From contig SUUM01000006.1 of the NCBI GenBank assembly GCA_015062525.1, positions 1 through 55,265 of the forward strand: a stretch of 55,265 nt of DNA, given 5' to 3'. The stretch comes from Alphaproteobacteria bacterium. Lineage in GTDB: Bacteria > Pseudomonadota > Alphaproteobacteria > Rs-D84. The notes beneath the pieces were generated by a model. That model was not told the DNA's origin. It did no database searches and was given only the letters and a program-made list of their open reading frames with translations. Position numbers and translations under genes: made by a program. Below are positions 1 through 55,265 of the stretch, piece by piece. Each line of letters begins with the position of its first letter. The first letter of the stretch is position 1.

Positions 1-7
1 GGCAAAT

Positions 8-191
8 ATGACAAAACATCGCATACGATAACACCAGAACAGAATACATAGAATCCCAGGGCTATAAACTAATCCGTATTCCCAATACATATTTGACCCG
101 CACAGGAATAGATGAAGTTGTTCATACATTGCACAGGTGCATACAAGACAATCTGGATGTGCATAATTATTTTGTGCCTCGATATAACTAA
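8..191 (+). pseudogene. DUF559 endonuclease-like gene, internal deletion remnant
   Basis: This is a broken copy of the intact DUF559 gene at 40156-40539. The first codons (MTKH) match the intact gene's start. The sequence then jumps straight to the part coding for IAYDNIRTEYIESQGYK and runs to the normal C-terminus (HNYFVPRYN) with stop at 189-191. The start and the C-terminal part are in different frames, so no full product is possible. The junction falls in CAAAACAT, a short sequence found both at the start codon region and before the IAYD segment of the intact gene, which suggests deletion between short direct repeats. About 200 bp are missing, including most of the conserved domain. Confidence 0.85.
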
Positions 192-356
192 CACCCCCCC
201 CACCCCGGAATTCCAACGCCAATAAATTGTCGGGAATTCCGCCCGCCCCACAAAGTCACCCAAAAAATTCATCTGAATTTTTCGGGGCCCGACGGGGGGG
301 CAGGTAATGGTGCTTAATTTCTAAAAATTAATATCTCTGTTAAACTTTTATTTAGC
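192..356. repeat. Inverted-repeat arm of DUF559 cassette (remnant copy)
   Basis: This stretch is nearly identical to 40545-40704 and, reverse-complemented, to most of 40032-40155. It contains GGAATTCC twice, a 9-bp perfect hairpin (AAAAATTCA/TGAATTTTT, about 263-282) and a G/C-rich block. It ends in TTTATTTAGC, the reverse complement of the GMTAAATAAA end motif. It follows the DUF559 remnant directly. Confidence 0.85.
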
Positions 357-375
357 GCGGTAATCATGGATTCCG

Positions 376-410
376 CCACTAGCCACTAACCACTTACACT
401 AACCACTAAA
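376..410. repeat. Heptameric tandem repeat (CCACTAA-type)
   Basis: Five degenerate units of CCACTAA lie in a row (one is 6 bp). The array sits between the DUF559 repeat arm and the terminator of the next gene. The reverse complement of the same array occurs at 39950-39983, beside the other DUF559 copy. Confidence 0.8.
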
Positions 411-411
411 T

Positions 412-432
412 AAAAATCCCGCCGGTGGCGGG
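412..432 (-). terminator. Intrinsic terminator of the small secreted Cys protein
   Basis: CCCGCC/GGCGGG stem (418-432) with a 3-base loop. Read on the minus strand it is followed by ATTTTTA. It lies just past the stop at 448. Confidence 0.8.
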
Positions 433-447
433 GATGATATTGTTTGT

Positions 448-765
448 TTATCGCAGGCCTTTGGCGCGACAGCATGCGGAGGCCGCAGACTTCCAGTCGG
501 AATATGTTTTTGATGGATTGCGCAAATCGCGCCATGGTTGCCAGCCGTTGCAACGCTTGTTCGTGCCGATGCCCGTACATTTGGCATAGCGACGCAAGGA
601 ACAGGTTTGATTGGAAACCTTGCCCGTATCAGTTGTGCATTTTACAACTACGTTTTGATTTTTTGCGTCGTTTTGTCCCAATTCCTTGGATGATAAAACC
701 TGATATGCGTTGGCGGTGCATACTGTTGCCAGTACAATGATTAAAGATATCATTAATTTTTTCAT
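448..765 (-). CDS. Small secreted cysteine-containing protein
   Basis: The 105-residue product has a clear Sec signal peptide (MKKLMISLIIVLATVCTANA, cleavage after ANA). The mature part is about 85 residues, basic, with six cysteines including a CC pair near the end, so disulphide bonding in the periplasm or outside the cell is likely. No family is recognised. The start is supported by an AGGAA ribosome site eight bases upstream and by a good sigma-70 promoter (789-817). The gene is monocistronic, with its own terminator at 412-432. Its expression and export look real; its function is unknown. Confidence 0.75.
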   Translation of the reverse strand: MKKLMISLIIVLATVCTANAYQVLSSKELGQNDAKNQNVVVKCTTDTGKVSNQTCSLRRYAKCTGIGTNKRCNGWQPWRDLRNPSKTYSDWKSAASACCRAKGLR

Positions 766-788
766 CGTGCATTTCCTTCTTTGATTTT

Positions 789-817
789 ATTATACGAATT
801 TGACGCATAAAAAACAA
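789..817 (-). promoter_or_regulatory. Sigma-70 promoter for the small secreted Cys protein
   Basis: On the minus strand, TTGTTT (812-817), a 17-base spacer, then a perfect TATAAT (789-794). The start codon at 765 lies about 24 bases after the -10 box. Confidence 0.75.
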
Positions 818-832
818 CAGGAATAAATTTGT

Positions 833-854
833 AAAAAAACGCCCCGTGGGGCGT
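833..854 (-). terminator. Intrinsic terminator of tig
   Basis: ACGCCCC/GGGGCGT stem followed, on the minus strand, by a run of seven T. It lies six bases past the trigger factor stop codon. Confidence 0.85.
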
Positions 855-860
855 TTGGGT

Positions 861-2168
861 TTAACGGACAGGTGCCTGTTGGAACAGTTCCTCGGCCTTG
901 ACCTTTTTTTCTTTGGTTTTGACGTGTGTCAACATTGCATCCAGGGCCTTGCGTTCAAACAACATGCCACGCAACATGGCCAAGGCATTCTGGTTCTTGT
1001 TATAGAATTCAAATACCTGTTTTGGGTCTGGATAGCGAGCGGCCTCGGCCCAGATTGCCTGTTGCAGATCTTCACGGGATACATCGACTTTGTTCTGGGT
1101 GCCCCACTCGGCCAAGATTAAGCCCAGTTTAACGCGACGTTCTGCATCTTTGCGTTCCTGTTTTTCGTCCCATTTGTGTTCACATTTTTTGTCATGACAA
1201 TGCGCGTGTGAACGTTCAAATTCGTTTTTCGCCATTTCCAGTTCCTGGGAAACCAATGTTTCTGGCAGGTCTAATTTCACTTTGTCTGCCAAGATGTCCA
1301 GCAATTCATTGCGCATTTCACGCTGGGACGCATCATTGTACTGTTCTGTCAGGATGTTGCGGATATGTTCCTTTAACGCTTCGACCGTTTCCTGGCCAAC
1401 CTGTTTTGCCAATTCGTCATTTAATTCTGGCAAGATATACTTGCGAATTTCGTGAATTTCAACTTCGAATCTTGCGTCCGCGCCCGCCAGGTTTTCCGCA
1501 TGATAATCGGCTGGGAATTTGACGTTAACATCAAATTTGTCGCCGGTTTTATGGCCAATAATTTGGTCTTCAAAACCTGGGATAAATGCCCCGGAACCCA
1601 ATGTCAGATGGTGTTTTTTTGCTTCGCCACCTTCGAATGCCGTGTCGCCAACAAAACCCTTGAAATCAATAACGGCGATGTCACCATTGGCGGCCTTGTA
1701 CTTTGCATCCTGTTTTTCGGCCTGGCTGCGCGATTTACGGATGTTTTCCAGAGCAAGCTCAACCTCTTTCTCGTCCAGGTCTGCTGTCTTTTTTACAACG
1801 GTGAATTTTTCTAAATCAATAGCGGGCAATGTTGGTAAAATATCGAATTCCAACGAATATTCAACGTCTTTGCCAATTTCCCAACCCGCCAGATCTGCGT
1901 GTGGCGCACCGGCCAGACGAATTTTTTTGTCCGCGATGTAGTTATTCAAATCTGTGTTCATTAATTTGTCGATGGCTTCGCCATAGGCGGACGCATTATA
2001 CTTCTGGCGCAGGATATTTAATGGTATCTTGCCCGCGCGAAAGCCCGGCATCTTAGCCTTTTTGCCGTATTCTAGCAGGATTTCATCCGCCGCTGCCTGG
2101 ACCGTGTTCGCCGCGATGGACCCGTTTACAGAATAGTGTAAATCTTTGATTTTCTCTTTTGTGAACAT
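861..2168 (-). CDS. tig: Trigger factor (ribosome-associated chaperone, peptidyl-prolyl isomerase)
   Basis: The 435-residue protein has the normal length and domain order. The N-terminal ribosome-binding domain carries the signature MPGFRAGKIP (about residue 43). A FKBP-type PPIase domain follows (about 150-240, with LGSGAFIPGFEDQIIG), then the C-terminal helical arms. It binds nascent chains at the ribosome exit tunnel. I chose the ATG at 2168 because AGGGG lies eight bases upstream; an in-frame ATG at 2213 would add 15 residues of untypical sequence and would begin upstream of the predicted transcript start. Unusual: around residues 318-335 there is a His/Cys-rich patch (SHAHCHDKKCEHKW) that could bind metal. 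The clpP/clpX/lon genes that often neighbour tig are absent. Confidence 0.97.
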   Translation of the reverse strand: MFTKEKIKDLHYSVNGSIAANTVQAAADEILLEYGKKAKMPGFRAGKIPLNILRQKYNASAYGEAIDKLMNTDLNNYIADKKIRLAGAPHADLAGWEIGKDVEYSLEFDILPTLPAIDLEKFTVVKKTADLDEKEVELALENIRKSRSQAEKQDAKYKAANGDIAVIDFKGFVGDTAFEGGEAKKHHLTLGSGAFIPGFEDQIIGHKTGDKFDVNVKFPADYHAENLAGADARFEVEIHEIRKYILPELNDELAKQVGQETVEALKEHIRNILTEQYNDASQREMRNELLDILADKVKLDLPETLVSQELEMAKNEFERSHAHCHDKKCEHKWDEKQERKDAERRVKLGLILAEWGTQNKVDVSREDLQQAIWAEAARYPDPKQVFEFYNKNQNALAMLRGMLFERKALDAMLTHVKTKEKKVKAEELFQQAPVR

Positions 2169-2204
2169 ATGTTTTCCCCTAATTAATAGTAAAATTGCGG
2201 TGTG

Positions 2205-2232
2205 ATTATACACGGTTTTTAGATGAAAGCAA
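2205..2232 (-). promoter_or_regulatory. Sigma-70 promoter for tig
   Basis: On the minus strand, TTGCTT (2227-2232), a 16-base spacer and TATAAT (2205-2210), about 37 bases before the chosen start codon. Confidence 0.75.
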
Positions 2233-2266
2233 TAATAAAATCCGGTCTGTGTGGGAATTTGTGAGA

Positions 2267-2303
2267 CGTGAGAAATATTTCACGAAACATTTATTGGTAT
2301 AAT
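2267..2303 (+). promoter_or_regulatory. Promoter with overlapping dyad for the DUF2155-led operon
   Basis: A perfect TATAAT lies at 2298-2303. The -35 region is weak and is covered by a gapped inverted repeat, CGTGA (2267-2271) and TCACG (2280-2284). A weak -35 overlapped by a dyad is a common arrangement for activator or repressor binding. The regulator is unknown. Confidence 0.45.
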
Positions 2304-2369
2304 AAAAGTGCATAGGTTGTGTGTTTTAATAAATTGACTTTATGAGGTGTGGGGGGTATCATAGGTGAT

Positions 2370-2717
2370 ATGAGAAAATTTATTGCATTTTTTATGATGT
2401 TTTGTGCTTTGTCTGGTACGGCATCGGCATATGTGGAACGTGAAGTTGCTGTCTTGCGTGTCATGAACAAAGATGCTGGTAAAGTGCACGAAGTTAAGGT
2501 GTTAGTTGGGGATGAAGTACAGTTTGAAAAACTGTTTATAAATGTACGGTCTTGTAAGCAGTCTGACCCGTTTGATGCTGAAAATTTTTGGGGATTTGTG
2601 GAGATTTCTGAGGTTGATAAGGGACGAATTTACAGTAATTGGATGAATCGTAACGAACCTGGGCAGAATCCATTACAGCATGCAGATTATGATGTTTGGC
2701 TGGTGCGTTGCGAATAA
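2370..2717 (+). CDS. DUF2155 domain secreted protein
   Basis: The 115-residue product has a signal peptide (MRKFIAFFMMFCALSGTASA) followed by one DUF2155 domain. The family pattern is clear: a short strand with LRVMNKDAGKVHEVKVLVGDEVQFEKL, then VRSCKQSDP, SNWM and a closing HADYDVWLVRCE. Known relatives are alphaproteobacterial periplasmic proteins of unknown function, often encoded near envelope genes. The ATG at 2370 is chosen because the signal peptide starts there and AGGTGA precedes it; an upstream start at 2349 would spoil the signal. It begins an operon with three further envelope-type genes. The two cysteines may form a disulphide. Confidence 0.85.
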   Translation: MRKFIAFFMMFCALSGTASAYVEREVAVLRVMNKDAGKVHEVKVLVGDEVQFEKLFINVRSCKQSDPFDAENFWGFVEISEVDKGRIYSNWMNRNEPGQNPLQHADYDVWLVRCE

Positions 2718-2729
2718 GGGATTGTAAAA

Positions 2730-3125
2730 ATGAAAAAAATGAAGAATATGATTGGCTATATGCTTGGGAATCCAAATGTTGAACATCACGTTGGGTGCGA
2801 GTGGTGTAAGTCGGATTGTCGTGTTTGGATTTGTCCTACGCGGGGGATTGCGGAAAGGAAGTTGGCCGAGTCACAGTCCAATTATTTAAAACCTGGTGGT
2901 GTGTGGACGACTATTTATCAGGTGTCGGCGAAGGATATTGCTTGTGAAAGGGGTTGTGATGGGCTGTTGTACACAGATATGCCAACCAAGATTGTTGTGG
3001 ATAGGGTTGTTTTTCACAAAGATACCAGACAGATAACAGATGCTGATTTGATTGTTAATGCTCGTAGACAGTATGGTAGATTTGCGCAGCTAATGCTTAG
3101 TTTGAAGGGAGAGAATGAAAAATGA
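2730..3125 (+). CDS. Hypothetical protein with N-terminal cysteine cluster
   Basis: The 131-residue product is not recognised. It has no signal peptide. Near the N-terminus four cysteines are closely spaced (CEWCKSDC...IC, residues about 23-35), and two more sit near the middle (IACERGC). The spacing would suit a zinc or iron-sulphur site, but no known motif matches exactly. AAGGG lies about ten bases upstream of the start. The stop overlaps the next start (ATGA), so it is translationally coupled within the DUF2155-led operon. Confidence 0.6.
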   Translation: MKKMKNMIGYMLGNPNVEHHVGCEWCKSDCRVWICPTRGIAERKLAESQSNYLKPGGVWTTIYQVSAKDIACERGCDGLLYTDMPTKIVVDRVVFHKDTRQITDADLIVNARRQYGRFAQLMLSLKGENEK

Positions 3126-3427
3126 AATTTATCAAAAAATACTTTAAAATTTTTATTGGTGCGGGGGTTTTGGTGCTGGCTTTGGTGGTGTTTTTCTTTG
3201 CCCAGCGCAGCGGGACACTTGAAACGGGGACGTTAAAGGATTGGCGGGCTGCTTCGGTTGAACGACGCGTGTCGGCGGCTCAGATTTTAACAGGTGCAGA
3301 CAAGGATATTGATTTATTGGTGGCATGTGTTGATAAAATGGCAACTTTGCCCGATAGTGGCGAAATGGCAATTCGTGATGCGGCGTCATTATGTCATACG
3401 GGGATTCAATTAAAAGAAAATCTGTAA
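3122..3427 (+). CDS. Small single-pass membrane protein
   Basis: The 101-residue product has a basic N-terminus and one hydrophobic segment (about residues 9-28, FIGAGVLVLALVVFFF), then about 70 soluble residues with two cysteines. This is probably an N-in anchor with a periplasmic tail. No family is recognised. It overlaps the previous gene by four bases and ends one base before the DUF1460 lipoprotein, so the three are co-translated. Confidence 0.6.
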   Translation: MKFIKKYFKIFIGAGVLVLALVVFFFAQRSGTLETGTLKDWRAASVERRVSAAQILTGADKDIDLLVACVDKMATLPDSGEMAIRDAASLCHTGIQLKENL

Positions 3428-3428
3428 A

Positions 3429-4118
3429 ATGTGGTGTGGAATTTTATTGTTGTTTTTTCTGGCCGGGTGTGGCGGTGGTGGTGCCAGCGACCCCGGTCAG
3501 TCTTATTTGGGGGCACGATATGAAGTTTCCCCGCTGGGGGAATGCGCCCTGCCCGATGATGATCCGCTGATACGATTTGATGCGTTTGATTGTACCACAT
3601 TTGTGGAAACGGTGCTGGCAGATGGTTGTGAGTGTCGCTTGACGCAAATTCGATACAAAGATGGCAAAGTTGGATTTTTGACCCGTAATCATTTTATTGA
3701 ATCTGATTGGTTGGCTAACAATTCTGATGTTGTGCGTAATGCTAGTGCGCAATATGCGCCAACAGCCGTCCGACGTGTTGTGATTGACAAGGCGAATTGG
3801 TTCCGTGTCGCGCATGGGTTGGATGTGGATGTTGCGCCCGTTGTGGTGGATTTGGAATATATACCATATAAGTATGTGGCAGATGTAAAAATAGATACGC
3901 CTGTGATAGTGTTGTTTATTACTGACAACCCAAAAATTCGTGATACAATGGGTACCGATTTGGCGGTCGTGCATATGGGGTTGTGGTTACCGAATGATGT
4001 TCTGCGACATGCGTCCAGTGAACAGGGGGCGGTCGTGGATGTTGATATGATGGACTATGTGCGCCAACGAATGAAGAATAAACAGAATCTGGGAATAGCT
4101 GTGGTTGAAATAAAATGA
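3429..4118 (+). CDS. DUF1460 lipoprotein, N-acetylmuramoyl-alanine amidase-like
   Basis: The 229-residue product has a lipoprotein signal with lipobox LAGC (Cys14) followed by a glycine run. The rest matches DUF1460, an NlpC/P60-like fold. The putative catalytic Cys55 is in FDCTTFVETVL, the DGKVGFLTRNHFIESDW block is typical, and the putative catalytic His lies in AVVHMGLW near residue 181. By family knowledge it may cleave peptidoglycan peptides or amides; the exact substrate cannot be read from sequence. It is preceded by two small envelope-type genes and overlaps tsaD by ATGA. Confidence 0.75.
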   Translation: MWCGILLLFFLAGCGGGGASDPGQSYLGARYEVSPLGECALPDDDPLIRFDAFDCTTFVETVLADGCECRLTQIRYKDGKVGFLTRNHFIESDWLANNSDVVRNASAQYAPTAVRRVVIDKANWFRVAHGLDVDVAPVVVDLEYIPYKYVADVKIDTPVIVLFITDNPKIRDTMGTDLAVVHMGLWLPNDVLRHASSEQGAVVDVDMMDYVRQRMKNKQNLGIAVVEIK

Positions 4119-5239
4119 ATAATGATGAAAAACTAATTTGTATGGATATGGGCGGGATGCGCAATGCAACCCATGATGATAATGCGGTGTTGTGTCTGGG
4201 GATTGAATCGTCTTGTGATGAAACGTCGGCGGCGTTGGTGGACAGTAATCGAAATATTTTATCGCATGTTATTTATTCGCAAATTCCAGAACATCAAAAA
4301 TATGGTGGCGTTGTGCCGGAATTGGCAGCGCGGGCGCATATCTTGGCAATTGATGATGTGATAAAGCAAACCTTGGTAAAGGCAGGTAAGACAATTGATG
4401 ACGTTGATGTTGTGGCGGCAACTGCGGGACCGGGTTTGATTGGCGGCGTGTTGGTCGGATGGATGGCGGCAACTGGGCTTGCCCAATCAACAGGCAAACC
4501 ATTGGTTGCGGTTAATCATCTGGAGGGACATGCGTTGGTTCCACGATTGCATGCAACGCGTGCAGATGGTACAGGTGCGGGCATTGATGTTGAGTTTCCT
4601 TATTTGTTAATGCTGGCATCCGGTGGGCATTGTCAGATTTTGTTGGTGCGTGGTGTTGGACAATATGAACTGATTGGGCAGACGTTGGATGACAGCGCGG
4701 GCGAAGCCTATGACAAGGTGGCAAAAATGCTGGGGCTGGGGTATCCAGGTGGGCCGATAGTAGATAAACGCGCCCAAGATGGCAATCCGCGCGCGTTTGA
4801 CTTTCCGCGACCGCTGTGTGATAAGCCGGGGTGTGATTTTTCATTCAGTGGTATTAAAACCGCAGCGCGTACATTTTTGTCGCGTGCCGAAACGCCATTA
4901 ACAGATGAATATATCAATGATTTTTGTGCATCTTTCCAGGCGGCGGTTGTTGATTGTATCGTTAACAGATTGAATAATGCGATGCGTGATTCGCGTGTGC
5001 GCGATGCGGGACCAAAGACCCTGGTGGTGGCGGGTGGTGTTGCAAAAAATAGTGCAATTCGTGCCGCAATGGAAAAACTGGCTAAGAAAAATAATATGGT
5101 GTTTGCCGCGCCACCGATGAATTTATGTACGGATAATGGTGCGATGATTGCGTGGGCAGGAATTGAAAATTATCGTGTGGGGCGTGTTGTTGTTGAACCG
5201 ATTGCGCCACGTCCGCGGTGGCCGTTGACTGAATTGTAA
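4115..5239 (+). CDS. tsaD: tRNA N6-threonylcarbamoyladenosine transferase TsaD
   Basis: TsaD transfers the threonylcarbamoyl group to A37 of ANN-decoding tRNAs, together with TsaB and TsaE. The sequence shows LGIESSCDETSAAL at the start of the ASKHA fold, GGVVPELAARAHI, the metal-binding HxxxH in VNHLEGHAL, ASGGHCQIL, the FSGIKTA block and GGVAKN near the end. At 374 residues it is about 25-30 longer than usual. The surplus is an N-terminal leader before the conserved core, so translation may really begin at one of the internal ATGs (4142-4160). The first ATG overlaps the previous stop, which supports coupling. Confidence 0.96.
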   Translation: MNNDEKLICMDMGGMRNATHDDNAVLCLGIESSCDETSAALVDSNRNILSHVIYSQIPEHQKYGGVVPELAARAHILAIDDVIKQTLVKAGKTIDDVDVVAATAGPGLIGGVLVGWMAATGLAQSTGKPLVAVNHLEGHALVPRLHATRADGTGAGIDVEFPYLLMLASGGHCQILLVRGVGQYELIGQTLDDSAGEAYDKVAKMLGLGYPGGPIVDKRAQDGNPRAFDFPRPLCDKPGCDFSFSGIKTAARTFLSRAETPLTDEYINDFCASFQAAVVDCIVNRLNNAMRDSRVRDAGPKTLVVAGGVAKNSAIRAAMEKLAKKNNMVFAAPPMNLCTDNGAMIAWAGIENYRVGRVVVEPIAPRPRWPLTEL

Positions 5240-5262
5240 TTGTGGGCGATTTGTGATATAAT
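5234..5262 (+). promoter_or_regulatory. Internal promoter placing the start site at the next start codon
   Basis: TTGTAA (5234-5239), a 17-base spacer and TATAAT (5257-5262). The predicted transcript start (5269-5270) coincides with the A of the ATG at 5270, so transcripts from here could be leaderless. The -35 box overlaps the tsaD stop codon. Confidence 0.55.
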
Positions 5263-5269
5263 TACTGCC

Positions 5270-5761
5270 ATGGAAAATTATAAAAAGTCTTATGATGCGG
5301 CGACGCGTAAGTTGTTAAGTCAGGCGGCGGAAATTGACCGGGTCAGTTTGTCGCAGTTTGACGCACAATATACTTTGCATGATATTGTCTATGTGTTGCG
5401 AAATTTGTATGCGGATGAAAAATTCAGACGCAAATTCGTGGGGCAAGCCACGTTTCGTGGTTTTGTGCCGTGGACCAAGGGGTTTTGTGCATTGTCCAGT
5501 ATTTGTATATATGAATTATATGGCGGGGGCGACGTTTGGGAACCGTCGGCGATTAAACTGGGGGCGTGGGAACATGCGCCGGTTGTATATTTGCAGAACA
5601 AATTTACAAATATGCCATTTGATACAACGGGCGATCAATTTGCGCCTTTGGTTGTGCCGTATCATGTGGGAGAGCCGATTAATAAACGTATGCGGGATAT
5701 GAAAACCCCTAATAAGGCTGAATTTATTAAACGTGTTAAACATGAGTTAGACAGGCGGTAA
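5270..5761 (+). CDS. Hypothetical protein with possible Cys-His-Asp peptidase-like core
   Basis: The 163-residue product has no signal peptide. The N-terminal part is helical. The middle reads KGFCALSSICIYELYGG, then EHAPVVYL, then FDTTGDQF. The order of Cys, His and Asp with this spacing resembles papain-like or YunG-type domains, but this is inference from pattern only. The start ATG at 5270 has no ribosome site; a promoter with its -10 box eight bases upstream suggests leaderless translation. A TTG at 5240 is in frame but unlikely. It lies between tsaD and xseA. Confidence 0.6.
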   Translation: MENYKKSYDAATRKLLSQAAEIDRVSLSQFDAQYTLHDIVYVLRNLYADEKFRRKFVGQATFRGFVPWTKGFCALSSICIYELYGGGDVWEPSAIKLGAWEHAPVVYLQNKFTNMPFDTTGDQFAPLVVPYHVGEPINKRMRDMKTPNKAEFIKRVKHELDRR

Positions 5762-5766
5762 ATAGT

Positions 5767-6999
5767 ATGCAAAAACCAGAACCTTTTGTGAATGGTGAAA
5801 TGATTTTTAGTGTGTCGGATGCGTCTGCCCTGTTAAAGGGGGTTGTGGAAACGGCGTTCCCGCGGATTAAAATTCGTGGTGAATTATCGCAGATTACACG
5901 TGCGACATCGGGGCATATGTATATGACGATTAAGGATTCGGGGGCTGCGATTTCTGTGATAATTTGGCGTGGGACACCTGTGCCATTCAAGTTGGAAGAT
6001 GGGTTAGAGGTTATTATTACTGGGCGCTTTACCACATACCCTGCGCGCAGTAATTATCAGATTGTTGCAAGTGAAATTGAAATGGCGGGTGTGGGCGCGA
6101 TACTGAAAATGTTAGAAGAGCGCAAGCGTAAATTGGCGGCAGAAGGCTTGTTTGACGACGCACGAAAAAAGCCCCTGCCCCGATTGCCACAAAGAATTGG
6201 GGTGGTAACCAGTCCAACGGGTGCTGCGTTCCAAGATATTCAAAATCGTTTGCGGGAACGGTTCCCGGTGCATGTGTTGTTGTATCCTGCAACGGTTCAG
6301 GGCGCGACCGCTGCGGCCGAAGTGGCGGCGGGTATTGAATACTTTAATCGCGAAAACAACGTTGATGTTATCATTGTGGCGCGTGGTGGTGGTTCGCTGG
6401 AAGATTTGTTGCCATTTTCCGAAGAAATTGTTGTGCGGGCGGCGGCGGCCAGTCGTATCCCGTTGATTTCAGGTGTGGGGCACGAACCGGACTGGATGTT
6501 AATTGATTTTGCGGCCGATTATCGTGCGCCAACCCCAACCGGCGCGGCCGAGGCCGTTGTGCCAACAAAATTGGCATTAACCCAGGAACTGGATAATATG
6601 TGGGTGCGGTTGTCGGGAAACTTTATGACCCGCCTTGTAAATGCAAAACAACGTATAGAATCGATTAATATTAAAAGTCCCAAGCAACTGGTTATGGAAC
6701 ATGCGCAACGACTGGATGATTTGGGGCGGACGATGAATATTATTGTTAATGCCAAGATTAGTGCCGCCCATCAAAAGATGGAAGTGGTGTCTGCGTTTCC
6801 AAATGTTTTACAAAATCGTATGGCAAGTTTGAATCAGGCGGTGGCGCATCTGGGGCAGATGTTAAATTCGCTGTCTTATAAAAGCGTTTTATCGCGCGGA
6901 TATGCAATTGTGCGCGGTGAAAACAATCAGATTATCAGTCGCGTGGATGGTGGTATGCCAAAATCAATCGAGTTTGCAGATGGTGTTATCCAGATATGA
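5767..6999 (+). CDS. xseA: Exodeoxyribonuclease VII large subunit
   Basis: XseA is the catalytic subunit of ExoVII, which degrades single-stranded DNA with XseB. The 410-residue product begins with an OB-fold (FSVSDASALLKGVVET...IRGELS), followed by the catalytic core with RIGVVTSPTGAAFQDI, the glycine-rich ARGGGSLEDLLPFSEE, SGVGHEPDW and DYRAPTPTGAAEA. A coiled-coil stretch follows and the C-terminus has VLSRGYAIVRG. The length is slightly below the common 440-450, mostly in the coiled coil. xseB is not in this window. The gene overlaps the next by 20 bases. Confidence 0.97.
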   Translation: MQKPEPFVNGEMIFSVSDASALLKGVVETAFPRIKIRGELSQITRATSGHMYMTIKDSGAAISVIIWRGTPVPFKLEDGLEVIITGRFTTYPARSNYQIVASEIEMAGVGAILKMLEERKRKLAAEGLFDDARKKPLPRLPQRIGVVTSPTGAAFQDIQNRLRERFPVHVLLYPATVQGATAAAEVAAGIEYFNRENNVDVIIVARGGGSLEDLLPFSEEIVVRAAAASRIPLISGVGHEPDWMLIDFAADYRAPTPTGAAEAVVPTKLALTQELDNMWVRLSGNFMTRLVNAKQRIESINIKSPKQLVMEHAQRLDDLGRTMNIIVNAKISAAHQKMEVVSAFPNVLQNRMASLNQAVAHLGQMLNSLSYKSVLSRGYAIVRGENNQIISRVDGGMPKSIEFADGVIQI

Positions 7000-8131
7000 T
7001 GTGATTGTTATTGGCGCGGGGGCGTCGGGGCTTAGTGCTGCGGGCGCACTGGTTTTGCGCGGAAAACGCGTTGTTGTGTTTGATATGGGTAAAACACCGG
7101 GGCGTAAAATTATGGCGTCGGGTGGTGGACGGTGTAATATCACAAATCTGGCGGCGCGGTATGATAGGTATTTTGGTGAAAATCGGGACTTTGTGCGTTC
7201 TGCGATTAGTCGTGTGTCGCCGTATGATATTATAGAATGGGCAAATATGCATAATATATCATTGGTTGAAAAAAACGTGGGTCAGTATTTCTGTGCCGAT
7301 GGCGCGGGTGCGGTTTTGAATGCGTTAATGGACGATGCATGTGGGGCGGATTTTGTGTATGACACGACGATTAACGATGTGCGCAAAGATGGTGATGATT
7401 TTATTGTTAATAATTGTGTGGCGCGTTCTGTGATTGTTGCGACCGGTGGTACATCGTTTGGTGTGCTGGGTGTGTCGGACGTGGGGTATAAAATTGCCAA
7501 ACAGTTTGGTCATAAAATTATTCCTGTGCGCCCCGCCCTGTGTGCATTATCTTATGCTGGGGCGCCATCAGAATTGGCGGGTATTTCGTTGGAAGTGCAG
7601 ATAAGGATTGGAAAAAACATCGTACGTGATTCTTTGTTGTTCACGCATTTTGGAATTGGGGGACCGGCTGCATATCGCGCTAGTTTATATGATGTTCGTG
7701 ATGGGATTTATATTGACTTATTGCCGGCGGTAAATGTTCTGGATGAATTGCGCAAAGCCAAGATAATGCGTGGCAGAAAAAGTGTGGCAGGTGCGTTGGG
7801 ACAATGGTTGCCAGCGCGTGTAGCGAAATGGATTGCAGGGGATGAATCGCGCAATATTGCGGATATTAAAGATTCTGAGATTGCACAAATTGCAGAACGT
7901 GTTTCAAAAATGAATGTTCCAGGTGATAAAATTAAATATCATAATTTGGCCAGCGCCGAGGTTGTGCGTGGTGGTGTTGATACAAATGAGGTGTCATCCA
8001 AGACAATGGAATCAAAATTATGTTCGGGATTATTCTTTGTGGGTGAAGTGTTGGATATAGCAGGCGATTTAGGCGGATTTAATTTGCATTGGGCATGGGC
8101 AAGTGGACGTGTCGCCGGTGAAAATGCTTAG
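6980..8131 (+). CDS. FAD-dependent oxidoreductase of the HI0933/YhiN (BaiN-like) family
   Basis: The 383-residue product starts with a dinucleotide-binding motif, VIVIGAGASGLSAAGAL, followed by GRKIMASGGGRCNITN, the signature of the HI0933-like flavoprotein family. Further family blocks are VATGGTSFGVLGVSDVGYKIAKQFGH, RPALCAL, LFTHFGIGGPAA and the closing GEVLDIAGDLGGFNLHWAWASG with the second FAD contact. The biochemical substrate of this family is poorly defined. The ATG at 6980 is chosen because the Rossmann motif begins just after it; an upstream ATG (6902) would read through xseA. Confidence 0.9.
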   Translation: MVLSRYDVIVIGAGASGLSAAGALVLRGKRVVVFDMGKTPGRKIMASGGGRCNITNLAARYDRYFGENRDFVRSAISRVSPYDIIEWANMHNISLVEKNVGQYFCADGAGAVLNALMDDACGADFVYDTTINDVRKDGDDFIVNNCVARSVIVATGGTSFGVLGVSDVGYKIAKQFGHKIIPVRPALCALSYAGAPSELAGISLEVQIRIGKNIVRDSLLFTHFGIGGPAAYRASLYDVRDGIYIDLLPAVNVLDELRKAKIMRGRKSVAGALGQWLPARVAKWIAGDESRNIADIKDSEIAQIAERVSKMNVPGDKIKYHNLASAEVVRGGVDTNEVSSKTMESKLCSGLFFVGEVLDIAGDLGGFNLHWAWASGRVAGENA

Positions 8132-8136
8132 TTAAA

Positions 8137-8165
8137 AACAACCGCCATGTGGCGGTTGTTTTTAT
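8137..8165. terminator. Bidirectional intrinsic terminator
   Basis: ACAACCGCC/GGCGGTTGT stem with an ATGT loop, A-rich on the left and T-rich on the right. It serves both the flavoprotein gene and the convergent phosphofructokinase gene. Confidence 0.85.
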
Positions 8166-9241
8166 TTTTGTTCCCCGATATAGATTCCCATATTGTGTGC
8201 AACATCCAGTAATGGATTGTCGGGTGAAACATAGGCATTAGATGTTAAAAGTTCCGGAATTTTTGGGTCGGAAACGCATTCGCCAGATGTAACGAATTCC
8301 GCAAGTGGTATGGTATGAACACTGTCGCATTCCAGGGTTGTCATAACGTACGTTTCGCCACTTTCAATTGCGTTCAGGGCACAATCTGCAAAACGTGTGG
8401 CCAGTATGCGGTCGGTGGCGATGGTGTCGCCTGCGCGTTGAGTGTGCTCTGGGAATGCGGTGCGATTTACAATGCCGGCGGCGGTCAGTTTCCGTGAAAT
8501 CATATCGGCAGGACGGCCCGAATGGCCACGCAGCGTTATCCCTTCGGAAACAATAATAATGCCGTAATCTGAATTAGATTTTTTAATATGTTCAATCATT
8601 TTGTTAACATCGAATTTTATTTCTGGGATTAGAATTGCAGATGCGCCAGCGGCAATACCTGCGTGTAATGACAGCATGCCACAATCGCGCCCCATAGATT
8701 GAACAACGAACCATCGATGATGGCTGCGTGCCGTTAACATTAACTGGTCGCAGAATGTTGTTAATTGTTGGACGGCGGTGTCAAAACCAATTGTGCGATC
8801 CGTTAAGGGTATGTCCATGTCGATTGTTTTTGGGATGCAAATTAATTGCAAATCGCGATAGATTTCACGGTTTGCCCAGGCCAGTGATAAACTGCCGTTG
8901 CCACCGATTAAAATCAATGCGTTAAACTGTAATGCACGTAATGATTTGCGCAACTGTTTGTTGAATGATTCGATTTGACCCGTTTCGGTCGCGGTTTCAA
9001 AATTAAGTGCGGTCGCGCGACCGTTGTGCAGAAAACTGCCCGCAAGACGCGCGTTTTCAATTGGTAATAGCATATCATCTAATTTGATGACGGCGGGTGG
9101 ATTTACGCACAAGCCATCTGTGCCATCCAAAATCCCATAAACGTCCCAACCGCGCAGGTGGGCACCCGTCATGATGCGCTGAATCGCGGTATTCAGACCG
9201 CTGCAGTCGCCACCAGTTGTCATAATGCCAATTTTTTTCAT
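8162..9241 (-). CDS. 6-phosphofructokinase family protein with altered active-site motifs
   Basis: The 359-residue product is clearly PfkA-like: GIMTTGGDCSGLNTAI, VYGILDGTDGL, PKTIDMDIPLTDRTIGFDTA, QSMGRDCGMLSLHAGIAAGA, SEG and EHTQRAGDTIATDR. The catalytic Asp of TID is present. The usual GGDGS reads GGNGS, so the Mg-binding Asp (Asp103 in E. coli) is Asn, while the following Gly is the ATP-type residue. PKTID with Lys is typical of PPi-type or mixed-group enzymes, and the usual TIDND is TIDMD. Phosphoryl donor and activity therefore cannot be assumed. AGGGGA lies seven bases before the start. Convergent with the flavoprotein gene. Confidence 0.85.
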   Translation of the reverse strand: MKKIGIMTTGGDCSGLNTAIQRIMTGAHLRGWDVYGILDGTDGLCVNPPAVIKLDDMLLPIENARLAGSFLHNGRATALNFETATETGQIESFNKQLRKSLRALQFNALILIGGNGSLSLAWANREIYRDLQLICIPKTIDMDIPLTDRTIGFDTAVQQLTTFCDQLMLTARSHHRWFVVQSMGRDCGMLSLHAGIAAGASAILIPEIKFDVNKMIEHIKKSNSDYGIIIVSEGITLRGHSGRPADMISRKLTAAGIVNRTAFPEHTQRAGDTIATDRILATRFADCALNAIESGETYVMTTLECDSVHTIPLAEFVTSGECVSDPKIPELLTSNAYVSPDNPLLDVAHNMGIYIGEQK

Positions 9242-9263
9242 ATAAATCCCCTGTATTTTGTAT

Positions 9264-9272
9264 GATTATACC
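9264..9272 (-). promoter_or_regulatory. Extended -10 promoter for phosphofructokinase
   Basis: On the minus strand, TGGTATAAT is an extended -10 element. No strong -35 box is visible. It lies about 25 bases before the start codon and is divergent from the promoter at 9282. Confidence 0.55.
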
Positions 9273-9281
9273 ATAAATAAG

Positions 9282-9309
9282 TTGACAAAGAAATATTATT
9301 TGGAATAAT
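9282..9309 (+). promoter_or_regulatory. Sigma-70 promoter for the LysM protein
   Basis: A perfect TTGACA (9282-9287), a 16-base spacer and AATAAT (9304-9309). AGGAGA precedes the ATG at 9353. Confidence 0.8.
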
Positions 9310-9352
9310 TTGTCCAGGTTAAAAATAATTCAGCGCGCAGGAGATTTGTACA

Positions 9353-10510
9353 ATGTCAAAACAGAATAAAAATAATAATATGGGTAAAATAAAACGTTCT
9401 ACGGACGATATGATTAATGATGCGATTGCACAGCAGAATGATTGGCAGGAAAATCGTCGTGAATATACGCGTGGTTTTTTGAAGTCTTTGAATATGTTCG
9501 CGCGTCCGTCGAATAAAAATCGGGTGGAAAATCAATCTGTGGCAACAGCTGATGTTGTGGCTGCGCGTGAACGTCATGGTATGTTGCGTGCGTACTGGTT
9601 CCCGATTGTGTGTGCTGTGTTGGTAATCTTTATTGCTGTGTGGGTTATGTTTATTCGTGGTGCAACCCAGCCACGTGTTGTTGTTGTGCCGGCTGTGCCA
9701 GAGCCGGTTGTACAAAGGGTAAATGAAATCATGGTCCCGACATTTGATATTGTTCGTGTTGAAAAAGACGGTGATATTGTTATAGCCGGGCGTTGGTTGC
9801 CCCACCAGAATATCTCAATTATGGTAAATAACAAGATTGTTGCAACGGAACGCACAGATTATGCAGGGGAATTTGTTTATACGTCTGCGCATGCGTGGGC
9901 GCCAGGCAACTATACGATTGCTTTGTTGGGCGCGGATCCAGAGGTTAAATCGTCTGACAAGGTTTTTGTGTATGTGTCGGATGCGGGTGTAGAGAATTCG
10001 GTATCGTTATTGATGACCAAAGAAGGCAGTACGCTGTTGCAGGCGCCGGCCATGTTGTGCGATGGTGATTTGGTGGTTTCGAAAATAGATTACCTGGACA
10101 CTGGGCGCATTGTTGTGTCGGGTGATGGTTTGCCGCGTTTGCGTGTGTCGTTGGCGTTGAACGGCGAATATCTGGGCTTTGCGCGTGTGTCCGACCACAG
10201 GCATTTCGGCCTGGGGGCGGATGTGGGCGAACTGGAAAGTGGCAAAGAATATGAATTGGCGGTGCGTATGCACGATGGCGATGGTCGCACCGTTGGTGCG
10301 GTTATGCATAAATTTGTTATGCCAGAAATGACGGGTGATGATGATACGTATTATACGGTGCGTCGTGGGGATTGTTTATGGATTATTGCGCGTAATTTTA
10401 TGCGACGCGGGGTGTTGTTCAGCGTTATTGCGGAACGTAATGCAATTTCAAATCCTGATTTGATTTATCCAAAGCAATTGCTGCAAATCCCAACGTCGGG
10501 GAAACACTGA
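9353..10510 (+). CDS. Membrane-anchored LysM protein with Ig-like domains
   Basis: The 385-residue product has about 80 polar cytoplasmic residues, one membrane segment (about 82-101, FPIVCAVLVIFIAVWVMFI) and a periplasmic part. The block PTFDIVRVEKDGDIVIAGRW starts an Ig-like domain typical of an alphaproteobacterial LysM family. A second such domain is near 240-320. The C-terminus (about 335-382) is a LysM domain (YYTVRRGDCLWIIARNF...IYPKQLLQIP), which binds peptidoglycan glycan strands. It probably tethers or organises the cell wall. AGGAGA lies 11 bases upstream. It stands alone after a strong promoter. Confidence 0.85.
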   Translation: MSKQNKNNNMGKIKRSTDDMINDAIAQQNDWQENRREYTRGFLKSLNMFARPSNKNRVENQSVATADVVAARERHGMLRAYWFPIVCAVLVIFIAVWVMFIRGATQPRVVVVPAVPEPVVQRVNEIMVPTFDIVRVEKDGDIVIAGRWLPHQNISIMVNNKIVATERTDYAGEFVYTSAHAWAPGNYTIALLGADPEVKSSDKVFVYVSDAGVENSVSLLMTKEGSTLLQAPAMLCDGDLVVSKIDYLDTGRIVVSGDGLPRLRVSLALNGEYLGFARVSDHRHFGLGADVGELESGKEYELAVRMHDGDGRTVGAVMHKFVMPEMTGDDDTYYTVRRGDCLWIIARNFMRRGVLFSVIAERNAISNPDLIYPKQLLQIPTSGKH

Positions 10511-10565
10511 TAAATAATGAACCTAGTGAAATCTGTGTGTAATTAATGATAAAAGGAAATGTAAA

Positions 10566-11288
10566 ATGTCTGAAAAAATATTGAATGATGTTTTCTTAAC
10601 CGAAGAACAGTTGCAGGCGCGTGAACGTTATCGTCAGTATTATCATCAACACCGTGAAGAAATTAGTGAACGTAGAAAGCAACGGTATGGTAAACGCCGT
10701 AAAGAAATTAGTGAACGTAGAAAGCAACGGTATGCTGCGAATCCTGAAAAATACAAGGAACGTGCTAGAAAATATTATGCGTGTTTGGATTCAGAGCAAA
10801 AAAAGGGGTATCACGAATCCAGAAAGGAAGCTCGTGATGCATGGAACAAGAAAAATCGTGTGATCATATGTAAGAAATCCAGCGATTATTATAAACAAAA
10901 TCGTGAAAAGTGCTTAGAATATGGAACTAAGTATTATGAGACACATGCAGAGTGTTTACGTAATATGCAAGTGGAAAATCGTCGAAAGAAAGCGGTTGCA
11001 CGTAAAATGTGTCCAGCATTTAGATTTACGGAATATTTGCGATTAGAAGAAAATGCAAGATTTGTTACGATTTATCGTCCAAATACAAATTTGGCGCATA
11101 AGGCATCTAAGGTTTGTGCAGCAATTCAGTGTGAGGATTATAGTTTATGTCCGATTTGTAATAATACAAGGATTGCGTCAGGAAAAATGGGTGCCGCCTG
11201 CCCTATGCCAAATGTATTTGAATTTAAAGATGCGATTGCAGAAATTCGTAAATTTGCAAAACAGATTGTAGCTGAAAATCAAAGGTAA
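10566..11288 (+). CDS. Highly basic repeat protein with C-terminal Cys cluster
   Basis: The 240-residue product is rich in Lys, Arg, Tyr and Glu and has no signal peptide. The first 150 residues are helical, built of units such as YYHQHREEISERRKQRY, YAANPEKYKERARKYY and YYKQNREKCLEY; such units also occur in phage and mobile-gene nucleic-acid-binding proteins. The C-terminal third has cysteines in EDYSLCPICNNTRIASG...ACP, possibly a zinc site. Two units are a recent 45-bp in-frame duplication. AAAGGAAA precedes the start. A nucleic-acid-binding role is an inference. A terminator follows at 11300-11341. Confidence 0.6.
   Translation: MSEKILNDVFLTEEQLQARERYRQYYHQHREEISERRKQRYGKRRKEISERRKQRYAANPEKYKERARKYYACLDSEQKKGYHESRKEARDAWNKKNRVIICKKSSDYYKQNREKCLEYGTKYYETHAECLRNMQVENRRKKAVARKMCPAFRFTEYLRLEENARFVTIYRPNTNLAHKASKVCAAIQCEDYSLCPICNNTRIASGKMGAACPMPNVFEFKDAIAEIRKFAKQIVAENQR
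10658..10733. repeat. 45-bp in-frame tandem duplication
   Basis: The segment from 10658 recurs from 10703 with about 30 identical bases, both copies encoding EISERRKQRYG or the like. The unit is a multiple of three, so the frame is kept. Confidence 0.8.
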
Positions 11289-11297
11289 AATCTGTTC

Positions 11298-11326
11298 TGG
11301 ACATGGAATGAAATTTAGTATATTAT
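11298..11326 (+). promoter_or_regulatory. Promoter for tRNA-Gly
   Basis: TGGACA (11298-11303), a 17-base spacer and TATTAT (11321-11326). The predicted transcript start is about ten bases before the tRNA. Confidence 0.5.
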
Positions 11327-11341
11327 TTTCCATGTCTTTTT
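11300..11341 (+). terminator. Long-loop hairpin with T-tract, probable terminator
   Basis: GACATGGAA (11300-11308) pairs perfectly with TTCCATGTC (11327-11335), followed by TTTTTT. The loop is 18 bases. It overlaps the tRNA promoter, so the two signals share the same DNA. Confidence 0.55.
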
Positions 11342-11342
11342 T

Positions 11343-11416
11343 GCGGGCGTGGTATAATGGTAGCACGTCAGCTTCCCAAGCTGAAGACGAGGGTTCGATT
11401 CCCTTCGCCCGCACCA
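11343..11416 (+). tRNA. tRNA-Gly (anticodon CCC)
   Basis: A full cloverleaf can be folded: acceptor GCGGGCG/CGCCCGC, D-arm with ATAATGGTAG, anticodon loop TTCCCAA with CCC, and T-loop GGTTCGATTCC. The CCA end is encoded at 11414-11416. The 3' end is duplicated downstream at 11627-11645. Confidence 0.95.
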
Positions 11417-11626
11417 CCAATTTTCACCGCAGCGATAGCAAGGGCTGAAAATTGAGTGCCTCGCCGTAGCATTGCTCGAAACAATCTAAATAACTTTACA
11501 TTTATCGGCGAAGGCGGGCTTGACAATCGTATAAAATCTTTCACCAAAGCGATAGCGTAGCGAAAGGGGCCCAACAAAATCACCAAGAGCATTCGCGATT
11601 GGATTGATTTTGTATGGGAATTATAC
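11417..11626. repeat. Cluster of stem-loops between duplicated tRNA 3' ends
   Basis: No gene is seen here. Three hairpins have perfect or near-perfect stems: AATTTTCA/TGAAAATT (11419-11453), CTTTC/GAAAG (11538-11566) and ACAAAATC/GATTTTGT (11574-11613). Two loops hold the same core, ACC..AGCGATAGC, and the third is degenerate. A fourth inverted repeat (CCTCGCCG/CGGCGAAGG) lies between the first two. The layout suggests REP-like units or a structured RNA. Confidence 0.6.
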
Positions 11627-11645
11627 ATTCCCTTCGCCCGCACCA
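11627..11645 (+). repeat. Direct repeat of tRNA-Gly 3' end (att-like)
   Basis: A 19-base exact copy of 11398-11416 (ATTCCCTTCGCCCGCACCA). A duplicated tRNA 3' end is the usual trace of integrase-mediated insertion. No integrase is present between the copies; the spacing is only 229 bases. Confidence 0.7.
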
Positions 11646-11695
11646 TATTTTTGATGTGTTTATGTGTTTTATATGTAATGTATAAGGGGTATAAA

Positions 11696-12079
11696 ATGAA
11701 AAAATCATATGTTAAATTGTTTGTTTTAGTTCCATTTGTTACGTTGGCTTCTTGTAAAAAAACAGAAATCGCAAAGAAAGGTGTTTTTCGAGAAAGATTC
11801 AATCAAACAAGTGTGATTAAAAAAAATATTGATACAGTTCGAGTGACTGGTGTGCATGATGTTTGTGGTGGGTGGAATGACGCGGCTAGAGTTATAACCT
11901 GTGTTGATAATCAGGGTAATGAAGATCGTATTGTGTTTGATGTTATGAAAAAAGATTCCCCTATGCGCGGGGGTGAATATATTGAACGTGGCGATACAGT
12001 TGTTTTGAAAGGTGATACTTTGGTTAAAAATATCACACGTGAGAGAATTAAATCTGAGTTTGTGAAAGTCAAATCTTGA
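11696..12079 (+). CDS. Small lipoprotein of unknown function
   Basis: The 127-residue product has a lipoprotein signal with lipobox LASC (MKKSYVKLFVLVPFVTLASC). The remainder is soluble and charged, with two further cysteines (HDVCGGW, ITCVDN). No family is recognised. The start at 11696 is chosen because AAGGGG lies seven bases upstream and the signal begins there. It lies just after the duplicated tRNA end, so it may have arrived with an integration event, but nothing else supports this. Confidence 0.65.
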   Translation: MKKSYVKLFVLVPFVTLASCKKTEIAKKGVFRERFNQTSVIKKNIDTVRVTGVHDVCGGWNDAARVITCVDNQGNEDRIVFDVMKKDSPMRGGEYIERGDTVVLKGDTLVKNITRERIKSEFVKVKS

Positions 12080-12104
12080 TATGTTAAAAAGTTCGTGTCA
12101 TACT
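12076..12104 (+). promoter_or_regulatory. Promoter for pgm
   Basis: TTGATA (12076-12081), 17-base spacer, CATACT (12099-12104). The leader holds a small inverted repeat (TGTGT/ACACA) before the AGGGGG ribosome site. Confidence 0.5.
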
Positions 12105-12136
12105 GTGTATTAGGTATTTAAACACAGGGGGATATT

Positions 12137-13747
12137 ATGAAAATTTTATCTGTAGATACTAAACCGTTTGATAATCAGAAACCGGGTACTGGGGGGCTTA
12201 GAAAACAAACTTCTGTTTTTTTGGCCCCTAATTTTTTAGAGAATTTTATTCAGTCTGCAATTAATGCCAGAACTGCAGATGGTCAAATGTTAAATACGTG
12301 GGTTGTTGGGGGTGATGGACGATATCCGGGAATGCAATTCTTGCCGAAAATAATTAAAATTTTGGTTGCAAATGGTGTGCAAAAGGTTTTAGTGGTGGGA
12401 CGTGATTTTGTTGCGCCAACACCTGCGATTTCGCATATAATACGCAAGTACAAGGCGGACGGTGGGTTTATATTGTCGGCATCGCATAATCCTGCGGGAA
12501 TCAATGGGGATTTTGGGGTCAAGGTGGAAATGGACAACGGTGGTCAGGCAACCGAGAGCTTTACAAATGCATTGTATGAACAGACCAAGGTTATTTCGTC
12601 ATACAAGACCCTGGATATTGGCGATGTAGATGCACTTGAATTGCCAAATGTAGAATATGTAAATCCAATCAAGGATTATGCGGACTTGTTGGAATCTATG
12701 TTTGATTTTGATGCAATACGTAAATGGTTTGCAGATGGGCATACTTTTCGATTTGACGCAATGAATGCGTCAACAGGTGCGGCGGCACATGAAATCTTTG
12801 TAAATCGGTTGGGAGCGCGACCAGAATGGATCTTGCGCGCGGCGCCAAAAGATGATTTTGGCGGGGTACATCCAGAGCCAAACCCAACATACGCCCATGA
12901 AATATACGACTTTATGATGCGGGGCGGTGCAGATTTTGGCTGCGCGTGTGATGGGGATGGTGACCGTAATATGATTTTAGGTAATGGATTTTATGTTAAG
13001 CCGTCGGACAGTTTGGCGATTTTGGCCAAATATCATAAATTGGTGCCCTATTTCCAAAGTGGCTTGCGTGGTGTTGCGCGTTCTGCGCCAACATCCAGTG
13101 CCGTTGATGCAGTTGCAAAAAAAATGGGGTTGGATGTTTATCAAACACCAACGGGTTGGAAATTCTTTGCCAGTTTATTGGATGCGGGACGTATAAATCT
13201 GTGTGGCGAGGAAAGTTTTGGTCAAGGCGCAGATTATATTCGTGAAAAAGATGGTATATTTGCAATCTTGTTCTGGCTGAATATATTGGCGAAAACCGGA
13301 AAAACGGTCGAAGAAATTGTGCGTGAAATGTGGGATGAAAATGGCCGGTTCTTTTATTGCCAGTACAGTTATGAAGGCGTCGATAAAAGTGCCGCTGACG
13401 ATATGATACGTCGTGTGTCAAATGCAAATTTGGATGGGCGAAAATATGGTGATGTTACCATACTGCGCAAGGAAGTGTTTGAATACACCGATCCTGTTAC
13501 GGGTGAATTCGTTACCAACCAAGGAATTCAGATATTGACAGATAATGGCGTGCGTGTGTTCTGTCGTCTGTCGGGTACAGGGACAGTTGGGGCGACTGTG
13601 CGGTTTTATGTGGAACGATTTGAATCCGATAAAAGCAAATTCGATGTGCCTGTGACGGAATATTTGCAGGACGTTTTCCAATTTGTGGACGCGGTGTTCG
13701 AATTTTCAAAAAACTTTGGCGACATTCGCCCCAGTGCAATCAATTAG
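12137..13747 (+). CDS. pgm: Phosphoglucomutase (alpha-D-glucose 1,6-phosphomutase)
   Basis: The 536-residue enzyme interconverts glucose-1-phosphate and glucose-6-phosphate. It belongs to the long PGM type: KPGTGGLRKQT at the N-terminus, the phosphoserine loop ILSASHNPAGINGDFG (about residue 115), the metal loop CDGDGDRNMILG (about 275), the sugar-binding GEESFGQGAD (about 358) and the phosphate-binding RLSGTGTVGATVRFY near the C-terminus. AGGGGG precedes the ATG by six bases. It feeds hexose phosphates toward glycolysis or polysaccharide synthesis. A C-run/G-run hairpin follows but lacks a good T-tract. Confidence 0.95.
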   Translation: MKILSVDTKPFDNQKPGTGGLRKQTSVFLAPNFLENFIQSAINARTADGQMLNTWVVGGDGRYPGMQFLPKIIKILVANGVQKVLVVGRDFVAPTPAISHIIRKYKADGGFILSASHNPAGINGDFGVKVEMDNGGQATESFTNALYEQTKVISSYKTLDIGDVDALELPNVEYVNPIKDYADLLESMFDFDAIRKWFADGHTFRFDAMNASTGAAAHEIFVNRLGARPEWILRAAPKDDFGGVHPEPNPTYAHEIYDFMMRGGADFGCACDGDGDRNMILGNGFYVKPSDSLAILAKYHKLVPYFQSGLRGVARSAPTSSAVDAVAKKMGLDVYQTPTGWKFFASLLDAGRINLCGEESFGQGADYIREKDGIFAILFWLNILAKTGKTVEEIVREMWDENGRFFYCQYSYEGVDKSAADDMIRRVSNANLDGRKYGDVTILRKEVFEYTDPVTGEFVTNQGIQILTDNGVRVFCRLSGTGTVGATVRFYVERFESDKSKFDVPVTEYLQDVFQFVDAVFEFSKNFGDIRPSAIN

Positions 13748-13788
13748 TGTGTTGCCCCCCCAAATTTTTTCGGGGGTGCAATAAGTTG

Positions 13789-13817
13789 TTGACTTTGGTT
13801 AAATTGTGATGCATAAT
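13789..13817 (+). promoter_or_regulatory. Strong sigma-70 promoter for the rpsP operon
   Basis: TTGACT (13789-13794), a 17-base spacer and CATAAT (13812-13817). It is the only strong promoter seen ahead of the ribosomal operon and leaves a leader of about 130 bases. Confidence 0.75.
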
Positions 13818-13824
13818 GCGTGGG

Positions 13825-13955
13825 CAAATCCCAAAGATTGCCATTATTGTACAGCCAGTTCGCAGTATGCGTGTGGTACGTCATCCGATGAGTTTTCATC
13901 CTTGGCGATGGTTTTTTTGGTGGTTGAACAGTTATAAAATATAAGGAGCAAAATT
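13825..13955 (+). promoter_or_regulatory. 130-base untranslated leader of rpsP
   Basis: No reading frame of note. Small dyads are visible (GTAC pairs around 13848-13886; GATGAGTTTTCATC near 13888). A long leader before a ribosomal-protein operon often holds an autoregulatory structure; I cannot assign a known one. AAGGAG precedes the ATG. Confidence 0.35.
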
Positions 13956-14396
13956 ATGGCAACTGTTATTCGTTTGGCGCGTTTTGGTGCAAAGAAACGT
14001 CCATATTATCACATCGTTGTAACGGATTCACGTAATGCGCGTAACTCTGGTAACGTGTTGGAAGTTGTTGGTAAATACGACCCAATGCAGGCAAAAGACA
14101 GCGATAAACGTGTTATTTTGAAGTTGGATGAAATCAAGGCTTGGTTGGCCAAAGGTGCACAACCGTCAGACCGTGTGTACAAATTCTTGGCCAAGGCTGG
14201 TTTGGTAAAGCCAAAGGCAATTCCAGTTCAAACAAAAAAACATCTGCAGTCTGAAAAAACACAGATGAAAATCAAAGACAAGGCCGATAAGTTGGCAAAA
14301 ATTGCCGCTGAAAAAGCAGCAGCAGAAGCAGCCGCCAAGGCAGCCGCAGAAGCGCCAGCAGCAGAAGAAGCGACAACAGACGCTGTTGCAGAATAA
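13956..14396 (+). CDS. rpsP: 30S ribosomal protein S16
   Basis: The 146-residue product starts with the S16 signature ([23 protein letters not shown]) and [15 protein letters not shown]. The core ends near residue 85. The remaining 60 residues form an Ala/Glu/Lys-rich, probably unstructured tail, a feature seen in several alphaproteobacterial S16 proteins and absent from the 82-residue E. coli form. It assembles into the 30S body. First gene of the rpsP-rimM-trmD-rplS operon. Confidence 0.98.
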
Positions 14397-14453
14397 TTTT
14401 TGCTTTGATTGCCCGGGGCGACCCGGGCATAGTTTTGTATAGTAGAGACGACT

Positions 14454-14918
14454 ATGGCAGAAACAAAACAAATCTTGGTTGGGAAAATTGTCGCGCCCCA
14501 GGGAATTCGGGGCGAGGTTCGTGTGCAATCCTTTGCGGAAAACCCGGCTGATTTCAAAAAGATGGCAATCCAAAGCAATCGGTTTGCCGATGGTGATTTC
14601 AAATTTGTGCGTGTGGTACCAAATTCAAATGTCGTAATTGCAAAAATTCGTGGTGTCGATGACAGAAATACCGCGGAAACATTGCGTGGGACGGAATTGT
14701 TTATTGTGCGGGGTGCCCTGCCCGATTTGCCCGATAATGAATACTATCAGGCAGATTTAATCGGGTTTGATGTTGTGCGTGATGGACGGAAAATTGGTGT
14801 TGTGGACTGTTTCCAGAATTATGGGGCCGGCGATATTATTGAACTGGACAATGGTTATATGGTGTCTTTTAATGGGGCGACGGTTGATATGGAAAACAAG
14901 GCGGTGTTTGTGAAATGA
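14454..14918 (+). CDS. rimM: Ribosome maturation factor RimM
   Basis: RimM binds S19 and aids late maturation of the 30S head. The 154-residue product has the N-terminal RimM barrel (ILVGKIVAPQGIRGEVRVQSF) and the C-terminal PRC-barrel (DNEYYQADLIGFDVV...). It is slightly short for the family (about 165-180). Ribosome site is weak. Its stop overlaps the next small gene by ATGA, so the two are coupled. Confidence 0.95.
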   Translation: MAETKQILVGKIVAPQGIRGEVRVQSFAENPADFKKMAIQSNRFADGDFKFVRVVPNSNVVIAKIRGVDDRNTAETLRGTELFIVRGALPDLPDNEYYQADLIGFDVVRDGRKIGVVDCFQNYGAGDIIELDNGYMVSFNGATVDMENKAVFVK

Positions 14919-15172
14919 GTAAAAATGTTAAGTATCATGTTGCAGAGACCAGTGTGGCCGCTGTGTGTAAAAAAACACGCGCCCGCTGTCCGTTGATTAA
15001 TTGCTTTACGCCTTTGGAAAATTTACGTGTGTCGGTTGGTAATGATGCAAACGCGTGGTTCGAGTGTGTTGTGTTTTTTTGCAATCGTGATCAGTATGAT
15101 CTTGAACAAGGCAAAAAAGACATCTTGGATATTATGAAACAAGTATGTTCCCAGTGCCAAAAGCAGAGATAG
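14915..15172 (+). CDS. Small cysteine-rich protein inside the rimM-trmD operon
   Basis: The 85-residue product contains seven cysteines (C18, C25, C30, two near 50-56 and a CSQC near the C-terminus) and no signal peptide, so it is probably cytoplasmic and could bind zinc or a metal cluster. No family is recognised. It is inserted between rimM and trmD, which are normally adjacent. It overlaps rimM by four bases and lies six bases before trmD, so it is co-translated with ribosome and tRNA maturation genes. A link to translation is inference from position. Confidence 0.65.
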   Translation: MSKNVKYHVAETSVAAVCKKTRARCPLINCFTPLENLRVSVGNDANAWFECVVFFCNRDQYDLEQGKKDILDIMKQVCSQCQKQR

Positions 15173-15178
15173 AAAATA

Positions 15179-15865
15179 ATGCACTTTAATATACTGACTA
15201 TTTTTCCAGAAATGTTTCCGGGGACCCTGGCGGGGGGCGTGGTTGGGCGCGCGCTGGAAAAATGTATTTGGTCGTATGATGTGATTAACATTCGTGACTT
15301 TGCCATTAATAATTATGGCAGTGTTGATGACACGCAATTCGGGGGCGGTGCCGGTATGGTAATGCGGCCAGATGTGCTGGGGGCGGCGTTGGATTCAATT
15401 AAAAATCCGGGGAAAATCATATATTTTTCGCCACGCGGGGCAACGCTGAACCAGAAAATGGTGCGCGAATTTGTCGCCCAGCCCGATGTGACGTACACCC
15501 TGCTCTGCGGTCGGTACGAAGGAATTGATGAACGAATCATCGAAGAATATGATATAATGGAACTCTCCATCGGGGATTACATACTGTCGGGTGGTGAAAT
15601 CGCAGCCCAAGTTTTTGTTGACAGTTGCGTTCGCGTGATGGATAATGTGGTTCACGGTGGTGATGATACCACCCAAAACGAAAGTTTCGAAATCGGCGGG
15701 TTGGAATGGCCGTTATATACCCGTCCGTCAGTATGGCGTGGACGAAGCGTCCCAGAAGTCCTGCTGTCCGGTCACCACGGCAATATCGAACGGTGGCGGA
15801 AACAACAATCGGTTGACATAACCAAAGAACGTCGACCGGACTTAATAAAGGAAAATGAAAAATGA
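15179..15865 (+). CDS. trmD: tRNA (guanine-N1)-methyltransferase TrmD
   Basis: TrmD methylates G37 of tRNAs that read CNN codons, using S-adenosylmethionine, and prevents frameshifting. The 228-residue SPOUT enzyme shows [11 protein letters not shown], the [13 protein letters not shown] block, [12 protein letters not shown], the knot region [11 protein letters not shown] and the C-terminal [10 protein letters not shown]. Length is normal. Its last codons overlap the rplS start (ATGA). Confidence 0.98.
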
Positions 15866-16251
15866 GCATTATTAAAAAAATCGAAGCTGCCCAGATTGAA
15901 AAATTAAAGGGCGACAAAAAAATCCCAAACTTCAAGGCTGGGGATACATTAAAGGTTCACGTCAAAATTAAAGATGGTGATAAATTCCGTATCCAGGTTT
16001 TCGAAGGTGTTGTTATCGCACGCGATGGTGGTATGGGAAATAATGCATCCTTTACAGTACGTCGTGAATCATACGGTGTTGGTGTTGAACGCAAGTTCCC
16101 ACTGTACAGCCCAGCAATCGAAAAGATTGAAAAGGTTCGTATTGGTAAAGTACGTCGTGCAAAGTTATTCTTCCTGCGTGGGTTGTCAGGTAAAAAGGCG
16201 CGTATCGTCGAAGACCTGGCCGCAACAAGTGCAGAAAAGAGTGCAAAGTAA
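15862..16251 (+). CDS. rplS: 50S ribosomal protein L19
   Basis: The 129-residue product matches L19, which sits at the subunit interface. Typical blocks are [50 protein letters not shown] and the basic [20 protein letters not shown] short Ala/Ser/Lys tail follows. Last gene of the operon; an intrinsic terminator follows directly. Confidence 0.98.
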
Positions 16252-16280
16252 AAAAATCCCGCCGTTTGGCGGGTTTTTGT
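16252..16280 (+). terminator. Intrinsic terminator of rpsP-rplS operon
   Basis: CCCGCC/GGCGGG stem with a GTTT loop followed by TTTTTGTTT, starting just after the rplS stop. Confidence 0.85.
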
Positions 16281-16311
16281 TTGGGTTTAATTTTTTTTGG
16301 TATCAAAATAA

Positions 16312-16340
16312 TTGATTTTGTTCTGTTATGTTGGTAATAT
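16312..16340 (+). promoter_or_regulatory. Promoter for the structured RNA
   Basis: TTGATT (16312-16317), 17-base spacer, TAATAT (16335-16340). The predicted transcript would run through the hairpins below. Confidence 0.5.
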
Positions 16341-16346
16341 GTTTCC

Positions 16347-16553
16347 GTCGTGATGTGTTATCATGATGGGGTGTGATAGCCCGAGCCAACGCATTAAAGT
16401 AAAATACGCATAGAAGTGCGTTTTTATGGCGATGAAAGAAAAGAACTCCTGACTTTATTTGGTCAGGAGGGTTGCGAATATATTGAATAAGCACACAATT
16501 CGTTGGATTGCTATCAACCTCCTGACCGCTTTGATATCAACGCGGTTTTTTAT
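16347..16553 (+). ncRNA. Structured RNA with competing hairpins, C4-antisense-like
   Basis: This 320-base gap before the glycine-rich gene holds ordered structure. Segment 1 (CTCCTGAC, 16446-16453) pairs with 16462-16469. The same second segment (GGTCAGGAGGGTTG, 16461-16474) pairs better with 16515-16527 (13 pairs, one bulge). That third segment overlaps the left arm of a terminator, ACCGC/GCGGT (16525-16546), followed by TTTTTT. A short reading frame MAMKEKNS (16426-16452) ends inside segment 1. The layout is that of an attenuator. The overall pattern also recalls, from memory, the C4 antisense RNA class of phages P1/P7 and prophages; this needs a covariance search. An earlier hairpin (ACGCA/TGCGT, 16406-16421) ends in five T. 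Confidence 0.55.
16525..16553 (+). terminator. Intrinsic terminator at end of structured RNA
   Basis: ACCGC/GCGGT stem enclosing the palindrome TTGATATCAA, followed by TTTTTTATT. It lies about 20 bases before the glycine-rich gene's start, so readthrough may control that gene. Confidence 0.65.
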
Positions 16554-16573
16554 TAATGCAAATGGGGGGATTT

Positions 16574-17575
16574 ATGCCGGCAATACATATTAATAATGTT
16601 GAAATTCAGGTGTATGAACAGCAATATACATCGCCAACCTTGCACGTGCAAAATACCGATGGAAAAATATACCACGCAATTGTTATCCCCCAGGGTGGCG
16701 AACTGTTTGATGCCTCGGAAAAACTGGTATATTCAGAAAATTCAATCAACACATGTCAACCGGTCACATTGGATGCGGGAATGTATCGCGTGGAATTGCG
16801 TGGTGGCGGGGGTGGTAAACAATCGCGGTGCGATCAGGGAACGGGTACCACAAGATTTGTTGGTAACCCAGTATCCAATTATTTTAAATTACCCACACAA
16901 ACAACCGTATATGCGTTTCGTGGTGGTGATGGTAATGACAGTCCCACGGTGACAGCTTATCAGATTCCGGGTGGTGGCGCATCGGGTGTGGACAGCATGC
17001 TGGTTATCGGGGACCGTGCAATTGTTGGTATCGGCGCACCATCGTCACAGTGTTTTAAATTAAATGCACGAGCATATCCTGGTGGAGGATCAGGAGTAGG
17101 ATTATATTGTCAATCCACACCATCTGGAACATATTCTATACAAAATATTAAGATAGGCGATTCTCATGTGGTCAGTAATAGATTTGGCTGCGGTGCTGGT
17201 GGCGGGGGTGCGCCAAATGGCGTTGGTGGTGCGGCGGTTTCATACATAAACGTTAAAATAACCGCTGGCACCAATGCGACATCTGATGGGGGTGGTAATG
17301 GTGGTGATGCGGAAAACCTGATGGGGGATTCACAAACAAAAAATCTGGGGATTGGTGGCATTGGTGGCAAAAACGTATATTGGCAATGTGCCGGTCACAC
17401 GGCGGTATCGTATGGTGGGGGTGGCGGTGGCGCCACATGCGCCCTTGCTGTCCCCAGCTCCTGCGAAAGCGGAGGTTCATGGTGTTATTCCGATTGCGCC
17501 GATGGTGGTAATGGTGCATCGGGCAGTACCGGCACATCAGACACCAGTTACGTTAAAATATATAAAATAGGATAA
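16574..17575 (+). CDS. Glycine-rich protein 1 (paralog family)
   Basis: The 333-residue product is rich in glycine, with runs such as RVELRGGGGG, GAGGGGAPNG and YGGGGGG and several cysteines. The N-terminal motif DGKIYHAI and the end motif GTSDTSYVKIYKIG are shared with the two paralogs (17581 and 54319). The pattern resembles glycine-rich domains of surface or phage-tail-type proteins. No convincing signal peptide is seen at this start; the ATG at 16574 is chosen for GGGGGGA just upstream, and an ATG at 16556 is in frame. The middle (about 155-215) differs from its paralogs. Surface adhesion or interaction is inference. Confidence 0.7.
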   Translation: MPAIHINNVEIQVYEQQYTSPTLHVQNTDGKIYHAIVIPQGGELFDASEKLVYSENSINTCQPVTLDAGMYRVELRGGGGGKQSRCDQGTGTTRFVGNPVSNYFKLPTQTTVYAFRGGDGNDSPTVTAYQIPGGGASGVDSMLVIGDRAIVGIGAPSSQCFKLNARAYPGGGSGVGLYCQSTPSGTYSIQNIKIGDSHVVSNRFGCGAGGGGAPNGVGGAAVSYINVKITAGTNATSDGGGNGGDAENLMGDSQTKNLGIGGIGGKNVYWQCAGHTAVSYGGGGGGATCALAVPSSCESGGSWCYSDCADGGNGASGSTGTSDTSYVKIYKIG

Positions 17576-17580
17576 TCATC

Positions 17581-18540
17581 ATGTTATTACCGTTGGCGTT
17601 ATTATCGGCATTATATTTTAAAACATCGGATGGTAATATTTATCATACCATTGATAAAATACCGGATGGCATGTGCATATTAAACAATAACGGCACGGAA
17701 TTGGTGTACGAAGCAACCAATTTTAACACCTGTAACGAAATTGTATTACAACCTGGATGTTATCGTGCGGAACTACGCGGTGGTATTGGATTACAAAATG
17801 AACGTTGTCTGGATGTTGTGGCACAAGACATAATTGAAACCGTATCCGCGATATTCAATATAAACGAACCAACCACGGTATATGTATTCCGTGGTGGCGA
17901 TGGGAATGCGGGTGGGGTAAATGTTGTAAATAACAAAACCGGTGCGTTTGGTGGTGGTGCATCGGGTGTGGACAGCATGCTGGTTGTTGGCGACCGTGTA
18001 TGGCGGGCATCGGGTGGCGCGGGGGCCAGTTGTGTTATGCCAATGTATTCTTATGTTAATATGGATACAGGCGGTTATGCTGGTGGGATTGGAATTGGTG
18101 GTGATTTTGACGATGTTTCGTTGAATCAGTGGCGGATTTATCAACATCAAAATAATTACAGGATATATGCTACCGCCGGCGGTGGCGGCGCATCACCAAA
18201 TGGGGCCGGCGGTACAGACTGGAAATATCATCACGATTTTATCAATGGTGATGAATACGTAAATGCCGGCACCAATGGCACAGATGAACGCGGTGGTAAC
18301 GGTGGTGATATTTATGTATGTAAAGATTTTTCCTGTACAACCATGGTGGCCGCCACGGGTGGCATTGGCGGCGCAACCGTTACATATGAATGTGGTGGCC
18401 AAACCGCAAAAACATATGGTGGTGGCGGCGGGGGCGGGGCATACTCTGGAGACTACTCAACCGCCGTCAACGGTGGTAATGGTGGTTCCGGCAGCAGTGG
18501 CACCAGTGATGTTTCGTTTGTACGAATTTATAAAATTTAA
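17581..18540 (+). CDS. Glycine-rich protein 2 (paralog family)
   Basis: The 319-residue product starts with a short hydrophobic stretch (MLLPLALLSALYF) that may be a weak signal. DGNIYHTIDKIPDG, ELVYEATNFNTCNEIVLQPG, VYVFRGGDGNAGG and GGGASGVDSMLVVGDRVWRASGG follow. The second half has GGGGASPNGAGGTDW, NAGTNGTDERGGNGGD and YGGGGGGG, and ends in VSFVRIYKI. It is nearly identical to the paralog at 54319 except in a middle stretch (about 147-198). It lies five bases after glycine-rich gene 1, probably in one operon. Confidence 0.75.
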   Translation: MLLPLALLSALYFKTSDGNIYHTIDKIPDGMCILNNNGTELVYEATNFNTCNEIVLQPGCYRAELRGGIGLQNERCLDVVAQDIIETVSAIFNINEPTTVYVFRGGDGNAGGVNVVNNKTGAFGGGASGVDSMLVVGDRVWRASGGAGASCVMPMYSYVNMDTGGYAGGIGIGGDFDDVSLNQWRIYQHQNNYRIYATAGGGGASPNGAGGTDWKYHHDFINGDEYVNAGTNGTDERGGNGGDIYVCKDFSCTTMVAATGGIGGATVTYECGGQTAKTYGGGGGGGAYSGDYSTAVNGGNGGSGSSGTSDVSFVRIYKI

Positions 18541-18561
18541 GAAACCCCCCCCATTTAGCCC

Positions 18562-18740
18562 GATAAATAAAAGGTTAGTGAAGTATTTAATTGTTAAAAA
18601 AAACTAAGAACAGAGATAAGTTCTCCTCCGTGGGAGGAGTACGGCGTAGCCGGGAGGTGGGTTAACCCACCCCGTCCGCTTCGCGTCCACCCCTCCCCGG
18701 GGGCGCATGTGCGCCACCGACGGAGGGGAACTTTTACCCC
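18562..18740. repeat. Fold-back repeat, unit 1
   Basis: A 179-bp unit starting GATAAATAAAAGGTTAG. It contains the hairpin CTCCTCC/GGGAGGAG, the 14-base palindrome GTGGGTTAACCCAC, the hairpin GGCGCA/TGCGCC, and outer arms GTTCTCCTCCG and CGGAGGGGAAC. No gene is supported inside. It lies downstream of glycine-rich gene 2, in a 390-base gap. Confidence 0.85.
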
Positions 18741-18920
18741 GCTAAATAAATGTTTAGTGAAGTATTTAATTGTTAAAAAAAAATTAAGAACAGAGACAAG
18801 TTCTCCTCCGTGGGAGGAGTACGGCGTAGCCGGGAGGTGGGTTAACCCACCCCGTCCGCTTCGCGTCCACCCCTCCCCGGGGGCGCATGTGCGCCGCCGA
18901 CGGAGGGGAACTTTTGCCCC
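18741..18920. repeat. Fold-back repeat, unit 2 (tandem copy)
   Basis: A 180-bp direct tandem copy of unit 1 with only a few changes, starting GCTAAATAAATGTTTAG. A third unit begins at 18921 with GCTAAAC and breaks off at once, immediately before the dnaK stop region. Confidence 0.85.
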
Positions 18921-18933
18921 GCTAAACTTTTTT

Positions 18934-20829
18934 TTATTTCTTTTCAGAAAAGTCTGCATCGACGGTGCCGTCGTCGTTTTTCTTTTCTGTGGTGTCGGCG
19001 GATGCGCCCTGCTCGGCCTGTTGAGCTTTGTACACCGCTTCGCCCAGTTTCATGGCGCGTTCAGACAGTGCATCTGTTTTGGCTTTCAGGCTGTCGGCCG
19101 TTGCGTCCGCGCGTGCCAATTCGTCTGCCAATTCTTTCTTGGCATCTTCGATGGCTTTTTTGTCGGCTTCGCTGATTTTATCGCCGTGTTCTTTTAACGA
19201 TTTTTCAATGCTAAAGATTGCGGTTTCCGCCGTGTTTTTGGCCTCGGCTAGTTCGCGTTTTAACTTGTCCGCTTCGGCATTGGCGGCCGCTTCGTCAACC
19301 ATGCGTTTGATTTCGTCTTCGGACAGACCACCGTCAGATTTAATTGAAATCGCCTGTTCTTTGCCGGTGCCTTTGTCCTTGGCCGATACGTGTACAATGC
19401 CGTTTGCGTCGATGTCAAATGATACTTCGATTTGTGGCATGCCACGTGGGGCCGGTGCGATACCTTCCAAATTAAATTGCCCCAGTAATTTGTTGTCCGC
19501 CGCCATGTCGCGTTCACCCTGGAATACGCGGATGGTTACGGCCGACTGGTTATCTTCGGCGGTGCTGAATACCTGGGATTTTTTGGTTGGGATTGTTGTG
19601 TTGCGGTCAATCAGACGTGTGAACACACCACCTAATGTTTCAATACCCAATGATAATGGCGTTACGTCCAACAACAGAACGTCTTTGACGTCGCCCTTTA
19701 ATACCCCACCCTGGATGGCGGCACCCATGCCGACAACTTCGTCTGGGTTAACGCCCTTGTGTGGTTCGCGACCAAAGAATTCTTTGACCGTTTCGGCAAC
19801 CTTGGGCATGCGGGTTTGACCACCGACCAAGATAACTTCGTTAATCTGTGATTTTTCCAGACCTGCGTCCTTTAATGCCTTTTTACATGGTTCGATTGTG
19901 CGTTCAATCAAGTCTGCAACCAATGATTCCAATTTCGCACGTGTCAGGGTTGTGTTAAAGTGCTTTGGACCCGACGCGTCCGCGGTTAAGAACGGCAGAT
20001 TGATGTCCGTGGATGTCTTGGATGATAATTCGATTTTTGCCTTTTCTGCGGCTTCTTTCAGACGTTGCAGCGCCAATTTGTCGCCCGACAGGTCAATGCC
20101 AGTCTGGGATTTAAATTCGGCAATCAAGTGTTCCAAAATGCGCGCGTCAAAGTCTGAACCGCCCAGGGCCGTGTCGCCGTTGGTAGATTTAACTTCGAAT
20201 ACGCCGTCAACAATTTCCAAAATAGATACGTCAAATGTACCACCGCCCAGGTCATAAACCGCGATGATGCCGTCTTTGTCCTTGTCCAGGCCATATGCCA
20301 ATGCCGCCGCCGTTGGTTCGTTGACAATACGCAATACGTTCAGGCCCGCGATACGACCGGCGTCCTTGGTTGCCTGGCGTTGGGAATCGTTAAAGTATGC
20401 GGGAACTGTGATTACCGCGTCGGTGACCGGTTCGCCCAGATAGGATTCGGCATCTTTTTTCAATTTTGCCAGAATCATTGCAGAAATCTGGGATGGGGCA
20501 TATTTCTTGCCATCCATTTCAACCCATGCGTCGCCGTTGTCGCCCGCAACGATTTTATATGGAACGCGTGCGGCGATTTCGCGGACCGCCGGGCTGTCAA
20601 AGCGCAGACCCATTAAACGTTTAATTTCATAGATTGTGTTTTCGGGGTTGGTGACCGCCTGATTCTTGGCGGTGATGCCGACCAACTGTTCCCCGTTGGA
20701 TGTCAATGCAACAACGGAAGGGGTTGTGCGCTGACCTTCGGAATTTTCAATGATTTTTGGGTCAGAACCGTCCATGAATGCCATGGCCGAATTTGTTGTA
20801 CCCAAGTCAATACCAATTACTTTTCCCAT
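18934..20829 (-). CDS. dnaK: Chaperone protein DnaK (Hsp70)
   Basis: DnaK is the ATP-driven Hsp70 that works with DnaJ and GrpE. The 631-residue product has the nucleotide-binding domain ([33 protein letters not shown]), the linker ([11 protein letters not shown]) and the substrate-binding domain with its helical lid, ending in an acidic tail with [12 protein letters not shown] chose the ATG at 20829: AGGAG lies eight bases upstream and the conserved N-terminus begins there. An upstream ATG would add 23 non-family residues. dnaJ and grpE are not adjacent. A heat-shock-type promoter is at 20865-20892. Confidence 0.98.
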
Positions 20830-20864
20830 GTTTTTCACTCCTGTTAAAAATTTGCTTACCCACC

Positions 20865-20892
20865 ATATAGTTATGCAAAATTTCTTTTCAAG
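20865..20892 (-). promoter_or_regulatory. RpoH (sigma-32) type promoter for dnaK
   Basis: On the minus strand, CTTG (20889-20892), a 17-base spacer and ACTATAT (20865-20871). This matches the alphaproteobacterial heat-shock consensus CTTG-N17/18-CYTATNT except for the first base of the second box. It ends about 36 bases before the dnaK start codon. Confidence 0.6.
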
Positions 20893-20915
20893 GGGCAATA
20901 GACAGTTTTTCTTAA

Positions 20916-20943
20916 AATAAAATGCCCCGGTGGGGGCATTTTT
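20916..20943 (-). terminator. Intrinsic terminator of argS
   Basis: AATGCCCC/GGGGCATT stem followed on the minus strand by TTATTTTA. It separates argS from the dnaK promoter. Confidence 0.75.
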
Positions 20944-20949
20944 GCGGTC

Positions 20950-22656
20950 TTACATTTCGTTCGGGATTTTAAGACCCATTAAATCAATTGTTTTTGCCAA
21001 TGTGTCACGCGCAATTGTCGCAATATGCAGACGCCCCGCCCTAACATCGGCCGGCACGTCGTCACGCAGAATTGGACAGTTGTGATAGAATGTATTTATC
21101 AACTGGCACAAATCATAGGCATAGTTTGCAATCATATCGGTTGCGCGGTTGTCAAATGCGCCGTGAACCGTGCGTTCAAAGTCCAAAATACCAATTAACA
21201 GATTGCGTTCGTCGGTTGTCATTGGCATATATGTGGCGGACGGCGCGTCGGTTGCGCGTTTTAATACGCTGTTCAAACGGACCGCTGTGTACAGGATGTA
21301 TGGACCGGTGCGACCCTCGAAACTGGTGACGGATGCAGGGTCAAAGATATAGTCTGAACGCACATCGTGCATCAAGTCATTAAACTTGACCGCTGCCAAT
21401 GCGATTGCAGAAATTGTGTCGGAATCCAGCGTTTTACCAGATTCTGCAACGCGTGCGACGACCGCTTCGTTCACGGCGTCAATAATGTCGTCCAGACCGG
21501 CGGCGTTGCCGTCACGTGTCTTGAACGGTTTGCCGTCGCGACCGTTAATTGTACCGTATCCGATATGCTCGAATTTGTTATAATCAAATATGCCCGACAT
21601 TTCAGATACGCGGAATAATTGTTCGAAATGCAGCCCCTGGCGCAGGTCGGTGAAGTAAATAATTTTGTCTGGGTTGTTCGTCTGTTTGCGACAATAAACC
21701 GCAGCCAGGTCGGTTGAATCATATGTATCTGCCCCGCGGGAATCAGTCCACATGTATGGGGGCATTGGTTTGTTGTCGTCGTCGCGTTTTACAACAATAA
21801 CCTGGGCGCCGTCGCTTTCGATAATCAAATCTTTGGCGCGCAGGATTTTTTCAACGTCGTCCAAGTATTTTGCGGCGTTGCGTTCGCCCAAGTCATAATC
21901 AAATGGTAAAATGTTCAGGCGTTTAACCGTATCATTCATCATTTCCAATGATATTTTCAGGAATTTTTCATACAGCGCAAAATAGCCCGCGTGTCCGTCC
22001 TGGAATTTTGCCTTGATATCCTGGGCGTGGGCCTGGAAATCTGGGTTTTCTTTGGCAAAACTGCTGGCCACCGGATAATATGTGTTTAATTCAGACCCAT
22101 CAATTTCAAAATCAACCGGGGTGTTTGTATCAAAATTATCGCTGAAATATGGCAATTCTGGGTGCAGGCGTTCAATCCATGCAATTACCAATGCCATTGG
22201 TTTGCCCCAGTCGCCAATATGATTCCAAGAATATGTTTTGTGTCCCAATAATTTTGCAATGCGGCTAAATGTGTCGCCAACAATTGATGTGCGCAAATGC
22301 CCAATGTGCAAGGATTTTGCGACGTTATATGCACCATAGTCCAAATCAATTGTTTGTGGGTTATCTGCGCGCGGATTTTGGGGTTGGGTCGCAGATTGCC
22401 AAATGAATTCATCGCGCAATTTGATATTAATAAAACCGGGGCCGGCGATTGATGCGTTGGCTATAAAATCCAGTTCGGTCAGTTTTGGCAAGATTTCTGC
22501 CGCCAATTCGCGTGGGTTTTTTCCTGCGGATTTCGCCATAACCATGGCGGCATTGGTTGAAAAATCGCCAAATTCGCGGTTGCGGGGAACTTCTAGATTT
22601 ACAGTTGTGCCCAGTTTTTCGTTAATCGCGTTTGATACATATTTATATAAATTCAT
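20950..22656 (-). CDS. argS: Arginyl-tRNA synthetase
   Basis: Class I synthetase that charges tRNA-Arg. The 568-residue product has the N-terminal Add-1 domain (N-terminal 90 residues), the HIGH motif in AKSLHIGHLRTSIVGDT, the YGTINGRDGKPFKTRDG block that replaces a canonical KMSKS as in many ArgRS, and a C-terminal DALR anticodon-binding domain (TAVRLNSVLKRA...FYHNCPIL). Length is normal. It lies 24 bases after the histidine kinase gene, so it may be co-transcribed with the two-component pair. Confidence 0.97.
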   Translation of the reverse strand: MNLYKYVSNAINEKLGTTVNLEVPRNREFGDFSTNAAMVMAKSAGKNPRELAAEILPKLTELDFIANASIAGPGFINIKLRDEFIWQSATQPQNPRADNPQTIDLDYGAYNVAKSLHIGHLRTSIVGDTFSRIAKLLGHKTYSWNHIGDWGKPMALVIAWIERLHPELPYFSDNFDTNTPVDFEIDGSELNTYYPVASSFAKENPDFQAHAQDIKAKFQDGHAGYFALYEKFLKISLEMMNDTVKRLNILPFDYDLGERNAAKYLDDVEKILRAKDLIIESDGAQVIVVKRDDDNKPMPPYMWTDSRGADTYDSTDLAAVYCRKQTNNPDKIIYFTDLRQGLHFEQLFRVSEMSGIFDYNKFEHIGYGTINGRDGKPFKTRDGNAAGLDDIIDAVNEAVVARVAESGKTLDSDTISAIALAAVKFNDLMHDVRSDYIFDPASVTSFEGRTGPYILYTAVRLNSVLKRATDAPSATYMPMTTDERNLLIGILDFERTVHGAFDNRATDMIANYAYDLCQLINTFYHNCPILRDDVPADVRAGRLHIATIARDTLAKTIDLMGLKIPNEM

Positions 22657-22680
22657 TTTCTGATACCCTTCGTAGTGTTT

Positions 22681-23961
22681 TTATATTGGTAATACAATTT
22701 TGACACGCAGACCGCCCAGTTCGCTGTCTTCCAGGAACATTTGCCCCCCGTGGTTTTCAATGGCCGTTTGTGCAATAGATAACCCCAGGCCCGTTCCGCC
22801 GGTGTTCGTGCCACGCGCGTCATCCAAGCGGACAAATGGGCGCATAGCATCCAACTTGCGGTCGTCTGGGATTCCAGGACCGTCGTCTTCGATAATTACT
22901 TCAACACAGTCCGCAAAGTCGTGTTCGATGATTTTTATGCGTTTGTTTGCATACCTTGCGGCATTTTCAATGATGTTGCTGAATGCGCGCGCCAATGCCA
23001 TTGGACGGGCATAGAACTGGGCGGGGGCATCTGGAAAATCGGTGATGATTTTCTTGTCCGGGGCCGCATCGCGTGCAATACGTGTTAACATTGGCGGTAA
23101 TTCGGTTGCCTGTTCTATTTCAGGCGCTTCGCCCCGGGCGAATGCCAGATAGCCGTTAACCATTTCCGTCATGCGGTCAATGTCGCGGATTAAATCATCA
23201 TTTGTTGCGGTGTTCGTTTCAACCGCCAGGCGCATGCGGGTCAATGGTGCCTTTAAATCGTGGCTGACCGCATTCAGCATATCGGTACGTGTGCGATTGT
23301 AGCGATCCAGGCGTTCCTTCATGGTAATCATGGATGTGGCGGCCTCGCGTATTTCTTTGGAGCCGGTGGGAACAAATCCCGGCGCGTCTAAACCGCGTCC
23401 AAAACGTCCCGCGGCGCGCGCAATACGGCGAATACTGCGCGTGTGCATGATTATAAATGGCGCAATTAAAATAGATACAATCAATATGGACCCCAACAGC
23501 CAGATAATAAAGACTTCGGTACTGGTGGAATAAATGCGATACAGCGATGTGCCAAATGTTGCAATTTGGTTGTTGCGGGTTGGAACATCAATATATACCA
23601 AGCGTTTGTCGCGGTCCATATAGATGTTCGCACGACGTTGCAAACGTTTGGAAAGTTCAGAGGCCAGACGCCCCGTTTCATGGGCGTGATTGTCGTTATG
23701 TTTTGGGCGGTTCAGCTTCTCGTGAAAACTGACGTTTATGCCAATATCACGTGCCATTTGTTGCAGGGCATTTGTGTCGCCTTTGTCGATAAAGTTCATC
23801 ATGGTGGTTATTTCGCCCGCCAATGTGCGTGCCAATGTATTGTGTACGCGCGACCAGTGATTACCGAAAAAGGCATTAGCAACAATAACCTGGGCAACAA
23901 TCAATGGAATTAAAACCATCAAAATTGTGCGCCATAAAAAACTGCGTGGAATCAACCTCAT
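22681..23961 (-). CDS. Sensor histidine kinase, EnvZ-like
   Basis: The 426-residue product has an N-terminal membrane segment (about 11-30), a periplasmic domain, a second membrane segment (about 153-172), a HAMP region and a dimerisation/phosphoacceptor domain with the H-box NAVSHDLKAPLTRMRL. The ATPase domain has the N-box (NIIENAARYA), DDGPGIP and GGTGLGLSIAQT. The H-box is of the EnvZ type. It autophosphorylates and passes phosphate to the response regulator encoded just upstream (12-base gap). The signal is unknown. Confidence 0.93.
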   Translation of the reverse strand: MRLIPRSFLWRTILMVLIPLIVAQVIVANAFFGNHWSRVHNTLARTLAGEITTMMNFIDKGDTNALQQMARDIGINVSFHEKLNRPKHNDNHAHETGRLASELSKRLQRRANIYMDRDKRLVYIDVPTRNNQIATFGTSLYRIYSTSTEVFIIWLLGSILIVSILIAPFIIMHTRSIRRIARAAGRFGRGLDAPGFVPTGSKEIREAATSMITMKERLDRYNRTRTDMLNAVSHDLKAPLTRMRLAVETNTATNDDLIRDIDRMTEMVNGYLAFARGEAPEIEQATELPPMLTRIARDAAPDKKIITDFPDAPAQFYARPMALARAFSNIIENAARYANKRIKIIEHDFADCVEVIIEDDGPGIPDDRKLDAMRPFVRLDDARGTNTGGTGLGLSIAQTAIENHGGQMFLEDSELGGLRVKIVLPI

Positions 23962-23973
23962 AATATCATCCGT

Positions 23974-24618
23974 TTATGTTGTTGGGGTTGCGGATTTATC
24001 GATTAATTTATAACCGCGTCCCCGTATTGTTATTATGTCTAGATGAGATAATACTAAATTTAATTTGTTGCGCAAGCGTTTTGCAACCATTGGTGCCGCG
24101 GGGGCAATATTGCCCAATGGACTGGTTAAATGTTGCAACAATTTCTTTTCTTCACCGGATAATGCCAGTAATTGTGGGGTGTTTTGGTTAGATGATATGA
24201 AAAATTCGTTGTCTGTAAATGTCAGCCCCATTGGCATTTTGTTGCCGACCGTTGTGTTTTTACGAATAATATTATTCAGTCGTAATATTAATTCGCGCAC
24301 CTGGAACGGTTTTGCAAGGTAATCATTTGCACCATCCGATAATCCGGCAATTGCGTTTTCAGGACCGCTTAGTGCCGTCAGCATTAAAACAGGTGTTGTG
24401 TTGCCCGCCCCACGTAATGCCCGCAGAAATGTCAAACCATCCATTCCGGTCATCATTCGGTCCAGTATGATTGCATCAACCGATATGCGCTTTAATACGT
24501 CCGATGCATTTTCAGCAGAATCAGATGATATAACATCAAAGCCTTCGCCACGCAATCCGGTGGTCAGGGCTTTGCGTAAAATATCGTCGTCGTCAACAAT
24601 CAGAATTGTTTTGTTCAT
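23974..24618 (-). CDS. OmpR-family response regulator
   Basis: The 214-residue product has a receiver domain (acidic pocket DDDD near residue 10, phosphoacceptor in AIILDRMM near 53, conserved Lys in DYLAKPF) and a C-terminal winged-helix DNA-binding domain (ALSGEEKKLLQHL...VAKRLRNKL...IITIRGRGYKL). The winged helix is a little shorter than in OmpR. It pairs with the kinase encoded next. Its ATG directly follows the stop of the secreted protein gene upstream, so the three form one operon with argS. Confidence 0.93.
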   Translation of the reverse strand: MNKTILIVDDDDILRKALTTGLRGEGFDVISSDSAENASDVLKRISVDAIILDRMMTGMDGLTFLRALRGAGNTTPVLMLTALSGPENAIAGLSDGANDYLAKPFQVRELILRLNNIIRKNTTVGNKMPMGLTFTDNEFFISSNQNTPQLLALSGEEKKLLQHLTSPLGNIAPAAPMVAKRLRNKLNLVLSHLDIITIRGRGYKLIDKSATPTT

Positions 24619-25539
24619 TTACTTTTTTAAGGGTTCGACTGCGTATTCGCCAGGCTGAATTGTACGCATTGCGTTGTTTGCACCCGCCATATCCTCTTCA
24701 AAGGTTGCGGCACGGAATTGCATATTTCCGGTTGTAAACTCGGTCTTGAATAGCGCGTAACCTGTGCCACCGCCCATTGTTGGTCCCTGCATGCCCAATG
24801 AATAATAACCACCCAGGATGCCATAATCCAGGTCGATATAGTCCAGGCTTACAATCAAAGAAACGCTGCTGATGCCATCGCTGGTCATGTTGCAGGCAAA
24901 TTCACGATTTGATAGAATCGCTTCGGAATTAACAGGAACCATGATATCCATAACGGTTGGTTCACAAACGCGGTTGATGCCATTTACCAGGAATTCATAC
25001 GTCATGCCGATGGTTGCCTTGGACAGGCCGGTTGACATGCTGACCTGGGAAATGGTTGCCTTGGGGATTTTAACCATTGCATTGGCGATGCCACTGCGTA
25101 CCGGGAACGATATGCCGGATTGCAGGCAGTCGCGCGAAAATGGGTCTGCCTCGCATATATATACACGCGAATGGGCGTTCATCATGAACATGTTTGCCAA
25201 ACTGTTGAACAGAAATGAACGAGTTATACGGTCGTTCAAACGTGTACACCCAAAATTACGACAAATTACCATTGGACGGTCTGCAAACATTACACCGGGG
25301 TGTGCGCGTAATTCCGCATTTCGGGCATCAATTATGTTCTGGTCATAGTCCAGACTGTCCGCACGTTCCATAAATTCAGATTCTGGGATGAAATTGGGAT
25401 CATCTGGGTATGCATAATAAGACTGAACCGGTGTTTCAGTATAAATTGTTTGAAAATTATCATAAACGATTTCGTCTATGGCATGGGCGGAAAATGCGTA
25501 TAATCCAACAAAAACAGCGGTCAAAATAGGTTTTAACAT
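24619..25539 (-). CDS. Secreted protein of unknown function, first in the two-component operon
   Basis: The 306-residue product has a signal peptide (MLKPILTAVFVGLYAFSAHA) and a soluble mature part with cysteines in VICRNFGC, YICEADPFSRDC, RVCEPT and FACNMT, probably paired by disulphides. No family is recognised. It is followed without gap by the response regulator and kinase genes. A secreted protein co-transcribed with a two-component system may be its sensor partner or its target; this is inference. A promoter is visible upstream. Confidence 0.7.
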   Translation of the reverse strand: MLKPILTAVFVGLYAFSAHAIDEIVYDNFQTIYTETPVQSYYAYPDDPNFIPESEFMERADSLDYDQNIIDARNAELRAHPGVMFADRPMVICRNFGCTRLNDRITRSFLFNSLANMFMMNAHSRVYICEADPFSRDCLQSGISFPVRSGIANAMVKIPKATISQVSMSTGLSKATIGMTYEFLVNGINRVCEPTVMDIMVPVNSEAILSNREFACNMTSDGISSVSLIVSLDYIDLDYGILGGYYSLGMQGPTMGGGTGYALFKTEFTTGNMQFRAATFEEDMAGANNAMRTIQPGEYAVEPLKK

Positions 25540-25569
25540 TGTGGTACCTTTGGTTCTCTCGTGTTGAAT

Positions 25570-25600
25570 CTTAGAACATTTTTGATAATTGTGTCAAAAC
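25570..25600 (-). promoter_or_regulatory. Promoter for the secreted protein/two-component operon
   Basis: On the minus strand a perfect TTGACA is followed after 18 bases by TAAGAT, about 35 bases before the start codon at 25539. Confidence 0.55.
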
Positions 25601-25675
25601 AAAAAAATATTTTTATTGAAATTTGTAATCGCTTTGGTCTAAGTTAGTGATAATCAGTAAAAGAAAGGTGGAATA

Positions 25676-26335
25676 ATGGTCGATTTAATTATTTCAGGTG
25701 AATCAGGCAAATTACATGCGGTTTATCATAAATCTGCGGTTGATGCCGCGCCATTGGCGGTGGTTTTGTCGGGAAATCCGCGGAACAAGTGTCATATGAA
25801 TGATCGCATATCTTATGCGATGTTTCGTGCGTTTATGGATATTGGTTTTTCTGTGGTGCGTTTCAATTATCGTGGTGTTGGCGATTCCGAGGGAACAATT
25901 GGAACAACCACTGAAAATATGCTGGATATTGCGACCGTGATTGACTGGATTCAAAATCATAATGAAGACAGCGATAAAATTTGGTTGGCGGGTCATCAAT
26001 TGGGGGCATGGTATGTTTTGCAGGCGATGATGCGTCGTCCTGAAATATCAGGATTTGCATTGGTGTCGCCAGATGTGTCTGTTTCTGATTTTGCATTTTT
26101 GTCGCCACGTCCAAACCGTGGACTTTTGTTGCAGGGGGCGGCGGAATCAGATGATGCACGTGCTTTTGCGACGCATATGACCCAGGTCTTGAAAAAACAG
26201 GCCCAAATTGATTTGGAAACAATTCGTGTGCGTGGGGCAGATGCGCTGTACAGTCAACCGGCCGATTTGCGCCAGATGTATAATGATTTAAAGGCGTATG
26301 TCGGGCGTGAAAACGCAGAGGATAAGCTTTTATAA
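25676..26335 (+). CDS. Alpha/beta-hydrolase fold protein lacking catalytic residues
   Basis: The 219-residue product matches the COG2945-type alpha/beta-hydrolase family along its whole length: FSVVRFNYRGVGDSEG, ATVIDWIQ, MRRPEISGFALVSP and a final helix. The nucleophile elbow, usually GFSFGA, reads GHQLGA, so Ser is Gln. The acid loop (usually HGDKD) reads QGAAES. The usual GAxHFF reads GADALY, so the catalytic His is also lost, and the HPHP motif is absent. It is probably a non-enzymatic member. AGGTGG precedes the ATG. No damage to the frame is seen. Confidence 0.8.
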   Translation: MVDLIISGESGKLHAVYHKSAVDAAPLAVVLSGNPRNKCHMNDRISYAMFRAFMDIGFSVVRFNYRGVGDSEGTIGTTTENMLDIATVIDWIQNHNEDSDKIWLAGHQLGAWYVLQAMMRRPEISGFALVSPDVSVSDFAFLSPRPNRGLLLQGAAESDDARAFATHMTQVLKKQAQIDLETIRVRGADALYSQPADLRQMYNDLKAYVGRENAEDKLL

Positions 26336-26341
26336 GTGTGC

Positions 26342-26370
26342 AGAGTTCAGAGTGCAGAGTTCAGTGGTAG
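26342..26370. repeat. Heptad repeat (AGAGTGC/AGAGTTC), left flank of small cassette
   Basis: Four alternating heptads of the types GTGCAGA and GTTCAGA. The sequence ACTCTGAAC at 26488-26497, after the small gene, is the inverted counterpart of the left flank. Confidence 0.7.
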
Positions 26371-26377
26371 CGGTAGC

Positions 26378-26494
26378 ATGAAAGAAACGGTAAAGCAGAA
26401 AAGTAAAAAATTTGCGCTTAGGATTGTAAATCTGTATAGGTTTTTGACAGAGACACAAAAAGAGTTTGTGTTGTCAAAGCAGACTGTACTCTGA
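26378..26494 (+). pseudogene. Truncated four-helix-bundle (23S rRNA intervening-sequence type) protein
   Basis: A 38-codon frame encodes MKETVKQKSKKFALRIVNLY and, further on, KEFVLSKQ, the first helix and the turn of the S23/four-helix-bundle family. Full members have about 115-120 residues and continue with a LLRSGTSIGAN-type motif; here the sequence runs into the flanking repeat after KQ and stops. So about two thirds is missing. The remnant lies between inverted heptad repeats in the gap between the hydrolase gene and ruvB. Confidence 0.7.
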
Positions 26495-26522
26495 ACACCG
26501 AATAAAAATAGGAACTGTTTTT

Positions 26523-27509
26523 ATGAATAAGGAACGTTTTTTAGATGCGAATATTCCAGACGATATGGTGGCGACTATTCGTCCGCGGTCACTGGGGGAT
26601 TTTATTGGACACGAAAGCCTGAAACAGAATTTATCTGTGTTTATTTCGGGGGCGCGCAGTCGTGGCGAAGCGATGGACCATGTTTTGTTGTATGGTCCCC
26701 CGGGGTTGGGGAAGACAACATTAGCACATATTGTTGCAAATGAGTTGGGAACTAATTTTCGGGCGACAGCGGCACCAATGCTGACCAAACAGGGGGATTT
26801 GGCGGCAATATTGACCGCGCTGGAACCAATGGACGTGTTGTTTATTGATGAAATTCATCGTTTGCCGACCGCAATTGAAGAAGTTCTGTATTCCGCCATG
26901 GAAGACTTTAAGTTGGACATCATGCTGGGCGAAGGGCCCAGTGCTAAAAGCGTGCGGATTGACCTGCCCCCGTTTACGTTGGTTGGGGCCACGACACGTA
27001 CGGGATTGCTGTCTAATCCATTGCGCGACAGATTTGGAATTGATTTGCGGTTGACGTTCTATGCGCCGGATGATTTGGCAAAAATTATTATGCGCAGCGC
27101 GAATATCTTGGGTATGCCGATTGATGCAGATGGCGCATTGATGCTGGCGCGGTCGGCACGTGGAACACCCCGTATTGCGAACAGATTGTTAAAGCGTGCG
27201 CGCGATTTTGCGTCTGCATTGGGCAAGAATCAAATTACAGCCGATATAATCAAAACCACCCTGTTCCAGTTGCATATTGATGGGTGCGGGCTGGATGAAA
27301 TTGACCGCGAATATATGAATATGATTATTAAATTCTATGCGGGCGGTCCGGTTGGGGTTGAAAATCTGGCCGCCGCATTGTCAGAACCCAGCGACACAAT
27401 CGAAGATGTGATTGAACCATATTTAATGCAGTTGGGCTTTGTTCAGCGTACGCCACGTGGACGTGTGATTACAGACGCAGGTTATCAGCATTTGGGGCTG
27501 GAAAAATAA
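26523..27509 (+). CDS. ruvB: Holliday junction branch-migration helicase RuvB
   Basis: RuvB is the AAA+ motor that moves Holliday junctions with RuvA. The 328-residue product shows [18 protein letters not shown], Walker [13 protein letters not shown], Walker [11 protein letters not shown], sensor 1 [18 protein letters not shown], the arginine finger region and the C-terminal winged helix ([18 protein letters not shown]). ATG 26523 is chosen for AGGAA upstream; an earlier ATG at 26466 would lie in the cassette remnant. ruvA and ruvC are not adjacent, though they often are in relatives. Confidence 0.98.
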
Positions 27510-27935
27510 ATGTTTAGATTTATTGTTGCCTTTTGTGTTTTGTTGATGGTTGCAGGCTGTGCATCAAATGCGGTCTATAAAAATACAACGCGTTCATATA
27601 CTGTCGCTGGAAAGACATATGTGCCGCAGAAGAGCGCAAAGGGTTATTCTGAAACAGGTGTTGCGTCATGGTATGGGAATAAGTTTCATGGTCGTAAAAC
27701 CGCCAGCGGTGAACGTTATAACCAGAATAAGATGACCGCAGCGCATAAAACACTGCCGTTTGGAACGCGTGTTCGGGTAAAAAATCTTGATAACGGAAAA
27801 AATGTCGTCGTAACAATAAATGACCGTGGCCCGTTTAAAAAGGGACGTGTTATTGATGTGTCGCGTGCTGCGGCAAAGAAACTGGGGATGATAAATTCTG
27901 GAATAGCGAAGGTTAATATAAAAGTTGCGGATTAA
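27510..27935 (+). CDS. rlpA: RlpA-like lipoprotein (double-psi beta-barrel)
   Basis: The 141-residue product has a lipoprotein signal with lipobox VAGC (about residue 17) and one RlpA domain: [39 protein letters not shown] and [25 protein letters not shown]. The conserved Asp of the INDRGPF motif is present. RlpA proteins cut naked glycan strands at the septum in some species. No SPOR domain is present, so septal targeting would need another route. It starts at the base after the ruvB stop. Confidence 0.9.
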
Positions 27936-27938
27936 AAA

Positions 27939-28316
27939 ATGACTAAGATACACAGGTTTCCATTTGCCATTGCATATGCGGATACTGATGCCGAAGGTAT
28001 TGTTTATCATGCTAGATATTTAGAAATAGCAGAACGTGCGCGCATGAATTGGTTGCGTGGGAAATTAAAGGCCAATGACGATATTGGTTTTGTGGTGCGT
28101 GAATTGAATATTAAGTATATTCAACCGTTAGTTGTAGCTGATGAATTTGTTGTAGAAACGCGTATGGTTGATGTCGGGGCCGCGGTTGTAAAAATAGAAC
28201 AAAAGTTCGTGAAAAATGGGAATGATTGTGCTATAATTAACCTTAAGGTTGCGTATCTGGGGGCGGACATGCACCCAAAGCGCATACCGCAGGATTTTAT
28301 TAGTGATTTAATTTAA
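27939..28316 (+). CDS. ybgC: YbgC-type acyl-CoA thioesterase (Tol-Pal associated)
   Basis: The 125-residue hot-dog-fold protein has the YbgC signature YADTDAEGIVYHARYLEIAERAR with the catalytic Asp, followed by IKYIQPLVVADEFVVET. ybgC is classically the first gene of the tol-pal cluster, and here it lies 17 bases before tolQ. It may act on phospholipid-related acyl-CoA; the role in the Tol system is not settled. Confidence 0.92.
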   Translation: MTKIHRFPFAIAYADTDAEGIVYHARYLEIAERARMNWLRGKLKANDDIGFVVRELNIKYIQPLVVADEFVVETRMVDVGAAVVKIEQKFVKNGNDCAIINLKVAYLGADMHPKRIPQDFISDLI

Positions 28317-28333
28317 GTAAAAGGAAAGGAAAA

Positions 28334-28813
28334 ATGGGGAATAATTTTTCATTGTTAAGTTTGTTTACCGGCGATATTATGACGGTCTTTGTGTCGATTG
28401 TGCTGGTCGTATTTAGTGTTTTGTCCTGGGCGGTGATTGTTGAGAAATTCCGTTTGTGGCGCGGTCAAAAAAGGAATCCGGTCAAGATGAAGCCAAGCGA
28501 AAATTTGGATGTATTTATTCGTCCGTTTGATAAGAATTTGTGGTTCTTGTCTATGGTGTCTTATATTTCGCCATTTATTGGTTTGTTTGGGACCGTGTGG
28601 GGTGTTATGGATTCGTTTGCATCGATTGGTGTGAATCAGTCGGTCAGTATCGGCGTAATCGCACCCGGTTTGGCGGTGGCGCTGGGGACAACTGCTTTGG
28701 GGCTGATTGCGGCGATTCCAGCGGCCATTGCATATCAGGTGTATTCCAAGAAATCCGATGATTTGTATGAACGTTTGGAATGTGCGTGCCAAGAAGTTAA
28801 AAACCAGAAATAG
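28334..28813 (+). CDS. tolQ: TolQ proton-channel subunit, short form
   Basis: TolQ forms, with TolR, the proton-driven motor of the Tol-Pal system. The 159-residue product has the first membrane segment (about 16-35), and the conserved second and third segments (LSMVSYISPFIGLFGTVWGVMDSF; SIGVIAPGLAVALGTTALGLIAAIPAAIAY). The usual protein has 220-230 residues; here most of the cytoplasmic loop between segments 1 and 2 is missing (about 50 residues remain). The frame is clean, so this is a compact form rather than a break. AAGGAAAGG precedes the start. Confidence 0.9.
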   Translation: MGNNFSLLSLFTGDIMTVFVSIVLVVFSVLSWAVIVEKFRLWRGQKRNPVKMKPSENLDVFIRPFDKNLWFLSMVSYISPFIGLFGTVWGVMDSFASIGVNQSVSIGVIAPGLAVALGTTALGLIAAIPAAIAYQVYSKKSDDLYERLECACQEVKNQK

Positions 28814-28825
28814 CGAGTGTGTGCT

Positions 28826-29224
28826 ATGTCCAGAATCAGACGCAGAAAAGCAGATTTTTCAATCCAGTTAACACCCATGATTGACGTTATGACGGTGTTG
28901 TTGGCGGTGTTTATGGTGACTACACCAATGATGACGACGGGAATCGATTTGGAATTGCCACGCGCAGGTGCATCAGCGATGACCGGTAATGACCATGCAA
29001 TTCAGATAAGTGTTGATTCAAACGGTCGCTATTTCTTGTCTGAAATGGAATTACCCAGGGATGAAATTGTAAAGCGTGCGATTGCGATGCGTGGTGAAAA
29101 CCCTAATTTGACCATTATGATAAATGGTGATACACATGCGGACTATGGTGCGGTAATGAGCATGATGGGAAAGCTAAAAGATTCTGGTTTTCAGAAAGTT
29201 GGGTTAAGAACACAGCCGGAATAA
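28826..29224 (+). CDS. tolR: TolR/ExbD-family protein
   Basis: The 132-residue product has one N-terminal membrane segment with the conserved Asp (LTPMIDVMTVLLAVFMV), the periplasmic domain (GIDLELPRA...AIQISVDSNGRYFL) and the closing DYGAVMSMMGKLKDSGFQKVGL. The Asp in the membrane takes part in proton flow with TolQ. ATG 28826 is preferred; a GTG at 28817 is an alternative adding three residues. Confidence 0.92.
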   Translation: MSRIRRRKADFSIQLTPMIDVMTVLLAVFMVTTPMMTTGIDLELPRAGASAMTGNDHAIQISVDSNGRYFLSEMELPRDEIVKRAIAMRGENPNLTIMINGDTHADYGAVMSMMGKLKDSGFQKVGLRTQPE

Positions 29225-29230
29225 AAACAA

Positions 29231-30040
29231 ATGGCGAAATTTAATCTATTTTCATCGGAAAATTTACTGATATCAATTGCTGGGCATTTGGTACTGGTGG
29301 TGATAATGATTACATCATTTGCGATTGTGATTAATCGTGCCCAATTGGTTGCGCCAGATAGAATTCAAATTATGGAAATTGATTTGAATGATGTGGTCGT
29401 ATCTGGGGATGAAACAAAATTGTACAATGTGGGTCAAGTCGCGGAATCAAAGCCCCAGGAACCAACCCCTGCCCCGGTGGCGCAACCCGATAGAAAAGAA
29501 ATTAATGCAGAAGAACCAGAAAAGGTAGAGATAGAGGCACCAACATTGGTCGAGGAACCAAAGCCAGAACCGGAACCCGAAGAAGTGGCAGAACAGGCAA
29601 AAGAAGCCCCCGAGAAAAAACAAGAAGAGAAAAAAGTCGAATCCAAACCAGTCGAAGATGCGCCAACGGCCCCACGCAAGAAAAAGGTTGTGCGTGTTAA
29701 TCGCGAGGTTTTGTCCCTGGAACGTACCCTGACCGTATCTGTGGTTGATGCATTGCGTGTTGCGATGACTCGTTGTTGGGTAATCGATACAAAACGTCCA
29801 GATATATCTGATATTCGTGCCGTCGCGCATTTGACCATGCGGAAAAATGGCACGGTTCGTGATGTGTGGTTTGAATCGGCGACGCGTGCAGAAACAGACC
29901 CTGCATTTGCCTATGTGTTGGAAACAATTCGTACCGCAATTAATGTATGTCAACCATTCCGCATGTTGCCACCGAATGAATTTTCCAAATGGGAAAAAAT
30001 TCAGCTAACTTTTTATCCAACCCAGGGTAAAGTAATGTAA
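29231..30040 (+). CDS. tolA: TolA-like energy transducer
   Basis: The 269-residue product has an N-terminal membrane anchor (about 12-34), a long Pro/Glu/Lys-rich periplasmic arm (about 75-150) and a C-terminal TolA/TonB-type domain (SVVDALRVAMTRCW...AHLTMRKNGTVRDVWFES...NVCQPFRMLPP). It spans the periplasm to reach Pal/TolB. The domain order and position after tolR support TolA. tolB and pal, which normally follow, are absent here; a terminator follows instead. Confidence 0.88.
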   Translation: MAKFNLFSSENLLISIAGHLVLVVIMITSFAIVINRAQLVAPDRIQIMEIDLNDVVVSGDETKLYNVGQVAESKPQEPTPAPVAQPDRKEINAEEPEKVEIEAPTLVEEPKPEPEPEEVAEQAKEAPEKKQEEKKVESKPVEDAPTAPRKKKVVRVNREVLSLERTLTVSVVDALRVAMTRCWVIDTKRPDISDIRAVAHLTMRKNGTVRDVWFESATRAETDPAFAYVLETIRTAINVCQPFRMLPPNEFSKWEKIQLTFYPTQGKVM

Positions 30041-30065
30041 AAAAAACGCCGAATGGCGTTTTTTT
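30041..30065 (+). terminator. Intrinsic terminator of the ruvB-tolA run
   Basis: AACGCC/GGCGTT stem with a GAAT loop, followed by TTTTT, beginning right after the tolA stop. Confidence 0.85.
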
Positions 30066-30252
30066 AATGAATTAATCCCCAAAGCAAATTTCCAGTGCTT
30101 GTGTATGGGGGGAAAAACAGAATTTCTTTTTTTCAACACACGTCGAATCGTTGTCAAATGTAAAAAAATTATATGGTGGGTGTTTTTTTCCTTGTGCTGG
30201 TCCAGTTGTTTTTTCTATGATGGAATGTAAAGAGAAAAAGAAAGTGGGAAGA

Positions 30253-33200
30253 ATGTCTAGATTTCTGCGCCTTGGTGCGTTTTTATCCGTATTGTTTTTT
30301 GCAACTAATGTATTTGCGTCTGGGTACACATGCCCTTCGTACAAAAGGTACACGTCGTGTAATGAGGGGTATTACCTGAGCAGCGAAAAGGCGGGAAACT
30401 CTTGTCTGTCCTGTCCGAGTGGTTATACATGTAGTGGTGGCACGTCGCAGCCGGTGAAGAATGCTGTTGCTAACGTATCTATAATCTTGAATAAAAACGG
30501 CGGGTCGGGCACATGCGCCAATGCGTCTGGTACGAACAAAGGCGAAGTAACGTGCACCCCGGGCAATACATGCACATTGCCGTCATGGAACAGTTCTACA
30601 TGCTCGATCACAAATGGAAAAAGGATATTCAAGGGGTGGTCCACAGCGCCCAATGCAACCACCGGTGTTACATCTATAACGACCCCAAATGCTTCGGTTA
30701 CGTATTATGCGGTTTGGGTAATGCCGACATGTAGCGCGACAAATGGAACCTGTGTTGAAATCACAACCCCAAGTAACAATGCGCCACGCGCAAAGATTAC
30801 ATGTAAAGCTGGATATAGTCAAAATGGCGGGACAAATACAACAACATCGTTTACCGCAACTGGTTCTGCGGGTGCGACAAGTGTGTCCGGCACGTGTAAA
30901 GCAAGAACGGAGATCACAGTGACGTTTAAGAGTGGTGATACCGTATTGGGAACTCAAGCGTTTATACCTGGTGTGTCAGCGCCTTTGAAAGATGTAAATG
31001 CTTGGACTGCCCCAGTGTCGTCAGATTATGGTTGGAGTTTTGTTGGTTTTGCGACAAGTGTTAATTCCACAACTGTGGCATATACAAATGGCGCCGAAGC
31101 AACCTTTGAAGAAGATACGACTCTGTATGGTGTGTGGCTGCGACCTGCGCAGTTTACTTATATTGAAAACGATGAAGTCAAGCGTTCAAATCAGACGCAG
31201 TATTATTACAACGTCTCAACCACAAGCGCCGAGGTTACTTCTCTGACTTTGCCGGGGCTGATATCCAGTGGTTATGGGTGGTCGCCGAAGGGTTGGCATG
31301 ATTATGATGGCAATATCTTAACATATGTCGAAGAAACGTCCTTAGCATTATCGCCAGAACGTCATTCAGATCTTTCGGCATGGTATCAGCGTACCGTATG
31401 GCTGGTTTATAATGGCAACGGCAGTACAGGTGGCAGTACCGCTAGTGCAAGTAATACACAATCTTATTTCACACGGCCTGGAGCTTCCGAAATGTCAGGT
31501 GCTTTTGTATTGGCATCCAATGGGTTTACACGCACGGGATATACATTCAGTAAATGGGCCGCGGGCAGCACCAGTGGTACACAATATTCGGTGAATGCGA
31601 CGTTTGCGTTTCCGAATACGGCATGGGACAGTAGCGATTCTTATAATATGTATGCGATTTGGACACAGGGTACGTATACTTGCGCAGCGGGTAAATACTT
31701 GAACGGTGCAACATGTACAACATGTGATGCTGGTTATTCCTGTCCTGGTGGCACATGGACATACAACGGTGGTGTCCAGGGGCGTACAGCCTGTGGTGGT
31801 AATACTAAGTACTCAAGTTCTGGTGCAAGCAGTTGTTCAACGGTAACTAGTGGTTATTACACAACTGGTGGAACGTCCACAACACGTACAGGGCAATCAC
31901 AGTGTACTGGTACAACTTATTGTTCAAGTGGTGTGAAGTATGATTGTCCAAGTGGTTATACTGCGAATACAAGCAACGGTAAGACGGCGGCAAGTCAGTG
32001 TACGATAAGTGTTGCAGGTGGTAAATACATCGGTACGGCTGGTGATAACAGTAGCAATTGGGATACCTGTGCGGGTGGTACGTATAAGGCAGCACACACA
32101 GTTGCATATGGTTCTACGTCAAGTTGTTCTGCGTGTACTGGTCGAACCAAGTATAGCGCAAGTGGTGCAAGCAGTTGCTCGACTGTATCAACTGGTTATT
32201 ATACAACTGGGTGCAACAGCAGTGGTAACAACTGTACAGGTCAATCACAGTGTACTGGTGCAACTTATTGTTCAAGTGGTGTGAAGTATGATTGTCCAAG
32301 TGGTTATACTGCGAATACAAGCAACGGTAAGACGGCGGCAAGTCAGTGTCAGATTTATTGTGCGGCGGGTACACGAGTAGTCAAGGGATACGCAACATGT
32401 ACCAGCCCAGCGGGCGCATGGTTTAGTGCTGCAACCATAACCAACTATGGCAACATAACACCTGTGCATTACTGTATGAATGGTTATAAATCATCTGGTA
32501 CGACTGCGGCGGCCCATGATGCCATGAGCGACTGTATCCAGACGGTTGCGGGCGGTAAGTATGTGGGTTCAACCAAGATTAACGCGCGGTATATCAAGGT
32601 TACAACCGCAGGCAGTACCGCAAATGCTGGTTCGCATGTGGTTGAAATCCAGGCGTTTGCGTCAAATGAAGGAGGTACCACAAACCTGTTGGCTGGCAAG
32701 GGTGGTGTGTCGGGTTCAAATATGACCGCCGCCACAGATGGCAGTTGGGCAATAGGCAACTATGCATCTGGGACCATGGTTTGGGATATGGGGGCAAAAC
32801 AGTCAATTGGTTCTATTCGTTTTGCGTTGTACACCGACGGTCGTACCTATCACGATGTTACGGTTTCTGTGTCCATGGATAATTCAACATGGACCAAAGT
32901 GTTGGGACCGATTGATATCGCGACACTTAATACAGGTACGGCGGAGGGCGAAATGATTATTCTGTCGGATGTGCCGACGAGCTGTTCTGCGGGTACGGCA
33001 CGTGCATCAGGGGCATTAGCGTTGGGCGATACGAACAGTTGTTCTGCATGTGGTGCGGTGAATAAATATTCGGCTGCTGGTGCGTCGGCTTGTTCAACGG
33101 TAAGCACAGGTTATTACACCACGGGTGGTACAACAACCACACGTACGGGTCAATCGCAGTGTACAAGTGGCACATACTGTACAGGTGGTGTACAAAACAC

Positions 33201-36200
33201 CTGTCCATCTGGGTATGGTGCAAGTGCGGCGGGTTCAGATGCGGCGGCAGACTGTTATATGAGTGTTGCAGCCAAGAAATATGTTAAAACCGCAAACGAT
33301 AGTACTGCGACTGCGTGTGGCACCGGTACCTATAAAGCGGCACATACTGTGTACTATGGTGGCACATCAACATGTTCGTCATGCCCAAGTGGCTATGATG
33401 ATGGCGCGGCGGTTGCGACCCAGGGTGAATGTGTCATCAGCGTTGCAGGTGGTAAATACATCGGTACAGCAAAAAGTGCAACATTAAGTACCTGTGCGGG
33501 TGGTACGTATAAGGCAGCACATACAGTTGCGTATGGGGCTACATCAAGTTGTGCGACCTGCTCGGCTGGGTATTACTGTCCGGCGGGCGCAAGTAGCCAG
33601 ACAGCCTGTGGTGGTAATACTAAGTACTCAAGTTCTGGTGCGGCAGCATGTTCGGATGTAAGCAGTGGTTATTACACAACTGGCGGAACGTCCACGACCC
33701 GTACCGGTCAGACCAAGTGCGAGGCGGGTAATTACTGCAGTGGCGGTGTAAAGACCGCGTGCGGTGGTGGTAAATACTCGGCAGCCGGTGCGACAAGTTG
33801 TTCAAACATCACGGCGGGTTGCTATGGAACAAGTGCAGGTTCAGCGTGTCCTGCGGTGTGTGGAACGAACCAATACTCGACCGCTGGGTCAAGCAGTTGC
33901 TCAAGCTGTCCAACAGACTATAAGAACAGTGGGACGACAGCGGCATCGCATGCAGGTTCTGCGAGTTGTATAATTACAGTAAGTGGTGGTTATTACATTG
34001 GTACGGCTGGTGATAACAGTAGCAATTGGGACAAGTGTGCGGGTGGTACGTATAAGGCATCACATACTGTGAAATATGGTGACATATCAAGTTGTGCAAC
34101 ATGTTCTGCGGGTTATTACTGTGCAGCTGGCGCGAGTGCTCAGACAGCGTGTGGCAGCAATGCAAAATATTCTTCATCTGGTGCGGCAGCATGTTCGGAT
34201 GTAAGCAGTGGTTATTACACAACTGGTGGAACATCCACGACACGCACAGGTCAGACCAAGTGCGAGGCGGGTAATTACTGCAGCGGCGGTGTAAAGACGG
34301 CGTGTGGTGGTGGTAAATACTCGGCAGCCGGTGCGACAAGTTGTTCAAACATCACGGCGGGTTGCTATGGTACAAGTGCAGGTTCTGCGTGTCCTGCGGT
34401 GTGTGGAACGAACCAATACTCGACTGCTGGGTCAAGTAGTTGTTCAAGTTGTCCAACAGACTATAAGAACAGTGGGACGACAGCGGCATCGCATGCAGGT
34501 TCTGCGAGTTGTATAATTACAGTAAGTGGTGGGCATTATATCGGCAGTGGTGGTCAGAACAGCGGTAACTGGGGAACTTGTGCGGGTGGTACGTATAAGG
34601 CATCACACACAGTTGCATATGGTTCTACGTCAAGTTGTGCGACCTGCTCGGCTGGGTATTACTGTCCAGCGGGTGCAAGTGGTCAGACAGCCTGTGGTGG
34701 TAATACTAAATACTCAAGTTCTGGTGCGGCAGCATGTTCGGATGTAAGCAGTGGTTATTACACAACTGGTGGAACGTCCACAACACGTACAGGGCAATCA
34801 CAGTGTACTGGTACAACTTATTGTTCAAGTGGTGTGAAGTCTGATTGTCCAAGTGGTTATACTGCGAATACAAGCAACGGTAAGACGGCGGCAAGTCAGT
34901 GTACGATAAGTGTTGCAGGTGGTAAATACATCGGTACAGCGAATAGCGCGACATTAAGTACCTGTGCCGCGGGTATGTACAAGGGGGCGCACCAAGTGAA
35001 CTATGGTTCGACATCATCGTGTGCCAAGGTGGATGCAGGTTGCTATGCGGATACAACTGGTTCTACGACATCTTGCCCAAAGAGTTGCGCGGGCCTGGGG
35101 GGTGGATTGTATGTCAACAGTGTCGCCGGGTCGGATGCAGCCGGGGATTGCTATTTCAAAACAACGGGTGGTAAGTATTTGGCGAATGCCACCGATACAG
35201 CCCAAACAACGTGCGAAGCGAAATACTATTGTCCGACCACCACGTTGTATTACCCAAATACGGGTGGACGCGAGACTTGCCCCGACCCAGCGTCCAGCAC
35301 GTACCAGGAAAAAGTGGCGGAAATGGATTGGCTGACGGAACGTTGCCCAACCGCAACAACGTCTAATTCATCGCTGGCGGAGTCTAAATATCAAACGTGG
35401 TATAATACGGGTTTAAGCGCGATTACACAGTGTGTGGCATATATGTATGTGTATACACCGTGTGCAAACTTTAATATTGAAACCGCGAAATATAATTCCA
35501 GCACGGGTCGGTATGATTCTGATGTGGGGGATGTGTACGCAGATAATGTAAAAGCGGGTTATTATTTGGCCGAACGTTATAGCAGCGGATACTGTAATAC
35601 CTCAACCAATAACATGCTGTATCGTAAGGCAGTAAAATGTCCGAAAAACAGTTATTGCCCGGGTGGTAGTGTGCCAAAGTGTAGCAGCGGAACTTATAAT
35701 GACACATGGGGTTCATATGCGTGTACATCGTTGGGCAGTTTCTATACAACGACTGCATCCACAGGTTCAACTGCGTCAAGTCAATGCTATGGTGCAACAA
35801 CCGCGGGTAAGTTTGTAAAAACCGCTAATTCAGGTGAAGTAACCTGTGATGCGGGCGGTTATTGTCCAGGGGGTGTAAGTGTGGCATATGGTTCAACCGG
35901 TGGTCGTACGGCATGTCCGGCGGGTACCAAGAATGCCAGCACAGGTTCGACGGCATCAAGTGCATGTACAACATGTGCGGCGGGTACGTACAATACAACA
36001 ACTGGTAATACATCATGTTCGAATTGTGGTACGGGTTATTATTGTACCGGTGGTTCTGCGCGTGCACAATGTACAACAACATCAGGTTGGACAACAACGA
36101 CCAGTACAGCTACGTCGACATCATATTCTGCGTGCTATCAGACACAAACCCCGTCTGGTTGCACCAGTGGTACAATTAAGCGTGCCGCCAGCAGTATCAG

Positions 36201-39200
36201 TGGGACGACCATTACATATGGCAGTGCATCTGTGGCAACTGGCTTGTCTGCAAAGGCGAATTACTATGTAAGCGGGACAAGTTGTCCAGTATGTACGGGA
36301 TTGGGTTCGTTCTATACCACATCTGCGGGTGGCGCCATAGGTGCAAGTGGTTGCTATGGCACAACAACAGCCGGGAAGTATATTAAGACCCAGAACAGTT
36401 CGACCCAGGAAACATGTCCGGCCGCGTCATACTGTCCCGCTACGAAAGTGTATTATGGTAAATATGATACAAACGGTGGACGTACGGCATGTCCATCTGG
36501 CTATGGTGCAAGTGCAACGGGTTCAGATGCGGCGGCAGATTGTTATATGAGTGTTGCAGCCAAGAAATATGTTAAAACCGCAAACGATAGTACTGCGACG
36601 GCGTGTGGAACTGGTACCTATAAAGCGGCACATACTGTGTACTATGGTGGCACATCAACATGTTCGTCATGCCCAAGTGGCTATGATGATGGCGCGGCGG
36701 TTGCGACCCAGGGTGAATGTGTCATCAGCGTTGCAGGTGGTAAATACATCGGTACAGCAAAAAGTGCAACATTAAGTACCTGTGCGGGTGGTACGTATAA
36801 GGCAGCACATACAGTTGCGTATGGGGCTACATCAAGTTGTGCGACCTGCTCGGCTGGGTATTACTGTCCGGCGGGCGCAAGTAGCCAGACAGCCTGTGGT
36901 GGTGGTAAATGGAGTTCTGCGGGCGCGACAAGTTGTTCAAACATCACGGCGGGATGTTATGGGACCAGTGCAGGTTCTGCGTGTCCGGCGGTGTGTGGTG
37001 ATGCCCAATACTCTGATGCGGGTGCGGCAAGTTGCTCAGGCTGTCCGGCAGAATATAAGAACAGTGGAACGTCGGCATCTGACCATGCGGGTTCTGCATC
37101 GTGTAAGATTACGGTAGATGGTGGGTACTATATTGGTACGGCTGGGGACAACAGCAGCAACTGGGACAAGTGTACGGCTGGTACGTATAAAGCGTCGCAT
37201 ACAGTTGCATATGGTTCTACGTCAAGTTGTTCTGCGTGTTCTGGTCGAACCAAGTATAGCGCAAGTGGTGCGGCAGCATGTTCGGATGTAAGCAGTGGAT
37301 ATTATACAACCGGGTGCAACAGCAGTGGTAATGGGTGCACAGGTCAAAGTCAGTGTGTGGGGGCGGAATATTATTGCACGGGCGGTGTCCAACATGAGTG
37401 TCCGTCTGCAACTACGTATAAGCGGACGACGTTCCCAGCTGATTACTATTCCCCAACCATTACAGCAACGGAATTGGTTAATATTACCGGAAACGGTAAA
37501 ACATCCGCATCTGAGTGTATTGCGTTTTCGTGGCTTACATCCAGTCGCGGTAAACTGTATGAATATGTTTTTTATAATCCATCAACTGGTAAATATGATA
37601 ACCACCGTAGTTACGGTTGGTCGGATGTGAATGCTGGGTATTATTTAACAACAAAAGGGGGTTGTGGTACTTATGCATATTATCTAACGGTCAAGGAATG
37701 TCCCGAGGGTTCATATTGTCCGGGCAAAAGCCGTGTTGCATGTGATTCCAGCAATCAAGCCACGGTTCACACGACCAACTTTGGTTTAGAATCATGCTCA
37801 GGTTTGGCGGGGGGATTCTATCCAAACAGTGCGGCTGGATCAGATGCGGCGGCGGATTGTTATACCAACAGCATTAGTGGTAAGTATGTTGCAAGTGCCA
37901 ATGCAACAAGTGCGACAAACTGTGCCGCGGGTACCTACAAGGGTTCGCATACTGTGAACTATGGTTCTACGTCCAGTTGCGGAACATGTGCAAACTGGAC
38001 CTATTCTTCCGCGGGGGCGGCAAGTTGTTCGGCGTGTTTGGCGGTGGAATCTGGATGGACCAAGGCAAGTGGTACCGGTTGGGAATCGTATGCTAGTTGT
38101 AAAGAAACCAAGACTGGTGATGCTATTAACTCAAATTGTTCTGCGGGTGTCTTGACCAAGGCACAAAGCAGCGCAACGGCATGGGGCAGTGCAACAATCA
38201 CAACAGCATTACAGGCCGATGCAGGGTCGATAGTTAATGGACAGACCTGTACACAGTGTTCTGCGGGTACATATAGTGCCGGTGGAACGGCGACCAGTTG
38301 CGGAACATGTGCAAACTGGACCTATTCTTCCGCGGGTGCGGCAAGTTGTACGGCGTGTTTGGCGGTGCCGGATGCGGTTGGTGGTGTTGCGTGGACCAAG
38401 GCGACTGGTACGGGTTGGACATCATACAGCAATTGCGTTGTATCACAGACACCTGTGAATTGTGCAAGTGGCAGTGTAAAGCGTACACAGAGCAGCGCAT
38501 CTGCATGGGGCAACACAACGTTGGCAAGTACGCTGAAATCCAATGCGGGTTATTATGCCAGCACAACGGCAACAGCATGTACGATTTGCCCAGTGGGGTC
38601 GTATTGCCCTGCTTCGGCGACATCAGCGACGGCATGCGCAATCGGTTCTTATACAAATGCAACCGGAAAAAGTGCATGTACGGAATGTTCGGCGGGTAAG
38701 ACCACAACAGGTACGGGTAAGACCAGTTGTGATGCAAATTGTTCAAATGCAACGGGGGCACACACGTGGGAAACACCATCGTGGTCTGCAAATTCGGTTA
38801 CAAACCTGTGTACGGTATCTAAGTGTAATGCAAATACTTATTACACCGCGACAACGGGTAATGGGTACCAGAATACGTGTACGGCATGCGGTTCTAATTC
38901 CAGCACGTCTGCGGGGAATACATCAACCACATGCACGTGTACAACGGGCTATACATCAACGGGTGGTGTTAGTGGCGCGACAACATCCACGTCTGGGTGC
39001 AGTCTGATAAGCGACATCGCGTGCGCGATTGGTGAATATGTGCCGGCAAGTTCTACGACATGTTCGGCATGTACCGCGGGATATTATTGCCCAAGCAGCG
39101 CCAAGACATATTCGTACAGCAGCAGTATTCAGGGGCGTAAAGCGTGTGCGGAGGGTACGTACCAGCCAAATACCGGTAAAACATCGTGTACACCAGCGTC

Positions 39201-39921
39201 CAAGGGGTATTATGTAAGCGGAACCGCCAAGACCGCACAGACAGCATGCACCGGTGCGACGTATGCGGCGAATACGGGGCAGTCATCGTGTACGGCTTGT
39301 CCAACGGCGACGAATGATACCGCGAATGTATCTTCATACAATTATTGGAATACGGGCGCAATCGGCGATCATACGGATCGGTCGGGATGTAATGCGACAT
39401 TCAAGTCCAAAACATTAGATGACGGTGTAATGGCGGCTTATACATGCTATGTTGATAGTGGTGCAGACACGTATGGTGTGAATGGAACGTCAAAAACATG
39501 CGCGGTCAAAAAAATAGACTTGAAGTGTAATGGCGGTTATTATAATTCGACATTTAATAACAGTAGCACAGCAACACAAGATTCGAGCAATAAGACGTTG
39601 ACCAACCTGTATGCTAATGCGTGTCAGAATGTAGGCGCGGGATATTGGTCGGCAAATGATAGTTTGACCCGGACGGCGTGTGCAAGTCCGCTGACCACTA
39701 TCGGATATGGAACAGGCGCGAACGAGGCCGAGGACTGTGGGCGCAAGTTGCATGCGGGCGCAAATGTGATTTACCTGCGCAGCGCAGAAAGAACAAGTCC
39801 GTCACTGAGGGTGAAAGTTGGGAATACAACCTTCTATGGCGCGTTAAGTACCAGTCTGAGCAGTCCAGTAAAGGTTAAAAATGGTTCAACCGCATATTCG
39901 GTTGTAAATGATTGGCAGTAA
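30253..39921 (+). CDS. Giant secreted cysteine-rich repeat protein with eukaryote-like domains
   Basis: About 3,222 residues. A signal peptide (MSRFLRLGAFLSVLFFATNVFA) decides the start at 30253; an in-frame ATG at 30151 adds 34 odd residues. Three Flg_new/InlB-B-like repeats follow (about 74-156, 219-298, 380-473, with FKGWSTA, YGVWL and FSKWAAGS). Then come dozens of GCC2/GCC3-like (ephrin-receptor-type) units of the form C..GYYCPAGAS..CGGGKYSS..C. An F5/8C (discoidin)-like domain sits at about 775-911 (ARYIKVTTAGS...VEIQAFA...VWDMGAKQSIGSIRF). The C-terminus is a non-repeat domain (KLHAGANVIYLRSAERTSP...YSVVNDWQ). No membrane anchor or autotransporter barrel is seen. A surface-exposed, disulphide-rich adhesin is the likely role (inference). 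Confidence 0.85.
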   Translation: MSRFLRLGAFLSVLFFATNVFASGYTCPSYKRYTSCNEGYYLSSEKAGNSCLSCPSGYTCSGGTSQPVKNAVANVSIILNKNGGSGTCANASGTNKGEVTCTPGNTCTLPSWNSSTCSITNGKRIFKGWSTAPNATTGVTSITTPNASVTYYAVWVMPTCSATNGTCVEITTPSNNAPRAKITCKAGYSQNGGTNTTTSFTATGSAGATSVSGTCKARTEITVTFKSGDTVLGTQAFIPGVSAPLKDVNAWTAPVSSDYGWSFVGFATSVNSTTVAYTNGAEATFEEDTTLYGVWLRPAQFTYIENDEVKRSNQTQYYYNVSTTSAEVTSLTLPGLISSGYGWSPKGWHDYDGNILTYVEETSLALSPERHSDLSAWYQRTVWLVYNGNGSTGGSTASASNTQSYFTRPGASEMSGAFVLASNGFTRTGYTFSKWAAGSTSGTQYSVNATFAFPNTAWDSSDSYNMYAIWTQGTYTCAAGKYLNGATCTTCDAGYSCPGGTWTYNGGVQGRTACGGNTKYSSSGASSCSTVTSGYYTTGGTSTTRTGQSQCTGTTYCSSGVKYDCPSGYTANTSNGKTAASQCTISVAGGKYIGTAGDNSSNWDTCAGGTYKAAHTVAYGSTSSCSACTGRTKYSASGASSCSTVSTGYYTTGCNSSGNNCTGQSQCTGATYCSSGVKYDCPSGYTANTSNGKTAASQCQIYCAAGTRVVKGYATCTSPAGAWFSAATITNYGNITPVHYCMNGYKSSGTTAAAHDAMSDCIQTVAGGKYVGSTKINARYIKVTTAGSTANAGSHVVEIQAFASNEGGTTNLLAGKGGVSGSNMTAATDGSWAIGNYASGTMVWDMGAKQSIGSIRFALYTDGRTYHDVTVSVSMDNSTWTKVLGPIDIATLNTGTAEGEMIILSDVPTSCSAGTARASGALALGDTNSCSACGAVNKYSAAGASACSTVSTGYYTTGGTTTTRTGQSQCTSGTYCTGGVQNTCPSGYGASAAGSDAAADCYMSVAAKKYVKTANDSTATACGTGTYKAAHTVYYGGTSTCSSCPSGYDDGAAVATQGECVISVAGGKYIGTAKSATLSTCAGGTYKAAHTVAYGATSSCATCSAGYYCPAGASSQTACGGNTKYSSSGAAACSDVSSGYYTTGGTSTTRTGQTKCEAGNYCSGGVKTACGGGKYSAAGATSCSNITAGCYGTSAGSACPAVCGTNQYSTAGSSSCSSCPTDYKNSGTTAASHAGSASCIITVSGGYYIGTAGDNSSNWDKCAGGTYKASHTVKYGDISSCATCSAGYYCAAGASAQTACGSNAKYSSSGAAACSDVSSGYYTTGGTSTTRTGQTKCEAGNYCSGGVKTACGGGKYSAAGATSCSNITAGCYGTSAGSACPAVCGTNQYSTAGSSSCSSCPTDYKNSGTTAASHAGSASCIITVSGGHYIGSGGQNSGNWGTCAGGTYKASHTVAYGSTSSCATCSAGYYCPAGASGQTACGGNTKYSSSGAAACSDVSSGYYTTGGTSTTRTGQSQCTGTTYCSSGVKSDCPSGYTANTSNGKTAASQCTISVAGGKYIGTANSATLSTCAAGMYKGAHQVNYGSTSSCAKVDAGCYADTTGSTTSCPKSCAGLGGGLYVNSVAGSDAAGDCYFKTTGGKYLANATDTAQTTCEAKYYCPTTTLYYPNTGGRETCPDPASSTYQEKVAEMDWLTERCPTATTSNSSLAESKYQTWYNTGLSAITQCVAYMYVYTPCANFNIETAKYNSSTGRYDSDVGDVYADNVKAGYYLAERYSSGYCNTSTNNMLYRKAVKCPKNSYCPGGSVPKCSSGTYNDTWGSYACTSLGSFYTTTASTGSTASSQCYGATTAGKFVKTANSGEVTCDAGGYCPGGVSVAYGSTGGRTACPAGTKNASTGSTASSACTTCAAGTYNTTTGNTSCSNCGTGYYCTGGSARAQCTTTSGWTTTTSTATSTSYSACYQTQTPSGCTSGTIKRAASSISGTTITYGSASVATGLSAKANYYVSGTSCPVCTGLGSFYTTSAGGAIGASGCYGTTTAGKYIKTQNSSTQETCPAASYCPATKVYYGKYDTNGGRTACPSGYGASATGSDAAADCYMSVAAKKYVKTANDSTATACGTGTYKAAHTVYYGGTSTCSSCPSGYDDGAAVATQGECVISVAGGKYIGTAKSATLSTCAGGTYKAAHTVAYGATSSCATCSAGYYCPAGASSQTACGGGKWSSAGATSCSNITAGCYGTSAGSACPAVCGDAQYSDAGAASCSGCPAEYKNSGTSASDHAGSASCKITVDGGYYIGTAGDNSSNWDKCTAGTYKASHTVAYGSTSSCSACSGRTKYSASGAAACSDVSSGYYTTGCNSSGNGCTGQSQCVGAEYYCTGGVQHECPSATTYKRTTFPADYYSPTITATELVNITGNGKTSASECIAFSWLTSSRGKLYEYVFYNPSTGKYDNHRSYGWSDVNAGYYLTTKGGCGTYAYYLTVKECPEGSYCPGKSRVACDSSNQATVHTTNFGLESCSGLAGGFYPNSAAGSDAAADCYTNSISGKYVASANATSATNCAAGTYKGSHTVNYGSTSSCGTCANWTYSSAGAASCSACLAVESGWTKASGTGWESYASCKETKTGDAINSNCSAGVLTKAQSSATAWGSATITTALQADAGSIVNGQTCTQCSAGTYSAGGTATSCGTCANWTYSSAGAASCTACLAVPDAVGGVAWTKATGTGWTSYSNCVVSQTPVNCASGSVKRTQSSASAWGNTTLASTLKSNAGYYASTTATACTICPVGSYCPASATSATACAIGSYTNATGKSACTECSAGKTTTGTGKTSCDANCSNATGAHTWETPSWSANSVTNLCTVSKCNANTYYTATTGNGYQNTCTACGSNSSTSAGNTSTTCTCTTGYTSTGGVSGATTSTSGCSLISDIACAIGEYVPASSTTCSACTAGYYCPSSAKTYSYSSSIQGRKACAEGTYQPNTGKTSCTPASKGYYVSGTAKTAQTACTGATYAANTGQSSCTACPTATNDTANVSSYNYWNTGAIGDHTDRSGCNATFKSKTLDDGVMAAYTCYVDSGADTYGVNGTSKTCAVKKIDLKCNGGYYNSTFNNSSTATQDSSNKTLTNLYANACQNVGAGYWSANDSLTRTACASPLTTIGYGTGANEAEDCGRKLHAGANVIYLRSAERTSPSLRVKVGNTTFYGALSTSLSSPVKVKNGSTAYSVVNDWQ
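31795..37300. repeat. Long near-identical internal repeats of the giant gene
   Basis: The clearest pairs are 33204-33612 with 36492-36900, 33613-33988 with 34163-34538, and 31795-32030 with 34690-34930. Differences are few and mostly silent. They are in-frame and coding, with Cys-rich unit boundaries. Confidence 0.85.
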
Positions 39922-39923
39922 TA

Positions 39924-39950
39924 AAAAATCCCGCAATGGCGGGATTTTTT
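39924..39950 (+). terminator. Intrinsic terminator of the giant gene
   Basis: ATCCCGC/GCGGGAT stem with a four-base loop and TTTTT, directly after the stop codon. Confidence 0.85.
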
Positions 39951-39983
39951 AGTGGTTAGTGTAAGTGGTTAGTGGTAAGTGGC
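39950..39983. repeat. Heptameric tandem repeat (TTAGTGG-type)
   Basis: About five units of AGTGGTT with small changes. Reverse complement of the array at 376-410. It lies between the giant gene's terminator and the DUF559 cassette. Confidence 0.8.
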
Positions 39984-40031
39984 GGAATCCCACTGCGCCA
40001 AGGCTTCGTGGGACAAGTACATGATTATTGC

Positions 40032-40155
40032 GATAAATAAAGGTTTAACAGAGATATTAATTTTTAGAAATTAAGCACCATTACCTGCCCCCCGTGTGTG
40101 GGGCGGGCGGAATTCCCGACAATTTATTGGCGTTGGAATTCCGGGGTGGGGGGTG
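40032..40155. repeat. Left inverted-repeat arm of DUF559 cassette
   Basis: It starts with GATAAATAAA and is inverted relative to 40545-40704, sharing about 115 bp. It lacks a block of about 43 bp (with the AAAAATTCA hairpin) present in the right arm. Confidence 0.9.
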
Positions 40156-40539
40156 TTAGTTATATCGAGACACAAAATAATTATGCACATCCAGATTGTC
40201 TTGTATGCACCTGTGCAAAGTATGAACAACTTCATCTATTCCTGTGCGGGTCAAATATGTATTGGGAATACGGATTAGTTTATAGCCCTGGGATTCTATG
40301 TATTCTGTTCTGATGTTATCGTATGCGATGTTTTGCGAGTGTTGGTCACCATCAAGTTCGATTACAAGTCTTAGAGAATGACAGACAAAATCAACAATAT
40401 AAGGGCCGATTGGTTGTTGACGGCGAAATTTTACACCTAGTTGATTGCGATTAATTCGATACCAGAATTTGCTTTCTGCGTCTGACATATTTTTGCGTAA
40501 TTGTTTTGCGCGAATAATTTGTGTTGAATGTTTTGTCAT
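40156..40539 (-). CDS. DUF559 (Vsr/restriction-endonuclease-like) protein
   Basis: The 127-residue product matches DUF559: AKQLRKNMSDAESKFWYRIN, LGVKFRRQQPIGPYIVDFVCHSLRLVIELDGDQH and a C-terminal LIRIPNTYL. The Asp of VDFVC and the Glu/Asp of IELDGDQH fit the PD-(D/E)xK-like nuclease core of this family; the activity is not proven. ATG 40539 is chosen from the family N-terminus; the frame is open 27 codons further into the repeat arm, but that part is repeat sequence. The gene is the only content of an element with long inverted arms. Confidence 0.85.
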   Translation of the reverse strand: MTKHSTQIIRAKQLRKNMSDAESKFWYRINRNQLGVKFRRQQPIGPYIVDFVCHSLRLVIELDGDQHSQNIAYDNIRTEYIESQGYKLIRIPNTYLTRTGIDEVVHTLHRCIQDNLDVHNYFVSRYN

Positions 40540-40544
40540 ATTAG

Positions 40545-40704
40545 CCCCCACCCCGGAATTCCAACGCCAATAAATTGTCGGGAATTCCGCCCGCCCCACA
40601 AAGTCACCCAAAAAATTCATCTGAATTTTTCGGGGCCCGACGGGGGGGCAGGTAATGGTGCTTAATTTCTAAAAATTAATATCTCTGTTAAACTTTTATT
40701 TATC
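40545..40704. repeat. Right inverted-repeat arm of DUF559 cassette
   Basis: A 160-bp arm carrying two GGAATTCC sites, the perfect hairpin AAAAATTCA/TGAATTTTT (40611-40630) and the end TTTATTTATC. It is nearly identical to 192-356. The arm lies five bases from the DUF559 start codon and presumably holds its promoter. Confidence 0.9.
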
Positions 40705-40708
40705 TAAG

Positions 40709-40730
40709 AAAAATCCCGCCGGTGGCGGGG
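40709..40730 (-). terminator. Intrinsic terminator of the 71-residue gene
   Basis: CCCGCC/GGCGGG stem followed on the minus strand by ATTTTTCTT. The DUF559 cassette ends five bases beyond it. Confidence 0.8.
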
Positions 40731-40731
40731 G

Positions 40732-40947
40732 TTATTTATGTTCGCCCATGGTTTTGGCGGAATTTAGTGCGTGGCGCAGGGCCTGTTCCGCAATTTGACG
40801 GATTTTGGGGGCAAATGTGCGCATGTTCATCGTGTCGGCAACCGTGTTGCCAAACAAACGCGAGATGTATTCAATTTGCGTCGGGGCGATAATATATACG
40901 TCGCTGGTGATATCTGATGGATTTAGTTTCTTAATCGGCTGTTGCAT
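40732..40947 (-). CDS. Small hypothetical protein (71 residues)
   Basis: The product is soluble, with no signal peptide or cysteines. It reads MQQPIKKLNPSDITSD, then PTQIEYISRLFGNTVADT, and ends in helical RQIAEQALRHALNSAK. No family is recognised. A strong ribosome site (AGGGGGG) lies about nine bases upstream and a terminator follows, so it is probably expressed. It is divergent from secA. Confidence 0.65.
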   Translation of the reverse strand: MQQPIKKLNPSDITSDVYIIAPTQIEYISRLFGNTVADTMNMRTFAPKIRQIAEQALRHALNSAKTMGEHK

Positions 40948-41041
40948 GAATTTATCCCCCCTTGTTCTGCCCTATTCTATCATAATTTTTTGCCGTTCGC
41001 ACTTGTTAATTTTGATAATTGATATTATATCATAAAGTGTC

Positions 41042-41070
41042 TTGACCGAAAGGTGCAAAATTGCTATATA
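41042..41070 (+). promoter_or_regulatory. Promoter for secA
   Basis: TTGACC (41042-41047), 17-base spacer, TATATA (41065-41070), giving a short leader before AAGGAAAAAGG and the ATG at 41099. Confidence 0.65.
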
Positions 41071-41098
41071 TTTCGTGATAAAAGTAAGGAAAAAGGTA

Positions 41099-43711
41099 AT
41101 GAAAAATATATTTGGTATGTTGTTAGGGTCTGCAAACGACAGATTGGTAAAAAGTTATGATAAGACTGTTTCCCTGATTAATGATTTGGAACCTAAATAT
41201 CATCAGATGACGGATGACGAGTTGCGCAGTCAGACAGATGTGCTGCGGGCGCGATTGGCGGCGGGTGATAAAGAGAAAGATATTTTGCCGGATGCGTTCG
41301 CCCTTGTACGAGAGGCATCAATTCGTACGATTGGTTTGCGCCACTTTAATGTTCAGATGATTGGTGGTATGGTTTTGACCAGCGGGCAGATTGCAGAAAT
41401 GAAAACCGGTGAAGGAAAAACACTGGTGGCGACGTTGGCAATGTATCTGAAGGCGTTGCATGGCAAGGGTGCGCACCTGATTACAGTTAATGATTATTTG
41501 GCGTCGCGCGACGCATCGTGGATGGGTGAAATTTATCGGTTCTTGGGGTTGACGGTTGGTATTATTCAGCACGATATGACAGACGAAGAAAGACGTGCGG
41601 CATATGCGTGTGATATTACGTATGTGACGAATTCTGAATTGGGATTTGATTATCTGCGCGATAATATGAAATTCAGTAAAAAACAGCAGGTTTTGCGCCC
41701 GTTCTTTTATGCGATTGTCGACGAAGTGGACAGTATTTTAATTGACGAAGCGCGTACCCCGCTGATTATTTCAGGTCCAGCCGAGGATACAAGTGAACTG
41801 TATGCCAAGGTTGATGCGGTTGTTGCGCAATTTTCCGAAAATGATTTCAAAAAAGATGAAAAGGACCGTCATGTGGTTCTGACCGAGGCCGGAGTTGATA
41901 CGGCAACACGTTTGTTAAAAGACGCGGGGTTGTTGGTTGGTGATAATTTGTATGCGTCGGAAAATGCCGCGCTGGTTATGCATATTCAACAGGCCTTGTT
42001 GGCGCACCATTTGTACCAGAAAAATGTGAACTATGTTGTGCGTGGTGGCGAAATCTTAATCGTTGATGAATTTACCGGTCGTGTAATGAGTGGACGTCGC
42101 TTTGGCAAAGGTCTGCACCAGGCAATCGAAGCCAAAGAACATGTGAAAGTTCAGCCGGAAAATCAGACTGTTTCCAGTATTTCATATCAGAATTTGTTCC
42201 GACTGTATCCAACCCTGTCGGGTATGACGGGAACCGCCATGACCGAGGCTGCAGAATTTGAAGAAATCTATAAGTTGCGTGTCGTGTCAATTCCAACAAA
42301 CCGCCCCGTCGCGCGTAATGACCATCATGATGAAATCTATCGCAACAAAGATGAAAAATACGAAGCAATTTTGAAGCAAATTTCAGAATGTATGGCACGC
42401 AGACAGCCGGTCTTGGTTGGGACTGTGTCAATTGAAAAATCTGAAGAGTTGGCGGCGGTCGTTCGTAAAAAATTAGGTGTAGAACCCGCCGTTCTGAATG
42501 CTAAGCATCACGAGTCCGAAGCAAAAATTGTTGCCCAGGCGGGTGCGCCAGGTGCGTTGACGATTGCAACAAATATGGCGGGACGTGGTACCGATATTAA
42601 GTTGGGCGGTAATGCCGAAGAACTGATTGCGGCATTGGATGCGAATGCGCCGGATTTCGAAGATAAAAAGAAAGAAATCTATGCCACAATCGAAGCAAAT
42701 AAAAAGTTGGTTTTGGATGCTGGGGGGCTGTATGTAATTGGTACGGAACGCCATGAATCGCGTCGTATTGATAACCAATTGCGTGGTCGTTCGGGACGTC
42801 AAGGGGATCCGGGTGATTCTAAGTTCTTTTTGGCGTTGGATGATGATTTGATGCGTATATTTGGTGCCGCACGTCTGCAGGGTATGTTGACGACGTTGGG
42901 ACTAAAAACCGGCGAAGCAATTACCCACCCTTGGATTACGAAAGCCTTGGAAAAAGCGCAGAAACGTGTCGAGGCAAGATATTTCGAGGCGCGTAAAGAG
43001 TTGCTGAAATACGATGATGTGGCAAATGAACAGCGTGTCGTTATCTATAAACAGCGCGATGATTTGATGACGTCTGACGATTTGAAGCCGTTGGCAATGG
43101 AAATGATTGGCGATGTTGTTGAAATCATTTGTGAAAATAACATTCCAGAAAAGGCCATGCCGGCAGATTGGAATTTGAATGGCATTCATAATGCTATGAT
43201 GCGTGTGTTTGCGTTGGATATCACCGATATTGAAAAATGGAAAACAGACGAACAGATTACAGAACGCAAGGCATATGAAACACTGTATAATCTGGCGGTG
43301 CGCAGATATGAACAACAGGCGGCAAAGTATGGCGCGGAACTGATGCAGATGGCATCGCGTCAAATGATGTTGGGCGCGTTGGATTCGGTCTGGAAAAAGC
43401 ATTTACAACAGATGGATTACTTGCAAAGTGCAATAGGGTTGCGTGGTTATGCCCAAAAAAATCCATTGTATGAATACAAGCGCGAAGCCCTGGATTTGTT
43501 CAAAAATACGGTGAGTAATTTCAAGATTATGTCGATTTCATACATTTGTCGTATGGAACTGACACGTGATGACGTTGCCGCAACCGAGGCCGAACGCGCC
43601 AAGCATGACGCGGGACTGAATAAGGCGGCGGGGACTGATTCGCGGCGAAATGCACCATGCCCATGTGGGTCCGGTCTGAAATTCAAGCATTGCTGTGGTA
43701 AATTGCACTGA
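41099..43711 (+). CDS. secA: Protein translocase ATPase SecA
   Basis: SecA drives export of unfolded proteins through SecYEG. The 870-residue product has Walker A MKTGEGKTLVATL, the DEAD-like motif VDEVDSILIDEARTPL, the preprotein-binding region, TNMAGRGTDIKLGG, QLRGRSGRQGDPG and the C-terminal zinc-binding SecB/phospholipid site APCPCGSGLKFKHCCG. ATG 41099 is chosen since the family N-terminus and a strong ribosome site are there. Length is normal. The many signal-peptide proteins here would depend on it. Confidence 0.98.
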   Translation: MKNIFGMLLGSANDRLVKSYDKTVSLINDLEPKYHQMTDDELRSQTDVLRARLAAGDKEKDILPDAFALVREASIRTIGLRHFNVQMIGGMVLTSGQIAEMKTGEGKTLVATLAMYLKALHGKGAHLITVNDYLASRDASWMGEIYRFLGLTVGIIQHDMTDEERRAAYACDITYVTNSELGFDYLRDNMKFSKKQQVLRPFFYAIVDEVDSILIDEARTPLIISGPAEDTSELYAKVDAVVAQFSENDFKKDEKDRHVVLTEAGVDTATRLLKDAGLLVGDNLYASENAALVMHIQQALLAHHLYQKNVNYVVRGGEILIVDEFTGRVMSGRRFGKGLHQAIEAKEHVKVQPENQTVSSISYQNLFRLYPTLSGMTGTAMTEAAEFEEIYKLRVVSIPTNRPVARNDHHDEIYRNKDEKYEAILKQISECMARRQPVLVGTVSIEKSEELAAVVRKKLGVEPAVLNAKHHESEAKIVAQAGAPGALTIATNMAGRGTDIKLGGNAEELIAALDANAPDFEDKKKEIYATIEANKKLVLDAGGLYVIGTERHESRRIDNQLRGRSGRQGDPGDSKFFLALDDDLMRIFGAARLQGMLTTLGLKTGEAITHPWITKALEKAQKRVEARYFEARKELLKYDDVANEQRVVIYKQRDDLMTSDDLKPLAMEMIGDVVEIICENNIPEKAMPADWNLNGIHNAMMRVFALDITDIEKWKTDEQITERKAYETLYNLAVRRYEQQAAKYGAELMQMASRQMMLGALDSVWKKHLQQMDYLQSAIGLRGYAQKNPLYEYKREALDLFKNTVSNFKIMSISYICRMELTRDDVAATEAERAKHDAGLNKAAGTDSRRNAPCPCGSGLKFKHCCGKLH

Positions 43712-43735
43712 TTTTTATTAGTGCAATTTATCGTA
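43700..43735 (+). terminator. Hairpin spanning the secA stop codon
   Basis: AAATTGCAC (43700-43708) pairs perfectly with GTGCAATTT (43721-43729). The stop codon lies within. The following T-tract is weak, so termination is uncertain. Confidence 0.4.
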
Positions 43736-43776
43736 TTCTTGTTCGTTTGCATAAAAGGTATAAAGGGAAAGGGGTT

Positions 43777-46700
43777 ATGCAGCAGTTTATTCATCTTCGT
43801 ACACATTCGCGATTTTCAGTGGGGGCCAGTACACTGACCATTAAACAAATTCCCAAATTGTGTGCGGGGGCAGGAATGACTGCGTGTGCATTAACTGACA
43901 CAAACCTGATGTCGGGATGTGCAGAATTTTCGGATGTTATGCCATCGAATAAACTGCAACCGATTATTGGGGTGGAAATTTCGTTAAATCACCATACCGC
44001 CGACCCAAAGATATTGCGTTCTTCATCTTTGTCCAAGATAGTATTGTTGGCGCAAAATCATACGGGATATTTGAATTTATGTGAATTAAACCGTGTTATG
44101 TATATGCGGGGCGAAAATCATCATCTGGGGGCACATGTTTCTTTTGATGAATTGGCCAGCCACAGCGATGGTTTGATTTGTCTGTCGGGTGCACATTTGG
44201 GACCAATTGGTATGGCCATATTAAATGGTCAAGATGGTCAGGCGCGTGAATACGCCCAAAAATTTTTAGATATATTTGGCGACAGGTTTTATATTGAAAT
44301 TCAACGTCATGGCTTAGAGGACGAGATAAAGACAGAACCAGGATTCCTGAAAATTGCACGCGAATTAAATATTCCAATTGTTGCAACAAATGATGTGTGT
44401 TTTGCGTCAAACAAGGACTATGAACCCGCGGATGCGTTGGGGTGCGTGTTGGGGCAGACCAAGGTTATTGATCCTGAACGTCCACGTAAATCGTCCGAAC
44501 AGTATTTCAAATCTTACGAGGAAATGGCGGAAATATTTTCCGACCTGCCCGAGGCCATAGAAAACACCGTCGTTATTGCCCAGCGTTGCGGCTTTATGGT
44601 GAATGTTCATGAAAAGCCTCTGTTGCCACGTTTCGGTGATGATTTAGAAACAGAATGTCAGATGTTGCGCGACAATACCATGAATGGATTAAAACGCAGA
44701 CTGGAACAGCACGGTATTACAGATACCAAACCATACTATGACCAGGCAGAATTTGAATTGGGTGTTATTATTGGTATGGGATTCCCGGGGTATTTCCTGA
44801 TTGTGGCAGACTATATTGATTGGTGTCGCAACAATGATGTTTTAACAGGGCCAGGTCGTGGATCAGGTGCCGGTTCCATTGTGGCGTGGGCGTTGGGTAT
44901 TACCAATGTTGATCCGCTGAAATACGGTTTGCTGTTTGAACGTTTCTTGAATCCAGACCGTATTTCTATGCCGGACTTTGACGTTGACTTTGAGCCGACG
45001 GGAATTGAACGCGTGTTGGCGTATGTGTGTGATAAATATGGGCATGATTCCGTATGCCGTATTATTACATTTGGGTCATTACAGGCGCGTGGGGCAATTC
45101 GTGATATTGGGCGTGTGTATGGTATGCCCTATTCCAAGTCTGATAAATTGTCTAAGTTAATTCCCCAAGACGCCAAGACGTTAAAAGATGCCGTTGGTAT
45201 GTCCACTGAAATTCAAGATATTCTGAATAATGACGAAGATTTGAACAAGGTGGTAACAGTCGCCGAAGAATTAGAAGGTTCCCTGCGTAATCTGGGGCAA
45301 CATGCGTGTGGCGTTGTTATTGGCGACCGTCCCACTACTAAGATTGCACCGGTTTATCGTGATCCGGCAAACCCTTTGCCATCATGCCAGTATGATGGTA
45401 AGTATCTGGAAAAATCTGGATTGATTAAATTTGACTTTTTGGGATTGGAAACGTTGGTGGTGTTAAAATATGCGACGCGCTTGATTCAGCAAACGCGCGG
45501 CATTAATATTGACCTGGACCAGATTCCAACCGACGACCCAAAAACTATGCGTTTATGGCAACAGGGGTTGACCGAAGGTATATTCCAATTTGATGCGCAG
45601 TTCGTACAACAAACATTGCGCAAAATGCACCCGACCAGTTTCTTGGAAATTTCTGCATTGAATGCATTGAATCGTCCGGGGCCAATTGCGTTTATTCCGC
45701 AATTTATTGCCCGTATGCATGGCGAAGAAGAAATTGAATATGTGCATGAACGTGCAATACCTATTTTGAAGGAAACATACGGCATTATCGTGTATCAGGA
45801 ACAGGTTATGCAGTTGACACGTGTGTTGGCGGGATTTACCCGTGGGCAATCAGACAACGTGCGCAAGGCCATGGGTAAAAAGATTATTGCCATGTTGGAC
45901 GAATTAGAAGGCAAGTTTTATGAGGGGTGTGAAAAAGAAGGCACCTTGGACCGCGCAACGGCCAAAGACCTGTGGGAAAAGTTCAAGGACTTTGCAAAGT
46001 ATGCGTTTAATAAATCGCATGCGATTGCGTACTCTATTGTGGCAAACCAATGCGCGTATTTAAAGGCAAATTACACACCGGAATTTTTGGCCGCGTCTAT
46101 GTCCAGTAATTTGAATGATACGGACCAATTGGCGATATTTGTGGATGACGCAAAAACGAACTTTGGAATTCAAATTGTCGCGCCAGATATTAATGAAAGT
46201 GAATCTTTGTTCACGGTGCGCGATGGGAAAATTATCTATGGTTTGGCCGCGTTAAAGGGCGTTGGCACGGTTGCCACAGACGCAATTGTAGCGGAACGTA
46301 ATGCAAATGGTAAATTCAAAAACCTGACCGATTTTGCGAAACGTTGTGCGACAATTGTAAATAAACGAATATTAGAAGCGTTCGCAAAGACAGGGGTGTT
46401 GGATTCGCTGGAACCAAATCGTGCGCTGATTTATATGAATGCGGATGCGATTTTGTCTTATGCCGCAAAATCTAAAGATGGCGCAAATATGCTGTCATTG
46501 TTTGCGAATACGGTGGAAGATGATGTTTCCGAAGACAGATTACACAAAAATCTGCCAAAGACTGAACCATGGACATTTGGTCAGAAATTGGAAAATGAAT
46601 TGTCTGCGTTGGGGTTCTATATTTCGGCACACCCGCTGGACCAGTACAAGCATTTGATTAGTCGTGCCAATTTGGCAACAAGTGCCACGCTTGGCGCACT

Positions 46701-47184
46701 GGGCGACCGTAAATCGGTACAAATTGCCGCAAATGTAAATTCGTTCGGACGCCGCCGAACCAAGACAGGCAAGGAAATGATTACCATCAATGCATCGGAC
46801 AGTGCGGGCAATATTGATGCTGTGGCGTTTGGGGAATCGGCAATTGAGTTTGCGCAAATTTTAGCAAATGAAACAGTTGTTCTGATTTCGGGCAAGACAT
46901 CTAATCGTGATGACCGGGTGTCAATATTCGTGGATTCTATTACACCGTTAAATCAATGGGTCGCAAAAATAGCCAAGAAAATAACGCTGAACATTCGTGA
47001 TGGCGCGGTTTTGCAGGATGTAAAAAAGGCGATTGTGGCCCTGCCCCGTGGCTATACACGTGTGGAAATGGTGTTGCATGGGGCCGAAAAGGTGGCAACG
47101 GTCGCCCTGCCCGGTGGGGTCGAGTTGGGGGCGACGACAATTGCAGATTTGACCGCATTAGGATTACGGGTAGAGGTGGAATAG
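43777..47184 (+). CDS. dnaE: DNA polymerase III alpha subunit
   Basis: Replicative polymerase. The 1,135-residue product has the N-terminal PHP domain (FIHLRTHSRFSVGAST), the palm with GPGRGSGAGSIVAW and the catalytic MPDFDVDFE, the finger region (GLTEGIFQFD...), helix-hairpin-helix (LAALKGVGTVATDAI) and the C-terminal OB-fold. Length is typical of DnaE1. ATG 43777 has AAAGGGG upstream; an earlier ATG at 43747 adds ten non-family residues. It is followed by rsmH after two bases. Confidence 0.98.
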   Translation: MQQFIHLRTHSRFSVGASTLTIKQIPKLCAGAGMTACALTDTNLMSGCAEFSDVMPSNKLQPIIGVEISLNHHTADPKILRSSSLSKIVLLAQNHTGYLNLCELNRVMYMRGENHHLGAHVSFDELASHSDGLICLSGAHLGPIGMAILNGQDGQAREYAQKFLDIFGDRFYIEIQRHGLEDEIKTEPGFLKIARELNIPIVATNDVCFASNKDYEPADALGCVLGQTKVIDPERPRKSSEQYFKSYEEMAEIFSDLPEAIENTVVIAQRCGFMVNVHEKPLLPRFGDDLETECQMLRDNTMNGLKRRLEQHGITDTKPYYDQAEFELGVIIGMGFPGYFLIVADYIDWCRNNDVLTGPGRGSGAGSIVAWALGITNVDPLKYGLLFERFLNPDRISMPDFDVDFEPTGIERVLAYVCDKYGHDSVCRIITFGSLQARGAIRDIGRVYGMPYSKSDKLSKLIPQDAKTLKDAVGMSTEIQDILNNDEDLNKVVTVAEELEGSLRNLGQHACGVVIGDRPTTKIAPVYRDPANPLPSCQYDGKYLEKSGLIKFDFLGLETLVVLKYATRLIQQTRGINIDLDQIPTDDPKTMRLWQQGLTEGIFQFDAQFVQQTLRKMHPTSFLEISALNALNRPGPIAFIPQFIARMHGEEEIEYVHERAIPILKETYGIIVYQEQVMQLTRVLAGFTRGQSDNVRKAMGKKIIAMLDELEGKFYEGCEKEGTLDRATAKDLWEKFKDFAKYAFNKSHAIAYSIVANQCAYLKANYTPEFLAASMSSNLNDTDQLAIFVDDAKTNFGIQIVAPDINESESLFTVRDGKIIYGLAALKGVGTVATDAIVAERNANGKFKNLTDFAKRCATIVNKRILEAFAKTGVLDSLEPNRALIYMNADAILSYAAKSKDGANMLSLFANTVEDDVSEDRLHKNLPKTEPWTFGQKLENELSALGFYISAHPLDQYKHLISRANLATSATLGALGDRKSVQIAANVNSFGRRRTKTGKEMITINASDSAGNIDAVAFGESAIEFAQILANETVVLISGKTSNRDDRVSIFVDSITPLNQWVAKIAKKITLNIRDGAVLQDVKKAIVALPRGYTRVEMVLHGAEKVATVALPGGVELGATTIADLTALGLRVEVE

Positions 47185-47186
47185 TT

Positions 47187-48089
47187 ATGACAATAACACA
47201 AAAACATATTCCGGTATTGTTAGACGCGGTGTTAGACGCGCTGGGTGATATTCAGGGAAAAACCATTATTGATTGTACATTTGGTGCGGGTGGATACAGT
47301 CGTGCGTTCTTGGACCGTGGCGCAAATGTTATTGCATTCGACCGCGACCCGAATGTTGTGGCGGACGCGGATGCATTGCGTCGCGAATATGGCGATAGAT
47401 TTACATTTGTTCCGCGTCCTTTTTCCAATATTGCTGAATTAGAAATGCCGGTTGCCGCAATTGTTTTTGATTTGGGTATTTCTTCTATGCAGATTGATAT
47501 TGCCGAACGTGGTTTTTCATTCCGTTATGATGCGCCACTTGATATGCGGATGGACAACAGAGATAAAGAGCAAAGAGCAAAGAGCAAAGAGCAAATATTT
47601 ACAGCGGCTGAGTTGATAGAAAATTCATCTGTTTCTGAAATCACTGATATTTTACGGAACTATGGTGATGTGAAAAAGGCGAACATTCTTGCGCGTGCGA
47701 TTAAGGATGCGCGCCCAAAAACTACATTTGAATTGCGTGATTTAATACATAATCCGCGCGATATCGCCCCCGTATTTCAGGCATTACGTATTGCGGTAAA
47801 TGATGAAATGGGTGAATTAGAACGCGCGTTGGCGTGTGTGCCGAATTTGTTGGTGGCGGGTGGGAAATGTATCTGTGTGACATTTCATTCACTGGAAGAT
47901 AGGATTGTAAAAAATACATTTCGCACATGGACGACCGCACCGGGTGACCCGCGTATGCCCACTGTGGTACGTGCACCGTTTAAATTGATAAAAACCGCCC
48001 TGCCCACAGATGCTGAATTGGAAAACAATTCCCGGGCGCGGTCGGCGCATATGCGCGGGGTTATAAAAAATGGGGGCGCAGATGAATAA
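47187..48089 (+). CDS. rsmH: 16S rRNA (cytosine1402-N4)-methyltransferase RsmH
   Basis: The 300-residue enzyme methylates C1402 in the 30S P site with S-adenosylmethionine. It shows HIPVLLDAVLDAL, DCTFGAGGYSRAFLDRG, VFDLGISSMQIDIAERGFSFRYDAPLDMRMD and VTFHSLEDRIVK. Between MRMD and FTAAELIE lies an insert (DKEQRAKSKEQ) coded by four AAAGAGC heptamers (47571-47598). Loss or gain of one unit would shift the frame. The rest of the dcw cluster is not adjacent; dnaE is upstream instead. Confidence 0.95.
   Translation: MTITQKHIPVLLDAVLDALGDIQGKTIIDCTFGAGGYSRAFLDRGANVIAFDRDPNVVADADALRREYGDRFTFVPRPFSNIAELEMPVAAIVFDLGISSMQIDIAERGFSFRYDAPLDMRMDNRDKEQRAKSKEQIFTAAELIENSSVSEITDILRNYGDVKKANILARAIKDARPKTTFELRDLIHNPRDIAPVFQALRIAVNDEMGELERALACVPNLLVAGGKCICVTFHSLEDRIVKNTFRTWTTAPGDPRMPTVVRAPFKLIKTALPTDAELENNSRARSAHMRGVIKNGGADE
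47571..47598. repeat. Heptameric repeat (AAAGAGC x4) inside rsmH
   Basis: Four exact tandem copies of AAAGAGC. Seven is not a multiple of three, so slippage by one unit breaks the gene. It encodes a hydrophilic insert not seen in typical RsmH. Confidence 0.85.
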
Positions 48090-48450
48090 AAATCTTATGA
48101 AAAAGGTTAGTGTGGCGGACGAACGGCGGAAAGCAAATCCGCTGGATTTGTCATCGGATCAGGATTTGACAATTGCGCTGATGAATTTGATTGCGATTGA
48201 GGACGCGACCCCCGACAGTCAAATAGGCGAAATGGTGCGCAATATTCGCAAAAAATTAATGGTGCGGATGGTCGCTGATGAGAACACACAGGTACAAGCA
48301 CATGAATATCTGTCCCAGGCGGCACGCGAAATGAACAAGGCAATTCAATTCCAAAAGACGGGGGACAAAAAAGCGGCATATGAAAAGTATGATGCCACGT
48401 ACGAGGCATATGTTTTATTTTTGGCAACTGTTTACGGAATAAGTGCTTGA
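48082..48450 (+). CDS. Small helical hypothetical protein
   Basis: The 122-residue product is soluble and mostly helical, ending in AYEKYDATYEAYVLFLATVYG. No family is recognised. It overlaps rsmH by eight bases. ATG 48082 has GGGGGCG just upstream; an ATG at 48070 is an alternative. Position suggests co-expression with rsmH. Confidence 0.6.
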   Translation: MNKNLMKKVSVADERRKANPLDLSSDQDLTIALMNLIAIEDATPDSQIGEMVRNIRKKLMVRMVADENTQVQAHEYLSQAAREMNKAIQFQKTGDKKAAYEKYDATYEAYVLFLATVYGISA

Positions 48451-48476
48451 TTCAAATATGCGAAAAATGATAAAAT
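48447..48476 (+). promoter_or_regulatory. Promoter that decides the start of the next gene
   Basis: TTGATT (48447-48452), 18-base spacer, TAAAAT (48471-48476). The transcript would begin near 48483, downstream of the ATG candidates at 48443 and 48467, favouring the TTG start at 48497. Confidence 0.55.
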
Positions 48477-48496
48477 GTGAAAAAGAGAGAATTAAA

Positions 48497-50884
48497 TTGA
48501 AACGTTCATTTGTAGATTTTGTCCGTTTTTCTGCGCTGTTGACTGCGATGTTTGGCATGTCGCCGGTGGGCGCCGCCCAGGTTCCTAATCCACGCAGTGC
48601 CGCACCTGTTAATGTTGCACCCCAGCGCGTGGGTGGTAATGCGGTTGTGCGTGGCGATGGCGATAGTGCGCAAACTGTTGTTAATTCTGCGCGGTCATCG
48701 ATGCGTACGTCTGGGACTGTTTCGCGATCTGCGGTGAATAATGATGTTCGTGGCACAACAACGGCGCGTTCGGCGACCAATGCGCGTGGTGCGACGGTGT
48801 CTCGTTCGGCAACGGCAAATGTTGCACGTGGTGCGACTGTTTCGCGGGCTGCAACAAATAAAGCGCGTGCGGGTGTGAATGTTTCTAATTCTGGGTTGGC
48901 GCGCGCGGGTGCGCGGGCGCGTGCAACTGCGGTGTTCACAGATATTTCAAAAATTGGTGGCGGATATGCCGCTTGTCGTGAAGCATATGCGACATGTATG
49001 GACCAGTTTTGTGCAAATGCGAATGACACGTACCGCAGATGTTATTGCAGCGAAAAATTTACACAGTTTCGGGATACAGAACTTGCATTGGACGAGGCTA
49101 AGACCCTGTTGATGCAGTTCGAGGATAACAATCTGAATGCAATTGATAAAACTGCAGCCGAGGTTGATGCGATGTATTCTGCAACCGTGGGCGAGGCAGC
49201 GATAAAGAAAGACACCAGTGGTGCACAAAAAACGTTGGATGCCATTGGTGATTTGTTGTCTGGAAAAAAGAAGGCCAGCCCCGAGAATAATACATCTACG
49301 TCGCTGGGGATAATGTCGTTTGATTTTTCATCAAGTGTTGATGATATTTGGGGCAGCAGTGGCAGTTCTATTTTTGATAGTGATACTGGTGTTGATTTGA
49401 CATCGTTAGAAGGCAAGGCTTTGTTTGATGCGTCTAATAAGCAATGCCTGCAATTAATTGCCGATCAATGTGATAACGCCGCCACATTAAATATGGCGAC
49501 CAGCGCGTATGGTATTATGATTGCCCAAGATTGTAATGCCTATGAAAAGAAGGTGGACGCCCAGCGCGAAGCAGTAATACAAACGGTACGTCAGGCGGAA
49601 AAAATCCTGCGAGATGCACGTTTAGAGGAATATCGCGCGCATAATTCAGCCGATGTTAACGAATGTATCAGCAAGGTTAAAAGTGCCATATTGGCGGACA
49701 CGGCATGCGGTGCAAATTATAAACGTTGTTTGGATTATAGTGGTGCGTATGTTAACCAAACAACGGGCGAGGCAATTTACAGCCCACGTTTGTTTGAATT
49801 GGAAAACATAATCAGTTTGGGTGGGGCTGATGCCGATACAGATTTGCTGGGGCAGAATGCAAAATTTAATCAGTTCTTGGACGAAAAAAAGATGTTCGCA
49901 ACATCTGCGTTGGATACATGTCGTGATTTATCGGATATCGTTTGGGCTGAATTTAAGCGCAGCGCATTAATTGAAATCGCCCAGGCACAGGACGAATTGA
50001 TAGAGGCAACCAAGATGTCTTGTGTCAGTACAATGAAAGAATGTTATGACACGCAATCAAGTGCGTTAAAGGAATTTGATGATACTACGGCGCAGGCTGC
50101 GGGGGCTTTGTCCGCGTACGCTGCGAAATCTATGTGTCAAGAAAAGGTGACGGCATGTGCGGCGTTGTATGGTAATAATAAACAATGTACGTTTGACGGT
50201 AATGGGCATTTAACAAGCGACCCCAGTTCTTGTGGTTTGGCCGCATTGTTAAGTTTTGTTGATACGGTGGATGATGTTCGTGTTGCCGAAGGGTGTGCAA
50301 CCGCCATTGACAATTATGTTCAGGAACTGTGTACCCCGACAACGGGTGACAAGGGATTCCCGTGGAACTGTCGTAAAATTAATATGTATTCAAAAGAAAC
50401 TGGGGAAGGTATTGTAAGTGATACAACATCTGTTCAGGGGTTAATTACTGGGTTTGCGGTTCAGAATTGCAGTGATCCAACCGCCGGCAAAAAAACATAT
50501 GCGGCATTGCCTTTGCAGACACGAACACAAGTTGAAAAGGCAATAAGTGATATAGAAGAACAGTTAGATTATCAGTTGATGGATGCATGCGAGAGTTTTG
50601 ACGGATATTGGTTGGAAGAATATAACAATGATAAATTGCTTGACGTATTCTATGCCGGTGTATTTGGTGGACAAAAAGATACGGTCGCCACATCTGTTGG
50701 TGTGTGTGTTGAAAATTCGACACGTACCCAGTGTCTGAATTATAATACGGCGGATGGTGAAACCATGGCGTCGTATGACCTGGCCAAGGATGAATGCACG
50801 TTCACAGATGCGTGGTATGAACAACAGTGTTGGACAATTGGCGGATACTATGATAACGGCATGTGCTATGTGGGGAAGGAATAA
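48497..50884 (+). CDS. Large secreted protein with Ala/Arg/Thr repeat region and many cysteines
   Basis: The 795-residue product starts, if the TTG at 48497 is used, with a signal peptide (KRSFVDFVRFSALLTAMFG, cleavage after GAA). Residues about 50-150 are low complexity with repeated GATVSRSAT-type units. A Cys-containing region follows (YAACREAYATCMDQFC...RRCYCSEKF), then helical segments and further paired cysteines to the C-terminus. No known family. AGAGAG lies seven bases before the TTG. It is coupled to the next secreted gene. It may be a surface structural protein (inference). Confidence 0.65.
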   Translation: MKRSFVDFVRFSALLTAMFGMSPVGAAQVPNPRSAAPVNVAPQRVGGNAVVRGDGDSAQTVVNSARSSMRTSGTVSRSAVNNDVRGTTTARSATNARGATVSRSATANVARGATVSRAATNKARAGVNVSNSGLARAGARARATAVFTDISKIGGGYAACREAYATCMDQFCANANDTYRRCYCSEKFTQFRDTELALDEAKTLLMQFEDNNLNAIDKTAAEVDAMYSATVGEAAIKKDTSGAQKTLDAIGDLLSGKKKASPENNTSTSLGIMSFDFSSSVDDIWGSSGSSIFDSDTGVDLTSLEGKALFDASNKQCLQLIADQCDNAATLNMATSAYGIMIAQDCNAYEKKVDAQREAVIQTVRQAEKILRDARLEEYRAHNSADVNECISKVKSAILADTACGANYKRCLDYSGAYVNQTTGEAIYSPRLFELENIISLGGADADTDLLGQNAKFNQFLDEKKMFATSALDTCRDLSDIVWAEFKRSALIEIAQAQDELIEATKMSCVSTMKECYDTQSSALKEFDDTTAQAAGALSAYAAKSMCQEKVTACAALYGNNKQCTFDGNGHLTSDPSSCGLAALLSFVDTVDDVRVAEGCATAIDNYVQELCTPTTGDKGFPWNCRKINMYSKETGEGIVSDTTSVQGLITGFAVQNCSDPTAGKKTYAALPLQTRTQVEKAISDIEEQLDYQLMDACESFDGYWLEEYNNDKLLDVFYAGVFGGQKDTVATSVGVCVENSTRTQCLNYNTADGETMASYDLAKDECTFTDAWYEQQCWTIGGYYDNGMCYVGKE

Positions 50885-50886
50885 TG

Positions 50887-52161
50887 ATGAATAAAGTATT
50901 TTTGTCTTTGATGGTGTTTTTGTCTATGTCCCCTGCGTTTGCAGTAACGGGTAAATCAGTTTCGGTGACAAGTTTATTCCCTGTTTGGGGTGGTGGTAAT
51001 TGGAGTTCATGCGGTTCACATGCGCTTGGAGGTAGCGAGGCCTGTATTGGCGCAACCAAGGATTGTGAAACCAAGAAAATGAATGCGCGTGTTTATCCAG
51101 ATGAGTATGCGTTGCAAATGATGGTTGCGGTTAATGTTAATCAGCACGGGGCATACTTTTGCCCAATTCAGGTAGAGGCAAAAAATAAAAACAAAGGTGA
51201 CGCATGGACGGAATATGCACAACTGGGTAACCCTGCTGATTGTAGGTGGTTGTGCAAGGATGGTTATAGTGGCGACAATTGTTCCGTTGCCCCAGGAAGC
51301 GGCACGACATGTAATCCAGCAGAATTTAAACGCAGTAATTACGATAATTTTAAACGTCTTGCGTCGGGTGCAAATGTTGAAAATAGTATAGCAATGTTTT
51401 CTTGGAATCAATACAACGATTGTGGAGTGAGCAAGGAACAAGAACACGATGGTATTCTGGCAATTACTCGATGGGCGCCGGGCGGGCATGGAGCTTGGGT
51501 TCAGCCTTTAATTGTACGAGCCCAGCGCGAGGGTTGGAAGGATATGATTTCATGGCCGGCGGTTTATTATTTTACAGGGGCAACCGAAATATTGGCGTGC
51601 GTTGACGGGTATGAGCCAAACGCAGGTGGCACAGATTGCGTCGCAATTAATGAAACCATTTGCGCCGAGGCAAAAATGTGTCCAGGATGGACCGGGTTTG
51701 ATGAAGGTCTGCATATGGTTGTTCAGTCAGCTGGGAAAAACTGTTTCGAATTTAGATGCAAGGGTGAAAATATGGCCTTTGCATCCACAACGGACCGTTC
51801 GTGCATAGAATGCCCAAACAATTCGCGTGGTGGTATGTCCCCAGTTGATGGAACATGCGTAAAGTGCGACAGTGGCAAGGTGTTTAATAACAAAGCCACC
51901 AGCACCGCAACCCATTGCGGCGAAGCAATCGCATATACAAAATCAGATATGCAATATGGCAAGGGAAAGACCAAGAACAATAATCCAGATGTGGCGAATC
52001 AATGTTGGACCATGACAGCGACGGATGAATATCGTGAATGTGTAATGGGTCCCCAGACAAAACCAGCCGTTTTGAAGAAGGCAGTCTCTGGTAACACCAT
52101 TGATGCGACAAAATTAAAAGTGAGTTCAATTACAACTACAAATATCAAGAAATTTAATTGA
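50887..52161 (+). CDS. Secreted cysteine-rich protein
   Basis: The 424-residue product has a signal peptide (MNKVFLSLMVFLSMSPAFA). It carries an EGF-like stretch (CRWLCKDGYSGDNC, about 120-135) and a GCC-like stretch (CIECPNNSRGGMSPVDGTCVKCDSG, about 305-330), recalling the units of the giant protein. No full-length family is known. GGAAGGA lies about six bases before ATG 50887; an ATG at 50884 overlaps the previous stop. Probably one operon with the preceding secreted gene. Confidence 0.7.
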   Translation: MNKVFLSLMVFLSMSPAFAVTGKSVSVTSLFPVWGGGNWSSCGSHALGGSEACIGATKDCETKKMNARVYPDEYALQMMVAVNVNQHGAYFCPIQVEAKNKNKGDAWTEYAQLGNPADCRWLCKDGYSGDNCSVAPGSGTTCNPAEFKRSNYDNFKRLASGANVENSIAMFSWNQYNDCGVSKEQEHDGILAITRWAPGGHGAWVQPLIVRAQREGWKDMISWPAVYYFTGATEILACVDGYEPNAGGTDCVAINETICAEAKMCPGWTGFDEGLHMVVQSAGKNCFEFRCKGENMAFASTTDRSCIECPNNSRGGMSPVDGTCVKCDSGKVFNNKATSTATHCGEAIAYTKSDMQYGKGKTKNNNPDVANQCWTMTATDEYRECVMGPQTKPAVLKKAVSGNTIDATKLKVSSITTTNIKKFN

Positions 52162-52235
52162 ACTGTAATCTGACCAGATTGGTGTTTGTGAATTTAGATT
52201 TACAAAAAATAATATTTTAATTGTTAATGTACGAA

Positions 52236-52262
52236 AAAAATCCCCTGCACGGGGGATTTATT
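52236..52262. terminator. Bidirectional intrinsic terminator
   Basis: AAATCCCC/GGGGATTT stem with A-run on the left and TTTA on the right, between two convergent genes. Confidence 0.8.
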
Positions 52263-52278
52263 AATAATTTGATTTTTG

Positions 52279-52701
52279 TTATTGATCCTGGCCGTTCAGG
52301 GTCTTTAACATTTTCATAATGATTTCACGCTGGGCATCCGTTGGTAATTTCCAATACAGATTGATTAGCTGTAATGATTCATTCTTTGCCAATGGATCAA
52401 ACGCATCAGAATCCGAAACATGCGTTTTCGGCAGGCGACCGTTGCGGGGTTCACGCTCGATATGTCCCGGCAAGCCAGAAAAGAAAAACGATACAGGCGT
52501 TTCCAATGCCGCGCTTAGTTCAAACAGACGCGATGCAGCAATGCGATTGCCCGCACTTTCATATTTTTGAATTTGCTGAAATGTGACACCACAAATTTTT
52601 GCCAGATCTTTCTGGGAAAGCCCCATCATGACACGGCGCAGCTGCATTCGCTGGCCAATGTGTTCGTCGATTGCGCTTGGTACATAAGGTTTGCCACTCA
52701 T
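52279..52701 (-). CDS. XRE-family transcriptional regulator (alphaproteobacterial type)
   Basis: The 140-residue product has an N-terminal helix-turn-helix (about 14-68: IGQRMQLRRVMMGLSQKDLAKICGVTFQQIQKYE...) followed by a short C-terminal helical region. The pattern GVTFQQIQKYESAGNRIAASRL is common in alphaproteobacterial Cro/CI-like regulators. Its target is unknown. It is divergent from gpmI, with about 115 bases between. Confidence 0.88.
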   Translation of the reverse strand: MSGKPYVPSAIDEHIGQRMQLRRVMMGLSQKDLAKICGVTFQQIQKYESAGNRIAASRLFELSAALETPVSFFFSGLPGHIEREPRNGRLPKTHVSDSDAFDPLAKNESLQLINLYWKLPTDAQREIIMKMLKTLNGQDQ

Positions 52702-52761
52702 TTTTTCTTAATCCCCCATAAGATATTTTTCATAGAAATTTATACTATTTTTCTTTTGCTT

Positions 52762-52790
52762 TTGCAATCAAAAAACAGTTATGATATCCT
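52762..52790 (+). promoter_or_regulatory. Promoter for gpmI
   Basis: TTGCAA (52762-52767), 17-base spacer, TATCCT (52785-52790). AGGGGA precedes the ATG at 52818. Confidence 0.5.
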
Positions 52791-52817
52791 GAATTTGTAA
52801 AGGTATAAGGGGAAAGT

Positions 52818-54290
52818 ATGAAAAAACCACTTGTTTTGTGCATTATGGACGGGGTTGGCATCAATCCAAACGCGGAAAATAATGCGGTTGCGATGGCTAA
52901 AATGCCATTTTGGAACAGTTTGTTGGAAAAATACCCACACGCAACATTGAATGCCAGTGGGCCGGCGGTCGGTTTGCCCGACGGTACAATGGGAAATTCC
53001 GAAGTTGGGCATATCACCATGGGTGCAGGACGCGTGGTGAACCAATTCCTGCGCCGGTTTCAATTGGAAGATTGGGACAAAAATACTTATTTATCAGAAT
53101 TTATCACGTCGGTTCAGCGCGATGGTGGAATTGTGCATGTGGCGGGACTGATGTCCGACGGGCGTGTGCATTCCGACATAAATGATATTTTGACAATTGT
53201 GGAACGGATTCTGGACGCGGGATTGCGCGTGTGTATTCACTTTATCGCGGATGGGCGTGATACCCCACCCCGGTCGGCGGAAAAATATGTAGGAATGATA
53301 AAAGAAAGACTGACCGTTGCATTGAATGATGGACGTGCGTTCTTTGGAACCATATCTGGGCGGTATTATGCGATGGATCGCAATCAGAATATGGACCGTA
53401 CGCAATTGGCCGTGGATGCGATTGCAAATGCAAAATCTGAACATCATGCAAAAACAATTGACGATGCAATTGCGGACGCGTATGCACGTGGCGAAACAGA
53501 TGAATTTATAAAACCAACCGTTATAGATGGCGATGCGCCAATTCGCCCGGTGGATGGATTCCTGTTCGGGAATTATCGCAGCGACCGCGCCCGCCAGATT
53601 ATGCGCGAAGTATTAAAAACAGGTGTGCATGTGGTATGTTTTTCCCAGTATGGCGAGGGGTTAAATGAACTGTGCCCCGCCCTGTTGCCCGATGTCGCGG
53701 TGGAAAATACACTTGGCGATGTGTTGGCGGCGCATGGACTTAGCCAATTACGCATAGCAGAAACAGAAAAATATAATCATGTGACATATTTTTTTGATGC
53801 TGAAAGAAATGCGGATTTCCCCCTTGGGGACAAAGTGCTGATTCCGTCGCCGGATGTTGCAACATTCGACATGAAACCAGAAATGTCAGCGATTGAGATA
53901 ACAGATGCCCTGTTGCCAATATTGGGGGATTATGATGTTGTTATTTTGAACTGGGCAAATGGTGATATGGTTGGACATACGGGCAATCTGGATGCCGCGG
54001 TACGTGCGATGGAAACACTGGACGAACAGTTGGCGCGATTGGTGCCGGCGGTTTTGAAACTGGGTGGCACATTGCTAATTACAGCAGACCACGGAAATGC
54101 GGAACAAATGTGGGATGCGGAAAACAACCTGCCATGGACAGCCCACACGACAAATCCCGTTAACCTGGTTGTGGTGGCGGATAATGCGCCGGCGGTGCGC
54201 GATGGTGGATTGGGCGACATTGCGCCAACAATGCTGAAAATATTGGGGATTGCGCAACCCGATGAAATGACAGGTGTACCGTTGGTGTAA
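52818..54290 (+). CDS. gpmI: 2,3-bisphosphoglycerate-independent phosphoglycerate mutase
   Basis: GpmI interconverts 3- and 2-phosphoglycerate using two Mn ions and a phosphoserine. The 490-residue product shows CIMDGVGINPN, the nucleophile in GTMGNSEVGHITMGAGR (about residue 57), HFIADGRDTPP, RYYAMDR, NYRSDRARQI, NWANGDMVGHTG and ITADHGNAEQMWD with the metal ligands. Length is slightly below the common 510. With pgm and the PfkA-like protein it suggests an active Embden-Meyerhof route. Confidence 0.97.
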   Translation: MKKPLVLCIMDGVGINPNAENNAVAMAKMPFWNSLLEKYPHATLNASGPAVGLPDGTMGNSEVGHITMGAGRVVNQFLRRFQLEDWDKNTYLSEFITSVQRDGGIVHVAGLMSDGRVHSDINDILTIVERILDAGLRVCIHFIADGRDTPPRSAEKYVGMIKERLTVALNDGRAFFGTISGRYYAMDRNQNMDRTQLAVDAIANAKSEHHAKTIDDAIADAYARGETDEFIKPTVIDGDAPIRPVDGFLFGNYRSDRARQIMREVLKTGVHVVCFSQYGEGLNELCPALLPDVAVENTLGDVLAAHGLSQLRIAETEKYNHVTYFFDAERNADFPLGDKVLIPSPDVATFDMKPEMSAIEITDALLPILGDYDVVILNWANGDMVGHTGNLDAAVRAMETLDEQLARLVPAVLKLGGTLLITADHGNAEQMWDAENNLPWTAHTTNPVNLVVVADNAPAVRDGGLGDIAPTMLKILGIAQPDEMTGVPLV

Positions 54291-54292
54291 AA

Positions 54293-54317
54293 CAAATCCC
54301 CCGTTTGGGGGATTTTT
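54293..54317. terminator. Bidirectional intrinsic terminator
   Basis: AAATCCCCC/GGGGGATTT stem with a GTTT loop, between gpmI and the convergent glycine-rich gene. Confidence 0.85.
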
Positions 54318-54318
54318 C

Positions 54319-55265
54319 TTAAATTTTATAAATTCGTACAAATGATGTGTCGCTGTGGCCGGTTGAACCGGAACCGCCATTGCCGCCATCCGCGACTCCA
54401 TTGTGGATATGATACGCCCCACCGCCACCACCACCACCATATGTTTTTGCGGTTTGGCCACCACATTCATATGTAACGGTTGCGCCACCCGTGCCACCCG
54501 TGGCGGATACCATGGTTGTACAGGAAAAATCTTTACACACATAAATATCACCACCGTTACCACCACGTTCATCTGTGCCATTGGTGCCGGCATTTACGTA
54601 TTCATCAGTATTGATAAAATCGTGATGATATTGCCAATCTGTACCACCGGCACCGTTTGGTGATGCGCCACCACCACCACCGATTCCGTATCTATATGAA
54701 TTACTACTCCCATATACACGTTCTTGAGATACTAATTGTACTAATTCAGAATTGCCACCGACCCCATTGCCAACAGCAATCGTAGTATATTCGCCTGCCA
54801 GATTAATTTGTGTTTTTATACTTATACTGCTTGAACACGTCTTACCCACGCCACCCGATGCACGCCATACACGGTCGCCAACAACCAATATGCTGTCCAC
54901 ACCCGATGCACCACCACCAAATGAACTAGTTCTGTTATTTACAACATTTACCCCACCCGCATTCCCATCACCACCGCGGAATACATATACCGTGGTGGGT
55001 TCACTAATATTGAATATCGCGGATTCTGTGCGTGTTAAATCATGTTCCACAATATCAAGGCAATGTTCATTTTGTAATCCAATACCACCGCGTAATTCCG
55101 CACGATAACACCCGGGTTGTAATACAATTTCGTTACATGTGTTAAAATTGGTTGCTTCGTACACCAATTCCGTGCCAGTATTGTTTAATACGCACATGCC
55201 ATCCGGTATTTTATCAATGGTATGATAAATATTACCATCCGATGTTTTAAAATACAGTGCCGATA
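54319..55265 (-). CDS. Glycine-rich protein 3 (paralog family), 5' end outside window
   Basis: The frame is open to the window edge and codes SALYFKTSDGNIYHTIDK at its first visible residues, so only a few N-terminal residues are missing. About 315 residues are visible. It is nearly identical to glycine-rich protein 2 in the first 130 and last 140 residues (ELVYEATNFNTCNEIVLQPG, GGDGNAGGVNVVNNRT, GTDERGGNGGDIYVCKDFSC, SFVRIYKI). It differs strongly in the middle (54690-54850), which reads VGKTCSSSISIKTQINLAG instead of AGASCVMPMYSYVNMD. The two loci lie 36 kb apart in opposite orientation. Confidence 0.75.
   Translation of the reverse strand, partial: SALYFKTSDGNIYHTIDKIPDGMCVLNNTGTELVYEATNFNTCNEIVLQPGCYRAELRGGIGLQNEHCLDIVEHDLTRTESAIFNISEPTTVYVFRGGDGNAGGVNVVNNRTSSFGGGASGVDSILVVGDRVWRASGGVGKTCSSSISIKTQINLAGEYTTIAVGNGVGGNSELVQLVSQERVYGSSNSYRYGIGGGGGASPNGAGGTDWQYHHDFINTDEYVNAGTNGTDERGGNGGDIYVCKDFSCTTMVSATGGTGGATVTYECGGQTAKTYGGGGGGGAYHIHNGVADGGNGGSGSTGHSDTSFVRIYKI

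Follow-up and report, generated by a model that had tools for sequence, protein, structure and literature searches.

Most of what is known about phage antisense immunity RNAs concerns their control of antirepressor genes. Phage P1 is annotated with the order a1, b1, c4, a2, b2, icd, ant, and its leader matches the Rfam family c4-a1b1 and, weakly, isrK. In one account, C4 consists of a stem plus two hairpins and undergoes RNase P processing at GGW; the account also reports C4-like "Group 1" sRNAs in Acinetobacter baumannii that are processed and expressed (PMC5320573). Annotations for C4, isrK and a further RNA, sRNA-Xcc1, lie no more than 400 nt apart in Xylella (PMC12189769), and in Xanthomonas sRNA-Xcc1 is carried by integron cassettes, where it lies upstream of symE (PMC12444791). 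Here we describe an RNA of this kind from the order Rs-D84, to which Candidatus Enterousia and its relatives belong and whose genomes are near 1 Mb (PMC12306168).

We analyzed a 55,265-nt stretch of alphaproteobacterial DNA (contig SUUM01000006.1 of assembly GCA_015062525.1; hereafter the window). A 217-nt RNA region sits between rplS and a pair of glycine-rich genes. Its minimum free energy (MFE) fold reaches -72.7 kcal/mol, compared to -50.0 ± 3.8 kcal/mol for shuffled sequences (z = -6.1; 0/200). All features described below lie on the forward strand. A putative sigma-70 promoter can be read from the sequence at 16312-16340, with TTGATT at 16312-16317, a 17-nt spacer and TAATAT at 16335-16340; it was not among the calls of our promoter scan. 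A TATAAT-like hexamer (5 of 6 bases) is found upstream of 94% of the copies of this RNA and in 66% of shuffles, which is weak evidence for a promoter.

The MFE fold of the window RNA opens with a 5' leader hairpin (16345-16369), and the other copies in this genome likewise open with a hairpin, though of different sequence. Next come leader segment a (16370-16380), which resembles a1 of phage P1 and is complementary to 16510-16519, and leader segment b (CCAACG, 16386-16391), which resembles b1 and is complementary to CGTTGG at 16501-16506 in the region of the P3 loop. These long-range pairings, of 16374-16380 with 16510-16516 and of 16386-16391 with 16501-16506, are both conserved among copies and had been overlooked in a preliminary description of the locus. 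The same fold places a variable hairpin in the leader at 16399-16427 that is specific to some copies: L003 and L004 have none and L002 and L005 have a short one. The leader also contains segment 1 (CTCCTGAC, 16446-16453), which mimics the 3' arm of stem P1 and pairs perfectly with segment 2 at 16462-16469.

Segment 2 (16461-16470), whose first bases are GGT, is the 5' arm of a C4-like stem P1. It is perfectly complementary to segment 3, the 3' arm at 16518-16527, and the helix can be extended to 16515 with one bulged G. Between the arms lie hairpin P2 (16473-16493), whose loop GAATATATTGAATAA (16476-16490) is near-invariant in an alignment of 68 copies, hairpin P3 (16496-16510), whose loop b' (16501-16505) is variable, and segment a' (16510-16519), which is complementary to leader segment a and adjoins segment 3. 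An intrinsic terminator follows at 16524-16551 in the MFE fold, with its hairpin at 16524-16547 and a T tract at 16546-16551. It overlaps P1, since ACC at 16525-16527 belongs both to segment 3 and to the left arm of the terminator, and it ends about 23 nt upstream of the ATG at 16574. That ATG begins glycine-rich gene 1 (16574-17575), which is preceded by a ribosome-binding site (GGGGGG, 16564-16569); glycine-rich gene 2 (17581-18540) gave a weak Pfam match to Gly_rich_2 (17.4 bits, cut-off 24.3).

The preliminary description had claimed that three segments pair in two mutually exclusive ways, the last overlapping a terminator arm, and had called for a search for covariation in homologs. The pairings are exact in the window, the overlap consists of the shared ACC, and both folds are conserved among the 193 distinct copies that we parsed into leader, core and terminator. 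In fold A, segment 1 pairs with segment 2 and the terminator forms. Its helices show 97.6% pairing, 11 of 16 pairs (a count that includes P2) have two-sided changes, and the covariation of segments 1:2, P2 and the terminator stem in 64 copies is 0.376, compared to 0.159 in shuffled alignments. The segment 1:2 helix taken separately is 96.3% paired and has two-sided changes, and the terminator helix is 98.7% paired (64 copies each). Where segments 2 and 3 have become GGTTGGAG and CTCCAACC, segment 1 has become CTCCAACC as well. In fold B, which consists of P1 (segments 2:3), P2 and P3, 95.7% of positions are paired and covariation is 0.271 versus 0.120 shuffled (0/500; 68 sequences). Within these 68 copies the P2 stem is 90% paired with two-sided changes in all four pairs, and P3 is 93.6% paired and covarying. 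The first nine pairs of P1 are 90-99% paired in the 193 copies, although P1 pair counts lean towards structure because the 68-copy alignment was restricted to copies in which no fewer than 8 of the 9 P1 pairs form, and because the copies are related. Pair 9 of P1 exchanges G-C, T-A and A-T among the 193 copies, and this pair is out of the reach of segment 1 and therefore supports P1 independently.

As in attenuators that use an intrinsic terminator, the terminator and antiterminator are mutually exclusive and both helices are conserved. In 165 of 192 copies a T run comes directly after the core, and the terminator state is the more stable one in 176 of 191 copies, by a mean difference of 10.7 kcal/mol. 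The first three bases of P1 are GGT in 163 of 192 copies, and RCY comes after P1 in 143 of 192, a sequence that would permit 5' processing by RNase P at GGW.

The pairing between leader and core is specific to each copy. We compared the eight bases before segment 3 (a') with the 75-nt leader of the same copy, and in 84% of 192 copies that leader held a complement with seven or more of the eight bases matching, compared to 8.3% with swapped leaders and 3.7% with shuffled leaders. Similarly, a 6-mer from the P3 loop has a perfect complement in the copy's own leader in 82.6% of cases and in swapped leaders in 9.0%, and 167 different P3 loops occur among 190 copies. The leader-core duplex has an energy of -17.9 kcal/mol with the own leader versus -11.6 kcal/mol with swapped ones. 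Two copies in the window's genome, C13:35218 and C9:108000, both stand upstream of the same HTH gene; the stretch running from segment 1 through the terminator differs between them only by two substitutions in a', each of which is compensated in leader segment a. In genome G009, which has many copies, 25 of 40 copies find their best partner in their own leader, so cross-talk is possible and insulation is incomplete in silico. Some copies in the full set are without a good match in their own leader, and 24 of 192 are without a nearby ORF. Five tandem copies lie at G009:C3:144096-145351, several of them with no obvious gene behind; some pair better with the leaders of other copies than with their own and are possibly trans-acting orphans.

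BLAST found four further copies in the window's own genome, and covariance models raised the number to at least eight in all. Model R1, built from five own-genome copies, gave eight own-genome matches at E below 1e-6, and the core model R2 gave the same number. Among relatives, R1 matched 37 of 59 genomes; the positive genomes that belong to the genus carry 2 to 43 copies each, and six genomes representing other orders of the class gave no match to R1. R2 matched 165 of 190 sampled genomes of the order (relatives of Candidatus Enterousia) at E of 1e-4 or better, the E-values of covariance models being rough; where 27 matches are listed for a genome in this search, it has at least 27 copies. 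Family-wide, a genome of about 1 Mb carries 1 to 43 copies. Among named records, an exact-pattern scan found gut, rumen and termite alphaproteobacterial MAGs, Candidatus Enterousia among them. We considered a phage-borne origin of the present copies and rejected it, as the exact core pattern occurred in only three IMG/VR contigs; one of these has clear tail genes, yet its RNA precedes a secreted-protein gene. Near one own-genome copy (L012, 13788-16166; about 105-108 kb on G000:C8) phage-head-like genes, scaffold and major capsid, were recognized by eye. Separately, CTAAACTTTTATTT and a longer repeat occur upstream of several RNA copies and glycine-rich cassettes (L002, L004, L005 and L008; 18565-18935 in the window). 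Six near matches to CTAAACTTTTATTT are present in the window where 0.04 are expected, and the repeat is possibly the edge of a mobile unit.

The family usually stands directly before a gene. An ORF starts within 80 nt downstream in 168 of 192 copies, the median distance from RNA to start codon being 20 nt, and the copies that we examined are single and lie amid housekeeping genes. Among 164 distinct downstream proteins, 87 begin with a signal-peptide-like sequence, and a loose pattern classes about 51 as small and HTH-like; Pfam HTH_3 confirmed one of the small HTH proteins with a score barely over the cut-off. Judged from position, the glycine-rich genes of the window are likely to be under the control of the window RNA. 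The glycine-rich pair and its 5' UTR (21 identical bp; 16560-16580 in the window) occur at eight places in the genome, and the R1 model matches just one of these eight loci. Upstream of the three other glycine-rich loci that we read (L006, L007 and L008) is not a window-type RNA but a segment of about 110 bp with two palindromes of about 30 bp (ACTATAAAACAAACGTTGGTTTGTTTTATAGT) at its ends, mutually inverted. This segment is a candidate operator pair or invertible promoter, and it has the same orientation in all three loci.

The preliminary description had likened the RNA to C4, and database comparison placed it at some distance from that family. The window has no match to Rfam C4 (RF01695) at the gathering cut-off of 45 bits or at E up to 10, nor does the window copy match any Rfam family at gathering level, sRNA-Xcc1 (RF02221, cut-off 53 bits) included. 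Two sibling copies match sRNA-Xcc1 over its full length with 37.9 and 36.8 bits, below the cut-off of 53 (E = 3e-5; 0.004-0.008 in a pooled scan). A divergent copy in the same genome, which precedes another secreted-protein gene, matches RF02221 at E = 4.6e-5, again below the cut-off. Conversely, R2 finds sRNA-Xcc1 loci of other Pseudomonadota, with a best E of 6.5e-8, and homology is thus detectable in both directions. By these scores the core of the window family is a distant homologue of sRNA-Xcc1. The divergent own-genome copy L025 (G000:C15:62244-62369) has an sRNA-Xcc1-like P2 with an apical hairpin inserted in its loop and lies before a long secreted-protein gene; it bridges the window family and sRNA-Xcc1. 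The likeness to C4 therefore stood as regards architecture, which matches that of phage P1, and through the homology of the core to sRNA-Xcc1, but not as membership of Rfam C4.

Together, these comparisons make it probable that the window RNA is a copy of a family descended from C4 or sRNA-Xcc1 that was rebuilt as a transcription attenuator acting in cis. The basis for this reading is the homology of the core, both sets of pairings, their copy specificity, the overlap of terminator and P1, and the position before genes. We infer that one fold serves as the OFF state and the other as the ON state. Transcription would start just upstream of the leader, whose elements a, b and segment 1 are antisense to the C4-like core. 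Pairing of leader with core (a:a', b:b' and 1:2) would block P1 and let the terminator form, and transcription would then end some 20 nt short of the gene. With the leader occupied, removed or slow, the core would instead fold into P1, P2 and P3, P1 would sequester the left terminator arm, and transcription would continue into the gene. Because the terminator fold is more stable in nearly all copies, termination is the likely default; the stability gap by itself predicts near-constant termination, and some trigger would therefore be needed. Our guesses are a mature core RNA that acts on the leader in trans, cleavage by RNase P at the initial GGT of P1, or recognition of the near-invariant P2 loop by a protein. 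The preliminary description had offered a domesticated phage-type RNA or an attenuator, and both ideas survive, so that its interpretation is partly supported overall.

Other accounts of the same element have to be weighed against cis attenuation. It may be mainly a trans-acting sRNA like C4 and sRNA-Xcc1, with the terminator ending the sRNA, the leader pairing serving as negative autoregulation or as a decoy, and the gene expressed through leaky read-through. The core is homologous to sRNAs, the GGT start and RCY are reminiscent of the GGW RNase P site given for C4 in PMC5320573, and tandem copies without intervening genes exist in G009. We nonetheless consider this unlikely: the downstream a2/b2 target typical of C4 and sRNA-Xcc1 is absent (with a' as the query, 6.4% of copies versus 4.8% by chance), and a simple sRNA would have no need for a terminator that overlaps P1 in nearly all copies or for a start codon at a median of 20 nt. 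Alternatively, the P2 loop could sense a protein or ligand, with the leader pairing as the expression platform. The loop (GAAUA..AAUAA) is indeed nearly invariant on a covarying stem and recurs in sRNA-Xcc1, but an identical loop in phage sRNA-Xcc1 before antirepressors may mean that it is a structural motif only. The downstream genes are also too diverse for one metabolite, and a common sensor would not need leader codes that differ from copy to copy, which makes a sensing attenuator quite improbable.

Control by ribosomes was part of the preliminary description, which pointed to a nine-codon frame ending inside segment 1 and to an AGGAGG site. The frame is present in the window at 16426-16452, but such frames occur in 5.7% of copies compared to 8.3% of shuffled leaders, and we rejected leader-peptide attenuation because the frame is not conserved across copies. 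GGAGG is conserved as part of P1, and no conserved start codon was seen at a usable distance from it. Ribosome-controlled attenuation by either route is thus very hard to credit. We give still less weight to the idea that the hairpins are attC-like recombination sites acting as DNA. The presence of sRNA-Xcc1 upstream of symE in integron cassettes of Xanthomonas (PMC12444791) would favor it, but the copies are scattered on both strands rather than in a single array, and the terminator, RNA-type pairs including G-U, and leader code are all conserved.

In this order of genome-reduced gut Alphaproteobacteria, one lineage of phage antisense immunity RNAs has become a common leader, with dozens of copies in about 1 Mb, a rearranged terminator, and pairing codes that vary from copy to copy. 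It would thereby be a major layer of regulation for bacteria whose genomes are very small, and would provide a natural set of cases in which to study the evolution of orthogonal RNA codes. The attenuator logic is a prediction that can be tested by reporter. More speculatively, and with considerable doubt on our part, a phage immunity RNA may have multiplied into genome-wide switches with private antisense codes that sustain themselves through the mature core, such that surface proteins vary by RNA memory and not by DNA inversion.

Among known RNAs, DUF3800-VI (RF02915) has a similar two-hairpin fold and weakly matches the window core (16460-16528, 20.1 bits), but this score is far under the 35-bit cut-off and no DUF3800 gene was seen. 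An earlier example of numerous C4-like RNAs within a single genome is given by the "Group 1" sRNAs of A. baumannii: they too are phage-derived copies with variable target-recognition loops, but their description, in the part of the source available, has no terminator that overlaps P1 before a gene (PMC5320573). The resemblance to C4 of phages P1 and P7 (RF01695; c4-a1b1, RF03163) extends to the order a1, b1, C4 core, to the outer stem P1 with two hairpins, which covary in 68 copies of the window family, and to the pairing of b1 with the P3 loop and of a1 with the adjoining junction. Upstream a1/b1 complements are present in 84% and 83% of window-family copies versus 8-9% with swapped leaders. 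Strict membership of Rfam C4 was rejected, as the window has no match to RF01695 and the core model does not find C4 of phage P1. Moreover, phage P1 has a2/b2 at the icd ribosome-binding site, whereas the window family is without them.

With sRNA-Xcc1 the window family shares a P1 stem that encloses P2 (GAAUA..AAUAA loop) and a variable P3, and an upstream leader complement, which is found in 80% of 30 sRNA-Xcc1 loci and 84% of window-family copies. The T run is in the leader in 23 of those 30 loci and after the core in 1 of 30, whereas it follows the core in 165 of 192 window-family copies; a downstream target is present in 40% of the 30 loci but only at chance level in the window family. The sRNA-Xcc1 arrangement of a terminator in the leader plus a downstream target is therefore not that of the window family. 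Several of the 30 loci stand before phage antirepressor-like genes (KilA-N/BRO-N type, by eye), while the genes of the window family are mostly for secreted or small HTH proteins. By eye, the leader terminator arm CCGC of the sRNA-Xcc1 loci (L223-L252) could pair with GCGG beside b1, which suggests a second attenuator controlled by C4-type RNA binding. Our comparison also suggests a second look at whether sRNA-Xcc1 serves antirepressor genes as an immunity leader RNA. In the window family the terminator has shifted to a place after the core, in overlap with P1, and the downstream target has been lost, so that the antisense module is built like an attenuator. The window RNA is thus neither a member of Rfam C4 nor a plain sRNA-Xcc1 but a variant of that kind, greatly multiplied and placed on non-phage genes.
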